Shown one piece after another: positions 1-46,107 of a DNA stretch of 46,107 nucleotides. Within the stretch, counting starts at the first letter, position 1. Every line of letters starts with the position of its first letter. Below the pieces are notes generated by a model. It saw only the letters and a list, made by a program, of their open reading frames with translations, was not told the origin of the DNA and did not search any database. A program made the position numbers and the translations under genes. Origin of the DNA: a virus. The stretch lies in IMG/VR virus record IMGVR_UViG_3300038436_000161, positions 1 to 46,107 of that record. One strand, written 5' to 3'.

Positions 1-615
1 ACAATGTGTTCCATCATTGGTGATACCAAATCCACCATTTTCTCCCGAAGCTAATGTAGCAGCACCTACACGTACCATGTCAGACATTCGTACTTTAACA
101 ACCCTAGCAGGAGAAGTCTCAGTTGAAACATAACAGTATGTGCCATCGTGGGTAATGGCACGTCCACGATCTTCTCCAGTAGCTATCGTAACTGCACCTA
201 CGCGTACCATGTCAGACATTCGTACTTTAACAACACGAGCTGGAGTAGTACCTATTGCAATATAACAGTGAGTGCCGTCATGGGTAATACTAAGCCCATA
301 CCATTCTCCCGAAGCTAATGTAACAGCACTTACACGTACCATATCAGACATGCGTATTTTAACAATTCGTGCTGGAACATTATCTGTCGAAACATAACAA
401 TGTGTTCCATCATTGGTGATACTATATCCATACTCTTCTCCTGAATCTAAGATAACAGCACCTACACGTACCATATCAGACATGCGTATTTTAACAATTC
501 GTGTGGGCCAAGTGTAAGTTGAAACATAACAATGCGTACCATCATTAGTGATACTATATCCACGATCTTCTCCTGAATCTAAGATAACCGCACTTACACG
601 TACCATGTCGGACAT
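1..615 (-). CDS. Tandem 44-residue repeat protein, probable beta-propeller tail fibre (partial)
   Basis: The frame is open from an ATG at 615 to the left edge, giving 205 codons without a stop, so the C-terminus lies outside the window. A strong GAGGTGGG site sits just upstream, inside the last codons of the preceding tail gene. The protein begins directly with a repeat, and about 4.6 copies of a 44-residue (132-bp) unit are visible. Conserved parts of the unit are SDMVRVGAV, LxSGE, ITNDGTHCYV and PARIVKIRM. The spacing and the NDGTHCYV strand resemble YVTN/WD-like propeller blades. Each full unit has one conserved Cys. By position at the end of the tail module it is probably a fibre or receptor-binding protein. 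The coding call is firm; the function is inferred. Confidence 0.8.
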   Translation of the reverse strand, partial: MSDMVRVSAVILDSGEDRGYSITNDGTHCYVSTYTWPTRIVKIRMSDMVRVGAVILDSGEEYGYSITNDGTHCYVSTDNVPARIVKIRMSDMVRVSAVTLASGEWYGLSITHDGTHCYIAIGTTPARVVKVRMSDMVRVGAVTIATGEDRGRAITHDGTYCYVSTETSPARVVKVRMSDMVRVGAATLASGENGGFGITNDGTHC

Positions 616-617
616 AT

Positions 618-3278
618 TTAACCCACCTCACAAACCACGGTAACGCTCAAGTTCCCACCAGCCACAGTACTGCCGATTTGGTCAATTTCAACAGTGATCT
701 TGTTGCCCTTGGCGACGGTAGCCACGTCAGGCCTTATCCCGCTCCCAGTTTTGCTCCCAGCTATAATTCTGGGACGATTTGCCTGCGTTGTGTACATAGT
801 TATATCATTTCTGTTCACATCGATTATCAGGTCTGCGTCAGTTGGCGCAGTATCAACTTCCAACAGGACTCCTTTGATCCTTAAAGCGACAGGAGCCTTT
901 AATGATGCTTTCAGCCCTAAAGCCAGCGTTCCATCAATGTAATATGCAAGCCCCCGGTCGGACTCTAAAAGGTCACCCATTGGGATACTACGCGGTCCGG
1001 GAGTATAGAACGATGGCCATTTCCCGGTAAAGTCCGGTTCTATTTGTACAGCATCAAGGTATACGCTGCCGGAAATGTCTATGTTCTGGAAGCCTACCTT
1101 GACTCTGCCCGCTCCCGGAACCGGGAGGAAATAAAACGTCCTGTGTCCATCCGGCCAGGTTGCACTTGCGCCATAATCTAAATAGCTTCCGGAGACAGGG
1201 ACCTCGCCACTATTGTCTGTTAACTCATAGGGAGTACCATCACTAACCCTCTTTACCCAAACACGTACCGCGCTACCCTTTTGTTTAAAGCTTACTCGTG
1301 TCTGGATATCCTCCCACCATGCCGGGTCTGCGCCTGCGTGTGTGGTATCGGTCAACACACCCTGCTCCATGTATTCATCTGGTTTGAGCTCCAGGGCATA
1401 CGACCCCTCCCAGTTGGCCCAATCAGTGACCTTCCCATCACCTTCCCAACATACGGGTTTTTGTGTAGTTTCATCTACCCATTCGAAGCCGCTGTTGATG
1501 ATCTTATTGGGGAATCGCTTGATAAAATCAGGATTCAGGCCATGCTCATCGAAGAAAAGGTTTTCATTATCAGCGATGATATTCAGTCCGTAATTATCTA
1601 TCACCGCACCACCGTGCTGCCGCCGCAGCTCCACATAGTCACGCAGCCTGTTTGCAAGTTCTGCCATGTCCAGCGATGTTGTTGACAACTCTATCCCCGT
1701 ATCCTCCGGCTGGTCAGTTTTCCAGACTAAACCAACAACACGGGTCCTGACCTGTATATCGGTAGTCTCGTCATAAACAGTAACGATATCGCCAACTTTG
1801 GGGCGTTGTACAGTCGGGTCTATGCCAGACAGGTCAGCTACTTTGCAGCGGTAATTTTTCCTCGGCGTATTCATGGTGGCAAAAACAACTTCGGCGTACT
1901 CTTTTAGCTGCTGCGGATCGGTGAACTCCTCCGCCACTAACACGGCAGACGGCGGCGGATCAAACGGGCTTGGCACCTCCAGGTACTGGATGCCGTTGTT
2001 GACTGTGGAAATAGTCAGCCCCTTGCGGCCACGCGGGTATAAGCGATAAGCAGTGTCCCGAATGTCCGTCTCCACCTCAAATTTACGCAGGTTTCTGCCG
2101 CGCAGGAAGAATTCCCCAGTATCTTCTCCACCACCCATCACAACAGAAACCGTGCGGGACGCAGTATCCCAGACAATCTCCGCGTTAAACACCCGCTCCA
2201 TTTCCCGCAGGCACTCCAGTCGATTTACGCCGCCGCTCCAGCGCAGGTTGCGCCTGGCCGTGACTGTCACCGTCCCTGCAGTCCAGCCCGAACCCGGCAG
2301 GAGCCAGGCCAGAATCTCCAGAACCGTCGCCCCGATCCATTCGTGTGCCGGCAGCTCCGGCATCTTTGCCAGGTCATACCACAGCGCCCAGGCTTCGACA
2401 TCGATAATTCGTGTCCCCTGATCATCCTTGTTTCCCAGAATCATGGTCCGGTAAATCTTCCCTGCCAGGTCAAGAAGCGCGCCGGCTGTAAGCTCCGCCG
2501 GTGCAGAGTGGGGTAAGTTAAATGTCAGCTTATCCTCTCCCGCCAGCGTCTCGTGAACAGATATTTCATGCGCCTGATGCAACAAAGCTACTGGCCGCAG
2601 GTGGGAGTCCACAAGTATAGGAGGCACGTATCCCAGGAGTGTATACCACGCTGGGGGCTGAGCAATTTTTATACCCGTGCCTTCACACGTAATAATAATG
2701 GTAGCCTCTGAACTGCCCTCAGTAAAGGGGATTACTCTTACACCATTGCCTTCCGCAATAATAATAACAGTGGATTCACCATCACTTGAAGCAAGTTTCA
2801 CTCCTGTACCATCCGGGGATATCTTAGTGATAGCCTCTGAACCACTCGCAGCCAGTTTCTGTCCGGCAGATTCGACAGTAATAACAACACCTGCCTCACT
2901 GCTGCCTTCTTTTACTTCGACAATCCTCTGCCCTGATCCCTCTGCACCAATAAGTACATCTGCTTCAACATCAGGCAGTGCCCGTGCCAGCTTCATCCCT
3001 GCGGCTTCAACTAAAATTATTATTTGTGCTTCAGAACCGCCTACAACTTCATCAACAACAACTTGTCCTGCACCGTCTACCATAATATTGATAGCTGCGT
3101 CTGCCCCGCCCTGGACAATCTTTATTCCTATACCTTCTACAATAACATTAACAGATGCTTCAGAACTACCGGAAGCAGTTTTTACAGCAACTTCAACAGG
3201 AATAAACCCTAATTCCTGTGCTGCGCCGTCAAACAAGAATTTGTTGCCGAATATCCTGCTCGGGAGCACGGTGTTCAT
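618..3278 (-). CDS. Phage tail-tip / minor structural protein with N-terminal repeat stalk
   Basis: An 886-residue protein with a GGAGTG ribosome binding site before its ATG. Residues about 33-206 are eight degenerate repeats of 20-24 residues with the pattern GSSEA-x-hydrophobic-EGxGxK. Residues about 210-560 resemble the N-terminal region of siphophage minor structural proteins (Tal or tail-endopeptidase class): they contain HEISVHETLAGEDKLTFNLP and an RDTAYRLYPRG segment. The C-terminal third, with YALELKPDEYMEQGVL and VYLDAVQIEPDFTGKWPSFY, looks like a carbohydrate-binding jelly-roll module. It follows Dit and two structural paralogues in the tail operon. The repeat stalk is unusual, because in this class the hub domain normally starts near residue 1. 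The role as tail tip is inferred from domain likeness and position. Confidence 0.8.
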   Translation of the reverse strand: MNTVLPSRIFGNKFLFDGAAQELGFIPVEVAVKTASGSSEASVNVIVEGIGIKIVQGGADAAINIMVDGAGQVVVDEVVGGSEAQIIILVEAAGMKLARALPDVEADVLIGAEGSGQRIVEVKEGSSEAGVVITVESAGQKLAASGSEAITKISPDGTGVKLASSDGESTVIIIAEGNGVRVIPFTEGSSEATIIITCEGTGIKIAQPPAWYTLLGYVPPILVDSHLRPVALLHQAHEISVHETLAGEDKLTFNLPHSAPAELTAGALLDLAGKIYRTMILGNKDDQGTRIIDVEAWALWYDLAKMPELPAHEWIGATVLEILAWLLPGSGWTAGTVTVTARRNLRWSGGVNRLECLREMERVFNAEIVWDTASRTVSVVMGGGEDTGEFFLRGRNLRKFEVETDIRDTAYRLYPRGRKGLTISTVNNGIQYLEVPSPFDPPPSAVLVAEEFTDPQQLKEYAEVVFATMNTPRKNYRCKVADLSGIDPTVQRPKVGDIVTVYDETTDIQVRTRVVGLVWKTDQPEDTGIELSTTSLDMAELANRLRDYVELRRQHGGAVIDNYGLNIIADNENLFFDEHGLNPDFIKRFPNKIINSGFEWVDETTQKPVCWEGDGKVTDWANWEGSYALELKPDEYMEQGVLTDTTHAGADPAWWEDIQTRVSFKQKGSAVRVWVKRVSDGTPYELTDNSGEVPVSGSYLDYGASATWPDGHRTFYFLPVPGAGRVKVGFQNIDISGSVYLDAVQIEPDFTGKWPSFYTPGPRSIPMGDLLESDRGLAYYIDGTLALGLKASLKAPVALRIKGVLLEVDTAPTDADLIIDVNRNDITMYTTQANRPRIIAGSKTGSGIRPDVATVAKGNKITVEIDQIGSTVAGGNLSVTVVCEVG

Positions 3279-3285
3279 AACACCA

Positions 3286-4086
3286 TCACTCCTTTACGAT
3301 GTTGACGTTAGCCAGGTGTTCGCCTGTTGACGTAATTTGAGGTACGATTAAAACAAACAAACAGGCATTGTTTAAAACCCGTGGCATATTCCCGCACATG
3401 CCCAGTATGCTATCAAACAACATTTGTTGACCTGGCATCAGGATTGGAAAGGCAAACAACGGCTTGAACAGCGTAACGCCGAAATTACCCGCTGTGCCGG
3501 TCGAAGCTGTTAAAGTTACACTTGCTATCGACTGTACCCCTAGGTCACCGTCAGCCAGAGGCAGAATTATAAACCTTTGAACTTCTCGGAATGCGGTACC
3601 GCCGAAGACAGTAAGCGGGGTGATTTGCCCTGATATCCCTAGGTGGTTGGTATAATTAGCAGAAACCGTCGTTACTGTTGTCCCTACTGCTGTATAAATT
3701 TCCAATGCTGCCATTACGCCAACACCATCAGTATATCTAGTCAGCGCCGCCGTGGGCAGGTTAGTAGTTTGTTCCGTTATGACCGTGCCACTTAATCCAC
3801 CCTGGTGCGAGAGCCTGTCACAAATGATTATCATACCGGGGTTGCCAAGAGTAGCCTCTACTTGAGCTATCCTCTGCACATCAGCAGAGTTTACAAAAGG
3901 CAATGCACCAATAGTTGCGTCAGTCGGTGCTCCCGGAGCAGAGGGAAAAGCACCAGCCAAGTTACCCCAAGCCCACAGCGAATATATCCGTCCTGCGGCA
4001 GCAACCATGCTTCCCTTAGCTATCTGCGTTTTGTAGCAAGGGTTATTAACCGCCTTCAGATAGTCCGTATAATTGGCAATTGGCAT
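3286..4086 (-). CDS. Putative virion structural protein, paralogue A
   Basis: A 266-residue protein that is clearly paralogous to the adjacent upstream gene at 4095-4937. Shared segments include ICDRLSHQGGLSGTV versus LYDRLLHHGGLDGTV, LEIYTAVGTT, YTNHLGISGQ, FREVQRFIILPLADGD and GTAGNFGVTLFKPL. No catalytic motif or signal peptide is visible. The sequence is rich in Gly, Ala, Thr and Val, as in beta-rich virion proteins. It lies between the tail-tip protein and the tail-fibre-like genes, so a minor tail or decoration role is likely. I do not recognise a named family. Confidence 0.7.
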   Translation of the reverse strand: MPIANYTDYLKAVNNPCYKTQIAKGSMVAAAGRIYSLWAWGNLAGAFPSAPGAPTDATIGALPFVNSADVQRIAQVEATLGNPGMIIICDRLSHQGGLSGTVITEQTTNLPTAALTRYTDGVGVMAALEIYTAVGTTVTTVSANYTNHLGISGQITPLTVFGGTAFREVQRFIILPLADGDLGVQSIASVTLTASTGTAGNFGVTLFKPLFAFPILMPGQQMLFDSILGMCGNMPRVLNNACLFVLIVPQITSTGEHLANVNIVKE

Positions 4087-4094
4087 GACGTCAC

Positions 4095-4937
4095 CTACTT
4101 TTCGACAAAATGCAAAGAACCAAATATCTGTGGAACCACCGTTGTATTAGGCAGCCAGGCAAAGGCAAGACAGGCATCAGTGTCTATTTTGATAACCGAC
4201 GGCAAACCAGAAATAAAGTCCCTAACGCTCCCCGCGCCAACAAGGCTTATTGGCATAAAAGCCAATGGACGCGCAATAGTCACCCCAAAGTTACCTGCTG
4301 CGCCGGTTGTACCCGCTAATCTTACGCGCCATACTCCTCGTACACCTCTGTCGCCATCAGCAAGCGGGAGAGGAATAATCCTTGTAGCCTCCCGGAAATT
4401 TGTGCCGCCGATAACAGTTGCAATAGATGTCTGTCCGGCTACGCCCAACTCATTTGTGTAGCGGGCAGTTATCGTTGTCGGTGTAGTCCCAATCGCTGTA
4501 TAAATTTCTAACCAGATCTGGTTGCCAAAGCCGCCTGCATTACGAGTAAGCATCCCCTCTGCCCCTACCGTTTGGTCAGCTGTAACAGTACCATCTAAAC
4601 CGCCATGATGCAGGAGGCGGTCATATAAAATTAACGTGCCAACATTAAGTGATGATGCTACCATCCCAAGTAGCCATTTCTCCCTTGCGCCACCAGGGTT
4701 GGCCTGCATGAGCGCTCCTACTGTGGCGTTTGTCGGCACACTAGCAGCACCTGGTACAGCACCACCGGCAGGAACACCATTGTACTGCCAAAGGCTGGCC
4801 ATTCTGCCCGCGACTATTGCTGGCGCAGCAGCGGCACCTACTCTGGCATCTTTCCAAAAAAACAGGTGTTCCGGCGTACCGTCATTGCCGCTGGTTATGC
4901 GGTTAATGATGTCGCTTAAATCAGTTAATGCTGGCAT
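4095..4937 (-). CDS. Putative virion structural protein, paralogue B
   Basis: A 280-residue paralogue of the 3286-4086 product, separated from it by 8 bases. It differs mainly in the first 60 residues, where B carries an extra stretch including EHLFFWKDARVGAAAA. The two proteins align almost end to end from the SLWQYNG/SLWAWGN region onward. No enzyme motif is visible. The pair looks like a tandem duplication inside the tail operon, and the products may form a hetero-oligomeric part of the tail tip. This is inference from position and paralogy. Confidence 0.7.
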   Translation of the reverse strand: MPALTDLSDIINRITSGNDGTPEHLFFWKDARVGAAAAPAIVAGRMASLWQYNGVPAGGAVPGAASVPTNATVGALMQANPGGAREKWLLGMVASSLNVGTLILYDRLLHHGGLDGTVTADQTVGAEGMLTRNAGGFGNQIWLEIYTAIGTTPTTITARYTNELGVAGQTSIATVIGGTNFREATRIIPLPLADGDRGVRGVWRVRLAGTTGAAGNFGVTIARPLAFMPISLVGAGSVRDFISGLPSVIKIDTDACLAFAWLPNTTVVPQIFGSLHFVEK

Positions 4938-5010
4938 CTATATCACTCCCTAAACGATTTCCCAGGAGCACTTCAATAACACAATTTATCGTTATATGGT
5001 CAATTTCCAT
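4921..5010 (-). CDS. Possible 29-codon small ORF
   Basis: An ATG at 5010 opens a 29-codon frame that reads through the 91-base gap after the 5029-5382 gene and stops just inside paralogue B, overlapping its start in another frame. A GGAG lies about 10 bases upstream. It may be a translational-coupling leader or a chance ORF. No family is recognised. Confidence 0.2.
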   Translation of the reverse strand: MEIDHITINCVIEVLLGNRLGSDIDASIN

Positions 5011-5028
5011 CCAAACATCATCTCCATT

Positions 5029-5382
5029 TTATATAGGGTTACTGTGCAAAATCCCGGTGCCTGCCGCTAACAGCCTATACTGCCCCTGCGCCGCAAAATC
5101 CTCACGAGTCAGAGCTTTGCCGCCGTAGTTTATACCGGCAGTTAGTGCCGAGAAGCCGCGCCAGCCTGATACATTCGCGCCTGCGGGGACGTTGAACGTC
5201 AGGTCAGCAGTAGGTCTAATCGTGCCGCCTGAAGCGGCCGTCCATGTTACGGCTTGTCGTGCGTAGGCGGGGTTGCCGCCAGTTAATTCCGTGCCGGTGT
5301 TGTCTACCAAACCGATATGCGTAATAAGACTCCCGCCGTGGTTTGCTATCGCATTCCGATAGTCCTCTGTCATGTTTGGCAT
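5029..5382 (-). CDS. Phage tail fibre-like minor structural protein
   Basis: A 117-residue protein resembling small phage tail-fibre proteins that begin with a short helix and then read LITHIGLVDNTGTELTGG and PAYARQAVTW. The segment LTFNVPAGANVSGWRGFSA continues a beta-rich fold seen in siphophage and actinophage minor tail proteins. It follows Dit in the operon. The exact function is unknown; an adsorption-apparatus role is inferred. Confidence 0.7.
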   Translation of the reverse strand: MPNMTEDYRNAIANHGGSLITHIGLVDNTGTELTGGNPAYARQAVTWTAASGGTIRPTADLTFNVPAGANVSGWRGFSALTAGINYGGKALTREDFAAQGQYRLLAAGTGILHSNPI

Positions 5383-5415
5383 TGTGCATCACCTCCACTC
5401 TTCTTAATATTTTCC

Positions 5416-6177
5416 TTATAACCATCTGTTCCTGGCGTGCACTTCCAACCACGACCAGGTCGCTCCGCCAGCCGCAGTCACCATGATCGTGTTCGCTCCC
5501 GGCGCAAGCTGCGGAAAGACCGGCTTTTCCAGCAGGTGCAGGACACGGGTTCGCGTTTGGCCCACTACCCGTACAGCAGTCTTGGCCGCGCAGTCTATCT
5601 CCAGCCAATCGCCTGAGGCTAGAGCGCCGCGATATGTTACTGTCTGCGCGCCAATCTGAATAGTCAGGCTCTGCGTACCGCCAAGCGACACTCCCTGCAG
5701 CCTAAGGAGCGGGTCTGCCGGGGCGGTGCCGCGCTGGTTATGCTGATAAGGTGAGCTGGTTATGATCACCACGTCCGGGCCGACGGCATAGGCGAACGGG
5801 TCAGCGCACACAAAACTAACGGCAAACCTGCCCTGCCTGGCGGTTATTTCGGCGTCCAACCCCCCGCCGGCATAAGCAGCCAGATAATACCTGTCTGGCG
5901 TGTCATCAAAGATAAGCTGCTGCGCCCCCCGCAACGGGTTCAGCCAGGCGCGCACACGTTCCAGCCGCTCGTGCAGCTGCGCCATGCCCACAGCTTCGAG
6001 CCAGCACTCCAACTGCAGAGTACGCTCTCCCAGGTCCGGCAGCATCCTGAGCGCTCCGTGGCGGCCGGGCATGGTAATTACCTTGTCGCGGGTCCCGGGT
6101 AAAACAGAAACAGGTGACTTAAGCAGTTTGACATGGTAGATAGTAGAATGTTCCCCGGCAAAAGAAAAGTCGCCCAT
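5416..6177 (-). CDS. Distal tail protein (Dit, siphovirus tail component)
   Basis: A 253-residue protein of the Sipho_tail/Dit type. Family features include the N-terminal beta-rich segment, the ERTLQLECWLE strand and the RAWLNPLRGAQQLIFDD region followed by DRYYLAAY. FAVSFVCADPFAYA matches the FxxxDPF region at the end of the Dit belt domain. The C-terminal galectin-like part carries LRLQGVSLGGTQSLTI. Dit forms the hexameric ring that joins the tail tube to the tip. Its place directly after the tape measure gene is the canonical order in Gram-positive siphophages. Confidence 0.88.
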   Translation of the reverse strand: MGDFSFAGEHSTIYHVKLLKSPVSVLPGTRDKVITMPGRHGALRMLPDLGERTLQLECWLEAVGMAQLHERLERVRAWLNPLRGAQQLIFDDTPDRYYLAAYAGGGLDAEITARQGRFAVSFVCADPFAYAVGPDVVIITSSPYQHNQRGTAPADPLLRLQGVSLGGTQSLTIQIGAQTVTYRGALASGDWLEIDCAAKTAVRVVGQTRTRVLHLLEKPVFPQLAPGANTIMVTAAGGATWSWLEVHARNRWL

Positions 6178-6179
6178 AG

Positions 6180-8174
6180 TTACCTGCCTCCCCGCGCCCT
6201 GGTGCTGGCCTGGATGTGGCGGTGTAGCTGACGGCTGATAGCTTCTATATCTGCATCCGACCGCACGGCCATATTCTGGATCACCACCAGCGGGCCATTG
6301 TAGATCGTCGGTCCGGCACCTGCTGCAACTCCGATCGGCGCTCCTGCGCCGGCCAAAGCCGCCGGTTGTGGAATTAGCCCAGCACCAACCACCGGCATAC
6401 GTATCTGCAAATCTTCTAGCTTGCTGTATTCCTGCTGGATGGCCCGCACACCGGCCCGGATCTGTTCCACCAGCGAAGGGCTGAACCGGGCGAAGGGGTT
6501 CAATCGGTTGAGTCGGTCACGGATACCGTCCACTATACCACTGACAGTCTCACGGGCACGCCGAATCGGGCCTGCTATGGCCTCTACAATACCGTCCAGC
6601 ACTTCCCGTGCACGGGTCACCATGTTTTCAAACCGGCCTATGGTGTTGTCTCGTATCGCTTGAATAATTTCGGCTGCCCGGTCTCTGGCCCAGGCAAGGC
6701 GTTCCCTGATTCCCTCGGCGATGCCGGTAAATATCGCTCTGACGCTTTGTCCAAACGCCGCAAACCGTGCCCCCGCGTCAGCGACGAACCCCGCGACAGC
6801 CGCCTTTATGTCGTCAAAGTTACGGATCAGCCACACAATGCCCGCTACCAACACCGCGATGATGGCTATGATTACTATGACCTTTGCTAAAAGAAGGACC
6901 TTTATGGCGATGAATGCACCGACAGACACTTTCGCAAGGGCCGCCGCCGTTGTCAGGGCCCCGATTGCGGTGGTTATGGCGCCGATTGCGCCGATCACCT
7001 TGCCTATGATAATTAAAAGCGGTGCAAGGGCCGCTACCACTGCCAGGACCGTTATAATTATCCTGGCGGTATCCTCGTCTAACCCGCGAAACCAAGCAGA
7101 AAGGTTTTGCACGCTTTTGGCCAGGTCTTGGATGATGGGCAATAACACCTTGCCGAACTCCGCTCCGATTAACGCCCCGGTCATGGACACCTGCGCCTTG
7201 GTTGTGTCTAACACGTCGTTAAATTCGTTTAAACCGTCCAGCGTCTCTTGGCTGAGAATTAACCCCGCTGCAGCCGCCTCGTCACCAAGCTTTTTAAGCG
7301 CATCAGCACCGCCGAGGATCAGCGGGTTGAGGTCTTGGGCGGATTTGCCCATCAGGGCCATGGCCATGATGTTTCGTTCTGTTTCGTTCTCCATGCCTCC
7401 GAGAGCGGCAATCACGTCCTGGAATACCGCTTCGTTGTCGCGCAGCTTGCCCGTCTCATCTGTGATAGCCACGCCCAACTGCTCGAACGTGGCTACAGCT
7501 TGCTTGTTCCCATCTTGTGCTGCGCCCATGGTGCGCGTTAATTTAGTCAAGCTGCCTGTGAGTGTTTCCAGCGGCACATCGATAAGATCAGTGGCGTATT
7601 GGAATTTTTGGAGGGTTTCCGTCGACAACCCCGTTTGTTTGGCCAGGGTGTTTAATTCATCCGCGGCCATCCCCGCTTTTACGGTTAACCCAACGATGCC
7701 CGTCAGGGCAGCAGCGGCGGCGGCGCTGACCGGTGCGAGTTTTTTGCCCAGGGCCTCCGTACCCGCCCCGAATTTACTGATGCCTTCTCCCGCTTGCTTA
7801 AAGCGGTTGTTAACCTCTATCAGCTGCCTCTCCAGCCCTTTGAGTTCGGCTTCTGCCGCTATGACTTCCCGTGTTATGGCCCTGTATTGGTCTTCGCCAA
7901 TCTTGCCTTCTTTAAAGGCCTGCTCGGCCTGCCGCTGCGCCTCCCGAAGGGTGTTCAAGCGTTCGGCAGAAGTTTTAACCGCATCGGCCAGCAGTTTCTT
8001 TCTTTGGGTCAAGAGTTCAATGTTGCGGGGGTCAAGTTTTAGGAGCCGTTCAACAGACTTTAATTCTGAAGCAATGTCCTTGGCCTCTTTCTCTACGCCG
8101 CGCAGGGCCTCGCCAAGCTTAGTCGTGTCCCCTCCGATTTCTATGGTAATTCCACGTATTCGCTTGCTTGCCAC
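6180..8174 (-). CDS. Tape measure protein
   Basis: A 664-residue protein read from a GTG at 8174 that follows a GGGAGGGGG site. Residues about 10-130 are a long coiled coil rich in Lys, Glu and Arg (for example ASELKSVERLLKLDPRN). Residues about 370-450 are strongly hydrophobic with several membrane-like helices, typical of tape measures that insert into the host membrane. The C-terminus is alpha-helical and ends in an Arg-rich tail. It lies between the frameshifted G/GT chaperone and Dit, as in nearly all siphophages. It sets tail length and plugs the tube. Its short length predicts a fairly short tail of roughly 100 nm, by the usual 1.5 Å per residue. Confidence 0.92.
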   Translation of the reverse strand: MASKRIRGITIEIGGDTTKLGEALRGVEKEAKDIASELKSVERLLKLDPRNIELLTQRKKLLADAVKTSAERLNTLREAQRQAEQAFKEGKIGEDQYRAITREVIAAEAELKGLERQLIEVNNRFKQAGEGISKFGAGTEALGKKLAPVSAAAAAALTGIVGLTVKAGMAADELNTLAKQTGLSTETLQKFQYATDLIDVPLETLTGSLTKLTRTMGAAQDGNKQAVATFEQLGVAITDETGKLRDNEAVFQDVIAALGGMENETERNIMAMALMGKSAQDLNPLILGGADALKKLGDEAAAAGLILSQETLDGLNEFNDVLDTTKAQVSMTGALIGAEFGKVLLPIIQDLAKSVQNLSAWFRGLDEDTARIIITVLAVVAALAPLLIIIGKVIGAIGAITTAIGALTTAAALAKVSVGAFIAIKVLLLAKVIVIIAIIAVLVAGIVWLIRNFDDIKAAVAGFVADAGARFAAFGQSVRAIFTGIAEGIRERLAWARDRAAEIIQAIRDNTIGRFENMVTRAREVLDGIVEAIAGPIRRARETVSGIVDGIRDRLNRLNPFARFSPSLVEQIRAGVRAIQQEYSKLEDLQIRMPVVGAGLIPQPAALAGAGAPIGVAAGAGPTIYNGPLVVIQNMAVRSDADIEAISRQLHRHIQASTRARGGR

Positions 8175-8216
8175 AGATTCACCCCCTCCCTTGAAGCTCT
8201 TGTGTTTGCCGTGCTC

Positions 8217-8420
8217 CTAAAACCGATCATAGTCCTGCTGGCTTGCCGGCCGCGCCTTCACCGGCTCCGCTTGCCCGGAGTCCGGCATGTTCGCATCGTT
8301 ATAAGCGACAATGTAGTCAATAATCATCCCCACCGTGAGCATTTCAAAGTCCCGCAGGGTCAGCCCTCGCTCAAGCGACCTCAGCATGACGGTTTCAGTA
8401 GTCAGCGCAGGAGCGGCCAA
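8217..8420 (-). CDS. Tail assembly chaperone, GT extension (frameshift product)
   Basis: This 67-codon frame can be read from a TTG, but it is in the -1 frame relative to the end of the upstream 112-residue chaperone gene. It stays open from the A9 slippery run through VAAESGHSLAAPALTTETVM. The protein is probably made mainly as the C-terminal part of a G-GT fusion rather than from its own start, for which no good ribosome binding site is visible. The segment RGLTLRDFEMLTVGMIIDYI is typical of the T part of Gram-positive siphophage chaperones. It binds the tape measure during tail assembly. Confidence 0.75.
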   Translation of the reverse strand: MAAPALTTETVMLRSLERGLTLRDFEMLTVGMIIDYIVAYNDANMPDSGQAEPVKARPASQQDYDRF

Positions 8421-8453
8421 GGAGTGGCCGCTCTCTGCTGCTACTTTTTTTTT
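8407..8453 (-). promoter_or_regulatory. Programmed -1 frameshift site: A9 slippery run plus hairpin
   Basis: On the minus strand the 112-codon gene ends ACA AAA AAA AAG TAG, giving a run of nine A (8445-8453) that contains the A AAA AAA heptamer. Six bases downstream begins a strong hairpin: GCAG, a bulged A, GAGCGGCC, a 7-base loop, GGCCGCTC and CTGC (8407-8438). Slipping by -1 bypasses the TAG and joins the two frames. This matches the G/GT frameshift described for lambda and found in most siphophage tail chaperones. Confidence 0.85.
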
Positions 8454-8779
8454 GTGCCCATGAGACTGGCGGCGAGGAGGTCAACGGTCTCGCGCAGGAT
8501 GTCGTCAAGCGGAAACTCGCTAAACTGATCGAGCCAGGTTTCAGGCTCCGGGATGGATGGGTCCGCAGTTTTAGCCATCACCCAAACCAAGTTGTAGAAC
8601 AATTCGAGGTCTAGCACGTCGTAGTTTTCCAGCTCACCGGTGGTGGCATTGATCGCTTTCTCTAACTTGAGTAAATCTTTTAACGCATCGCGCTGGAACT
8701 GCGCCTTATAGCGCAGCAGAAACGCGGCGGTACTCTTGAAACGCACCGCGCGCCCGTCAATTATGATTGTTTTCTCCAT
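8441..8779 (-). CDS. Tail assembly chaperone G
   Basis: A 112-residue, mostly helical acidic protein that starts MEKTIIIDGRAVRFKSTAAF, the usual beginning of G-type chaperones in Gram-positive siphophages. It lies between the major tail protein and the tape measure. It ends in a Lys codon run followed immediately by TAG, which forms the frameshift site described separately. The zero-frame product is predicted to be the abundant form and the GT fusion the minor one. It coats the tape measure and helps recruit tail tube subunits. Confidence 0.85.
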   Translation of the reverse strand: MEKTIIIDGRAVRFKSTAAFLLRYKAQFQRDALKDLLKLEKAINATTGELENYDVLDLELFYNLVWVMAKTADPSIPEPETWLDQFSEFPLDDILRETVDLLAASLMGTKKK

Positions 8780-8790
8780 TCAGAACACTC

Positions 8791-9354
8791 CTAAGGTGTC
8801 AGCGGTACGAAGGTGTAAACACCCGCGAAGAAGGTGTCGTAGCCTGTTTTACCGGCTTCCAGCTTAGTTTTGACAAATCCTGTGCCCGGCGCAGGGCTGG
8901 CAACCATGTTCAGCGTCTCGGTCCCCACTTCTACGGCGGCAGCGGTCGTTTTCCCCGCAAGCGCGGGCCTGCTCACGTGCACATAGTACAGTGCGTGCCG
9001 CGTTGCGTTAACGTCTCCGTTAAACTCAAACAAGAGCGCGATTGGTTTGGGGCGGGCGTTAACGTCCTCAAACAGAGCGCCATTTCCGTCGAGCTTGTCG
9101 CCGAGCACGGCGATGCGGAATGCGTCCGGCATCAGCGCCATTTCCAGAGAGCCTTCATAGCCTTGGTTGGACTCGACACTATGATACAGCCCATCGTCCG
9201 CGTAAAATTCCGCTTTTTCCCCCTTGGGTTCAAGCGTGATACTAACACCGCCAGGTACGGGTACAGGCGCGGCATAGGTGAGCGTCCCGCCGTTTTCGGT
9301 AGCCACTGCATAATGCACATTTTTCAAGCCATACTTCACTTTGTTGTTAGACAT
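8791..9354 (-). CDS. Major tail tube protein (phi13 family)
   Basis: A 187-residue protein of the phi13-type major tail proteins. It has the hallmark N-terminus VKYGLKNVHYAVATE, the PGGVSITLEPKG segment and the FYADDGLYH motif followed by YEGSLEMALMPD. LLFEFNGDVNATRHALYY and ETLNMVASP complete the usual strand pattern. It polymerises into the tail tube around the tape measure. The gene sits between the tail terminator candidate and the G chaperone, as expected. Confidence 0.92.
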   Translation of the reverse strand: MSNNKVKYGLKNVHYAVATENGGTLTYAAPVPVPGGVSITLEPKGEKAEFYADDGLYHSVESNQGYEGSLEMALMPDAFRIAVLGDKLDGNGALFEDVNARPKPIALLFEFNGDVNATRHALYYVHVSRPALAGKTTAAAVEVGTETLNMVASPAPGTGFVKTKLEAGKTGYDTFFAGVYTFVPLTP

Positions 9355-9365
9355 GGGGCACCTCC

Positions 9366-9677
9366 CTAGATTTGTATTTCATAAACAACTTGATAGAGCT
9401 TTTCGCTTGGTATCCACGTCTCGCGCTTGTCGTAGAATATTTCATTCGCGGTCAATGCCGCTTCAACCAGGGCCTCACCTGTGGTATCTTTGCGCAGAGA
9501 GTACAGCTCCACCTGGTAATTCGTGCGGGGGTGGTAGACAGCATTGTCCGCCGCGAAGTTGTCGCTGCCTTCAGCAAAATAGACGAGATAGGGCAACTCA
9601 GGAGGGGTTGCCCCGAATTGTGAATACGCCACCGGCAAGCCGGTGGCACGCAGGATTTCGTATAGTCTAGCTGCCAC
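9366..9677 (-). CDS. Probable tail terminator / tail completion protein
   Basis: A 103-residue protein located between the HK97 gp10-like gene and the tail tube gene, which is the standard slot of the tail terminator. It starts MAARLYEILRATGLPVAYSQF and contains ELPYLVYFAEGSDNF and YQVELYSLRKD, typical of small phage tail completion proteins. It overlaps the preceding gene by 11 bases. No catalytic motif is seen. Family assignment rests on position, size and strand pattern. Confidence 0.75.
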   Translation of the reverse strand: MAARLYEILRATGLPVAYSQFGATPPELPYLVYFAEGSDNFAADNAVYHPRTNYQVELYSLRKDTTGEALVEAALTANEIFYDKRETWIPSEKLYQVVYEIQI

Positions 9678-10047
9678 GTCTGATCACGTCCTCTACCGCC
9701 GCAAGGTAATCGGCCGCTACCTTATCTCCAACAGGGTCAATGTGCGGCTGTGCCCGTGTCCTGCCGCCGTCCCTGGTGGCGTGACCGTGCTCCAACAGGT
9801 GGGTGAGCCGGGGACGCGCCTTGTTGTGCACGATAAAACGCATCGGGCCTCTGTAAGACTTTTCCGCCTTGACGCTCCAGCCGCGCCGATATTTACCCGT
9901 GCGCTTTGGGCTTGTGGCCGAAAGCTCGGCTACGCCTTCACGCGTGGCGCGTTCCCCAACAGCGTTCATACCCTCCACGATGTCGGCGGTGTATGTGGTT
10001 AATCGATCCATGATCTCTTTGCTCAACTGGTCGATCTTAATTATCAA
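9667..10047 (-). CDS. HK97 gp10-like head-tail protein
   Basis: A 126-residue basic protein of the HK97 gp10 family. Diagnostic parts are the helical N-terminus, TSPKRTGKYRRGWSVK (the family's SPxxTGxLRxSW-like segment) and LTHLLEHGHATRDGG (the LExGH motif). It joins head completion to tail attachment. It follows the head closure gene and precedes the tail terminator candidate in canonical order. Confidence 0.9.
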   Translation of the reverse strand: MIIKIDQLSKEIMDRLTTYTADIVEGMNAVGERATREGVAELSATSPKRTGKYRRGWSVKAEKSYRGPMRFIVHNKARPRLTHLLEHGHATRDGGRTRAQPHIDPVGDKVAADYLAAVEDVIRRGS

Positions 10048-10065
10048 TTGACTTCACCTCGCCCT

Positions 10066-10392
10066 CTACACGCGTTCTACACACATCAACGTTAACTCCC
10101 GCTTTCTGCCGTCCACATCAAGCGCCGCCCGGATATCAAACGTTCTGGCACCTTCCAACACGCGCATAGCGGGGACAATGCCCGGGCGGTGGCGAATGCG
10201 GATGCGGTGTGTTACCTCGGCGCTGACCCGAGCGGCATCGAAAAATTCCCTGCCGGAAATAGCCTCGATTTGAGCGTAGACTGTAGCAGTATCGCTCCAT
10301 GTTTCGCTCACTACGCCTAAACTGTCTTGGGTCAAAGCCGGGGCTTGCAGCGTGATCCGATGCCTCAACTTGCCTATTTTCACGCGTCTCAC
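10066..10392 (-). CDS. Head closure (head-tail joining) protein
   Basis: A 108-residue protein of the Phage_H_T_join (head closure Hc1) family. It starts with the typical IGKLRHRITLQAPALTQDS and continues with a Trp-containing strand (ETWSDTATVYAQIEAISGRE). THRIRIRHRPGI is the conserved basic strand of the family. It overlaps the upstream connector gene by 4 bases. It forms a ring between connector and tail terminator that seals the filled capsid. Confidence 0.92.
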   Translation of the reverse strand: MRRVKIGKLRHRITLQAPALTQDSLGVVSETWSDTATVYAQIEAISGREFFDAARVSAEVTHRIRIRHRPGIVPAMRVLEGARTFDIRAALDVDGRKRELTLMCVERV

Positions 10393-10664
10393 CAGCTTTC
10401 TTTCCGGTAAGCAAAGAGCAGCCTCTTTATGGTTTCCACAAGCACCGGAGTCAAAAGAGCTTCACGCAGCTCGTAAAACTGGGCGGTGGCAAAAAATATC
10501 GCTTGCCGGACAACCTCCGGTACTTCCGCAAAGTCGGATAGTGGTTGGCGGAGGATACCCTCGACGATATCCTCCGCAGCAGCTATGAAGCTTACGATGA
10601 GCGCGTTTTCCTCATCAACGTCTACTTTCAGATATTGTTTTGCTTCCTCAAGCGTAATGACCAT
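10389..10664 (-). CDS. Head-tail connector protein (gp6-like adaptor)
   Basis: A 91-residue helical protein of the Phage_connect_1 type. It begins ITLEEAKQYLKVDVDEENAL, the hallmark of the family, followed by a helix (FIAAAEDIVEGIL) and a C-terminal FFATAQFYELREAL segment. It forms the adaptor ring below the portal. It lies directly downstream of the major capsid gene. Confidence 0.9.
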   Translation of the reverse strand: MVITLEEAKQYLKVDVDEENALIVSFIAAAEDIVEGILRQPLSDFAEVPEVVRQAIFFATAQFYELREALLTPVLVETIKRLLFAYRKESW

Positions 10665-10681
10665 ACGCCACCGCCTTTCTT

Positions 10682-11881
10682 TTACGCTGCTTTCTGCTGA
10701 AGCACCTTGATGGCCTCAGCAAGGATCAGCTTTCCATCAACTCGTTGGTTAGCCATAAACCCCACATAGCCATTAGCGGCATAGAGTTCATTGAGCCGCT
10801 TAAAGGACCTGACCTGCCGATCCGCGATCCAGTAGTAGCTGAAATCGCCGAAGGCGACGGTCTTGGCCGCTGCCGCTAAAATGGGCGCGTAGGCAGACGT
10901 ATAGACCGGGCGGTTGAGCAATGTGTCCGGGGTTTCCGCGGTAATGGAAGGCTGCCATAGATACTGGCCGTTGCCGTCCTTCAGTTTGCGGATCACCTTC
11001 ACTGTGGCGTCGTTCATCACAAAAACGGCGTTCCTCCTGTACGGAGCCTTCAGCGAATAGAACAAGTCCATCACCTCGTCCAGGGTAATGGCCGTGGCGC
11101 TGGCAGCCGTTACGCCTATGGAAGCGCCACCGACAGCGGCAAAGACGCCTGTCGGCCTGCCCGACCCGCTGCCGGTCAGGAAGGCTTCTTCCTCGGCGGC
11201 GCCGATTCTGCGGGCAAACTCGTTAGCGATGTAGCGCTCAAGGTTAAACACGCTGTCATTCAAGAGTTCTTCCGTTACTTTCATCAGTGTGCCCAGTTTA
11301 AATGCCGAGAGGGTGACCTGACCGAATTCCTCGTCGCTCTCAATATAGGGTCCGCCTTCGTCAATCCAGACAGCGCTTCCGTGGGAAGATACGACGGGGA
11401 TTTTCCGATCCCCGCTGGATGTTTGGATCACCCTGGCGATCTGGCGGAAGATGTTTTGTTCCTCAAGCCCCTTGATCAGGGTCCGCTCAAACTCGTCCGG
11501 CACGAGGTAGCCGCCTTCCGTATCGCTCCCCACTTCCAGCGCATTCCGGACTTCATAGCTGATTTTGTTGCGCATGGCGTTCCAGAAAGCGCGCTTGTAC
11601 TCGTCGCTGGCTCTGCCTGTTTTTACTTCCGGGGAAGGGGCTGCCGGTTTGTCAGTAAGCGGGGTATTTACCGGTTTTGAAAGCTCATTCTCAATCGCCT
11701 GCCGTCTTTCCAGCCTATCGATCTCTTTACCCAGATTGACGACATCGCTTTCCATCTTTTCGTAGGTGGCCACGTCCTCTGCCGATAAAAGCCCGTCATT
11801 GCCCCGTTTGGTGTCAAGAAATGCTTTGGCGGCCTCCCAGGCCTTGGCGCGCTTTTCGCGCAGATCTAAAATCTTGTTCAT
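10682..11881 (-). CDS. Major capsid protein, HK97 fold
   Basis: A 399-residue HK97-type capsid protein. Residues 1-70 are a charged coiled coil (delta domain) followed by a Pro-rich linker near residues 72-90, the likely site of prohead protease processing. The mature part contains GGYLVPDEFERTLIKGLEE, a common HK97 N-arm motif, then SGDRKIPVVS, the EEAFLTGSGSGRPTGVF loop and the YRRNAVFVMNDATVKVIRKL helix. LNRPVYTSAYAP precedes the P-domain strands. It is encoded directly after the protease gene. Confidence 0.95.
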   Translation of the reverse strand: MNKILDLREKRAKAWEAAKAFLDTKRGNDGLLSAEDVATYEKMESDVVNLGKEIDRLERRQAIENELSKPVNTPLTDKPAAPSPEVKTGRASDEYKRAFWNAMRNKISYEVRNALEVGSDTEGGYLVPDEFERTLIKGLEEQNIFRQIARVIQTSSGDRKIPVVSSHGSAVWIDEGGPYIESDEEFGQVTLSAFKLGTLMKVTEELLNDSVFNLERYIANEFARRIGAAEEEAFLTGSGSGRPTGVFAAVGGASIGVTAASATAITLDEVMDLFYSLKAPYRRNAVFVMNDATVKVIRKLKDGNGQYLWQPSITAETPDTLLNRPVYTSAYAPILAAAAKTVAFGDFSYYWIADRQVRSFKRLNELYAANGYVGFMANQRVDGKLILAEAIKVLQQKAA

Positions 11882-11894
11882 AGCTTCTTGCCTC

Positions 11895-12665
11895 CTAAAG
11901 TTTTAATAGTTCCAGTCTCTTGTCGAGATCGGCAATGGGTTTGCCTACTTTTTCAGGCGGATTGCTCCGGTTGATTTTTGTTAAAAGCGCGTTGGTGACT
12001 GCTCGTCTGCTGAAAATGAAGCTATCCTGTGAAAACGTATCAGGGACAGGGATGCTGTCTTTAAAGAGAATGTCATCCGCAAAGCCGTACTCCACCGCCT
12101 TATTGGCGTTTAGCCAGGTTTCAGCGTCCATGAGGTGGGATAGCTTAATTCGGCTCATGCCCGTCTTGATCTCGTAGGCGTTAATGATGCTTTCCTTGAC
12201 CTCGTCCAGCATCCGCATGGCTTTCTTCATTTCCTCGCTGTCGCCGATAGCTATTGTCAGGGGGTTGTGTACCATCATCAGCGACGTAGGTGACATGAGC
12301 ACCGTCGTCCCGGCCATGGCCACAACGGAAGCGGCGCTGGCCGCAATGCCGTCGATCTTTACCGTGACCTTCCCCTTATAGTCCATCAGCATGTTATAGA
12401 TTTGGGCGGCTGCTATGCAGTCGCCGCCGGGAGAATTGATCCAGACGATAATGTCGCCTTGCCCCGCATAAAGCTCGGATTTAAAGAGAGCCGGTGTGAC
12501 TTCATCGTCAAACCAGCTCTCCTCGGCAATGACGCCATTAAGATATAAGGTCCGGGTTTCGCCTTCATTTTTAATCCAGTTCCAAAACCGTTTTGCTTTT
12601 GGCTTCGGACTTCGGAGTGGGTTTTGCTCGTTCTTTTGATTTTGGGTTGTTTCCGTTACTATCAA
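11895..12665 (-). CDS. Prohead (head maturation) protease, ClpP-like
   Basis: A ClpP-fold serine protease that processes the capsid. WINSPGGDCIAAAQIYNML, then DGIAASAASVVAMAG with the nucleophile Ser, then LMMVHNP with the active His, are all present (Ser about residue 110 and His about 133 from the chosen start). The frame is open upstream to 12719, but I choose a TTG at 12665 because AGGAGG sits 9 bases before it and the family usually starts close to the first strand (TRTLYLNG). The gene overlaps the portal 3' end by about 95 bases in a different frame. It lies between portal and capsid as usual. Confidence 0.9.
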   Translation of the reverse strand: MIVTETTQNQKNEQNPLRSPKPKAKRFWNWIKNEGETRTLYLNGVIAEESWFDDEVTPALFKSELYAGQGDIIVWINSPGGDCIAAAQIYNMLMDYKGKVTVKIDGIAASAASVVAMAGTTVLMSPTSLMMVHNPLTIAIGDSEEMKKAMRMLDEVKESIINAYEIKTGMSRIKLSHLMDAETWLNANKAVEYGFADDILFKDSIPVPDTFSQDSFIFSRRAVTNALLTKINRSNPPEKVGKPIADLDKRLELLKL

Positions 12666-13926
12666 CGCCGGTTTCCTCCTTTTCTGCCGTGATATTGGCA
12701 AAGGCGCCCGCGTCGGCAAGCTTGGTCATGTTGCCGTTAATGAGATACAGATCGCCGCCAAGTTCAGCGGGGATGCGGTCCAGGTCCTCCAGTTCCCTGA
12801 TGTCGTTGGCCGAAAGCCAGCCGTTCTGGCGGCCGGTGGCGTAACCGTTCATACGGCTTACATAGTCGCCGCGCAGCAGCCCGTCCACATTGAATTTAAT
12901 GAAGTGCCGCCTTTTCTCCTCAGCCGTAAACAGCAGCCGCTGCATGGCCTGCTCCCAGCGCACCAGCCACGGGTCCAGGGTGTACTTCACAAACTCCAGG
13001 GACTGCTGCTCAATGTTTGAGAAACTGCTCTTTTCCAGGTCGCCCACCATATGGGGTGGGACCCGGAAGATGCGGGCGATCTCGTTTAGCTGAAACTTCC
13101 TTGTTTCCAAAAACTGCGCCTGCTCCGGCGAAATGCCGATGGGCTGGTACTTCATGCCCTCTTCCAGGACAGCCACCCGATGGGAATTGGCGCTCCCCTG
13201 ATAGACCGCGTTCCAGCTGTCCCTGACCTTTGCCGGGTCCTTGACCACGCCCGGATGCTCCAAAACGCCGCCCGGAGCGGCACCGTTGGCGAAAAACTTC
13301 GCGCCGTACTCCTCGCAGGCCATCGCCATGCCGATGGCGTTTTTGGCCATCGCGATGGGGGAATAACCAACCAGCCCGTCAAAGCCCAGGCCGGTGATAT
13401 GCAGCACATCAGCCGGGGTTAGAACGACTTGGCTGGTTTTATTGCTCAAAGTGGGCGCGTCCTCCGCTGTCCTTGAGTAGATGTAATACAGTCTGCCGCT
13501 TGTGTCCCGGTCTACCGTCATGCGGTTAGGCATCAGGGGATAGAGCGCCATTACCTCTCCGCGGCCGTTTCGGATGATCTGGGCATAGGCGTTCCCCCAT
13601 AACAAAAGATGACTCATCAGCGTTTCGCGGAACGCAAACGAAGTCATCTCCGGATTGGGTTCGTCGTGCAAGAGAAAATATAGGGGGTGATCTGCGGCCT
13701 TTTCTTTCCCGCCGCTTTCGGTACGCCGGTAGAGATTAAGCGGCAGTCCTGCTACGGCTTCGGACAAGATCCTCACACAGGCATAGACGGCTGTCATCTG
13801 CATGGCGGAGCGTTCCGTCACGGCTTTTCCGCTGGTCGTGCCGCCGAACAAAAAGGCGAAGTTAGCTCCGCTTAAGTTGTTTGCCGGCTTATCTCTGGCT
13901 TTAAAGAACCTGCTGAAAATGTTCAC
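12571..13926 (-). CDS. Portal protein, HK97 family
   Basis: A 451-residue portal protein of the HK97/Phage_portal family. Diagnostic parts are AVYACVRILSEAVAGLPLNL near residue 50, HPLYFLLHDEPNPEMTSFAF, LLLWGNAYAQIIRNGRGEV and the FRVPPHMVGDLEKSSFSNIE segment of the stem and wing region. The C-terminal 50 residues are low-complexity, rich in Lys, Glu and Ser. The ATG overlaps the stop of the large terminase. The dodecamer forms the DNA channel of the prohead. Confidence 0.95.
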   Translation of the reverse strand: MNIFSRFFKARDKPANNLSGANFAFLFGGTTSGKAVTERSAMQMTAVYACVRILSEAVAGLPLNLYRRTESGGKEKAADHPLYFLLHDEPNPEMTSFAFRETLMSHLLLWGNAYAQIIRNGRGEVMALYPLMPNRMTVDRDTSGRLYYIYSRTAEDAPTLSNKTSQVVLTPADVLHITGLGFDGLVGYSPIAMAKNAIGMAMACEEYGAKFFANGAAPGGVLEHPGVVKDPAKVRDSWNAVYQGSANSHRVAVLEEGMKYQPIGISPEQAQFLETRKFQLNEIARIFRVPPHMVGDLEKSSFSNIEQQSLEFVKYTLDPWLVRWEQAMQRLLFTAEEKRRHFIKFNVDGLLRGDYVSRMNGYATGRQNGWLSANDIRELEDLDRIPAELGGDLYLINGNMTKLADAGAFANITAEKEETGVDSNGNNPKSKERAKPTPKSEAKSKTVLELD

Positions 13927-15521
13927 AGGAAAAGTAACCCCCTTTTGTCGTAAACTGAACCGCCGTCACCTTTATGGCGGATGGCTCTATCCAGCGCCAT
14001 GATGGTGGCGACTGCCCCGTCGATCCTTTCGGTGGACTTCTCCTTGTCCGGCTTGATATTCCCGGCAGGATCGGTCCGGATAAAGATGTTGTCCATCATC
14101 CAGCGCAGTACCGGGTGGCCGCCGTGGGCGATTCTTTCCTCCAGGGTTAACTTCATCAGTTCCTTGGTGGGCGGAGACATATCTTTAAAGCCCTGGCCGA
14201 AGGGGACCACCGTGAAGCCCAGGCCCTCAAGGTTCTGCACCATCTGCACCGCGCCCCAGCGGTCAAAGGCGATCTCGCGGATGTTGTATTTTTTGCTAAG
14301 CTCCTCGATGAACCGCTCGATGTAGCCGTAATGCACCACGTTCCCTTCGGTGGTTAGCAGATGTCCCTGCTTCTCCCAGAGATCGTACTGCACATGGTCG
14401 CGCCGGACGCGCAGGCCGATGTTGTCCTCCGGCATCCAGAAGAACGGGAGGACAACGTATTTGTCGTTTTCATCTTCCGGCGGGAAAACCAGCACGAAGG
14501 CGGTGATGTCGGTGGTACTCGATAAGTCCAGCCCGCCGTAACAGGCCCGGCCGCGCAAAGCATCGAAGTCGACCGGGAACGCGCAGGCGTCCCATTTTGC
14601 CATCGGCATCCAGCGGACAGCCTGCTTGACCCACTGGTTCAGCCTTAACTGCCGGAAGCTGTTTTCCTCGGCGGGGTTCTGTTTCGCCGACTCACACGCC
14701 GCTCTCACCTTTTCAATGCTTACTGTGATGCCAAGGGAGGGGTTCACTTTCTTCCATACCCTTGGATCCGTCCAGTCGTCGTCCTCTTTCGCCCCGTAGA
14801 TTACGGGATAGAAGGTAGGATCACGCTTCCTGCCTTCGAGGATATCCAGCGCTTTCTGGTGTATCTCATAGCAGATGCTTTGGGTGTCCGACCCCGCTGT
14901 TGTGATCAGGAAGTAGAGCGGCTGCATCCTCGCGTCGCCGGAGCCTTTAGTCATCACGTCAAACAACTTGCGGTTTGGCTGGGTGTGCAGTTCGTCAAAC
15001 ACCACCCCGTGGATGTTGAATCCATGTTTGGAGTAAGCCTCCGCGGAAAGCACCTGATAGAAACTGTTGGTCGGCAGGTAGATGAGCCGCTTGGTGGAAG
15101 CAAGGAGCTTGACCCGCCGGGACAGCGCGGGGCACATGCGGACCATATCCGCGGCCACCTCGAACACGATGGAAGCTTGCTGACGGTCGGCGGCGCAGCC
15201 GTATACCTCGGCGCGTTCCTCGCCGTCGCCGCAGGTGAGCAGTAGGGCGATAGCGGCGGCCAGCTCAGACTTACCCATCTTTTTTGGCAGTTCCACATAC
15301 GCTGTGTTGAACTGTCTGTAGCCGTTGGGTTTTAGGATGCCGAACAAGTCCCGGACAATCTGCTCCTGCCAGTCGATGAGTTTAAAAGGCTTCCCCGCCC
15401 AGGTGCCTTTGGTGTGGCAAAGCTGCTCAATAAACGCCTCTGCGTAGTCGGCGGCGTCCTTGTTGTAGTACGACCCATCAGACATAAAGGCGGTCGGCCT
15501 GTATTTTTTCAGTTTTCGCAA
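13923..15521 (-). CDS. terL: Terminase large subunit
   Basis: A 532-residue large terminase read from a TTG with a G-rich upstream stretch. The ATPase domain has the Walker A-like VELPKKMGKSELAAA, and VVFDELHTQP as Walker B plus catalytic Glu. YFLITTAGSD is the coupling motif. The RNase H-like nuclease part has GGLDLSSTTDITAF (first Asp), AFDRWGAV and a final acidic STERIDGAVATIMALD. It pumps and cuts concatemeric DNA. It is separated from the small terminase by about 5.3 kb of accessory genes, and a terminator-like hairpin lies just upstream. Confidence 0.95.
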   Translation of the reverse strand: MRKLKKYRPTAFMSDGSYYNKDAADYAEAFIEQLCHTKGTWAGKPFKLIDWQEQIVRDLFGILKPNGYRQFNTAYVELPKKMGKSELAAAIALLLTCGDGEERAEVYGCAADRQQASIVFEVAADMVRMCPALSRRVKLLASTKRLIYLPTNSFYQVLSAEAYSKHGFNIHGVVFDELHTQPNRKLFDVMTKGSGDARMQPLYFLITTAGSDTQSICYEIHQKALDILEGRKRDPTFYPVIYGAKEDDDWTDPRVWKKVNPSLGITVSIEKVRAACESAKQNPAEENSFRQLRLNQWVKQAVRWMPMAKWDACAFPVDFDALRGRACYGGLDLSSTTDITAFVLVFPPEDENDKYVVLPFFWMPEDNIGLRVRRDHVQYDLWEKQGHLLTTEGNVVHYGYIERFIEELSKKYNIREIAFDRWGAVQMVQNLEGLGFTVVPFGQGFKDMSPPTKELMKLTLEERIAHGGHPVLRWMMDNIFIRTDPAGNIKPDKEKSTERIDGAVATIMALDRAIRHKGDGGSVYDKRGLLFL

Positions 15522-15551
15522 AAGCGCCGCCCCCCCCTGATGAATAACGGC

Positions 15552-15580
15552 AAAAGAAAAGGGCCTCCGTAGAAGCCCCT
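15552..15580 (-). terminator. Intrinsic terminator-like hairpin before terL
   Basis: On the minus strand GGGCTTC, a TACG loop and GAGGCCC form a 7-bp stem (15561-15578), followed by TTTTCTTTT (15552-15560). It lies in the 83-base gap between the DUF5049 gene and the large terminase. It could end or attenuate transcription of the accessory genes before the packaging genes. Confidence 0.6.
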
Positions 15581-15604
15581 TGCTTTTACCGTTTGATTTC
15601 TGGT

Positions 15605-15793
15605 TTACTTACTGTCTTTTGCTTCTCCTGTCAGGATGAAACGGCTGTATGCGGCCTTGTGTTCCTCCAGGTACAGCACAAGTTCGTAGAAGCCGCGCAC
15701 ATAGGCCTCGTGCTGGACGCGCGGCAGATCAAACATGTTGGTGACGCCGCTTGCCCGGATGGAGAGGATTTGCTCCTTTATCTTTTCAGTCAC
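15605..15793 (-). CDS. DUF5049 family small protein
   Basis: A 62-residue protein starting at a GTG at 15793, 9 bases after GGAGG, and overlapping the end of the GGCT gene by 8 bases. The frame is open further upstream, but that part reads as a shadow of GGCT. VTEKIKEQILSIRASG, TNMFDLPRVQHEAY and LEEHKAAYSRFILTGE match the DUF5049 proteins found next to terminases in clostridial phages. The function is unknown. Confidence 0.75.
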   Translation of the reverse strand: MTEKIKEQILSIRASGVTNMFDLPRVQHEAYVRGFYELVLYLEEHKAAYSRFILTGEAKDSK

Positions 15794-16244
15794 GGTCAAT
15801 TTCCTCCGTTTCCGCAGAATCGATGGTCGCCTGGCGCAGGATCTCCACATCGAAGCCCGCGTCCTTGTAACCCTCCAGTATGGCGCTGTAATAATAGCAG
15901 CTTGGCTGACCGAGCGGCCTGCCCTCGTTCATGACGTAAACCATCGCGCTGACGGCCTCGCCGTCAAGTTTTACCCTGACCGTTTCCTTGCGGTAGAAAT
16001 ATGGCCAGCCTTCGTAGCGGTCAAGCGCCGCTTCGTCAGCCGGGGTTATCTCCCAGACCAGCACGGGGACGCTGCCGCCCGGATAAGGCTCTACGGTCGC
16101 CACCGCGCCCTCGCGGGCGCCCCTGAACAAAAGCCGCCAACCATCCATTACGCTTGCCCCCAGAACCTTCGCCGCGGGGCACCTGTCCGCCATCTGAGCC
16201 CTGTTCAGGTTAGAGCCGTAGGCGATATACAACTTGTTCTTCAT
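15786..16244 (-). CDS. Gamma-glutamylcyclotransferase-like (GGCT/AIG2) enzyme
   Basis: A 152-residue GGCT-fold protein. YIAYGSNLNRAQMADRCP is the family's substrate-binding loop (YGSNL), and DEAALDRYEGWPYFYR carries the expected catalytic Glu. GGCT enzymes cyclise gamma-glutamyl amines to 5-oxoproline, releasing the amine. The ribosome binding site AAAGGAGG is strong. The gene lies between an amidoligase and DUF5049 with short spacing. Pairs of GGCT and amidoligase are known in phage genomes and have been proposed to make and break gamma-glutamyl linkages. The actual substrate is unknown. Confidence 0.88.
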   Translation of the reverse strand: MKNKLYIAYGSNLNRAQMADRCPAAKVLGASVMDGWRLLFRGAREGAVATVEPYPGGSVPVLVWEITPADEAALDRYEGWPYFYRKETVRVKLDGEAVSAMVYVMNEGRPLGQPSCYYYSAILEGYKDAGFDVEILRQATIDSAETEEIDRD

Positions 16245-16285
16245 TTTCTGTGTCCTCCTTTGTCATCCGCAGCCTCATGAGCGGT

Positions 16286-17185
16286 TCAGGCTGCCCGAAA
16301 CCGCCATGCCGCCGAGCCGTTCAGGTGGGCGGTCAGGTGCTCGCGGCAGTTGGCGAACTCGTCGCCGATAAAGCCGATGCGGTTCAGATACGTGCGCATG
16401 GCGAACTTTTCGTTTTCAGTTTGGGGCTTCTTGGCCGATGCGCACTTTTGCGTGTGCGCCTGGTGGTTGAGCGCTAGGGCAAGGACGATGTATGACCGTA
16501 TTTTCCCGGCGTGGAGTTCGCTGTTGAAGCCCCTAAGCTCCACCGTGCGGTTGCCGGTGAAAAAACTGTGCAGGTTGAGGAAATGGTACCTGCTTGAATG
16601 GTAGTGGCGGTCCTGGCTTTCGCTGTAACCCTCGTACCAGATTTCCTCGATTTCCCGCATCGTTTTGGGTTTGCGGCGGTTCATCTTATCCACCAGAAGC
16701 CCGTCCATCTTCTTGCAGTAGCTCATCCGCTCCGGCGCAATCCGCAGGGCTTTGTAGAAAAGGTCGTTCTTGCTGGCGATAATGTTCACGAAGTTGCGGA
16801 TGCTCCTCGGTGTGTGGCTTGCTCCGTCAAGGTGTACGTGGATGCCGCAGGAGGCGTTGGCGAAGGCCCCGGCTTTGCGAAGCTTGCGCACCAGTCCCTG
16901 TAAGGTGGCGATGTCCTCGCGGTAGGTCAGGATGGGGCTGACCAGCTCCACGCTGTATTCGCGGTTGGCGGAAACCTTTTGCCGGCCTTGTTTCGTTTGG
17001 CAGGAGATGCTGCCGTCGCTCATGAATTTCCAGACCCTGCCGTCCGGCGAGGTGACTTTCTTGGTGTCGTAGTAGTCGCTCGCGCTTGTTACCGTGCCGC
17101 CGAGGTACTCCGCCGCGACTTTCGCCGCTTCGCTCCTGGTGATGCCCGTGAACTCAATCTCAATCCCGAATTTGGTTGAAAACAT
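16286..17185 (-). CDS. Putative amidoligase (glutamine synthetase-like ATP-dependent ligase)
   Basis: A 299-residue protein of the amidoligase_2 type. KFGIEIEFTG holds the first metal-binding Glu residues, ASCGIHVHLDGA the conserved His pair, and GNRTVELRGFNSEL the RxxE motif. Amidoligases form amide bonds between a carboxylate and an amine using ATP, and are predicted to make peptide tags or small metabolites. The last 49 residues (NEKFAMRTYLNRIGFIGDEF onward) closely match the C-terminus of the protein at 17545-18231, so this looks like a shared add-on module. A promoter-like element lies about 45 bases upstream of the start. Confidence 0.85.
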   Translation of the reverse strand: MFSTKFGIEIEFTGITRSEAAKVAAEYLGGTVTSASDYYDTKKVTSPDGRVWKFMSDGSISCQTKQGRQKVSANREYSVELVSPILTYREDIATLQGLVRKLRKAGAFANASCGIHVHLDGASHTPRSIRNFVNIIASKNDLFYKALRIAPERMSYCKKMDGLLVDKMNRRKPKTMREIEEIWYEGYSESQDRHYHSSRYHFLNLHSFFTGNRTVELRGFNSELHAGKIRSYIVLALALNHQAHTQKCASAKKPQTENEKFAMRTYLNRIGFIGDEFANCREHLTAHLNGSAAWRFRAA

Positions 17186-17236
17186 TGTGGTTTATCCTCC
17201 TTCAAAGTGGTTGCTGTGTGCCTTGCGGCATGTATA

Positions 17237-17265
17237 TATATCACTCTGAAGGGCTGTAATAGCAA
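17237..17265 (-). promoter_or_regulatory. Promoter-like element before amidoligase (copy 1)
   Basis: On the minus strand TTGCTA (17260-17265), 17 bases, then GATATA (17237-17242). The surrounding 32 bases are nearly the same as a second copy at 18264-18296, including the spacer core TTCAGAGT. It lies about 50 bases upstream of the amidoligase start, in a 142-base gap. Confidence 0.6.
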
Positions 17266-17327
17266 GCTATTTCTGCGAATAAACCACATAAATACCAGGT
17301 TTTTTGAGTCCAAAGCCTGTGTATATT

Positions 17328-17552
17328 TCACAGCTTTTTCACCGCGTCCTCGCCGTACACCACGCCGAGGGTGGAGCCGCAGTCCCAAACGCAAAACAGG
17401 GTTCCGGTGTCGTCGATGAAGTCCACGGTTCCCTTGTCTCCGGGCTTCAGCTTGGAGTAAGGGTCGTTCATCTTGACCAGTTCCACGCGGGTTCCACGGG
17501 GATACCGCTTGCGGAGCCGCTCCACGGCCTCTTTCGAAGGGAACTTATTCAC
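17328..17552 (-). CDS. DUF4314 family protein
   Basis: A 74-residue protein with the DUF4314 pattern: RYPRGTRVELVKMNDPYSKL, then PGDKGTVDFIDDTGTLFCVWD and a Gly-rich end with GVVYGEDAV. The fold is probably a small SH3-like barrel. It overlaps the upstream gene by 8 bases, so it is likely translated together with it. DUF4314 is common in the terminase-proximal accessory region of clostridial phages. Its function is unknown. Confidence 0.85.
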   Translation of the reverse strand: MNKFPSKEAVERLRKRYPRGTRVELVKMNDPYSKLKPGDKGTVDFIDDTGTLFCVWDCGSTLGVVYGEDAVKKL

Positions 17553-18231
17553 CGGCGGTCACCTCGTTTTCAGGGGATGAGCTTGGCCCTGTTTGTGGTG
17601 GTACACCGCTCTTAAAGGCGCTGTTGCCGGAGAGGTTCTTCAGCAGGATTTTCCTCGCCGCCTTGTACTCGTCGCCCACGAAGCCCAGCCGGATGAGGAA
17701 CACCCGGAAAGCGTACTTCTCGTTCTGTACAGGCTTATCTTTGGCTGTCACGCGCTTCTGATCCTTGGCCGCCGCGCAGAGCGCGCCGATGAAGCGGGAG
17801 TAGGCGGCAACCTCGTCTCCCGATGCGCTGAAGGAAAACCAAGGGAACTTCAGCGTTGTCTCCGTGCGTTCGACGGGGAGCGCGTCCACGCCGATGGCCT
17901 TTTTAATGAGCGCCGCCTTGCTGGCGATTAGCCGGTCGAGGTTTTCAAGCGCCGCGTCGGTAAAGCCCGCGAGCGGCATCTCAATGGTCAGGCTGTCGGT
18001 GGTTTCGCACTCGAAGCCCAGTTCGGAAAGCCTGTCCAGAAGCCTTTTGACCAGTTCACTGTCCGTCATGTGCCCGAAAGAGATCGTACCCTCTTTGTCG
18101 ATTACGAAATCGCCTACAGCGTAGGAGAATGTCGGAGCACCCTTATAGACAGGCTCCCATCCAATGATTTCACCCACTGACTTGACCAGTTCCTTGCGGC
18201 GCTCGCCCGTGACGTTGTATTTTACTTCCAT
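17545..18231 (-). CDS. Phage virulence-related protein with shared C-terminal module
   Basis: A 228-residue protein of the 'virulence-related' phage family that begins MEVKYNVTGERRKELVKSVG and includes the YKGAPTFSYAVGDFVIDKEG segment. The middle part ends each strand with charged helices. Residues about 163-209 (NEKYAFRVFLIRLGFVGDEY and what follows) are homologous to the amidoligase C-terminus. The start has an AAAGGAGG site. A promoter-like element lies some 35 bases upstream. The function is unknown despite the family name, and no toxin motif is visible. Confidence 0.75.
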   Translation of the reverse strand: MEVKYNVTGERRKELVKSVGEIIGWEPVYKGAPTFSYAVGDFVIDKEGTISFGHMTDSELVKRLLDRLSELGFECETTDSLTIEMPLAGFTDAALENLDRLIASKAALIKKAIGVDALPVERTETTLKFPWFSFSASGDEVAAYSRFIGALCAAAKDQKRVTAKDKPVQNEKYAFRVFLIRLGFVGDEYKAARKILLKNLSGNSAFKSGVPPQTGPSSSPENEVTAGE

Positions 18232-18263
18232 TTTCGTAAGCCTCCTTTACTTCTTTGGTGCTT

Positions 18264-18296
18264 ACATATATCACTCTGAATCTGTGAAATAGCAAG
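18264..18296 (-). promoter_or_regulatory. Promoter-like element before virulence-related gene (copy 2)
   Basis: On the minus strand TTGCTA (18290-18295), a 17-base spacer, then GATATA (18267-18272). It is a second copy of the element at 17233-17266: TATATCACTCTGAA and AATAGCAAG on the plus strand are identical, and the 7-base variable part between them has the same length. It fills most of the 69-base gap after the first ParB-methyltransferase. Confidence 0.6.
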
Positions 18297-18300
18297 TTTT

Positions 18301-19551
18301 TTATCCGAAAATTGAGCGCCGCTTCACATCTTTTGCCACGTCTTCATACGAGATAGTCACGCCGGTTCGAATCACCGAAACCCCATCTGTGCCGCCTTTG
18401 AATTCGACATAGCGGCGAAGAATAACCGAAGCGTATTTCTCATCAAGCTCCATCATGTAACAAATCCGGTCAGCCTGCTCGCACGTGATGAGTGTCGAAC
18501 CTGAACCTCCGAATAAATCAAGCACAACCCCGTTAGGCTGGCTGGAATTTTGGATTGGGTAGGCCAGCAGCTCCAGGGGCTTTGCGGTAGGATGATCTTT
18601 GTTTTTCTTCGGTTTAGCGAAATTCCAAACAGTCTTTTCTGCACGTCCCGCGTACCACTTGTGCTTTCCATTTTTCAGCCAGCCAAAGAGGATCGGCTCG
18701 TGCTGCCACTGGTAGGGCGAGCGGCCCATGACGAAGGTGTCCTTTGCCCAGATACACACCCCGGACAGATGAAAGCCCGCGTCAACAAAAGCTCTGCGGA
18801 AATTAAGCCCCTCGGTGTCCGCGTGGAACACATATGCCGAGCCGCCGCTTTCAAGGTTTTCAGCCATATTCCGGAATGCGTCCAGGAGGAATTTATAGAA
18901 CTCATCCTTTTTCAGGCTGTCGTTTTTAATGGACAGCCCGCTGGCGCTTTTGTACGAAACCGCATATGGGGGATCGGTCAGCACAAGGTTTGCCTTGCAA
19001 CCGTCCATAAGCAGGGCAACGTCTGCGGCTTCGGTCGCGTCTCCGCAAACGAGCCGGTGCCGGCCGAGCGTCCAAACATCGCCGCGCCGGGCAAACGCCG
19101 CTTCTTCCAGAGCCGCCGAAAGGTCGAAGTTGTCGTCTTTGACATCCCCGACGCCCCCCATTAATTTGTTCAGTTCCGCATCGTCAAAGCCAGTGAGGGT
19201 AACATCAAAGTCGGCGCCCTGTAGGTCGGCGATAAGGAGGGCCAGCTTATTCTCATCCCATTCGCCCTGAATCTTGTTAAGAGCGATGTTGAGCGCCTTT
19301 TCTTTTTCTGCGTCCAGTTCCACGACCACGCAGTCAATTTCAGTAGCGCCGTCCGCCAGCAGTATTTTCAGCCGCTGGTGGCCGCCTACCACGTTGCCGG
19401 TGGTCTTGTTCCAAACAAGGGGTTCCACATAGCCGAACTCCTCCATGGAGCGTTTCAGCTTCTCGTATTCCGGGTCGCCTGGCTTTAGATCTTTGCGGGG
19501 GTTGTATTTTGCCGCCTTGATTTTTGAGACGGGAATTTTCTGTATCTCCAT
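18301..19551 (-). CDS. ParB-like nuclease domain fused to DNA methyltransferase (copy 1, DPPY type)
   Basis: A 416-residue fusion. Residues 1-130 are a ParB/Srx-like domain with SKIKAAKYNPRKDL and GGHQRLKILLADG. Residues about 160-400 are an amino-methyltransferase with TDPPYAVSYK as motif IV and LDLFGGSGSTL as motif I in the late position (beta class order), which fits N6-adenine methylation. The protein is paralogous to the neighbour at 19555-20862, and the ParB halves are much more alike than the catalytic halves. Such fusions are common near terminases, where they may protect packaged DNA or mark packaging sites. Confidence 0.9.
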   Translation of the reverse strand: MEIQKIPVSKIKAAKYNPRKDLKPGDPEYEKLKRSMEEFGYVEPLVWNKTTGNVVGGHQRLKILLADGATEIDCVVVELDAEKEKALNIALNKIQGEWDENKLALLIADLQGADFDVTLTGFDDAELNKLMGGVGDVKDDNFDLSAALEEAAFARRGDVWTLGRHRLVCGDATEAADVALLMDGCKANLVLTDPPYAVSYKSASGLSIKNDSLKKDEFYKFLLDAFRNMAENLESGGSAYVFHADTEGLNFRRAFVDAGFHLSGVCIWAKDTFVMGRSPYQWQHEPILFGWLKNGKHKWYAGRAEKTVWNFAKPKKNKDHPTAKPLELLAYPIQNSSQPNGVVLDLFGGSGSTLITCEQADRICYMMELDEKYASVILRRYVEFKGGTDGVSVIRTGVTISYEDVAKDVKRRSIFG

Positions 19552-19554
19552 ATT

Positions 19555-20862
19555 TTATCCCTCCAGTTTGACCGCTTTTTCGCCGGTGAAAGATTCCCAG
19601 CGCTTAACCGCCAAGTCGCAGTAAACGGGGGAAAGCTCCACAGCGTAACAGCGGCGCTCTAGCTGTTCCGCCGCGATGATGGTGGTGCCGCTGCCGGAGA
19701 AGGGCTCCAGTGCGATGCCGCCCCTGTCGCTGTGCATTTTCAAACAGCGCCACGGCAGCTCCACGGGGAACATGGCGGGATGCTCTTTGTTGGCGCGCAC
19801 CGTCGTCATTTCCCAGATGCCAGCGTAACCCCATTTTTTGCGCTCTTCCTTGGTAAGCCGTTTGACAAACCGGTAGCTGTGGCCGGCGAAGGCCGAAAGC
19901 CAGGCATATTCCTGATCGTTGTATTCCTCGATCTCGCCGTTCTTGCTGAAGGCCGAAACGTATTCATACTGCTGCACCGGCTTGTTGGATACCAGGTGGT
20001 AGGGGCCAACGCCGAAATTCATCCCTTGCTTTTTCCAGATGCGGATCCAGATGGGGCGGTAGCCGTTGTCGGCAAACATATTTACGCTGTAGACGCTGGT
20101 CGGCTCGATGAACTGGGAGCCGGTGGCGTAAAGGTCGCCCAGGTTCCAGCAGACGATGTCCGCGTATTTGCACAGGTTTTTGATCACCGGCCTGATGGTT
20201 TGAAACCAGGGCTCGATGCCAGCCTTTTCATATTCCTTACCTACGCCGTAGGGCGGCGAGGTAACGGCTACCTGCGCGTGGCCGCCGTCCATGAGCTTTG
20301 CGAAATCAGTCTCGCTGGTGGAATTTCCGCACATCAGGCGGTGCTGACCCAGCAGCCAAATGTCTCCCGGCTGGGTAATGGCGCCTTTTGCTTCGATGCG
20401 CTCTTTTTCCTTGTCCGGATCGAAGTCGTCCTGCACCGCTTCCTTGGAGTAGAATTTATTGAGCAGTTCATCTACCTCAGCAACGTCAAAACCGGTGAGG
20501 GACACGTCGAACGCGCCCGCGTCAAGCTCTGCCATCACTTCTGCCAGCTTATTCTCATCCCATTCGCCCTGAATCTTGTTAAGGGCGATATTGAGCGCCT
20601 TTTCCCGCTGCGCATCAAGCTCGACCACCACACAGTCGATCTCGGCGTGACCCAAAGCGAGCAGCACCTTTAAACGCTGGTGGCCGCCCACCACGTTGCC
20701 GGTCTGGCGATTCCAAACCACCGGCTCCACATAGCCGAATTCTTCGATGGAGCGTTTCAGCTTCTCGTATGCAGCGTCGCCGGGCTTCAGGTCTTTACGT
20801 GGGTTGTAGGCGGCGGGATTTAAGAGCCCGGCTTTAATTTTCTGTATGTTCAAGTCAACCAC
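19555..20862 (-). CDS. ParB-like nuclease domain fused to DNA methyltransferase (copy 2, SPPY type)
   Basis: A 435-residue fusion. The ParB half (AAYNPRKDLKPGD, GGHQRLKVLLALG, LNIALNKIQGEWDENKLA) nearly repeats that of copy 1. The methyltransferase half differs: motif IV is VTSPPYGVGKEYE and the SAM-binding motif is LEPFSGSGTTIIAAEQ. SPPY variants occur in N4-cytosine and some N6-adenine enzymes, so the modified base cannot be fixed from sequence. The gene overlaps the small terminase 3' end by 8 bases. It is probably co-transcribed with the small terminase. Confidence 0.9.
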   Translation of the reverse strand: MVDLNIQKIKAGLLNPAAYNPRKDLKPGDAAYEKLKRSIEEFGYVEPVVWNRQTGNVVGGHQRLKVLLALGHAEIDCVVVELDAQREKALNIALNKIQGEWDENKLAEVMAELDAGAFDVSLTGFDVAEVDELLNKFYSKEAVQDDFDPDKEKERIEAKGAITQPGDIWLLGQHRLMCGNSTSETDFAKLMDGGHAQVAVTSPPYGVGKEYEKAGIEPWFQTIRPVIKNLCKYADIVCWNLGDLYATGSQFIEPTSVYSVNMFADNGYRPIWIRIWKKQGMNFGVGPYHLVSNKPVQQYEYVSAFSKNGEIEEYNDQEYAWLSAFAGHSYRFVKRLTKEERKKWGYAGIWEMTTVRANKEHPAMFPVELPWRCLKMHSDRGGIALEPFSGSGTTIIAAEQLERRCYAVELSPVYCDLAVKRWESFTGEKAVKLEG

Positions 20863-21433
20863 CCTTTCTCGTGGAGAGCAGCCTCTCCATCACGTCGTCC
20901 TGCGGGTTGCCGACAAAAGCCGTGGTGCAGTTCTGCTTGACTATGTCAAAAATCTCATACCAGAGGAGATTCGCCTGTTTCTGGAATGACTGGCTCATCT
21001 GGACAAACGGGCTGGCTATGGCGCCGCCGGTAGTCGGGTGCTTGCCTAAAAGGCCGTAGGTGCTGATTGCTTCCTCGCACTGAATGTAGCGCGTGAACGC
21101 CTGCGCGTACGCTTCAATCAGCCGCGGGTTGACGAATTTCTCACACCCGCGTTCTTTGAGCCATTTCCAGGTTTCGATGAACAGCGCGTCCGCGCCCAGC
21201 GGCTTCCCGTCTCTTTGCCTTGCGCTGAGGTAATCGCTTGGCGTGGGCATATCTACGCCGTACAAATCCGCCGCGCCGTCAAGTTTGCCCGCTTCGAGCA
21301 TCGACTCAGGATGCAGCTCCGGGGCTTCCAGAATCCGGGCGGCCTTTCCCGCCGTGATTTTATCCGCCAGGGGCTGCGGTTTGTCGCCGGCGCGGACACG
21401 CCTGCCGCCCCTGTTTGTTCCGTCTTTTGCCAC
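20855..21433 (-). CDS. terS: Terminase small subunit (P27 family)
   Basis: A 192-residue protein of the P27-type small terminases. After a basic N-terminus come AKAARILEAPELHP-like charged helices, then a central helical segment (FIETWKWLKERGC, LIEAYAQAFTRYIQCEEAIS) and a YGLLGKHPTTGGAIASPFVQ region typical of the family, with a helical oligomerisation tail. It recognises phage DNA and hands it to TerL. In this phage the two subunits are separated by the methyltransferase, amidoligase and GGCT genes. Confidence 0.88.
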   Translation of the reverse strand: MAKDGTNRGGRRVRAGDKPQPLADKITAGKAARILEAPELHPESMLEAGKLDGAADLYGVDMPTPSDYLSARQRDGKPLGADALFIETWKWLKERGCEKFVNPRLIEAYAQAFTRYIQCEEAISTYGLLGKHPTTGGAIASPFVQMSQSFQKQANLLWYEIFDIVKQNCTTAFVGNPQDDVMERLLSTRKGG

Positions 21434-21547
21434 ACGCCCTCACCTCCTTGCCGCAGCGGGGCTTAATCCCCTGTTTGAACTGTGATTTTTTCGCGCGTGA
21501 CCCGCCGCCCGTTCCATTCCTATTGGAATACAGGGATATGACCGCCC

Positions 21548-21907
21548 CTACCGGCGCTGCCAGCGGCCGCCTTCCTTAGCAGTTATCATTGAGTGGCAGC
21601 CGGTGCAAAGGCTCATCAGATTCTCCGCAACGTTTGTGCCGCCTTTAGCCAGAGGAATAATGTGGTGCACTTCCTCCGCGCGCGTTAGCTTTCCATCCTT
21701 CTGGCACTGCTCGCAGAGTGGTTGCTCCGACATATACCTGTCGCGTATCCTTTGCCAATGCCTGCCATAGCGCTTGCGGGTGGCCGGGTCGCGCTGGTAG
21801 CGTTCGTATCGTCTTGCTTCTTCCTTGGTGTGTTCCTCGCAGAACCTGCCGCCCGTCAGCCCGGGACAGCCTGGGTGGGAACACGGCCGCTTGGGTTTGT
21901 ATGGCAT
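21548..21907 (-). CDS. HNH endonuclease (packaging-associated)
   Basis: A 119-residue HNH nuclease. Two Cys/His pairs near the N-terminus (CSHPGCPGL, RFCEEH) and CEQCQKDG plus CTGCHSMI form zinc sites. The HNH core is EVHHIIPLAKGGTNVAENLM. Stand-alone HNH proteins next to terminase genes are known to act with TerL during cos cleavage in HK97-like phages. It is the first gene of the packaging block. Confidence 0.92.
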   Translation of the reverse strand: MPYKPKRPCSHPGCPGLTGGRFCEEHTKEEARRYERYQRDPATRKRYGRHWQRIRDRYMSEQPLCEQCQKDGKLTRAEEVHHIIPLAKGGTNVAENLMSLCTGCHSMITAKEGGRWQRR

Positions 21908-22010
21908 TGATTTACCTCGTTCTGGGCAAAGTAAAAGGACGCCCGCCGTATGATGAGCGCCCTCTCTGATATTTTGCTATTGTAATGTTATCAAACTTTT
22001 AGTGTGACAT

Positions 22011-22439
22011 TCAACAGAGTTTAGTGACATCTTTTACCCGCTCAGAGCAGGCGGCTAATGCTTCGCCATGTATTCTGTGAACGTGACGTACACTGTAATG
22101 AAAATCCTCTGCAATTTCATCCCAGGTTTTGAAGCAGAGATATCGCAGTTCCAGGAGCGCCCTATAATCCGGGCTATTCAAAGAGCGGATAACATTCGCA
22201 ATATCCCGCTTCAAGTCGACGAGCCTGTCAATGTCGGAATTGATTTCATTCTCCAAATCCAGCATTTTGGCGATGATGTCCTCCATGCGGTGGACATTGC
22301 GCGTCTCGCTCGGCGGTGTCGGCGAGAGGGTGGATGTGGCTTTGGTGGCGAGCTCCCGAAGTGCCCTCACCTGCTCCAATTTTGCGTCAATAAGGCGGTT
22401 TATCCGCCAGGTTTGGGCCAGGTATTCCTTAACCGTCAC
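22011..22439 (-). CDS. Sigma-70 region 4-like late regulator (DUF1492/ArpU type)
   Basis: A 142-residue helical protein. Residues 1-100 are coiled coil, including the DLENEINSDIDRLVDLKRDI heptads. The C-terminal 50 residues are a helix-turn-helix of the sigma region 4 type: LLELRYLCFKTWDEIAEDFH and SVRHVHRIHGEAL. Proteins of this class sit just before the packaging and structural genes of Gram-positive phages and are thought to activate late transcription. It starts 4 bases inside the end of the upstream zinc-ribbon gene. Confidence 0.85.
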   Translation of the reverse strand: MTVKEYLAQTWRINRLIDAKLEQVRALRELATKATSTLSPTPPSETRNVHRMEDIIAKMLDLENEINSDIDRLVDLKRDIANVIRSLNSPDYRALLELRYLCFKTWDEIAEDFHYSVRHVHRIHGEALAACSERVKDVTKLC

Positions 22440-22651
22440 AAACTCTGCCTCCTTTCCCCGAGCTCACATCCTGTCCAGGTTATCCGCGGCTGCTTGTCGC
22501 CATTCGGCGTGAAGTTAAGCAGGCACCTGTGATACTCGCTTTCATCGTTGCCGCACTCGAAAGCCGTCCATGTTCGGCTGCTTGCCGATTTGTCGGGACG
22601 CGCGAACTCGCAATCCGCGCATCTGATGTGCTCTGTTGTTTTGTTGTTCAT
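22436..22651 (-). CDS. Small Cys-rich protein, possible zinc ribbon
   Basis: A 71-residue protein with an AGGTAGCC-type site before the ATG. The N-terminus has CADC, the middle has FECG and HRC, and the end has TGCEL, which could bind zinc. It lies between the SNF2 helicase and the late regulator. Similar small proteins are common here in clostridial phages. The function is unknown. Confidence 0.65.
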   Translation of the reverse strand: MNNKTTEHIRCADCEFARPDKSASSRTWTAFECGNDESEYHRCLLNFTPNGDKQPRITWTGCELGERRQSL

Positions 22652-22732
22652 AAGGCTACCTCCGGTTAATGTTTTTGTTCCACTCGGATTGGCAGCTTTT
22701 GGCTTTCGTTGTCGTTGATTTCCTCCGTAGGT

Positions 22733-24079
22733 TTACAAATTTGCCTTGACCGCCTCAATCAGGGCGGCTTGGGTTTTGTCCTTCCGCTTGAGGGCAGCCA
22801 TGACTTGCTCGTCGATCGTGCCTTTGGTAATGATGTGGTGGATAACTACTGTATCTTTCTGTCCCTGCCGCCAGAGCCGGGCGTTGGTTTGCTGGTAGAG
22901 TTCAAGGCTCCAGGTCAGTCCGAACCATACCAGGGTGGAACCGCCCGCCTGCAGGTTGAGCCCGTGGCCGGCTGAAGCCGGGTGGATAACGCCGAGGGGG
23001 ATTTCTCCATCATTCCACCGTTTGATGGAGTCCGCGCTGTCCAGCCGCTCTGCGGGGAAGCGCTTGAGTATCCGCTCAAGGTCGTGCCTGAACCAGTAAG
23101 CCACGAGAACAGGCTTGCCGTTGGCGGCTTCGATCAGATCTTCCAGCGCGTCCAGTTTGCGGTCATGCAGGGGGGCGACTCCGTGGTTTTCGTCATAGAC
23201 CGCGCCGTTTGCCATCTGCAGGAGTTTCCCGCTTAAAGCGGCGGCGTTGGCGGCATCGATCTCCTTGCCCTTCAAGGACAGCACCATCTCGTCCTTCATG
23301 GTCTGGTAGTGCTGTTCCTCAATGGGCGACATCTTGACGGGTACTTCGTTCATCACCAGTTCCGGCAGCTTCAGATAGTCGCTGCCCTTCATGGAGATCG
23401 TGATGTCGGAAATCAGGCGGTAGATGGCATCCTCGGCACCGGGCTTCGGCTTATAGGAAAACACCACCTGGGCATTTCGCTTGTCGGGGACAAAGAATGT
23501 GGAGCGGTAATTCCCGATAAACCTGCCAAGCCGCTGTCCCATGTCAAGGAGCCTAAACTGTGACCAGAGGTCGATGAGATTATTTGCCGCCGGGGTCGCA
23601 CTCAGAAGTACCACGCGTTTCACTTGTGGGCGAAGTTTCATAAGGGCTTTGAATCGCTTTGTCCGATGATTTTTAAATGAACTACTCTCGTCCACGATCA
23701 GCATGTCGAACTTCAATTTTGAAAGCATCCCGCTCTTTTCAACGAACCACTCTACGTTTTCTCGATTCAGAATGTAGATGTCTGCTGATGATCGCAAAGC
23801 GGCTATACGCTCTGCTTCTGTACCGATGGCGATTGCGCATCTCAGGTTTCGCAGATGCTCCCAATTTTCGCACTCTTGTTTCCAAATGTTCAGACCTACC
23901 CGTAACGGACATACAACAATCACTTTATGGATTTGAAAGCTGTCGAACATAAGGTCGTTAATGGCGGTGAGGGCGATGACTGTTTTGCCTAAACCGCAAC
24001 TAAGAAAAAGCGCGGAAGTGGGATGATCCATGATGTAGTTGACCGAATGTTTCTGGTATTCGTGTAAATCCTCAAGCAT
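22733..24079 (-). CDS. SNF2-family DNA helicase/ATPase
   Basis: About 448 residues from the ATG at 24079, which overlaps the HNH stop and has AAGGTGG upstream; a longer frame to 24121 is less likely. The SNF2 motifs are HEYQKHSVNYIM (Q region), FLSCGLGKTVIALTAI (Walker A), MLIVDESSSFKN (DExx box), VVLLSATPAANNL (motif III), and GHGLNLQAGGS with QQTNARLWRQGQ (motifs V and VI). It probably acts in phage DNA replication or recombination. It is one of the standard replication genes of these phages. Confidence 0.92.
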   Translation of the reverse strand: MLEDLHEYQKHSVNYIMDHPTSALFLSCGLGKTVIALTAINDLMFDSFQIHKVIVVCPLRVGLNIWKQECENWEHLRNLRCAIAIGTEAERIAALRSSADIYILNRENVEWFVEKSGMLSKLKFDMLIVDESSSFKNHRTKRFKALMKLRPQVKRVVLLSATPAANNLIDLWSQFRLLDMGQRLGRFIGNYRSTFFVPDKRNAQVVFSYKPKPGAEDAIYRLISDITISMKGSDYLKLPELVMNEVPVKMSPIEEQHYQTMKDEMVLSLKGKEIDAANAAALSGKLLQMANGAVYDENHGVAPLHDRKLDALEDLIEAANGKPVLVAYWFRHDLERILKRFPAERLDSADSIKRWNDGEIPLGVIHPASAGHGLNLQAGGSTLVWFGLTWSLELYQQTNARLWRQGQKDTVVIHHIITKGTIDEQVMAALKRKDKTQAALIEAVKANL

Positions 24080-24569
24080 TTTCCGCGCCACCTTTGTACC
24101 AGAATCGATGCAATCGAACATGGAACTGTAAATGTTCTGCGGCTGTCATGACAACAAGATTGTCTGGGTCGTTGTTGCGCCTATCACCGTCAATATGATG
24201 CACGACCTCGTCCTTGCTGAGTTTGCGCCCAAGTTTTTGCTCCGCTATCAGTCGATGCTGAAGCCGGCCGTAATACTTTGCATACGTCCTTCCGTTGTGT
24301 TCCATCTTTATATGGGCGTCCCTCAACTTCGTGCGCACTTCCACGGTCATCCTGGAGGGGTTCATTTTTCGGTTTATCGCAGCCATGTTGCAACTCTGAC
24401 CTGTGTAATCCTTCAACCTGTTATATCCGTTTGGGTTCTTTGCCTTATTGCTGAAGTTAGCCAAGCACTGGCGGCAACAGAAATTATGCCTTTTGACGAC
24501 CGAAGGACACTTCTCAAACGGCTCGCCACACCAATCACAGGAAACGACCACTCTGTTTTTTGCTGGCAT
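24072..24569 (-). CDS. HNH homing-type endonuclease with zinc finger
   Basis: A 165-residue protein. Residues 10-45 form a treble-clef zinc site (CDWCGEPFEKCPS, FCCRQC). Residues about 95-155 are an HNH_3-type domain with QHRLIAEQKLGRKLSKDE, VVHHIDGDRRNNDPDNLVVM and EHLQFH. This architecture is frequent in free-standing homing endonucleases that invade phage operons. Its stop overlaps the helicase start and its ATG overlaps the VRR-NUC stop, so it is tightly set into the replication operon. Confidence 0.85.
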   Translation of the reverse strand: MPAKNRVVVSCDWCGEPFEKCPSVVKRHNFCCRQCLANFSNKAKNPNGYNRLKDYTGQSCNMAAINRKMNPSRMTVEVRTKLRDAHIKMEHNGRTYAKYYGRLQHRLIAEQKLGRKLSKDEVVHHIDGDRRNNDPDNLVVMTAAEHLQFHVRLHRFWYKGGAENA

Positions 24570-24856
24570 TATCCGTCACCTCCCACAATCTTCGATAACA
24601 TTGGCTGTATCTGCTCTGGATCGTCCAAAACATACACCAAGAAACCTAACTGCCTGAGCATCCCATGCCGCCGTATCTGCAAAGGACGTGGGTTCATTCC
24701 ATGCGCCTTAACCTCAACGAAGGCTATTTTTCCGCCGGGTAAAAGTATAAGGCGATCCGGCATTCCATCAAATCCAGGCGACACGAACTTCACGGCGAGA
24801 CCGCCAGCCTTTTTGACAGCCCAGACCAGTTTCTGCTCTATATGTTTTTCTCGCAT
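24569..24856 (-). CDS. VRR-NUC domain nuclease
   Basis: A 95-residue stand-alone VRR-NUC (PD-(D/E)XK) protein. FVSPGFDGMPDRLILLP gives the Asp, and IAFVEVKAHG gives the ExK pair. RRHGMLRQLGFLVYVLDD completes the core fold. In phages such small nucleases process branched DNA as Holliday-junction-like enzymes. It is preceded by a 227-base gap with an inverted repeat and a palindrome. Confidence 0.92.
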   Translation of the reverse strand: MREKHIEQKLVWAVKKAGGLAVKFVSPGFDGMPDRLILLPGGKIAFVEVKAHGMNPRPLQIRRHGMLRQLGFLVYVLDDPEQIQPMLSKIVGGDG

Positions 24857-24908
24857 TCCATCCTCCTGTTTGTGCCGATGTCTGTGCCCAAGCGCTTTAA
24901 ACTCTTAC

Positions 24909-25082
24909 GCGCGTATACGCGCTTACACGTGCCCACTATCCCTTTATTACTTATAACTACAACTTTAATAGGTGATTTATCGGAACAATGGGAACAGGCA
25001 AGGCAAGAAGGCCGGTAGATGAAAGGCTTGCGACCCTGCCGATGGTTTGAAGCTTTGGCATAATAGGAACAGTGGGCACGTG
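24909..25082. repeat. Intergenic palindrome and inverted repeat between VapE and VRR-NUC genes
   Basis: GCGCGTATACGCGC is a perfect 14-bp palindrome at 24909-24922. Next to it CACGTGCCCACT (24926-24937) recurs inverted at 25071-25082. Short GGAACA-containing repeats lie between (near 24983-24999 and 25066-25072). The 227-base gap has no convincing gene. It could hold an origin, an operator or a promoter; the sequence does not decide. Confidence 0.5.
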
Positions 25083-25083
25083 C

Positions 25084-27417
25084 CTACGCCCGCTCATCCG
25101 CACGGATAAATATGCGTTGGGGGCCGTAGAGCGGCAGATTCTTTTTGCCCGTCTTGTTCCCGTTGAATTTCGCCCAGCCGCCAATCTTGTTCAAGATGCC
25201 CTCAATCTCGTAGGAGTCGCCCTTTTTGATGGTCTCGCGGTTCTTGCCAAAACACTCACACCAGATTTCCATAATGCAGACCTGTTTCCGGCGCGTGGTG
25301 CCTGTTTTCGTTTCACCGCCGAACTCACCGCCGCCAAGGAAGTTACGGCGGGCGTACAAGTCCATCTTGTCCCAGCCTTCCGGCAACAGGGTATCGAGGT
25401 ATTCGGCCACCAGGCCTTCCCGGTCGTCGTCCTCCATGGCGTCGCGCTGCTGGGTGGCGGCTTCCTCCGCAAGGCTGCCTTTGAGAAAGAGTTCTTCCCC
25501 ATCTTTGCAGCGTTCGATAGCCTCAGCCCAAATTTGGTCAACATCGGTCAGTTCCCATGCGTGGTACTTGCCCTGACCCCTAACCCGCACCGGCCAGAAG
25601 CGGCGGTTGCCCGTGATGTCCCTTAAGAATCCGCCGTCGCTGTTAGTGGTGCCGACGATGATACATGAGCGCGGGTGGCTTTCCACGGTCACGCCGTAGG
25701 GCTGGCGGTATTTGTCGTCTACGCGGGTGATGAAGGATTTCACCGTCTCCACATCCATTTTCTTGATGCCCGCCAGTTCGCCGAGCTCCAGTATCCAGTA
25801 GCCCTGCAGCTTCTCCGGCGCGGTCTTGTCCCTCATGTCGGAGATAGAGAGCGAATCGGAATACCACTGGCCGCCCAAGCGGGCAAAGAGCATGGATTTA
25901 CCGATACCTTGCGCGCCGTTCAGCACGAGGATGGAGTCGAACTTAATGCCCGGCTGGTAGATGCGGGCGACCGCCGCCACCAGCGTTTTTCTCGTCACTG
26001 CCCGGACATATGGCGTGTCGTCCGCACCCAGGTAGTCAACGAGCAGCGTATCCAGCCGCTCTTTACCATCCCATGAAAGCCCGCCGAGGTAATCCTTAAC
26101 CGGGTGGTACAGCCGCTCTACTGAAACCACGCCGAGCAGCGCGTCTTTAAACTTCGTCGGTGACCAAATGCCGTAAGTGCGCTCGAAGTACAGCTTTGCG
26201 CAGGCAAGGTCGGTGTCGCTCCAGCCAGGCTTTACCTGCGGCCACGGTAGCTCTCCGATAACATCGATCATGTTCTTGAACTGGTTGCACACAATAGGCT
26301 TAAGATTTGGGTCAAAACGCAGGATGATGGATATGTTGGTGAGCGTGTCCTTAACCGCGCCTGTTTTGTCCAACTTAAGCTGGCTCTGCCAGTTGTCCTC
26401 ATCGGTAAAGTCGGTTTCCGCCTGCGCCCGGCGTTCCTCGGCGAGCTGCACTTTGACCCGCTCATCTTTAACAGCGAAATCGGACATGGCTTTGAAAGAA
26501 GCCTTTTCTTCGAGGTCACCGAACTTGTGGAGCCGTACCAGGTCAAAGGCATTGAGCAGCTTCCCGCAGACCGGGTCGGTGGCGTGGTGGGAGTAGGCGA
26601 ACTTGCCGCCGTAGATAACCACGCCCGCCGAACTGTCGGCAGGGATGTAATCATAGCGGCCTGCCATCGCCGAAGGCTCGTAAATGTTTGAGAGGAACGC
26701 TTCGATTGCACCCTCAATGGGGTACGCCCGACAGAAAGCGCCGACCACGCCTTCTTTGGCAAGCGGGTCTTTCTGCTGTTTCAGGCTGCGTCGGATCACC
26801 TCCGACTGCCGTTTCGATGTCGGCCACATGGAGGTATCCCGCCAGTCCGCGTATTTGCTGAGATACAAGTCCGGATCGAGCGGCTCGCCGTCTTTTTCCC
26901 TGAATACAAATTCTCCGTCAGATGGGGTTGAGGGCCAGTACATCAGCCTTGACGGTTCGTAGGTGGTGTCGTCGAACAGGTCAATGCCGATTTCCTTAGC
27001 CACCATGCGCCCCAATGCGGGATACTCATCCTCACTGACCTCGCGTGAGAGCGGGATAATGAGTCGGATTCTCGGCGCTTCCGGCTTGTGTTTGTGGGTG
27101 GAATAGGCGCAGCAGGCCCAGTCATGGAGCGACTCGATCTGCTCCCAGACGCCGGCCGTAGCGTAGTCCATATCCAGCGTCAGCATGGAGCGGCAGAGGA
27201 CATGCCCGTTCCTGCGTTTGCCTTCCCGCAGGGCGCCGCCCACGAAACCGCCCACGTCCTTTACAGCATCCTGCCGGGCACGGCTCATCTTGCGAAATTC
27301 CGCTACCGTTTCGGTTGTGCGCTTCGTGGTGCGTACGGCGTTCTTGAAGTCCTCCCAGGAGATATCCCGGTTCTTCCATCTCTTTTCCATGCGGCTGTCG
27401 CCAACCGCTATCTTCAT
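25084..27417 (-). CDS. VapE-type primase-helicase (virulence-associated E)
   Basis: About 777 residues from the ATG at 27417, which follows AGGAGGTG and overlaps the previous stop. The frame is open to 27531 but the upstream part lies inside another gene. The N-terminal half is primase-like: MLTLDMDYATAG (acidic metal site) and STHKHKPEAPRIRLIIPL (sxH region). The C-terminal half is the VapE superfamily 3-like ATPase: LVLNGAQGIGKSMLFARLGG (Walker A), YWILELGELAGIK (Walker B), then IIVGTTNSDGGFLRDITGNR. It probably starts phage DNA replication. Confidence 0.92.
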   Translation of the reverse strand: MKIAVGDSRMEKRWKNRDISWEDFKNAVRTTKRTTETVAEFRKMSRARQDAVKDVGGFVGGALREGKRRNGHVLCRSMLTLDMDYATAGVWEQIESLHDWACCAYSTHKHKPEAPRIRLIIPLSREVSEDEYPALGRMVAKEIGIDLFDDTTYEPSRLMYWPSTPSDGEFVFREKDGEPLDPDLYLSKYADWRDTSMWPTSKRQSEVIRRSLKQQKDPLAKEGVVGAFCRAYPIEGAIEAFLSNIYEPSAMAGRYDYIPADSSAGVVIYGGKFAYSHHATDPVCGKLLNAFDLVRLHKFGDLEEKASFKAMSDFAVKDERVKVQLAEERRAQAETDFTDEDNWQSQLKLDKTGAVKDTLTNISIILRFDPNLKPIVCNQFKNMIDVIGELPWPQVKPGWSDTDLACAKLYFERTYGIWSPTKFKDALLGVVSVERLYHPVKDYLGGLSWDGKERLDTLLVDYLGADDTPYVRAVTRKTLVAAVARIYQPGIKFDSILVLNGAQGIGKSMLFARLGGQWYSDSLSISDMRDKTAPEKLQGYWILELGELAGIKKMDVETVKSFITRVDDKYRQPYGVTVESHPRSCIIVGTTNSDGGFLRDITGNRRFWPVRVRGQGKYHAWELTDVDQIWAEAIERCKDGEELFLKGSLAEEAATQQRDAMEDDDREGLVAEYLDTLLPEGWDKMDLYARRNFLGGGEFGGETKTGTTRRKQVCIMEIWCECFGKNRETIKKGDSYEIEGILNKIGGWAKFNGNKTGKKNLPLYGPQRIFIRADERA

Positions 27418-27833
27418 GTGTCTTGCACCTCCTCGCAGGTTTCTGAGAAATATCTTATAGGGATGCCGCGTTTCTTCGCCTTGGCGATTTCCGCGCCCAT
27501 CCCGGATGAAATGAAACTTCCGAACACCCAAAGCTCGTCACACTTACCCAGCCAGACCATGCCGAAGAACAGGCCGAGTTTACGTTGGGCAGGGTCGCCC
27601 TCGTCCAATACCAATGGATAGAGCAGATGGGGCGCGAAGGGGATCGCCCCTTTGTCCGCCGCAAACTTTAGATACCGCCTTGCGTTCAGCGTATTCCGAT
27701 GAATATCGCCCGCGAAGGGCGAGCAGATGAAAACACAGGGCTTCCAGCCTTTTGCCTTTTCCTCACGTGCCACGTTCGCCAGCGCCTCCGCGGCGGTGGG
27801 GTCGGGGTAACCTTCGGAATTATACCTGTCCAT
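27414..27833 (-). CDS. Nucleoside 2-deoxyribosyltransferase-like protein (DUF4406/DUF7768)
   Basis: A 139-residue Rossmann-like protein. KPCVFICSPFAGDIHRNTLN is the N-terminal strand and loop of the family, FAADKGAIPFAPHLLYPL follows, and DELWVFGSFISSGMGAEI holds the conserved Gly-rich turn. Relatives transfer deoxyribose between bases or bind nucleotides. A role in nucleotide salvage or in making modified nucleotides is possible but not shown. Confidence 0.85.
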   Translation of the reverse strand: MDRYNSEGYPDPTAAEALANVAREEKAKGWKPCVFICSPFAGDIHRNTLNARRYLKFAADKGAIPFAPHLLYPLVLDEGDPAQRKLGLFFGMVWLGKCDELWVFGSFISSGMGAEIAKAKKRGIPIRYFSETCEEVQDT

Positions 27834-27835
27834 GG

Positions 27836-28627
27836 CTATACCGTTTCGGACTCAAGCTTTTGTTCGATCAGCGGGAGGTGTCCGTGTGACTTCAGTAGTT
27901 CGTAGATGAACAGCCGCCCCTTTTGTGTCCAGTAGGTGTGGACTTTGGCGTGGATGTTCCCGTCGCTGGCGGGGTAGCTATGGGTCTTGGTTACGGTGTA
28001 CCCATGCTGCGCGTATTTCTGATAGAGTAACCAGATGTTGCCCTGCCTGAACTGGACACCAAGGTTGTGCAGGTATTCATTGAGCCAGCGCCCGGATTTA
28101 CCGTAATCCTTGGCAATGGTGGTAATGGCCACAGCGTCCCTACAGTTCAGAATCACATCGTAATAGCTGGCTTTTGGCTTCATCTCGGCAATCTGCTGCC
28201 TCTGGACACTGACCGTTGCGGCAAGGGCGGTATTCTTTGCCCGCTCCGCCTTAAGTTCCTGCAATGCCTTAATCCACAGGTCGGGGTCGGCAAGCAGTTC
28301 ATCGGCGGCATAAAGCCCGTGTCTACGGACGGATGGAAGAACCTCGTCAAACACCCAGCGCTCGAACCTTTCGGCGGAGGGAAGCTTGCTATGGACGATC
28401 AGCCGGTATAAATCGCCCTCGGTGATGAAATTAATTTGTTGTTCGCCGCCCGCGGTAAGGACTCGGTGTTTCACCGACCCCTTTGTGTGCCGCTTAACCG
28501 CGTCGTGCGGGTCAGCGTATCCCAGCAGCCTGGCGCACTCGGTTGCGGGGAACATTTCTTTGCCATCAATGGTCAGTACGCTAAGTGAGCCGAACTCTGT
28601 GTTACTGAAAACCTGTAATGATTTCAT
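27836..28627 (-). CDS. Phage antirepressor, Bro-N plus KilAC
   Basis: A 263-residue protein with an N-terminal Bro-N domain (residues about 5-105: FGSLSVLTIDGKEMFPATEC, LLGYADPHDAVKRH, FITEGDLYRLIVHSKL, WVFDEVLPSVRRHG) and a C-terminal KilAC/ANT domain (residues about 145-250: DAVAITTIAKDYG, GRWLNEYLHNLGVQF). Such proteins can bind DNA or repressors and switch phage development. It lies inside the replication operon, between the polymerase and the deoxyribosyltransferase-like gene, with an AGGAGG site. Confidence 0.92.
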   Translation of the reverse strand: MKSLQVFSNTEFGSLSVLTIDGKEMFPATECARLLGYADPHDAVKRHTKGSVKHRVLTAGGEQQINFITEGDLYRLIVHSKLPSAERFERWVFDEVLPSVRRHGLYAADELLADPDLWIKALQELKAERAKNTALAATVSVQRQQIAEMKPKASYYDVILNCRDAVAITTIAKDYGKSGRWLNEYLHNLGVQFRQGNIWLLYQKYAQHGYTVTKTHSYPASDGNIHAKVHTYWTQKGRLFIYELLKSHGHLPLIEQKLESETV

Positions 28628-28716
28628 GCGGAACCTCCTGAAAATATGGATTTTCGGAGCGATGTAAACTGCTCCTATCCATACACGAAATCCAGTGGAG
28701 ATTCGAACCCCCTGAA

Positions 28717-31575
28717 TCAGTCTTTTTTATAAAATTGGCACACAAACCCGTCGGCACGGAGCAGAAGCCCCTCTGCCCAGGGCGGGGTTTCAGCCATATA
28801 GCGGCAGATGTCCTCTGGCAACACACCGTAGGGCGCTTCAATAACCATCTCGTCGTGGACATGCATCACAATGGAAAGCCCCGCGCTGTCCAACCGCCGC
28901 ATGGCGTGGCAAAGGATGTCGCGGGAAATGGCCTGCACGATGTTCTCCACAAACTTGGGACCGTAGGATTCGATGCGTTCCCATTTTTTAGTGGCACCTA
29001 CACCTTCGTAGGTGACAGCTTCACCACCAAAACGGTTTTGGCCAATTTTGGGTTTCACATAGGCAAGCCGCCTACCGGAGGGAAGGGTTATAAACAGCAT
29101 CCCGCTTTTACACTCAAACCGGATGCCGTGTGTATCAGTGGTTGTCCGCTCTCGGACTGCCGTCGTCGCCGCCTTGTCCACATCCCACCAGAGCCGCACG
29201 ATTTTGGGATTGGCAGCTCTCCAGGCATTCACCAGCGGCTGGAGTTCCTCTTCGGCAACGCCCATCTCCAGTGCGCCCATTGCCTTCAGTGCTCCGACCG
29301 ATCCGCCATAACCACATGCCAGTTCTGTTTGCTTCGCCTTTTGCCTGAGAAGGCTCCCTTTGGTGACAGATTCAATCGGCACATTGAACATCCGGGCGGC
29401 GGTTGCTTCATAGATTTTCCCATCCCCTGCGAAAACGTCCATTTTCCACTTTTCGCCCGCAAGCCAAGCAATGACCCTGGCTTCAATAGATCCAAAATCG
29501 GCTACGATGAACTTGAAGCCCGGTTTCGGCACGAACGCCGTGCGGATGAGTTCGGAGAGGACGGCGGGCACGGAGTCGTAGAGGGCTTCCAGCGTGTCGA
29601 AGTCGCCGCTTTTCACAAGGCTTCGAGCCTGTGCCAAATCCGGCAGGTGGTTTTGGGGCAGATTTTGCACCTGAATCAGGCGCCCCGAATTGCCTGTGAC
29701 CCAAACACGCCCATTTCTCCGCACCAAAAAATATCCAGTTGATGTTACAGCACAGTAGACTTTACCTGAATAATGGTTTACCTTTGGTTTAACTCTTACT
29801 TCATGGCAATTCTTTGGAGTGAGCCATATATCCACAGCGTAGGCATCGTTCCAATTTGGATGCTCATCCGCACGATGTCTGACCCTGATAAGTGCACTTC
29901 TACCGCTGAGATGTGCAAATGCCTGAACCATATCGGCATTCTGCTTGTTACATGTACAATACTGAATGCTGTTAGGGGCACTCTGATACCCATCCCAATG
30001 CACAAGTTCATCGAAAAAAACATCCGCGCTCTCGTCAAACAACCATGATGCAAAGGTCTTATCACGAAACAATCTTAACCACAACGGGACGTGCCGTGCG
30101 TTTATCGTGAACATTGCTGCTTTTTTTGTATTTGCAGATTGTTCTGATTCAACGTACGTCAACTCCGCTTTTCTCAGCAGGGTACGGCAGCGTTCTATCT
30201 TTCTTTGTTTGGTGAATTTCAGCTTTATACTTCCGTCTGCGGCATAGTGTCCATCAGCCTGAACCATTATCAACACCCGTAACTGATTGTGTTCAAGATT
30301 TGAGTTTACACTCCTAAATCCAGTAAACGGTATGCTTGGGCGATACTGGGCCATATTTTCAACTGTATCGTTTTGCCAAGGTGCACCATATCGGCGTTTG
30401 ACGTACATCTTGTGGTCAGGCGTACTGATCTGGGCTATGCGTTTATCGGCGTACTCATATAGTTCTCCACTATAATCAAACTTCACGCGTTCGCACTTTT
30501 GAAATGAAATGGCCTCTCCATTTGGATTCCAACAAGCAATATCTCCGCCATTCCACTCATCAAGCCGAGACCAACCGTGCCTGGTCAAAATTTCGTGGTC
30601 GCCTGTTAAACACCAACGCCCAGTTCGGTTTGCGCCGTAAAACTGCAAGAGCCCTCTGGCCCTGCCGTCGGAACAGACGGCGTTCTCCATCGCCGTGTAT
30701 TTCTTTACGCTGCTTTTGGCGAGGTTTTGCCTGACTGTCAACACCTCGGCCAGATTCTCCGGGGCAGTCTTGAGCAGTTCTTTAACAGCCGCCTTACCAA
30801 GCGTGTCAGTTTCCATACCATGGTCGGACAGCCACGCCTTCATCTGGGCGACCGAGTTAGGGTTGTCCAAATCAGTGAGTTCCCGCATGGCGCATGTTAG
30901 CTCAGCCCTTGACCGCTCATCGAAGCGGATGGCTTCCTTAACTAAAGCCATGTCCAGCCGGATACCACGGTCATTTATCTTCTGGTCAAGGACGTAGTGT
31001 TGCCACTCATCCTCGGGCATAGGGAATCTGGAAAGCCGATCTGCGATGGCCATCTCGGTTTCCACGTCGCGGGCGTTGTAGGCTTTGAAGCGTTCCCACT
31101 TTTCCGGCGCATCGGCGGGCAGGTTGCGTGTGCGGCCGCCGTTTGCCTTGGTGGGTTTGCAGGGGACGGAGAAATATCGGATGAGGTCTTTGCCCTCCTT
31201 CAGCTTCTGCTTTTCCAGCCCGAATACCGCACCAGCGCCCTCCAGAGAAAGAGGAAGCCCCATATACGCCGCCCACACCATCGTGCAGCGCCATGATTCC
31301 GGCTCCAGCCACTTGCCAAGATACCTTGAAAGACAGACACGCTCGAATTGGGCGTTGTGAGCCCATTTCGTGACGTTTGCATCCGTCAGGGCTTCGCGGA
31401 TTTCCGGCGGTATGGTATCACCGCTGGCAAGGTCAATGACCCTGACCGCGCTGCCGTCAACGGAGTAGCCGAACAAGAGAACCCCAAAGTCAGGCGATTC
31501 ACTATAGCGGTAGACCCCGCTTTTGGCGAGGTCTGTACCGCTATAGGTTTCAACATCGGTAAAGAGAACCTTCAT
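28717..31575 (-). CDS. Family A DNA polymerase interrupted by an intein
   Basis: A 952-residue precursor. Residues 1-200 carry a 3'-5' exonuclease (FTDVETYSG gives the first DxE). The polymerase core has VADFGSIEARVIAWLAG (motif A), RQKAKQTELACGYGGSVGAL (motif B, with the usual RxxxK helix) and VMHVHDEMVIEAP (motif C, HDE). Between GANRTGRW and SGRLIQVQNLPQN, a highly conserved polymerase site, residues 322-629 form an intein. After splicing the enzyme would be about 644 residues, the normal length for this phage polymerase type. It follows the DUF2815 gene with a 4-base overlap. Confidence 0.93.
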   Translation of the reverse strand: MKVLFTDVETYSGTDLAKSGVYRYSESPDFGVLLFGYSVDGSAVRVIDLASGDTIPPEIREALTDANVTKWAHNAQFERVCLSRYLGKWLEPESWRCTMVWAAYMGLPLSLEGAGAVFGLEKQKLKEGKDLIRYFSVPCKPTKANGGRTRNLPADAPEKWERFKAYNARDVETEMAIADRLSRFPMPEDEWQHYVLDQKINDRGIRLDMALVKEAIRFDERSRAELTCAMRELTDLDNPNSVAQMKAWLSDHGMETDTLGKAAVKELLKTAPENLAEVLTVRQNLAKSSVKKYTAMENAVCSDGRARGLLQFYGANRTGRWCLTGDHEILTRHGWSRLDEWNGGDIACWNPNGEAISFQKCERVKFDYSGELYEYADKRIAQISTPDHKMYVKRRYGAPWQNDTVENMAQYRPSIPFTGFRSVNSNLEHNQLRVLIMVQADGHYAADGSIKLKFTKQRKIERCRTLLRKAELTYVESEQSANTKKAAMFTINARHVPLWLRLFRDKTFASWLFDESADVFFDELVHWDGYQSAPNSIQYCTCNKQNADMVQAFAHLSGRSALIRVRHRADEHPNWNDAYAVDIWLTPKNCHEVRVKPKVNHYSGKVYCAVTSTGYFLVRRNGRVWVTGNSGRLIQVQNLPQNHLPDLAQARSLVKSGDFDTLEALYDSVPAVLSELIRTAFVPKPGFKFIVADFGSIEARVIAWLAGEKWKMDVFAGDGKIYEATAARMFNVPIESVTKGSLLRQKAKQTELACGYGGSVGALKAMGALEMGVAEEELQPLVNAWRAANPKIVRLWWDVDKAATTAVRERTTTDTHGIRFECKSGMLFITLPSGRRLAYVKPKIGQNRFGGEAVTYEGVGATKKWERIESYGPKFVENIVQAISRDILCHAMRRLDSAGLSIVMHVHDEMVIEAPYGVLPEDICRYMAETPPWAEGLLLRADGFVCQFYKKD
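29689..30612 (-). mobile_element. Intein in DNA polymerase, 308 residues, with LAGLIDADG-like remnant
   Basis: The intein starts at Cys322 (CLTGDHEILTRHGWSRLDE, block A), with ISTPDHKMYV as block B. It ends VYCAVTSTGYFLVRRNGRVW (block F) and VTGN at Asn629, followed by Ser630 of the C-extein. The residue before the terminal Asn is Gly rather than the usual His. Between the splicing blocks, LRVLIMVQADGHYAADGSIK resembles one LAGLIDADG helix. The coding region is visibly more AT-rich than the flanking polymerase, as expected for a mobile element. Confidence 0.93.
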
Positions 31576-32132
31576 GCCAGGAAGTCGTCATCTATGTCTG
31601 TGGCAAAATCGTCCTCGGGACGGGTCTTCCCGCCAAGAGGCTCACCGTCAGACAGCTTCTGGACATTCTGTAAACCACAAGCGATGCCTCGATTGCCTGA
31701 TTGGTTAAACGCATAGAATGACAGGCTAACGCGGGCATAGATACCGCTGTAAACTTCACTGCGGTCAAGGATCGGGTCGCAAGACCGGTCTACAATACCG
31801 GGGGCGGTGTTCGAGTTGGCGTTCAGGAAATATGAATTTTTGTAGGCCTCATCGTCAGGACGGTCGATATCGCCGTCACGAAGCGGCAATTTCAGGCTTG
31901 CCTTGTTTGGCACTTTGCCGCCGAATTTGCCAGCGCCTTCTGCGATCGCTGCGTCAACAGCTTTTCTGATAGCGTCTAGGGTTTTTGTATCACTTTTAGG
32001 AATAATCACCGATACTGAATACTTCGCCGGGCTGCCATTGACGCTTTTTGGATCCCACAAATTGGCGTAAGACAGACGGCACTTACCGGTTACGACGCGT
32101 GTCGGGTTTTGGGTTTTTACTTGCTTTGACAT
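31572..32132 (-). CDS. DUF2815 protein, putative ssDNA-binding protein
   Basis: A 186-residue protein of the DUF2815 family, starting with TRVVTGKCRLSYANLWDPKS and followed by KYSVSVIIPKSDTKTL. The C-terminus is acidic (EDDFATDIDDDFLA), as in single-stranded DNA-binding proteins that contact replication partners. RVSLSFYAFNQSGNRGIACG is the conserved core. It lies directly upstream of the polymerase, overlapping by 4 bases. Single-stranded DNA binding is predicted for the family rather than seen here. Confidence 0.88.
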   Translation of the reverse strand: MSKQVKTQNPTRVVTGKCRLSYANLWDPKSVNGSPAKYSVSVIIPKSDTKTLDAIRKAVDAAIAEGAGKFGGKVPNKASLKLPLRDGDIDRPDDEAYKNSYFLNANSNTAPGIVDRSCDPILDRSEVYSGIYARVSLSFYAFNQSGNRGIACGLQNVQKLSDGEPLGGKTRPEDDFATDIDDDFLA

Positions 32133-32235
32133 TATGAGATTACCTCCGTTTAGTAGAATTTTTGTCGGTCATTCTTTGCTGAACCTGATCTCGGCTTACC
32201 GCGCCTGCCCTGCACAGCTGCGTAAAGCCTTATTA

Positions 32236-33360
32236 TCAATCGTCAATAAAGTCTTCCGCTGCCGAGTTAAGCTTGTACTTAGGACGCTTGTCTGAGAGAG
32301 GGACCAGCGTTGGCTTGCCAGGGGGCTTTTCGATAAGGCCGCCAAGAATTTCATTGAACTTTGCTTTCGTCATCAATTTCTCCATCTCGGTGATGGTGAT
32401 CAGGCTTTGCTTGTATATGTCACGATACCCGGCGGCTTTGGCGGCTTCTGCAACTGCATCCTCATTGGAATAACGGCGATTGCTTCTGCCTTCGACCAAC
32501 TTATATCCGCGCCATTGCTTTCCATGAAGTGCAGCTTGAAGAGCATAGTCACGTATGTCGTTCGCCCATGAGGCGAGATCGTCCAACAGGGCGAGAATAC
32601 CCTCGATATCCCCGTCCGTCAGCAGCGGCGGCAAGGCGAACTCGAACCGGGCAAGGTTCAGCTTTTCCTCCGCCCACGCCCGGCACTTCACCGCCGCGCG
32701 GCAGAACTGACAGTGTTCTCCTGGGACGTAATCACCCTCTCCACTAAAGGCGAGTGCTGCCGTGGGTTTAAGGACTTCCTCTGCCCACTGGTACAGCGAT
32801 TCCTTGAATACCGTGTGTGTGCTGACATTTTCGCGGCGGGGCTGGAATATGGTCATGGAAACCGTGCTAATGTCGTAAATGCCATCGAAGAGTTCCAGTG
32901 CGCCGAGGGCGTACAGCCTCATCTGCGGATTATCCTCAGCCTCCACCAGAACACCTTTGCCGAACTTAAAGTCAATAATGTGAATTGTGCCATCCGCGAT
33001 AATCACGCAGTCGCCCGTACCAAAGCCGTCCGGCACATATTTCGAGAAATCCAGTTTTTGCTCGATGAGTACCAGCGGGTCGGCGCAAATTTCCTTTGCC
33101 AGGGCAATCTGCTCCAGTACGAACTCCACATAGGCGTCCGTGTAGCCGTCCATCTCGTCGGAACCGTACTTGGACACTGGCTTCTTGGAGCGCATCTTGA
33201 GTGCCTTTCGCAGCTTGTGCTCGGCAAGCTCGTGGGCGGCGGTTCCCTCGGCGGCGGCTTCACCACTGTTGTCGTCAAATTTCAATTCCAGCCGTGCGGA
33301 TGGGGTGCAGACCATCCAACGGTGGGCGGCGGAGGCGGAGAGGATGGCGTGTTTAGTCAT
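32236..33360 (-). CDS. DUF2800 nuclease (Cas4/RecB-like)
   Basis: A 374-residue protein of the DUF2800 family. It starts SASAAHRWMVCTPSARLE, typical of RecB-like phage nucleases. The PD-(D/E)XK core has GFGTGDCVIIADGTIHIIDF and the DFKFGKG motif (D-x-K), followed by QMRLYALGALE (QxxxY motif). The Cys cluster EHCQFCRAAVKCRAWAEE may hold an iron-sulfur site. It probably acts in recombination with the DUF2815 protein. It overlaps the upstream gene by 4 bases. Confidence 0.9.
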   Translation of the reverse strand: MTKHAILSASAAHRWMVCTPSARLELKFDDNSGEAAAEGTAAHELAEHKLRKALKMRSKKPVSKYGSDEMDGYTDAYVEFVLEQIALAKEICADPLVLIEQKLDFSKYVPDGFGTGDCVIIADGTIHIIDFKFGKGVLVEAEDNPQMRLYALGALELFDGIYDISTVSMTIFQPRRENVSTHTVFKESLYQWAEEVLKPTAALAFSGEGDYVPGEHCQFCRAAVKCRAWAEEKLNLARFEFALPPLLTDGDIEGILALLDDLASWANDIRDYALQAALHGKQWRGYKLVEGRSNRRYSNEDAVAEAAKAAGYRDIYKQSLITITEMEKLMTKAKFNEILGGLIEKPPGKPTLVPLSDKRPKYKLNSAAEDFIDD

Positions 33361-33680
33361 TTCAGCCTCTCCGCGTCAGCGAGGAGCGTGGCATAGTGTG
33401 CCGGGTCGATCTGGCTGAGCTTCGGCGCGCCGTACTTTTCCAAAAGCCCGCGAACCTCTGAGGTAAACCCGGCTTGGCTCTTTTCGGCCAGCACTGCCCG
33501 GACTTGCTCCAGCGTGACCGCCTTTGCCGCAGACTTTTCTTCCTTTGCTGTGGCTACTTTTTCAGGCTGGGCCGCTTCGGCAAGTTCATTCCCCGCCATC
33601 GCTTCCGCAACCGCCTGCAAGCTGTCCGCAAGGGAGCGCAGGTCAGATACCACGTCGAGGAGCAGCTTGGTTTTGCTCAT
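33357..33680 (-). CDS. Small helical phage protein
   Basis: About 107 residues from the ATG at 33680, chosen for its GGAGG site 8 bases upstream. The N-terminus is helical (LLLDVVSDLRSLADSLQAVA), the middle is rich in Ala, Lys and Glu, and the C-terminus has VTLEQVRAVLAEKSQAGF and VRGLLEKYGAPKLSQIDP, a small helical domain often found in this slot next to DUF2800. Relatives are sometimes labelled rRNA biogenesis protein without support. The function is unknown. Confidence 0.75.
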   Translation of the reverse strand: MSKTKLLLDVVSDLRSLADSLQAVAEAMAGNELAEAAQPEKVATAKEEKSAAKAVTLEQVRAVLAEKSQAGFTSEVRGLLEKYGAPKLSQIDPAHYATLLADAERLK

Positions 33681-33882
33681 ACTCCGCACCTCCTTCCTTG
33701 ATTTCTTTAATTTCCACCGTTTCTACCGAGTCGCCGGGCGTTATCACGATGACGCCCACCTTCTCGCCGAACAGCAGGTTCAGCAGGCGACGGTAGATTT
33801 TTTGCGACCCGCTTTGCAGCACGGGGTTTCGGATACCGCCGGGCTTAGTCACGTTGATGGTGACCTTGTGTTTCAGGCCCAT
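33643..33882 (-). CDS. Small phage protein of unknown function
   Basis: About 79 residues from the ATG at 33882, which follows AAAGGAGG. The sequence starts MGLKHKVTINVTKPGGIRNP, and LNLLFGEKVGVIVITPGDSV is a predicted beta-rich core. Its 3' end overlaps the start of the next gene by 38 bases. The family is common in the early operon of clostridial phages; no function is known to me. Confidence 0.7.
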   Translation of the reverse strand: MGLKHKVTINVTKPGGIRNPVLQSGSQKIYRRLLNLLFGEKVGVIVITPGDSVETVEIKEIKEGGAEYEQNQAAPRRGI

Positions 33883-33956
33883 CTGTTCGCCTCCTTTCCG
33901 GGGGCGTTTTCTGCCCCTCACCGATATGCGAAAAAACGGGTCTGTTCGAACCCCTT

Positions 33957-34451
33957 TCAGAGGAAGAATTTTCGTAGCTTGTCGTGCATCTTTTTTAGGC
34001 GGTTACGGATAGCCGCCTCGGTCACGCCTTCCTCGGCGGCGATGTCCGTGTTGGTGCGCCGTTTGACGTAAACCTTTTCAAATAGGACTCGCTGCTGTGG
34101 CAGGAGGCTCTCCATCGCTTCGCCAAGCTGGAGCAACTTTTCCTCGTAGGCTTCTTCGTCCTTGCGAGATATGAGGGTGGCTTCGGGGTTCGCGCTGTTG
34201 TCGGCGAGGTAGCCGTTGCGGTCGCCCGCATCTTCGTCCTCTTCGTCACGGTAGCCGTCCAAGTGTGCGGACACGCGGTAATCGTGCCGCCGCTGCTCGT
34301 CCACCTCGGCGTCGTCCATTACGTGGAGCAGTTCTATGTCTGCCTCGGTCACGCCGTTCTCGCCGGGCGTAATGATGATTTTCGTGCCTTCAGCGGTGTA
34401 ATAGATGTAGTTCGTTCGGTTCTTTTTGCTGGTTTTGTACTGTCTTGACAT
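33957..34451 (-). CDS. Sigma-70 region 4-like regulator
   Basis: A 164-residue protein. The N-terminus binds no recognised ligand but contains TNYIYYTAEGTKIIITPGEN, which is conserved in phage proteins of this type. The C-terminal 60 residues are a sigma region 4 helix-turn-helix (SLLPQQRVLFEKVYVKRRTN, DIAAEEGVTEAAIRNRLKKM). The acidic middle (DGYRDEEDEDAGDRN) is a linker. It is one of the first genes of the minus-strand operon and may control early or middle transcription. Confidence 0.85.
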   Translation of the reverse strand: MSRQYKTSKKNRTNYIYYTAEGTKIIITPGENGVTEADIELLHVMDDAEVDEQRRHDYRVSAHLDGYRDEEDEDAGDRNGYLADNSANPEATLISRKDEEAYEEKLLQLGEAMESLLPQQRVLFEKVYVKRRTNTDIAAEEGVTEAAIRNRLKKMHDKLRKFFL

Positions 34452-34509
34452 GATTTGACTCCTTTGGTTTTCAAAATTTGGCTTTGAAAATCCGCAGGAG
34501 CCGTTTCAG

Positions 34510-34584
34510 TCCGCGAGGAAAAGAAGAACGACAGGGCGATACCCTGAATCGGGTATCCGCACTGTCGTCTGGCGCTCTCGCGGA
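34510..34584 (-). other. Long three-part RNA hairpin in untranslated gap
   Basis: Three nested stems are visible: TCCGCGAG/CTCGCGGA (34510-34517 with 34577-34584), ACGACAG/CTGTCGT (34528-34534 with 34562-34568) and GATACCC/GGGTATC (34538-34544 with 34551-34557). No T-run follows on the minus strand, so it is not a simple terminator. It sits between the 49-codon gene and the sigma-like gene and may be a structured leader. Confidence 0.55.
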
Positions 34585-34619
34585 TTTTCTTATTCGGTTT
34601 GTTTTAGGGAAACCGGAGC

Positions 34620-34769
34620 TTATACGTTCCGCGTGTTTGTAACTTCGATTTTGCCGCCCGGCGCAAGACATATCAATGTCTTGCAGTCCTTGAGAGCGAT
34701 TTCAACGATACCTTTGGCTTCGTCTACGCGGCACACCAATTTGCGGTCAAGGTTTCTGACCTCCCTCAT
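34620..34769 (-). CDS. 49-residue leader protein of the early operon
   Basis: A 49-residue protein from the ATG at 34769, after GGGAGGTGAGACGG. It reads MREVRNLDRKLVCRVDEAKG, then VEIALKDCKTLICLAPGGKI, a pattern seen in very short first genes of clostridial phage early operons. It is the most upstream gene of the minus-strand lytic operon. The function is unknown. Confidence 0.65.
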   Translation of the reverse strand: MREVRNLDRKLVCRVDEAKGIVEIALKDCKTLICLAPGGKIEVTNTRNV

Positions 34770-34880
34770 CCGTCTCACCTCCCTAGAGATAGCAATTGCG
34801 TGGCTTGTCCGGCTCACAAGTCAATCATAATCGGAAAGAGACAAGGCATAAGGACATCGGAAGTCGCTGTTTTTGGTCAT

Positions 34881-34928
34881 AAAAAAAGACCGCCAGGCGC
34901 AAATTCAATAGATTTGCGTCTGACGGCC
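34881..34928 (-). terminator. Intrinsic terminator of the metallopeptidase gene
   Basis: On the minus strand a 17-base arm (34912-34928), a 7-base loop and the opposite arm (34888-34904) form a long stem containing the perfect pair CGCAAAT/ATTTGCG and a few G-U pairs, followed by TTTTTTT (34881-34887). It lies about 70 bases downstream of the stop at 34996. On the plus strand no T-run follows, so it acts for minus-strand transcripts. Confidence 0.85.
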
Positions 34929-34995
34929 GTCAGAAAGTTTCTATTATAGGGCGTTTTGCCTTTCAGATTTTGGACTTCAGAAGTCTAAGAATATT

Positions 34996-36405
34996 TTACG
35001 TTGCCGTTTCCTTGTACGCTTTCGGTAGGATGGAGGGCAGGCCCAGCGCCCTCAAGACCTCGTCGCATTCATATATGGAGTGACCGCAATAAGAATAAAG
35101 CAGCTTTTTATATGCCAACTGCTGCGGCGAGTTATTCAGTTTATATCCCGCTAACTCAAGGAGCTGCTCCCCGAATACGCCTCCCAGTTCCAATCCGATG
35201 CAGATTTGCATGACTGTTTCGAGGGTGGGGTTCGGAAGCTGGCCAGCCTTTATTCTGTCAAACGTCTTATCCGACAAAAGCGTCGTGTCACAGAACACAA
35301 CCTTGTTATATCCCTTACGCAGGATGTGCGCCCACGCGACCTGAGTGAAATTCCCGACAGGCAAGCTAAGGAACTGACCTTCCTCAATATACTCTTTGTG
35401 GAGTTTCTTCAGTTTCTCCGAGCGGTTGAAAACATCCATGTTATGGCTGTCCACATTGAAGGTTGGCACCCGGTTGTAATCGGGCGTTGCTTTGCGGAAT
35501 ACGATGGAGTCGAGGTAAACAACGATATCCGTCTTAGCGGTTTCGTTGTATTTCAGGTCGAAGCGAACGCAGCACTCGTCAATGTGCGTTTTGGCATAAT
35601 CGGTCAACCCGATACCGCCTAACTCCGAACGCTTTATATATTTCGGATCGTTGATAACATAGTGACCATCCACATAGGTGAAATTGCCGCTGTCGATGAG
35701 GTGCCTAAAATACGGGTTGGCGAAATACTCGAAAAACGAATCGCTTAGACTGATGCTGTAGGTCTGATCCCGGCTCTTGGAGTCGGCATCGAAGAAGTAG
35801 CTGCTTATGTAATGGTCGTCCACATAGGTGTAGACGCCTTCCACTTCCTTATAACCAAGGTCAAGCATACGGATTTTCACCGCTGTCCTCGACACTTGGA
35901 AGAAGTCCGCAAGTTCAAAAAGGACGCTCTCCATGATGGCAAGCCTGTTGTTGGCACCGAAAAGCATAGTGTTCTGGCGGATGAGTTCTTCTATTTTCTG
36001 TATGGTGGTTGCTTTAGGCATGAGAATCCGCGGGGCGATCCCATTTGCGTGCCACTCCATCCAATCTGCAGGAGTCCAATCCCTTCTGTGTCTACCCTTC
36101 TCATGAACCTGACAGCTTATGCGGGCCGCATCTACATCATACATTCCCGCCAGTTCATGGTATTTTTTGTGTTTATACCAATGGACGCACTCGTGTATTA
36201 CGGTATTGTTCCAGCAACCGACACAGCGCATGAAGTATACGTCAGGATCAACGAGGATAGTGCCTCGTTCCACCTCCAGCGGTTTGTATTTACGCTCTTC
36301 GTAGCTGAAATATTCGATGGTACAGTCGTTAAATACAATTTCACCGAAAAGAGTGAAATGGCGAGAGATGTAATTCCTTAACCGTAAGCCCCATCCTTGC
36401 GGCAA
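34996..36405 (-). CDS. ImmA/IrrE-like metallopeptidase with C-terminal HTH-like region (frameshifted C-terminal part)
   Basis: A 469-codon frame. NNTVIHECVHWYKHKKYHEL holds the HExxH zinc site (His71, Glu72, His75) of ImmA/IrrE peptidases, which cleave phage or plasmid repressors. The C-terminal region around residues 385-430 (FDRIKAGQLPNPTLETVMQI) resembles an XRE-type helix-turn-helix. The first 15-20 codons do not look like a true start: homologues of this kind carry the preceding N-terminal domain in one chain, which here is read in another frame (36341-36913). The two overlap, and a missing CT dinucleotide near 36365 would restore one protein of about 639 residues. The gene may be inactive or a sequencing artefact. 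Confidence 0.75.
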   Translation of the reverse strand: MPQGWGLRLRNYISRHFTLFGEIVFNDCTIEYFSYEERKYKPLEVERGTILVDPDVYFMRCVGCWNNTVIHECVHWYKHKKYHELAGMYDVDAARISCQVHEKGRHRRDWTPADWMEWHANGIAPRILMPKATTIQKIEELIRQNTMLFGANNRLAIMESVLFELADFFQVSRTAVKIRMLDLGYKEVEGVYTYVDDHYISSYFFDADSKSRDQTYSISLSDSFFEYFANPYFRHLIDSGNFTYVDGHYVINDPKYIKRSELGGIGLTDYAKTHIDECCVRFDLKYNETAKTDIVVYLDSIVFRKATPDYNRVPTFNVDSHNMDVFNRSEKLKKLHKEYIEEGQFLSLPVGNFTQVAWAHILRKGYNKVVFCDTTLLSDKTFDRIKAGQLPNPTLETVMQICIGLELGGVFGEQLLELAGYKLNNSPQQLAYKKLLYSYCGHSIYECDEVLRALGLPSILPKAYKETAT

Positions 36406-36913
36406 CTTCGCGGGCAGGCACCGGCATAGGGGCTGTCAGGGCTTCGGGATAAAAATCCTTGAGAAACGCCTCAGCCACCTCGTCGAACTGTTCTTTCGCG
36501 ATGATCGGAACCAGGGCGTCAGACAAACGCCCCATCCTGCCCACGGGTTCTCTGCTGTAGGCCGAAACATTACGAACAGCGAAATTGCGGAGTCCGTTAT
36601 TCAAGTCTCCCCGGCAAGAAACTCGGAACCATTGCTCCACATCGTCAGTTTCACGGTTGCGGCGTATGGTTTCTGATATGATGATTTCTGCGGACACAAT
36701 AACATCGAAGAGAATTTCGTCCCCGGCTGAATCCGTGACATCGACCCTGTTCACTGTCAAGCCCGAAAGCTCAGCTTCATCCGGCTGCTCGACCCGGTAT
36801 GAACGGCAATCCAATTTATCCGGGTTGTCCTCAACGAATGTGAATACAACATCCCAGATATTGTTGTAAAACTCATTTGCGATTACATCTCTGAATGAAC
36901 GAAGTTCCGCCAT
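36341..36913 (-). CDS. N-terminal part of the ImmA/IrrE-like protein (frameshifted)
   Basis: About 190 residues from the ATG at 36913 (the frame is open to 36943). It starts MAELRSFRDVIANEFYNNIW and continues VVFTFVEDNPDKL. Its last meaningful part, REVAARMGLTVKELHL, runs straight into ISRHFTLFGEIVF of the other frame, which together make a continuous domain junction. A run of 11 G lies 10 bases upstream of the ATG and replaces a normal ribosome binding site. I treat this and the 34996-36405 frame as one broken gene. Confidence 0.7.
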   Translation of the reverse strand: MAELRSFRDVIANEFYNNIWDVVFTFVEDNPDKLDCRSYRVEQPDEAELSGLTVNRVDVTDSAGDEILFDVIVSAEIIISETIRRNRETDDVEQWFRVSCRGDLNNGLRNFAVRNVSAYSREPVGRMGRLSDALVPIIAKEQFDEVAEAFLKDFYPEALTAPMPVPAREVAARMGLTVKELHLSPFHSFR

Positions 36914-36921
36914 AGCAATAT

Positions 36922-36932
36922 CCCCCCCCCCC
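36922..36932 (-). repeat. G11 homopolymer at the metallopeptidase translation start
   Basis: Eleven C on the plus strand, read as G11 on the minus strand, end about 8 bases before the ATG at 36913. Such runs slip during replication and could change ribosome binding or the use of the upstream in-frame ATG at 36934. Confidence 0.6.
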
Positions 36933-37002
36933 ATAATTGACAATCAAAAAGCGTTCACCACAAATGTTATAAAAAATGATCAGGCAACAATGTCCAAGTC
37001 AA

Positions 37003-37031
37003 ATTATAACATGACATGACTAAAATTACAA
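37003..37031 (-). promoter_or_regulatory. Leftward sigma-70 type promoter
   Basis: On the minus strand TTGTAA (37026-37031), a 17-base spacer and TATAAT (37003-37008), with TG just before the -10 (extended -10). It faces the metallopeptidase gene, about 90 bases upstream of its ATG. Confidence 0.75.
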
Positions 37032-37072
37032 CGCGATAAGCAAATATATTTTGCGAACGCTTAGTTTTTGGC

Positions 37073-37101
37073 TTGTTTTTCTTGATGCCTTGTGGTATAC
37101 T
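37073..37101 (+). promoter_or_regulatory. Rightward sigma-70 type promoter
   Basis: TTGTTT (37073-37078), 17 bases, then TATACT (37096-37101). It is about 93 bases upstream of the XRE gene start and is the best candidate for driving the whole plus-strand operon. GAACGCTT (37055-37062), just upstream of the -35, recurs inverted as AAGCGTTC at 36949-36956 on the other side of the leftward promoter, and may be an operator pair. Confidence 0.7.
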
Positions 37102-37193
37102 TTTATTATGTTAGGAACGATGATTGATTGCAAGCTAGATGCAATAACTGTACGCAGAACAAAGAGCAATCTCCGAATAGAGAGGTGTGAGCT

Positions 37194-37409
37194 GTGGGCG
37201 CAAGTTATAAGAAACTATGGAAATTGCTTATAGACCGTGATATGAAAAAGCGGGACTTGTGTGAAAAAGCGGGTGTGAGCGCCACTTCCATAGCAAAACT
37301 TGGAAAGGGCGAAAATGTAAACACGGACATACTGGTTAAGATATGCCGGGCTTTGGATTGCGGTATCAACGACATTATGGAAATAGTACCAGACGATGTC
37401 GGTAGATGA
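37194..37409 (+). CDS. XRE/Cro-CI family transcriptional regulator
   Basis: A 71-residue protein from a GTG after GAGAGGTG. It is almost entirely a helix-turn-helix domain: YKKLWKLLIDRDMKKRDLCE, AGVSATSIAKLGKGENVNTD, then ILVKICRALDCGINDIMEIV. Such YozG-like regulators are often the first gene of restriction-modification operons or lysogeny cassettes. It overlaps the first methyltransferase frame by 4 bases if that gene starts at 37406. It probably controls the two divergent promoters upstream. Confidence 0.9.
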   Translation: MGASYKKLWKLLIDRDMKKRDLCEKAGVSATSIAKLGKGENVNTDILVKICRALDCGINDIMEIVPDDVGR

Positions 37410-38770
37410 CTAATATAAAGAGCAAGCCACATCTGGTTAAAACCGAATTTGTTGGAGGTGGTGGCATGAGGACGTTAACGGAATTGCTTAGGACGGCAAC
37501 TTCAGACGTTATTGGTGCCAATGATTATAGAGAGTATAAGAACGATCTTTTCGCTGAAAGCAAAAAAGCGCTTCTAAAGTTTGAACCGTTTGATACGGGC
37601 GCAACCGCCACTAACCCTATTCAGGTTCTAGACTTTTTCAGTGGGGCTGGTGGAACCTCACTGGGTTTTGCGGCGATTAACCGTATATACCCCGTTTTTC
37701 GTTTCTTAGGCGGCTGCGACATCGACTCATTTTCAGCCGCAACCTACAGTAGGAATTTCGGAACCCCGAAAATTTGCGAAGACATCATTAAGATATTAGA
37801 GACATCCAACAGCATTCAGGAGTTTTTGCATAGCGTTAATTATAACCCCACTTTGCCTACCATACTGATTGGCTGCGCGCCTTGCCAAGGATTCACTTCC
37901 CATAGGAAGAAGCGGTGGAACGATGAGGATGACGACCGGAACAATCTTGTGGTCGCTTTTTCCCGGATTGTTGCCGAAATCAATCCATCCGCCTTTATCA
38001 TGGAAAACGTGCCGGAATTCTTGTCGAATCGGTACTGGAAATACTTCAGCAAAGCGAGAGCCGCTTTTTACAACGCCGGTTATATTGTGAAACAGAACAT
38101 CTATAACTCAGCCGCATTTGGCGTACCGCAGGAACGTTTCCGTTCGATCATCATTGGTATGAAGAAGGATTTCTTGCTGCCGGAAAACGTTTACACGCCG
38201 GAAGAATATAGGACCGTGCGGGATGCGATTGCTTCTCTTCGCCCAATCGCCGCAGGAGAAGCGGATCCTGCCGATCCATTACATAAAGCGGTTGCCCATA
38301 AACAAAGCACCCTTGAAATCATCAGGCAGGTTCCTCATGACGGAGGCAGTCTACCGGAAGGCGTTGGTCCTCAGTGCCTGACTCGGGTCGAGGGGTTTTA
38401 TGATGTTTATGGAAGGCTTAGCTGGGATAAGCCGGCTATTACGATAACGCATTATGCCCGTAATCCTGCCAGCGGCCGCTTTACGCACCCTGTGCAGGAC
38501 CGAGGGCTTACCGCAAGGGAGGCCGCCCGTCTTCAGAGCTTCCCCGACGGCTTTGTTTTTGAAGGAAAGTCTGACGATGTTTACCGGCAGATCGGTGAGG
38601 CCGTACCGCCGTTATTGTCCTGCGGGGTCGCCGCCAACCTGCTGCTTGAGCTTCTGTCCTGTGAGCCGACAAAAGCCCAATTAGAAGCCAGTGTTCAGGC
38701 CGTGGATTTGCCCGTTAGTAATTCTTATTCGAGCGTGATCGCTGGGATTAAGACAAGGAGGCGGGCTTGA
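37406..38770 (+). CDS. DNA C5-cytosine methyltransferase 1
   Basis: Up to 454 residues; a start at 37466 (434 residues) has the better ribosome binding site (GGAGGTGG), while 37406 would be ATGA-coupled to the regulator. Motifs seen: VLDFFSGAGGTSLGF (I), IGCAPCQGFTSHR (IV, catalytic Cys), IMENVPEFL (VI), AFGVPQERFRSIIIG (VIII), GLTAREAARLQSFPD (IX) and IGEAVPP (X). The N-terminal 60-70 residues before motif I are extra. The enzyme methylates cytosine at C5 in a target set by the variable region between VIII and IX, which cannot be read from sequence. Confidence 0.93.
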   Translation: MTNIKSKPHLVKTEFVGGGGMRTLTELLRTATSDVIGANDYREYKNDLFAESKKALLKFEPFDTGATATNPIQVLDFFSGAGGTSLGFAAINRIYPVFRFLGGCDIDSFSAATYSRNFGTPKICEDIIKILETSNSIQEFLHSVNYNPTLPTILIGCAPCQGFTSHRKKRWNDEDDDRNNLVVAFSRIVAEINPSAFIMENVPEFLSNRYWKYFSKARAAFYNAGYIVKQNIYNSAAFGVPQERFRSIIIGMKKDFLLPENVYTPEEYRTVRDAIASLRPIAAGEADPADPLHKAVAHKQSTLEIIRQVPHDGGSLPEGVGPQCLTRVEGFYDVYGRLSWDKPAITITHYARNPASGRFTHPVQDRGLTAREAARLQSFPDGFVFEGKSDDVYRQIGEAVPPLLSCGVAANLLLELLSCEPTKAQLEASVQAVDLPVSNSYSSVIAGIKTRRRA

Positions 38771-38771
38771 T

Positions 38772-39818
38772 ATGAGGTTTACTTGTGTGGACAGCTTTTC
38801 AGGCGCAGGGGGTCTGTCTTTAGGCCTCCAAGAAGCAGGGTTTGAGATGCTGTTTAGCTTTGATATCGATCCAAAATGTATTGATACGATAAAAAAGAAC
38901 CCGAAATATTTCAAGCATCCCGCCTTTTGCGAGGATATCCAGGATATGCTCGGAGGGCGACTGCTTGATAGGATTGGCTTAAAAAAGGGCGAGCTGTTCC
39001 TGCTCGCTGGCGGGCCTCCGTGCCAGGGATTTTCTGTCCAGCGCATTGGAGAGGACGCCGACAGCAGGAACGAACTCGTGCTTCTTTACGGAAACCTCAT
39101 AGATGAGGTCCGGCCTCTGTTTTTTATGATGGAGAATGTGTGTGGCATACAGGGAAAACGCGGAAACGTCATCCTTTTTGAATTGATAAGGCACATGGAA
39201 TCTATCGGCTATATCGTTCACAAGCAACTTGTCGATGCCGAAGATTATGGTGTTCCGCAACGCCGTAAACGCATCTTCTTAGTCGGGGAACGTAAAGATA
39301 TCGGTTCGAACTATGAGTTTCCAAAACCCACGGGTGAAAAGCATACCGTTCGCGAAACGATAGGCTTTTTGCCGCCGCCGCCAGAAGATGGGACTCCGCA
39401 TCCCGATTACCCCCTTCACAGACGAGACCGTTTATCTGAAAAGAACATCATGCGGCTGAAGGCATTGCAGCAGGGGCAGGGACGCGACCACCTGCCAGAA
39501 GAGTTGCTGGCTAATTGCCATCGCATTAACAGTGCGGTTATCGGGCATCGGAACGTATACGGCAGGATGTCGTGGGATGAAGTGGCGCCAACCATAACGG
39601 CCCGTTTTGATAGCTTCACGCGCGGGCTGTTTGGGCATCCCGAGCAATTACGAAGCATTTCATTATGCGAAGGCGCTTTATTGCAGACATTTCCCATTGA
39701 TTTCCTATTCGAGGGATCAAAAATAGATATTGCGCGGCAGATAGGGAATGCCGTGCCGCCAAAGCTGGCGAAAATCATTGGTGATAGCATCCTTAAGTAT
39801 TACTTGGGTAAGAGGTGA
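38772..39818 (+). CDS. DNA C5-cytosine methyltransferase 2
   Basis: A 348-residue enzyme starting directly with motif I (FTCVDSFSGAGGLSLGLQEA). Motif IV is LAGGPPCQGFSVQRIG, VI is MMENVCGIQG, VIII is DYGVPQRRKRIFLVGE, IX is in SLCEGALLQTFP and X is IGNAVPP. Its start is 1 base after the stop of methyltransferase 1 and uses an AGGAGG-like site. The two enzymes are only distantly related, so they probably have different targets or act on the two strands of an asymmetric site, as in some type II systems. Confidence 0.94.
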   Translation: MRFTCVDSFSGAGGLSLGLQEAGFEMLFSFDIDPKCIDTIKKNPKYFKHPAFCEDIQDMLGGRLLDRIGLKKGELFLLAGGPPCQGFSVQRIGEDADSRNELVLLYGNLIDEVRPLFFMMENVCGIQGKRGNVILFELIRHMESIGYIVHKQLVDAEDYGVPQRRKRIFLVGERKDIGSNYEFPKPTGEKHTVRETIGFLPPPPEDGTPHPDYPLHRRDRLSEKNIMRLKALQQGQGRDHLPEELLANCHRINSAVIGHRNVYGRMSWDEVAPTITARFDSFTRGLFGHPEQLRSISLCEGALLQTFPIDFLFEGSKIDIARQIGNAVPPKLAKIIGDSILKYYLGKR

Positions 39819-39824
39819 TCGGGT

Positions 39825-42800
39825 ATGCCATATCAAGCGATTATCAGAAGATATTTGTCCGGCCTACAACGGGATTATCAGGATGCACTTACAGGTCATC
39901 AGCACACCGCTGAGCTCTCTTTCCGGCCTTCCTTGGATAGGCTGTTCAAGGAGCTGGCTATGGAACTGAACGGCAGTCCCGATATCGTGGTCATACTCGA
40001 GCCCCGGAACCAGGCACGTATGGGGCGCCCCGACTGGCGTATCCATGACCGGAACACCCTGGGCGTTTATGGGTATATCGAGGCAAAAGGGCTGACGCCT
40101 ACCGCGTTTGATATCACACCGCACGAGGAGCAGTTCAACCGGTATCTCTCTTTAGGACATAAGCTGATCATTACAGATGGCATAGATTTCGTATACTCCT
40201 TTAACGAAGGCACCAGACCGCAAGTAGTTTCACTTATAGACAAGGCGCTGATGAACCGGCCGGACTGGTCGAGGCTTACGCACAATCCACAGTTCGAAGA
40301 TATGATGCGCAGGTTCTTCTCCGAGCCATTTCCGCAGTATTGCGACGAGGGACGCCTAGTCGAACTTGTAGCTCTTCGGACCCGTCTGCTTTCGAATGAG
40401 ATCCTGCGGTTTTCCGCTATCTCGGTAGCCGAAGCGATGGACGATGCGGAGAGGAACGCGATTACTTTGTTGGATGGGCTGTTGGAACTGGTGTATAACC
40501 ATAACGACCAAATGCTACGCCAAGACAGTGTTTTTGCGGATTTTGCTGCCCAGGTCATTATGTTTTCGTTGCTCTATGCGCACCGCGTGGAATGTACGGA
40601 TGCCGATTCACCAACGGTAAAAGAACAGAAGATTAGGGATTATTTATCCAGGGATATTGAGGGCGGGCAGGTGCTGCGACCGTTCCTAAAGATTATTCAC
40701 TATATTAACAGCCCCGGTAACGGGGATAGCTTCATCCTTACATGGACGGATGAGTGCATCCACTTTTTGTCTTTTGTGCATATGACAGAGCAGCAAAGGC
40801 AACGCCCGGACTACCATAAATTGTTCGAGCTCTTTTTGTCTAAATTTGATGCGCGTTCACGCTTCGACTATGGAGCGTATTACACCCCTAGTGAATTGGC
40901 CGACTGCATCGTCCGGTTAACGGAAGTGATAGCGAGACAGAGTTTTGACGGAAACAGCATTTTTGCCGATGGGAACACGCTAATCGATCCGTGCTGCGGA
41001 ACCGGTTCCTTCCTTGAAAGAATCAAGCAAAATGACGCGCAGAATGGTGCGTATACCTTATGCGGGATCGAGATTTTGCCCGCTCCTTACATGCTAGCCA
41101 CCTATCGAATGGCAATCCTTGATCAGGAACTGGAAGGCGGGCGTTCTCATAACGAACTGCTATTAGCGAACACTCTCAGCAACTGTGTTTTCGGAGAGCC
41201 CGCTAATACAGAAACGGTTGAAGGTTTTGAGCTTTACAGGGCCCACGAGATTGCGTCCAGACCTATCACTCTCGTGATTGGGAACCCACCCTCATCCGAT
41301 TCAGCTAAAACCAATGTGGGCGATGATTTCTCCGTAATCCTTGGACTAATGGATGATTTCCGTCCTCCTGCAGAAAACCGCCACGGCCGCCAGAATACGC
41401 AGAAGCAAATCAACAACCCGCACCTGCAATTCCTACGCTGGGGATGTGCGAAGTTGGCGGCTTCGCCAAACCATTCTGTCTTGGCGTATATCGTTCCGTC
41501 GACATTTCTCGAAGCCGAATCTTACAAGTATGCACGGAAATACATCGTCGAGAACTTTTCCAGCGTATGGATCGTTTCTGTGGATGCAGACGCACGGGCC
41601 GGAGTCCGCTCGGACAGTATATTTAAGACGCAACAAGGAAGAGCGATCCTGATCGCAACGCGCCGTTACGGCGAGCCGGTCGGTATCACCAGGTACCGGT
41701 ACTTCGATATCTCGCACTTCTCAAAAGCGCAGAAATCGTCTTGGTTGGAACAGGACGCCGGTGAGAGTATTAGCATGTTTTCAGAGCACGACCTTGACGA
41801 GGTAAGTTACGCCCTTTGCCCTTCCTTGCCGTTTGACGAGGAGCTCTATTCATCGTATTGGCCCGTAAGCGGTGAGAATGAGCCAAACGCGATCTTCAAG
41901 CAGCATTGCTCAGGCATAAAGCTGGCTCCGACCAGTATCTTTACTCATCTGAAAGCACCCATGCTCAAACGACGTAGCAGGGATATCATGCAACGCGGCG
42001 TCCCGGCGGCCGAAGAATGGCTGTCTAGGCAGGACAAGCCGCCGAAAGAAATCGAAACCCGTTTCTTTGCCGAGCAACTAGCCGCGCAAGGCAATGCTCA
42101 GGCGGTAGACGCACTTCTTGACGTAAACATCGTTGACTATGCGTTAAGGCCATTCTTGCCGGTGAAAGCCTTTCTGTGGCAGGACCTGCTACATCGTTTC
42201 AGCCGTGTTGGAGGCGGGGGAACAAGAAGGCGCCCCGAAATAAGCGTAGCGTTTTCTTCCGAAGGCACCGTTGGTTTTGCGTTATCCCACTCGCCCAAAG
42301 ACCAAAAAGACATGCTCAAGCAATTTGCTTCGTTCTGCTGGTATTACCCGGATAACGATCTGTGCAGACGAGGTAATTCCTATATCTACCTCAATCAGTA
42401 TCCCGTAAGGGGAACCCGGAACGGAGTGATTGGAAATAATATCAACGACCGGCTTTGCGGCAGACTGTCTGGGCTGCTTGGGCTCGATATGGGTCCAGTT
42501 GCAACAGAAGTAGTCTTTTATACCTTTGCGGTTCTCTGCTCTCAGGTGTATCTGGACGAGTTCGAGGGAGCGTTGTTTACAGTTAATAGGGCCGATATGC
42601 GTCCTCGCATCCCGATTGTGGACCATGCGGACATTTTCAGGAGTCTGGCTTCTCTTGGCCGCAGAATTGCCGAACTGGAAAAAAGGGACTATATCCCCGC
42701 AAACCACATGGGGTTCGATTTTTCCGCTATTCAAGCTCAGATACCGGCGGGCTTCCGGCTGAGATGGGTTGACCAGCCCTTTGATGAAGAGCACGAGACT

Positions 42801-43076
42801 TTCACCCTGACGGACGGAGCCACTCGGATCGAGATACCTTGCCCGCTTGATGTGCAGCGGATCAATATTGCGGGGTATGATGTCATTAAGAACGTCTGGT
42901 TGAAGTTTAACTCATATGATTTCACGCATTGTGCATTCTCGCCGGAGGATGTAACGGACCTTCTTAACCTCATAAACAAGCTTATTGAGTATGTGGGGTT
43001 GGTTGGTGAAATCGATATTGTGATGCACGAAATCATAGAAGGTGGGTATCCTCTGATTCGACCGAATGATGAGTAA
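39825..43076 (+). CDS. Type IIG-like restriction-modification enzyme (nuclease plus N6-adenine methyltransferase)
   Basis: A 1083-residue protein. Residues about 60-95 hold a possible PD-(D/E)XK nuclease site: RMGRPDWRIHD followed by GYIEAKG. A helical connector follows. The gamma-type N6-adenine methyltransferase core starts near residue 375: FDYGAYYTPSELADCIVRL (motif X region), TLIDPCCGTGSFLERI (motif I, about residue 386) and VIGNPPSSDSA (motif IV, about residue 486). The last 500 residues are probably target recognition (for example FSRVGGGGTRRRPEISVAF). No helicase motifs are seen, so it is not type I, III or ISP with a translocase. It sits between the methyltransferases and vsr with a 6-base gap before it. 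Confidence 0.85.
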   Translation: MPYQAIIRRYLSGLQRDYQDALTGHQHTAELSFRPSLDRLFKELAMELNGSPDIVVILEPRNQARMGRPDWRIHDRNTLGVYGYIEAKGLTPTAFDITPHEEQFNRYLSLGHKLIITDGIDFVYSFNEGTRPQVVSLIDKALMNRPDWSRLTHNPQFEDMMRRFFSEPFPQYCDEGRLVELVALRTRLLSNEILRFSAISVAEAMDDAERNAITLLDGLLELVYNHNDQMLRQDSVFADFAAQVIMFSLLYAHRVECTDADSPTVKEQKIRDYLSRDIEGGQVLRPFLKIIHYINSPGNGDSFILTWTDECIHFLSFVHMTEQQRQRPDYHKLFELFLSKFDARSRFDYGAYYTPSELADCIVRLTEVIARQSFDGNSIFADGNTLIDPCCGTGSFLERIKQNDAQNGAYTLCGIEILPAPYMLATYRMAILDQELEGGRSHNELLLANTLSNCVFGEPANTETVEGFELYRAHEIASRPITLVIGNPPSSDSAKTNVGDDFSVILGLMDDFRPPAENRHGRQNTQKQINNPHLQFLRWGCAKLAASPNHSVLAYIVPSTFLEAESYKYARKYIVENFSSVWIVSVDADARAGVRSDSIFKTQQGRAILIATRRYGEPVGITRYRYFDISHFSKAQKSSWLEQDAGESISMFSEHDLDEVSYALCPSLPFDEELYSSYWPVSGENEPNAIFKQHCSGIKLAPTSIFTHLKAPMLKRRSRDIMQRGVPAAEEWLSRQDKPPKEIETRFFAEQLAAQGNAQAVDALLDVNIVDYALRPFLPVKAFLWQDLLHRFSRVGGGGTRRRPEISVAFSSEGTVGFALSHSPKDQKDMLKQFASFCWYYPDNDLCRRGNSYIYLNQYPVRGTRNGVIGNNINDRLCGRLSGLLGLDMGPVATEVVFYTFAVLCSQVYLDEFEGALFTVNRADMRPRIPIVDHADIFRSLASLGRRIAELEKRDYIPANHMGFDFSAIQAQIPAGFRLRWVDQPFDEEHETFTLTDGATRIEIPCPLDVQRINIAGYDVIKNVWLKFNSYDFTHCAFSPEDVTDLLNLINKLIEYVGLVGEIDIVMHEIIEGGYPLIRPNDE

Positions 43077-43089
43077 GAGGTGAGCGCTG

Positions 43090-43518
43090 ATGGCTGACGT
43101 GTACGATAAAAAAATGCGTTCTTCCGTTATGCAAAAGGTGCGCTCAAAGGGAAATAAGTCCACAGAACTACGTTTAATTAAGTTGTTCCGCAAAAACAAC
43201 ATTTCTGGCTGGAGGCGCAACTACCCTGTGAAGGGGCATCCCGATTTCGTGTTCCCAGACAAGAAGGTTGTTGTCTTTGTCGACGGATGTTTCTGGCATG
43301 GGCACGACTGCCGCAATACACGTCCGAAGGAGAACGAGGAATACTGGGCAAAAAAGCGAGAGCGCAACGTGCGGCACGACAAAGAGATCACTGCCATTTT
43401 CGAAGGCCGAAGCTGGACTGTACTGCGGATTTGGGAGTGCGAATTAAAGAAAAAGAATCTACCGCTATTGATTGAAAAATTAAAGACAGTCCTTTTCGCA
43501 GATTTGCAGGAGTTGTGA
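43090..43518 (+). CDS. vsr: Very short patch repair endonuclease (Vsr)
   Basis: A 142-residue Vsr enzyme. Family motifs are DKKMRSSVMQKVRSKGNKST, the catalytic GHPDFVFPDKKVVVFVDGC (Asp), FWHGHDCRNTRPKENEEYW (zinc and His) and RSWTVLRIWECEL. Vsr nicks at T:G mismatches that arise when 5-methylcytosine deaminates. Its position next to two C5 methyltransferases fits that role. The ribosome binding site is AGAGGTGAG. The next gene starts 1 base after its stop. Confidence 0.95.
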   Translation: MADVYDKKMRSSVMQKVRSKGNKSTELRLIKLFRKNNISGWRRNYPVKGHPDFVFPDKKVVVFVDGCFWHGHDCRNTRPKENEEYWAKKRERNVRHDKEITAIFEGRSWTVLRIWECELKKKNLPLLIEKLKTVLFADLQEL

Positions 43519-43519
43519 T

Positions 43520-43999
43520 ATGAGCTTTTTGGAAACACCTGGGGTTCCGAATAATGGCTGGATTTGCAGCGGAATGATTAATTTACGGGAGGACGATCCC
43601 GAAACGGAACTTGGAAACGTGCGAAACGGCAAAGAAGGCATACGGTATGTACATATCATGGAACATCCGCAATATCCGCAAACAGTGAGAGCGGGTCGCG
43701 TTTGCGCGGGAAAAATGGAGAATGATTATGCCGTTCCATGGCAGCGTGAACGCGAGTTGCTCAATCGGCACAACAGAAAAATGACTTTCCTGAAACGAGA
43801 ATGGCAATACCGCCAAAACGGCAACTACGTTCTGAAATTCAAGGGAGAGTGTTTAACGATAATTCCGAGTAAATATAATAAAAATCACTACGGTGTAATA
43901 TATGGCGGTCGGAGCGTCTGGAAATACAAAGGCAGGAAAATATCGGATTTGCGAACTGCAAAGTTGGCGGCTTTCGATATTTTCGATGCGTTGAGATAA
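43520..43999 (+). CDS. Uncharacterised protein inside the defence operon
   Basis: A 159-residue basic protein with an AGGAG site before its ATG, 1 base after the vsr stop. RYVHIMEHPQYPQTVRAGRV, then CAGKMENDY, resembles a small conserved core seen in phage and plasmid proteins that carry metal-binding Cys (here Cys16 and Cys62 are the likely pair). The C-terminus (KFKGECLTIIPSKYNKNHYG, VIYGGRSVWKYKGRKISDL) is a predicted beta-rich domain. No enzyme motif is seen. Its place between vsr and the OLD-type ATPase suggests a part in the same system. I do not recognise the family with certainty. Confidence 0.7.
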   Translation: MSFLETPGVPNNGWICSGMINLREDDPETELGNVRNGKEGIRYVHIMEHPQYPQTVRAGRVCAGKMENDYAVPWQRERELLNRHNRKMTFLKREWQYRQNGNYVLKFKGECLTIIPSKYNKNHYGVIYGGRSVWKYKGRKISDLRTAKLAAFDIFDALR

Positions 44000-44065
44000 T
44001 TGGTTTGTACAAATCCTACGGCACAAAAGCAGAGGCAAGTCATAAAAACTTTGTGAGGTGTAGTA

Positions 44066-46096
44066 ATGTATATTTCCAAAGTAACCATTCGCAACTTCAG
44101 AGTATTCGATAGCGAAGGCATTACCGCCTCATTTAAAAAGGGAGTCAATGCTGTTATTAGCGAAAACAACTGCGGCAAAACCGCCCTTGTAGACGCATTA
44201 AGGCTTGCTTTTTCAACAATGTCATATCGGAAAGAAATTTACTTTAACTTCTCGGATTTCCATATGGATAGCCGTGGGATACGAAGCAATGAGACGTCTA
44301 TTGATGTGTACCTTGATGAGGTGCCGCCGGATTTGTTTGAGATTTGGGATCCCGAGGACACGACAAAAGGAGAATTCCATGTTCGCTATTATACCGTTCG
44401 TGCATCTGACAGCAAAGAGAAGATACGTTACCGGATATGGGGCGGTCCCGTTGAGGGAAATACTATCTCAGCAGAAACATTTGAGGCTATTCGAGTCGCA
44501 TACTTAGGTGCGCTCAGAGATGCGGAAAATGAATTAAAACCCGCTCGAACCGGCAAGCTGGCAACACTGTTCACTTCGATTGTAAACACAGATGAAGCAA
44601 AGGATCGCGTGCTGTCTGCGATTAAACTCGCTAACTCCGATATTGAGAGACAAGACTCCATAAATCAGCTTCGGGAGATTATCAACACCAACCTATCTGT
44701 GCTTGAGCAGGACTTGCTCAGGCAGCAAGTTGGCGTTGGTTTGGTTGAACCGCGATTTGAGTCCATCGCAGCCTCATTGAGGGCATGGATCAGACCTCGT
44801 TGGATTTATATAAAAAACGACAACCCTGTACTTCAAGAAGTAAAAGAGCTTTATGCCGATGATGAATGGGCGCAATCTAATGATACCGAGAGCGACGGCG
44901 TTTATGTTGATGTGTGGTCATTGGAAAGTAAGGGACTCAGCGAAGAAATCAGAGGGACTCTCTCGTCTGAACTCAGCAAGAAGTTTGAGATAATGCAAAA
45001 CGGGCTGGGCTATAATAACTTGCTCTTTATGGCGGCGGTATTAGGCGATATTAAAGCCGCCACCGCTGAAACGCTGTTCAGTTTGCTGTTGGTGGAAGAA
45101 CCTGAAGCCCATCTGCATCCGCAGCTTCAAGAACTTGTACACAGCTTTTTTGAAAAGAACTCAAACAAAGACAATGTGCAAGTGCTTTACACTTCGCATT
45201 CGCCGACACTTGTTTCCCGTATCGGCATTGATAAGATTGTAATTTTATACGAAAACGCTCACAGGGTAAACTGTTTATCACTTTCAGAGAGCAATTTGGA
45301 TGAAAGGGATAGGTTCTACCTAGAGCGTTACCTTGATGTAACAAAATCGCAGATGCTTTTTGCGAAGGGTATCCTATTTGTTGAGGGCATCAGCGAAGCG
45401 CTCCTATTACCGAGCTTTGCAAAATTGATCGACCGTCCGCTTGATAAATACGCCATTTCGGTGGTTAATGTGGACGGTGTTTCGTTTGAACCGTTTTCCA
45501 AACTCCTTTGTTTTGCTAATGACCCACAAAGGCAAACCATTAAAGCGGCTATAATTACAGATGACGACCGTTGTACTGATAAGACAGTGTCAGAGCAGTA
45601 TATTCCAAAAGATTTAGATTTTGAATGTGAGCATCCAGTTTTAAAGGACATTGTTTCAAAGCTGGATGCAGGCGTGGCTTCCGCTCGATATGCGAAGATA
45701 GCTGAATTGTGCGGCTCTGCGCATATTAGCGTTTTCGGAGCGCCGAAAACACTCGAATACGCACTTTCCTTATCCGAAACGAATATCCACTATATGTTAA
45801 GTGCGGTAATCGATGTTTATCCGCAGGCGGGGAAGAATTTGTTCGTAAAAATTAATCAACTTGGCAGCGTTAAAGAAAAAGCCGCTTGTATTTGGCTGTT
45901 CATACGCGAACGATCGCAAAACAAAGCGCAATTTGCTCAAGCGCTGTTGCGAAGAGTACATTGTAAAAAGATTGTTTGCCAAAAAGGCGATGATTCTTTT
46001 GAAGATGTGGCTCTTACTCATAAGCGAGGGAAAAAGCTGGACATTGACCCTGCTCTATGTTATGATACAATAAAAGGTTGTGAGCAGGAGAGATGA
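44066..46096 (+). CDS. OLD-family ATPase with TOPRIM nuclease domain
   Basis: A 676-residue protein. MYISKVTIRNFRVFDSEGI starts the SMC-like ATPase; Walker A is AVISENNCGKTALVDALRL (Ser where most OLD proteins have Gly). LLLVEEPEAHLHPQLQ is Walker B and VLYTSHSPTLVSRI is the H-loop. The TOPRIM part has GILFVEGISEALLLPSFAKL (the Glu), VVNVDGVSF and AIITDDDR. OLD nucleases act in phage defence (for example the Gabija A subunit, with a UvrD-like helicase next to it). A new gene starts just after this one, but it is outside the window. Confidence 0.92.
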   Translation: MYISKVTIRNFRVFDSEGITASFKKGVNAVISENNCGKTALVDALRLAFSTMSYRKEIYFNFSDFHMDSRGIRSNETSIDVYLDEVPPDLFEIWDPEDTTKGEFHVRYYTVRASDSKEKIRYRIWGGPVEGNTISAETFEAIRVAYLGALRDAENELKPARTGKLATLFTSIVNTDEAKDRVLSAIKLANSDIERQDSINQLREIINTNLSVLEQDLLRQQVGVGLVEPRFESIAASLRAWIRPRWIYIKNDNPVLQEVKELYADDEWAQSNDTESDGVYVDVWSLESKGLSEEIRGTLSSELSKKFEIMQNGLGYNNLLFMAAVLGDIKAATAETLFSLLLVEEPEAHLHPQLQELVHSFFEKNSNKDNVQVLYTSHSPTLVSRIGIDKIVILYENAHRVNCLSLSESNLDERDRFYLERYLDVTKSQMLFAKGILFVEGISEALLLPSFAKLIDRPLDKYAISVVNVDGVSFEPFSKLLCFANDPQRQTIKAAIITDDDRCTDKTVSEQYIPKDLDFECEHPVLKDIVSKLDAGVASARYAKIAELCGSAHISVFGAPKTLEYALSLSETNIHYMLSAVIDVYPQAGKNLFVKINQLGSVKEKAACIWLFIRERSQNKAQFAQALLRRVHCKKIVCQKGDDSFEDVALTHKRGKKLDIDPALCYDTIKGCEQER

Positions 46097-46098
46097 TT

Positions 46099-46107
46099 AT
46101 GTCAGAC
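46099..46107 (+). CDS. Start of a further gene (truncated by the window edge)
   Basis: After the OLD gene stop an AGGAG (46086-46090) stands 8 bases before an ATG at 46099, which continues ATG TCA GAC to the edge. An ATG at 46093 overlapping the stop is also possible. Only three codons are seen, so nothing about the product can be said. A UvrD-like helicase here would complete a Gabija-type pair. Confidence 0.4.

What the first reader, a model, noticed from the sequence alone, without database searches (positions are those of the whole stretch)
37194..46107. Compact defence operon: XRE, two C5-methyltransferases, IIG-like enzyme, Vsr, unknown protein, OLD ATPase
Seven plus-strand genes run from one good promoter with gaps of 1-70 bases. 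Two C5-methyltransferases, a nuclease-N6-methyltransferase, Vsr, a 159-residue unknown and an OLD-family TOPRIM nuclease form a set I cannot match to one named system. The operon reads against the phage lytic genes and is carried as cargo. It may be two systems joined (restriction-modification plus OLD) or one larger, undescribed system.
Basis: partly seen in the sequence, partly recalled or inferred. Interest (0 to 1): 0.75.

Follow-up and report, generated by a model that had tools for sequence, protein, structure and literature searches.

The report
Two defence systems stacked on prophage
A phage genome carries two neighbouring anti-phage systems. One is a rare restriction system in which the cutting enzyme seems to have lost its own DNA-marking activity and relies on two separate marking enzymes. 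The other is an ordinary Gabija system cut off by the end of the contig.

Summary
The seven plus-strand genes are real, but they are not one system.

(1) C5a, C5b, the 1083-aa nuclease-methyltransferase and Vsr form a recurring restriction-modification (R-M) module. Three other viral contigs (L142, L143, L144) carry C5a-C5b-IIG with a Vsr beside it. In all four, the IIG-like enzyme keeps its PD-(D/E)xK nuclease and SAM-binding motifs but has NPPS or NPPC in place of the catalytic NPPY. All 38 aligned relatives outside this clade have NPPY, and none of 61 has a C5 or Vsr gene nearby. I infer a IIG-derived endonuclease whose adenine methylation is dead or changed and whose host protection comes from two dedicated C5 methyltransferases.

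(2) The "OLD ATPase" is GajA. The contig ends 11 bases after its stop, on an ATG that probably starts GajB.

(3) The 159-aa protein (p160 family) matches no model in Pfam, PADLOC, NCBIfam or PHROGs. It sits beside Gabija, Wadjet, BREX and type I R-M in many phyla, and also in phage replication operons. The window copy has lost its CxxC.

XRE and Vsr-p160 frame an exchangeable R-M core: L002 has HaeII there. L014 has C5-REase-Vsr-p160-GajA-GajB.

Verdict: two joined systems. The R-M half is a new variant of a known kind.

The parts
37194..37409 (+). XRE/Cro-type HTH (71 aa), probable controller; shared with L002 at the same prophage position, not part of the conserved R-M module
   Evidence: HTH_26 4e-20; 76% DNA identity to L002 at 37179-37397
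37406..38770 (+). C5a: C5-cytosine methyltransferase (454 aa), catalytic PCQ and ENV motifs present
   Evidence: PF00145 1e-53; orthologues in L142, L143, L144 at 51-62% identity with a near-invariant TRD
38772..39818 (+). C5b: second, different C5-cytosine methyltransferase (348 aa)
   Evidence: PF00145 1e-58; orthologues at 58-66% identity with a near-invariant TRD different from C5a
39825..43076 (+). IIG-derived endonuclease (1083 aa): N-terminal PD-(D/E)xK (P69 D70, E86xK88), gamma-MTase domain with motif I DPCCGTG and motif IV NPPS instead of NPPY, C-terminal Type_ISP_C specificity domain
   Evidence: AlphaFold model pLDDT 84.8; best PDB folds DrdV, LlaBIII, LlaGI, BpuSI
43090..43518 (+). 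Vsr-type T:G mismatch endonuclease (142 aa)
   Evidence: PF03852 3e-22, TIGR00632 above its cut-off; Vsr also adjoins the module in L142, L143, L144
43520..43999 (+). p160-family protein (159 aa) with N-terminal Zn-type site (CxxC..HxxxH..C in the family); this copy has lost both cysteines of CxxC
   Evidence: family of 158 genome hits and 41 viral hits
44066..46096 (+). GajA (676 aa): OLD-type ATPase plus TOPRIM, Gabija
   Evidence: PDLC00071 GajA 576 bits, OLD-like_TOPRIM 5e-14, 46% identity to L019 GajA followed by GajB
46099..46107 (+). first three codons of a next gene (ATG TCA GAC), inferred to be gajB, cut by the end of the record
   Evidence: GajB starts right after GajA in L019 and L014

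Best explanation
The cargo is two separate defence systems placed end to end behind a small XRE gene. The first is a four-gene Type II R-M system: C5a and C5b methylate cytosines of an asymmetric site, one enzyme per strand (inferred), and the 1083-aa IIG-derived enzyme recognises unmodified sites through its C-terminal specificity domain and cuts with its N-terminal PD-(D/E)xK domain. Its gamma-methyltransferase domain probably still binds SAM (motif I and the Asn of motif IV are kept) and acts as a DNA-recognition and allosteric module, but it no longer methylates adenine efficiently because the base-stacking Tyr is Ser or Cys. Vsr repairs the T:G mismatches that arise when 5-methylcytosine deaminates. 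The second system is Gabija (GajA plus a GajB beyond the contig end). The p160 protein between them is a widely distributed accessory gene, here probably damaged. Shown: gene content, motifs, recurrence, clade structure, predicted folds. Inferred: SAM binding, loss of methylation, strand division of the two C5 enzymes, identity of the missing gene.
For: C5a-C5b-IIG in the same order with an adjacent Vsr in L142, L143 and L144. The four IIG proteins form one clade with 100/100 support, at 37-53% identity to the window and from contigs of 43-58% GC. Motif IV is NPPS or NPPC in 4/4 and NPPY in 38/38 other relatives, while nuclease and SAM motifs stay conserved. No C5 or Vsr gene was found near any of 61 non-redundant outgroup loci (Fisher p 1.5e-6, but this is one evolutionary event). 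The MTase domain is conserved as well as or better than the nuclease domain (45-59% against 31-58%), so it is not simply decaying. Precedents: in BpuSI the companion MTases, not the IIG domain, are thought to protect the host, and the SAM-binding Asn of NPPY is needed for cleavage (PMC3817140); TspGWI N473A cleaves but does not methylate (PMC2700111); a review notes that accompanying MTases methylate both strands in monomeric IIG systems and that the aromatic of NPP(Y/F/W) stacks the flipped base (PMC3874165). Gabija.
Against: The four members are one clade, so the Tyr loss and the C5 pairing are one event, not independent replications. The window Vsr is about 78% identical to the Vsr of a HaeII system in L002, closer than to L142 (64%), so Vsr may be swapped in rather than co-inherited. 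The module is rare: no member at the thresholds used in about 1,390 genomes searched, nor in the plasmid or phage collections. NPP[SC] has not been shown to be inactive. GajB is not seen.
Confidence: 0.72

Rival explanations
1. The 1083-aa enzyme is an ordinary active IIG/IIL enzyme that still methylates adenine despite Ser/Cys at motif IV, and the two C5 methyltransferases add a second protective layer or are a separate modification system.
For: Motif I, motif X and the NPP of motif IV are intact and the MTase domain is under strong constraint. Multi-MTase IIG systems such as BpuSI keep an active IIG MTase.
Against: NPPY is kept in 38/38 relatives but lost in 4/4 members with C5 partners. The aromatic residue stacks the flipped base (PMC3874165).
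Confidence: 0.17
2. All genes from XRE to GajA form one integrated larger system in which p160 links the R-M and Gabija parts.
For: L014 (Pelotomaculum) has C5 MTase-REase-Vsr-p160-GajA-GajB in the same order with different R-M genes and a different GajA subfamily. Vsr-p160 is a shared 79% DNA block in the window, L002 and L014.
Against: L142-L144 have no p160 and no GajA. L019 has p160-GajA-GajB without C5, IIG or Vsr homologues. In L002 the same Vsr-p160 is followed by a SIR2-like gene instead. The window p160 has lost its CxxC.
Confidence: 0.08
3. The MTase domain has been repurposed as a reader of methylation state (for example sensing 5mC or hemimethylated sites) that licenses the nuclease, rather than being a passive remnant. 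This is a sub-hypothesis of the best explanation, so the confidences overlap.
For: Conserved GNPP[SC]SDS and a domain identity of 45-59% across divergent members.
Against: No direct evidence; an allosteric SAM-binding role known from BpuSI explains the conservation equally well.
Confidence: 0.12

Closest known systems
BpuSI / BspLU11III R-M system (Type IIG with M1 and M2 companions)
   Same: Single-chain nuclease-gammaMTase-TRD enzyme plus two separate MTases, one of them C5, thought to supply most host protection (PMC3817140)
   Different: Here both companions are C5 enzymes, none is N6A, the IIG enzyme has lost the NPPY aromatic, and a Vsr is attached; overall fold match to BpuSI is weaker than to DrdV
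DrdV (Type IIG)
   Same: Best full-length fold match and best PDB sequence match of the 1083-aa enzyme
   Different: DrdV carries its cognate methyltransferase activity in the same chain (PMC10201449); here the catalytic aromatic is lost and two C5 genes accompany it
Type ISP enzymes LlaBIII / LlaGI
   Same: MTase core and Type_ISP_C specificity domain
   Different: No helicase/translocase found by Pfam; 1083 aa against 1578 aa
Gabija (GajA/GajB)
   Same: GajA matches PADLOC GajA at 576 bits; order p160-GajA-GajB in L019
   Different: GajB itself lies beyond the contig end
HaeII-type R-M with HhH-GPD glycosylase and Vsr (L002)
   Same: Same prophage-like position, same XRE, same Vsr-p160 block
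   Different: Unrelated R-M core: one C5 MTase plus HaeII endonuclease

Membership tests
Type IIG restriction enzyme | N-terminal PD-(D/E)xK nuclease in the same chain | tested here: met
   P69 D70, E86xK88 conserved 4/4 and in most relatives; model fold matches DrdV
Type IIG restriction enzyme | gamma-class MTase with SAM motif I | tested here: met
   DPCCGTG, N6_Mtase 5e-12
Type IIG restriction enzyme | catalytic motif IV NPP(Y/F/W) | tested here: not met
   NPPS in the window; NPPC, NPPC, NPPS in L142-L144; NPPY in 38/38 aligned relatives
Type IIG restriction enzyme | own adenine methylation and SAM-dependent cleavage | not testable with these tools
   needs biochemistry or methylome data
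Type ISP | SF2 helicase/translocase domain between nuclease and MTase | tested here: not met
   No helicase in Pfam; total length 1083 aa
BpuSI-like IIG with N6A and C5 companions | companion N6A MTase plus companion C5 MTase | tested here: not met
   Both companions are C5 (PF00145); no second N6A gene in the module
Gabija | GajA: OLD-type ATPase plus TOPRIM | tested here: met
Gabija | GajB UvrD-type helicase next to GajA | tested here: inconclusive
   Record ends three codons into the next gene; GajB present at that place in L019 and L014
Vsr | Vsr endonuclease family profile and a C5 MTase partner | tested here: met
   TIGR00632 104.7 bits over cut-off 97.85
DISARM / Druantia | DrmA/DrmB or DruE partner genes | tested here: not met
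   DrmMII and DruM hits reflect shared C5 MTase similarity only; no partner gene among the operon or the two flanking genes
p160: any existing protein family | match to a Pfam, PADLOC, NCBIfam or PHROG model | tested here: not met
   No significant hit for intact members

The most novel reading that the evidence does not exclude
A new R-M architecture in which a bifunctional IIG enzyme has turned its methyltransferase into a non-methylating SAM/DNA-sensing module while protection moved to a strand-divided pair of C5 methyltransferases; and p160 is an undescribed Zn-binding helper protein serving several defence systems (Gabija, Wadjet, BREX, type I R-M).
Probability: 0.25. Interest if true: 0.75.

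Novelty: new variant of a known kind. Interest (0 to 1): 0.55.

Why it matters
Type IIG enzymes are thought to diversify freely because cutting and marking share one specificity domain. A clade that gave up its own marking and adopted two external C5 enzymes would test how that coupling breaks, and whether the MTase domain is kept only for SAM-dependent control of cleavage. The TRDs of both C5 enzymes are nearly invariant across four divergent systems, which suggests that the module is locked to one target, as expected if three enzymes must agree. The p160 family, absent from the libraries searched yet common beside defence genes, is a ready target for experiments.

Tried and rejected
One seven-gene system: rejected because the R-M module recurs without p160/GajA and Gabija recurs without the R-M genes. 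DISARM, Druantia, MADS: hits are shared-domain similarity only. Single-sequence scans of viral contigs with the IIG and GajA proteins found nothing; an alignment with plasmid type ISP relatives was needed to find L142-L144, and a second scan with the four-member alignment added none. Genome searches for further members in Clostridia, the Pelotomaculum class, Pseudomonadota, Bacteroidota and the Acidobacteria MAG's phylum found none. The p160 model found no convincing PDB or BFVD fold match by Foldseek; VIA-align gave at best Z 6.3, in its C-terminal part only, below the level the tool treats as meaningful. A second p160 copy in the window phage core (24072-24569) was considered: it reads as an HNH endonuclease-like protein and the p160 profile does not match it. 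Paper searches found no description of a IIG enzyme with two C5 partners and Vsr, but the library lacks most subscription journals and REBASE was not available. No recognition motif could be predicted.
Full report
OBSERVATION. The window is a complete IMG/VR virus record of 46,107 bases, so its right edge is the contig end. Seven plus-strand ORFs at 37194-46096 are as described. Pfam, PADLOC and NCBIfam identify HTH_26, two C5 DNA methylases, N6_Mtase plus Type_ISP_C, Vsr, a protein without a family, and an OLD/GajA protein. The rest of the record is a tailed phage on the opposite strand: terminase, portal, major head protein, DNA polymerase, primase-helicase, tail. Promoter-like matches in the region are not above chance.

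THE R-M MODULE RECURS. A scan of 2.9 million viral contigs, using the 1083-aa protein aligned with seven plasmid 'type ISP' relatives, returned three full-length close relatives, L142 (53%), L143 (39%) and L144 (37%); the next hits were near 23%. All three carry C5a-C5b-IIG in that order, with Vsr after it (L142, L143) or before it (L144); the L143 IIG frame is broken near its C-terminus. A second scan with the four sequences found no more. The four form one clade with 100/100 support on a long stem, yet differ by up to 63% in sequence and come from contigs of 43-58% GC. Keeping the same gene set over that divergence argues for a functional unit.

A LOST CATALYTIC RESIDUE. In the alignment of 42 proteins the nuclease residues (P69 D70, E86xK88), motif X, motif I and the NPP of motif IV are conserved in the clade as in its relatives, but the fourth residue of motif IV is Tyr in 38/38 relatives and Ser, Cys, Cys, Ser in the clade. 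The seven plasmid relatives also read NPPY. None of 61 non-redundant outgroup loci has a C5 or Vsr gene in the DNA held (up to 7 kb on each side, phmmer E<1e-5). The MTase domain remains at least as conserved as the nuclease domain (45-59% against 31-58%), so it is under selection. The aromatic stacks the flipped base in gamma-class enzymes (PMC3874165). In BpuSI the Asn of the motif is needed for SAM binding and for cleavage, and companion MTases are thought to do most of the protecting (PMC3817140). In TspGWI, N473A separates cutting from marking (PMC2700111). Keeping Asn but losing Tyr is what one would expect of an enzyme that still needs SAM to cut but no longer methylates. This last step is inference.

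TWO C5 ENZYMES, NOT DUPLICATES. C5a and C5b form two orthologue groups (51-62% and 58-66% within groups, about 35% between them), each with intact PCQ and ENV motifs and its own near-invariant target-recognition stretch: YGRL.WD.PAITITHYARNPASGR in C5a, YGRM.WD.VAPTITARFDSFTRG in C5b. I infer that each marks one strand of a shared asymmetric site that has not changed across the four systems.

STRUCTURE. The AlphaFold model of the 1083-aa protein (pLDDT 84.8, pTM 0.80) is closest to the IIG enzyme DrdV over its whole length, then LlaBIII, LlaGI and BpuSI; DrdV and LlaBIII are also the only PDB matches by sequence profile.

GABIJA. The last protein scores 576 bits against a PADLOC GajA model. 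Its 46%-identical relative in L019 is preceded by p160 and followed by GajB. In the window an ATG lies two bases after the gajA stop, and the contig ends nine bases into that frame. I infer a truncated gajB.

p160. The 159-aa protein belongs to a family with 158 genome hits and 41 viral hits from Clostridia to Proteobacteria, Bacteroidetes, Planctomycetes and Cyanobacteria. Conserved C34, C37, H46, H50 and C63 suggest a metal site. Its model is confident (pLDDT 93.4) but no known fold stands out. Neighbours include GajA+GajB within four genes in 9 of 126 loci and Wadjet JetC in 9, as well as BrxL, type I specificity and methyltransferase subunits, PsyrT and WYL proteins, but also plasmid replication and phage primase-helicase genes. 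It is therefore a mobile-element protein often found with defence genes, not a component unique to this operon. The window copy is the only one of 58 aligned members lacking both CxxC cysteines, through a +1/-4 indel pair.

CASSETTE EXCHANGE. L002, a viral contig with the same kind of flanking gene, shares the XRE gene (76% DNA) and the Vsr-p160 block (79%) with the window, but between them carries a HaeII methyltransferase, HaeII endonuclease and HhH-GPD glycosylase, and after p160 a SIR2-like gene. L014 (Pelotomaculum) has C5 MTase-REase-Vsr-p160-GajA-GajB, with another R-M core and another GajA subfamily. Vsr-p160 looks like a constant hinge around which R-M and second defence modules are swapped. 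This weakens any claim that Vsr is strictly co-inherited with the IIG module.

NOVELTY. Related multi-enzyme IIG systems are known (Eco57I, BpuSI, BseRI; PMC3874165). I found no description of a IIG-derived enzyme with a degenerate motif IV and two C5 partners, with the limits of the library in mind. I file it as a new variant of a known kind. Gabija is ordinary. The p160 family is undescribed in the libraries searched.

Noticed in passing
window 34996-36943 (-): Two ORFs (469 and 200 aa) are the two parts of one phrog_4031 protein that is intact in L002 (643 aa), so the window carries a frameshift near 36380; with the p160 indels this may be decay or assembly error.
   Followed up: partly
L002 3424-14767: Viral contig with XRE, HaeII methyltransferase and endonuclease, HhH-GPD glycosylase, Vsr, p160, a SIR2-like gene and a DNA methyltransferase: a second cargo set at the same kind of prophage position.
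   Followed up: partly
L027 6093-8492: A p160 domain lies in one 800-aa open frame in a Burkholderiaceae genome; elsewhere a ~646-aa protein of unknown family lies directly upstream of p160, so this may be a fusion of the two.
   Followed up: no
L102, L117, L120-L123, L128, L095-L097: Viral contigs similar at DNA level to the window phage carry their own p160 directly after a large gene of the replication region, a place where the window phage has none.
   Followed up: partly
window 18301-20862 (-): Two adjacent ParB-DNA methyltransferase fusion proteins (phrog_498) in the phage core, which may be the phage's own modification enzymes.
   Followed up: no
L028, L042, L044, L046, L048, L049, L056, L084, L091: p160 follows Wadjet genes (JetA/JetC/JetD confirmed by PADLOC on representatives; JetD-p160 spacing is constant in several) in genomes of different proteobacteria.
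   Followed up: partly
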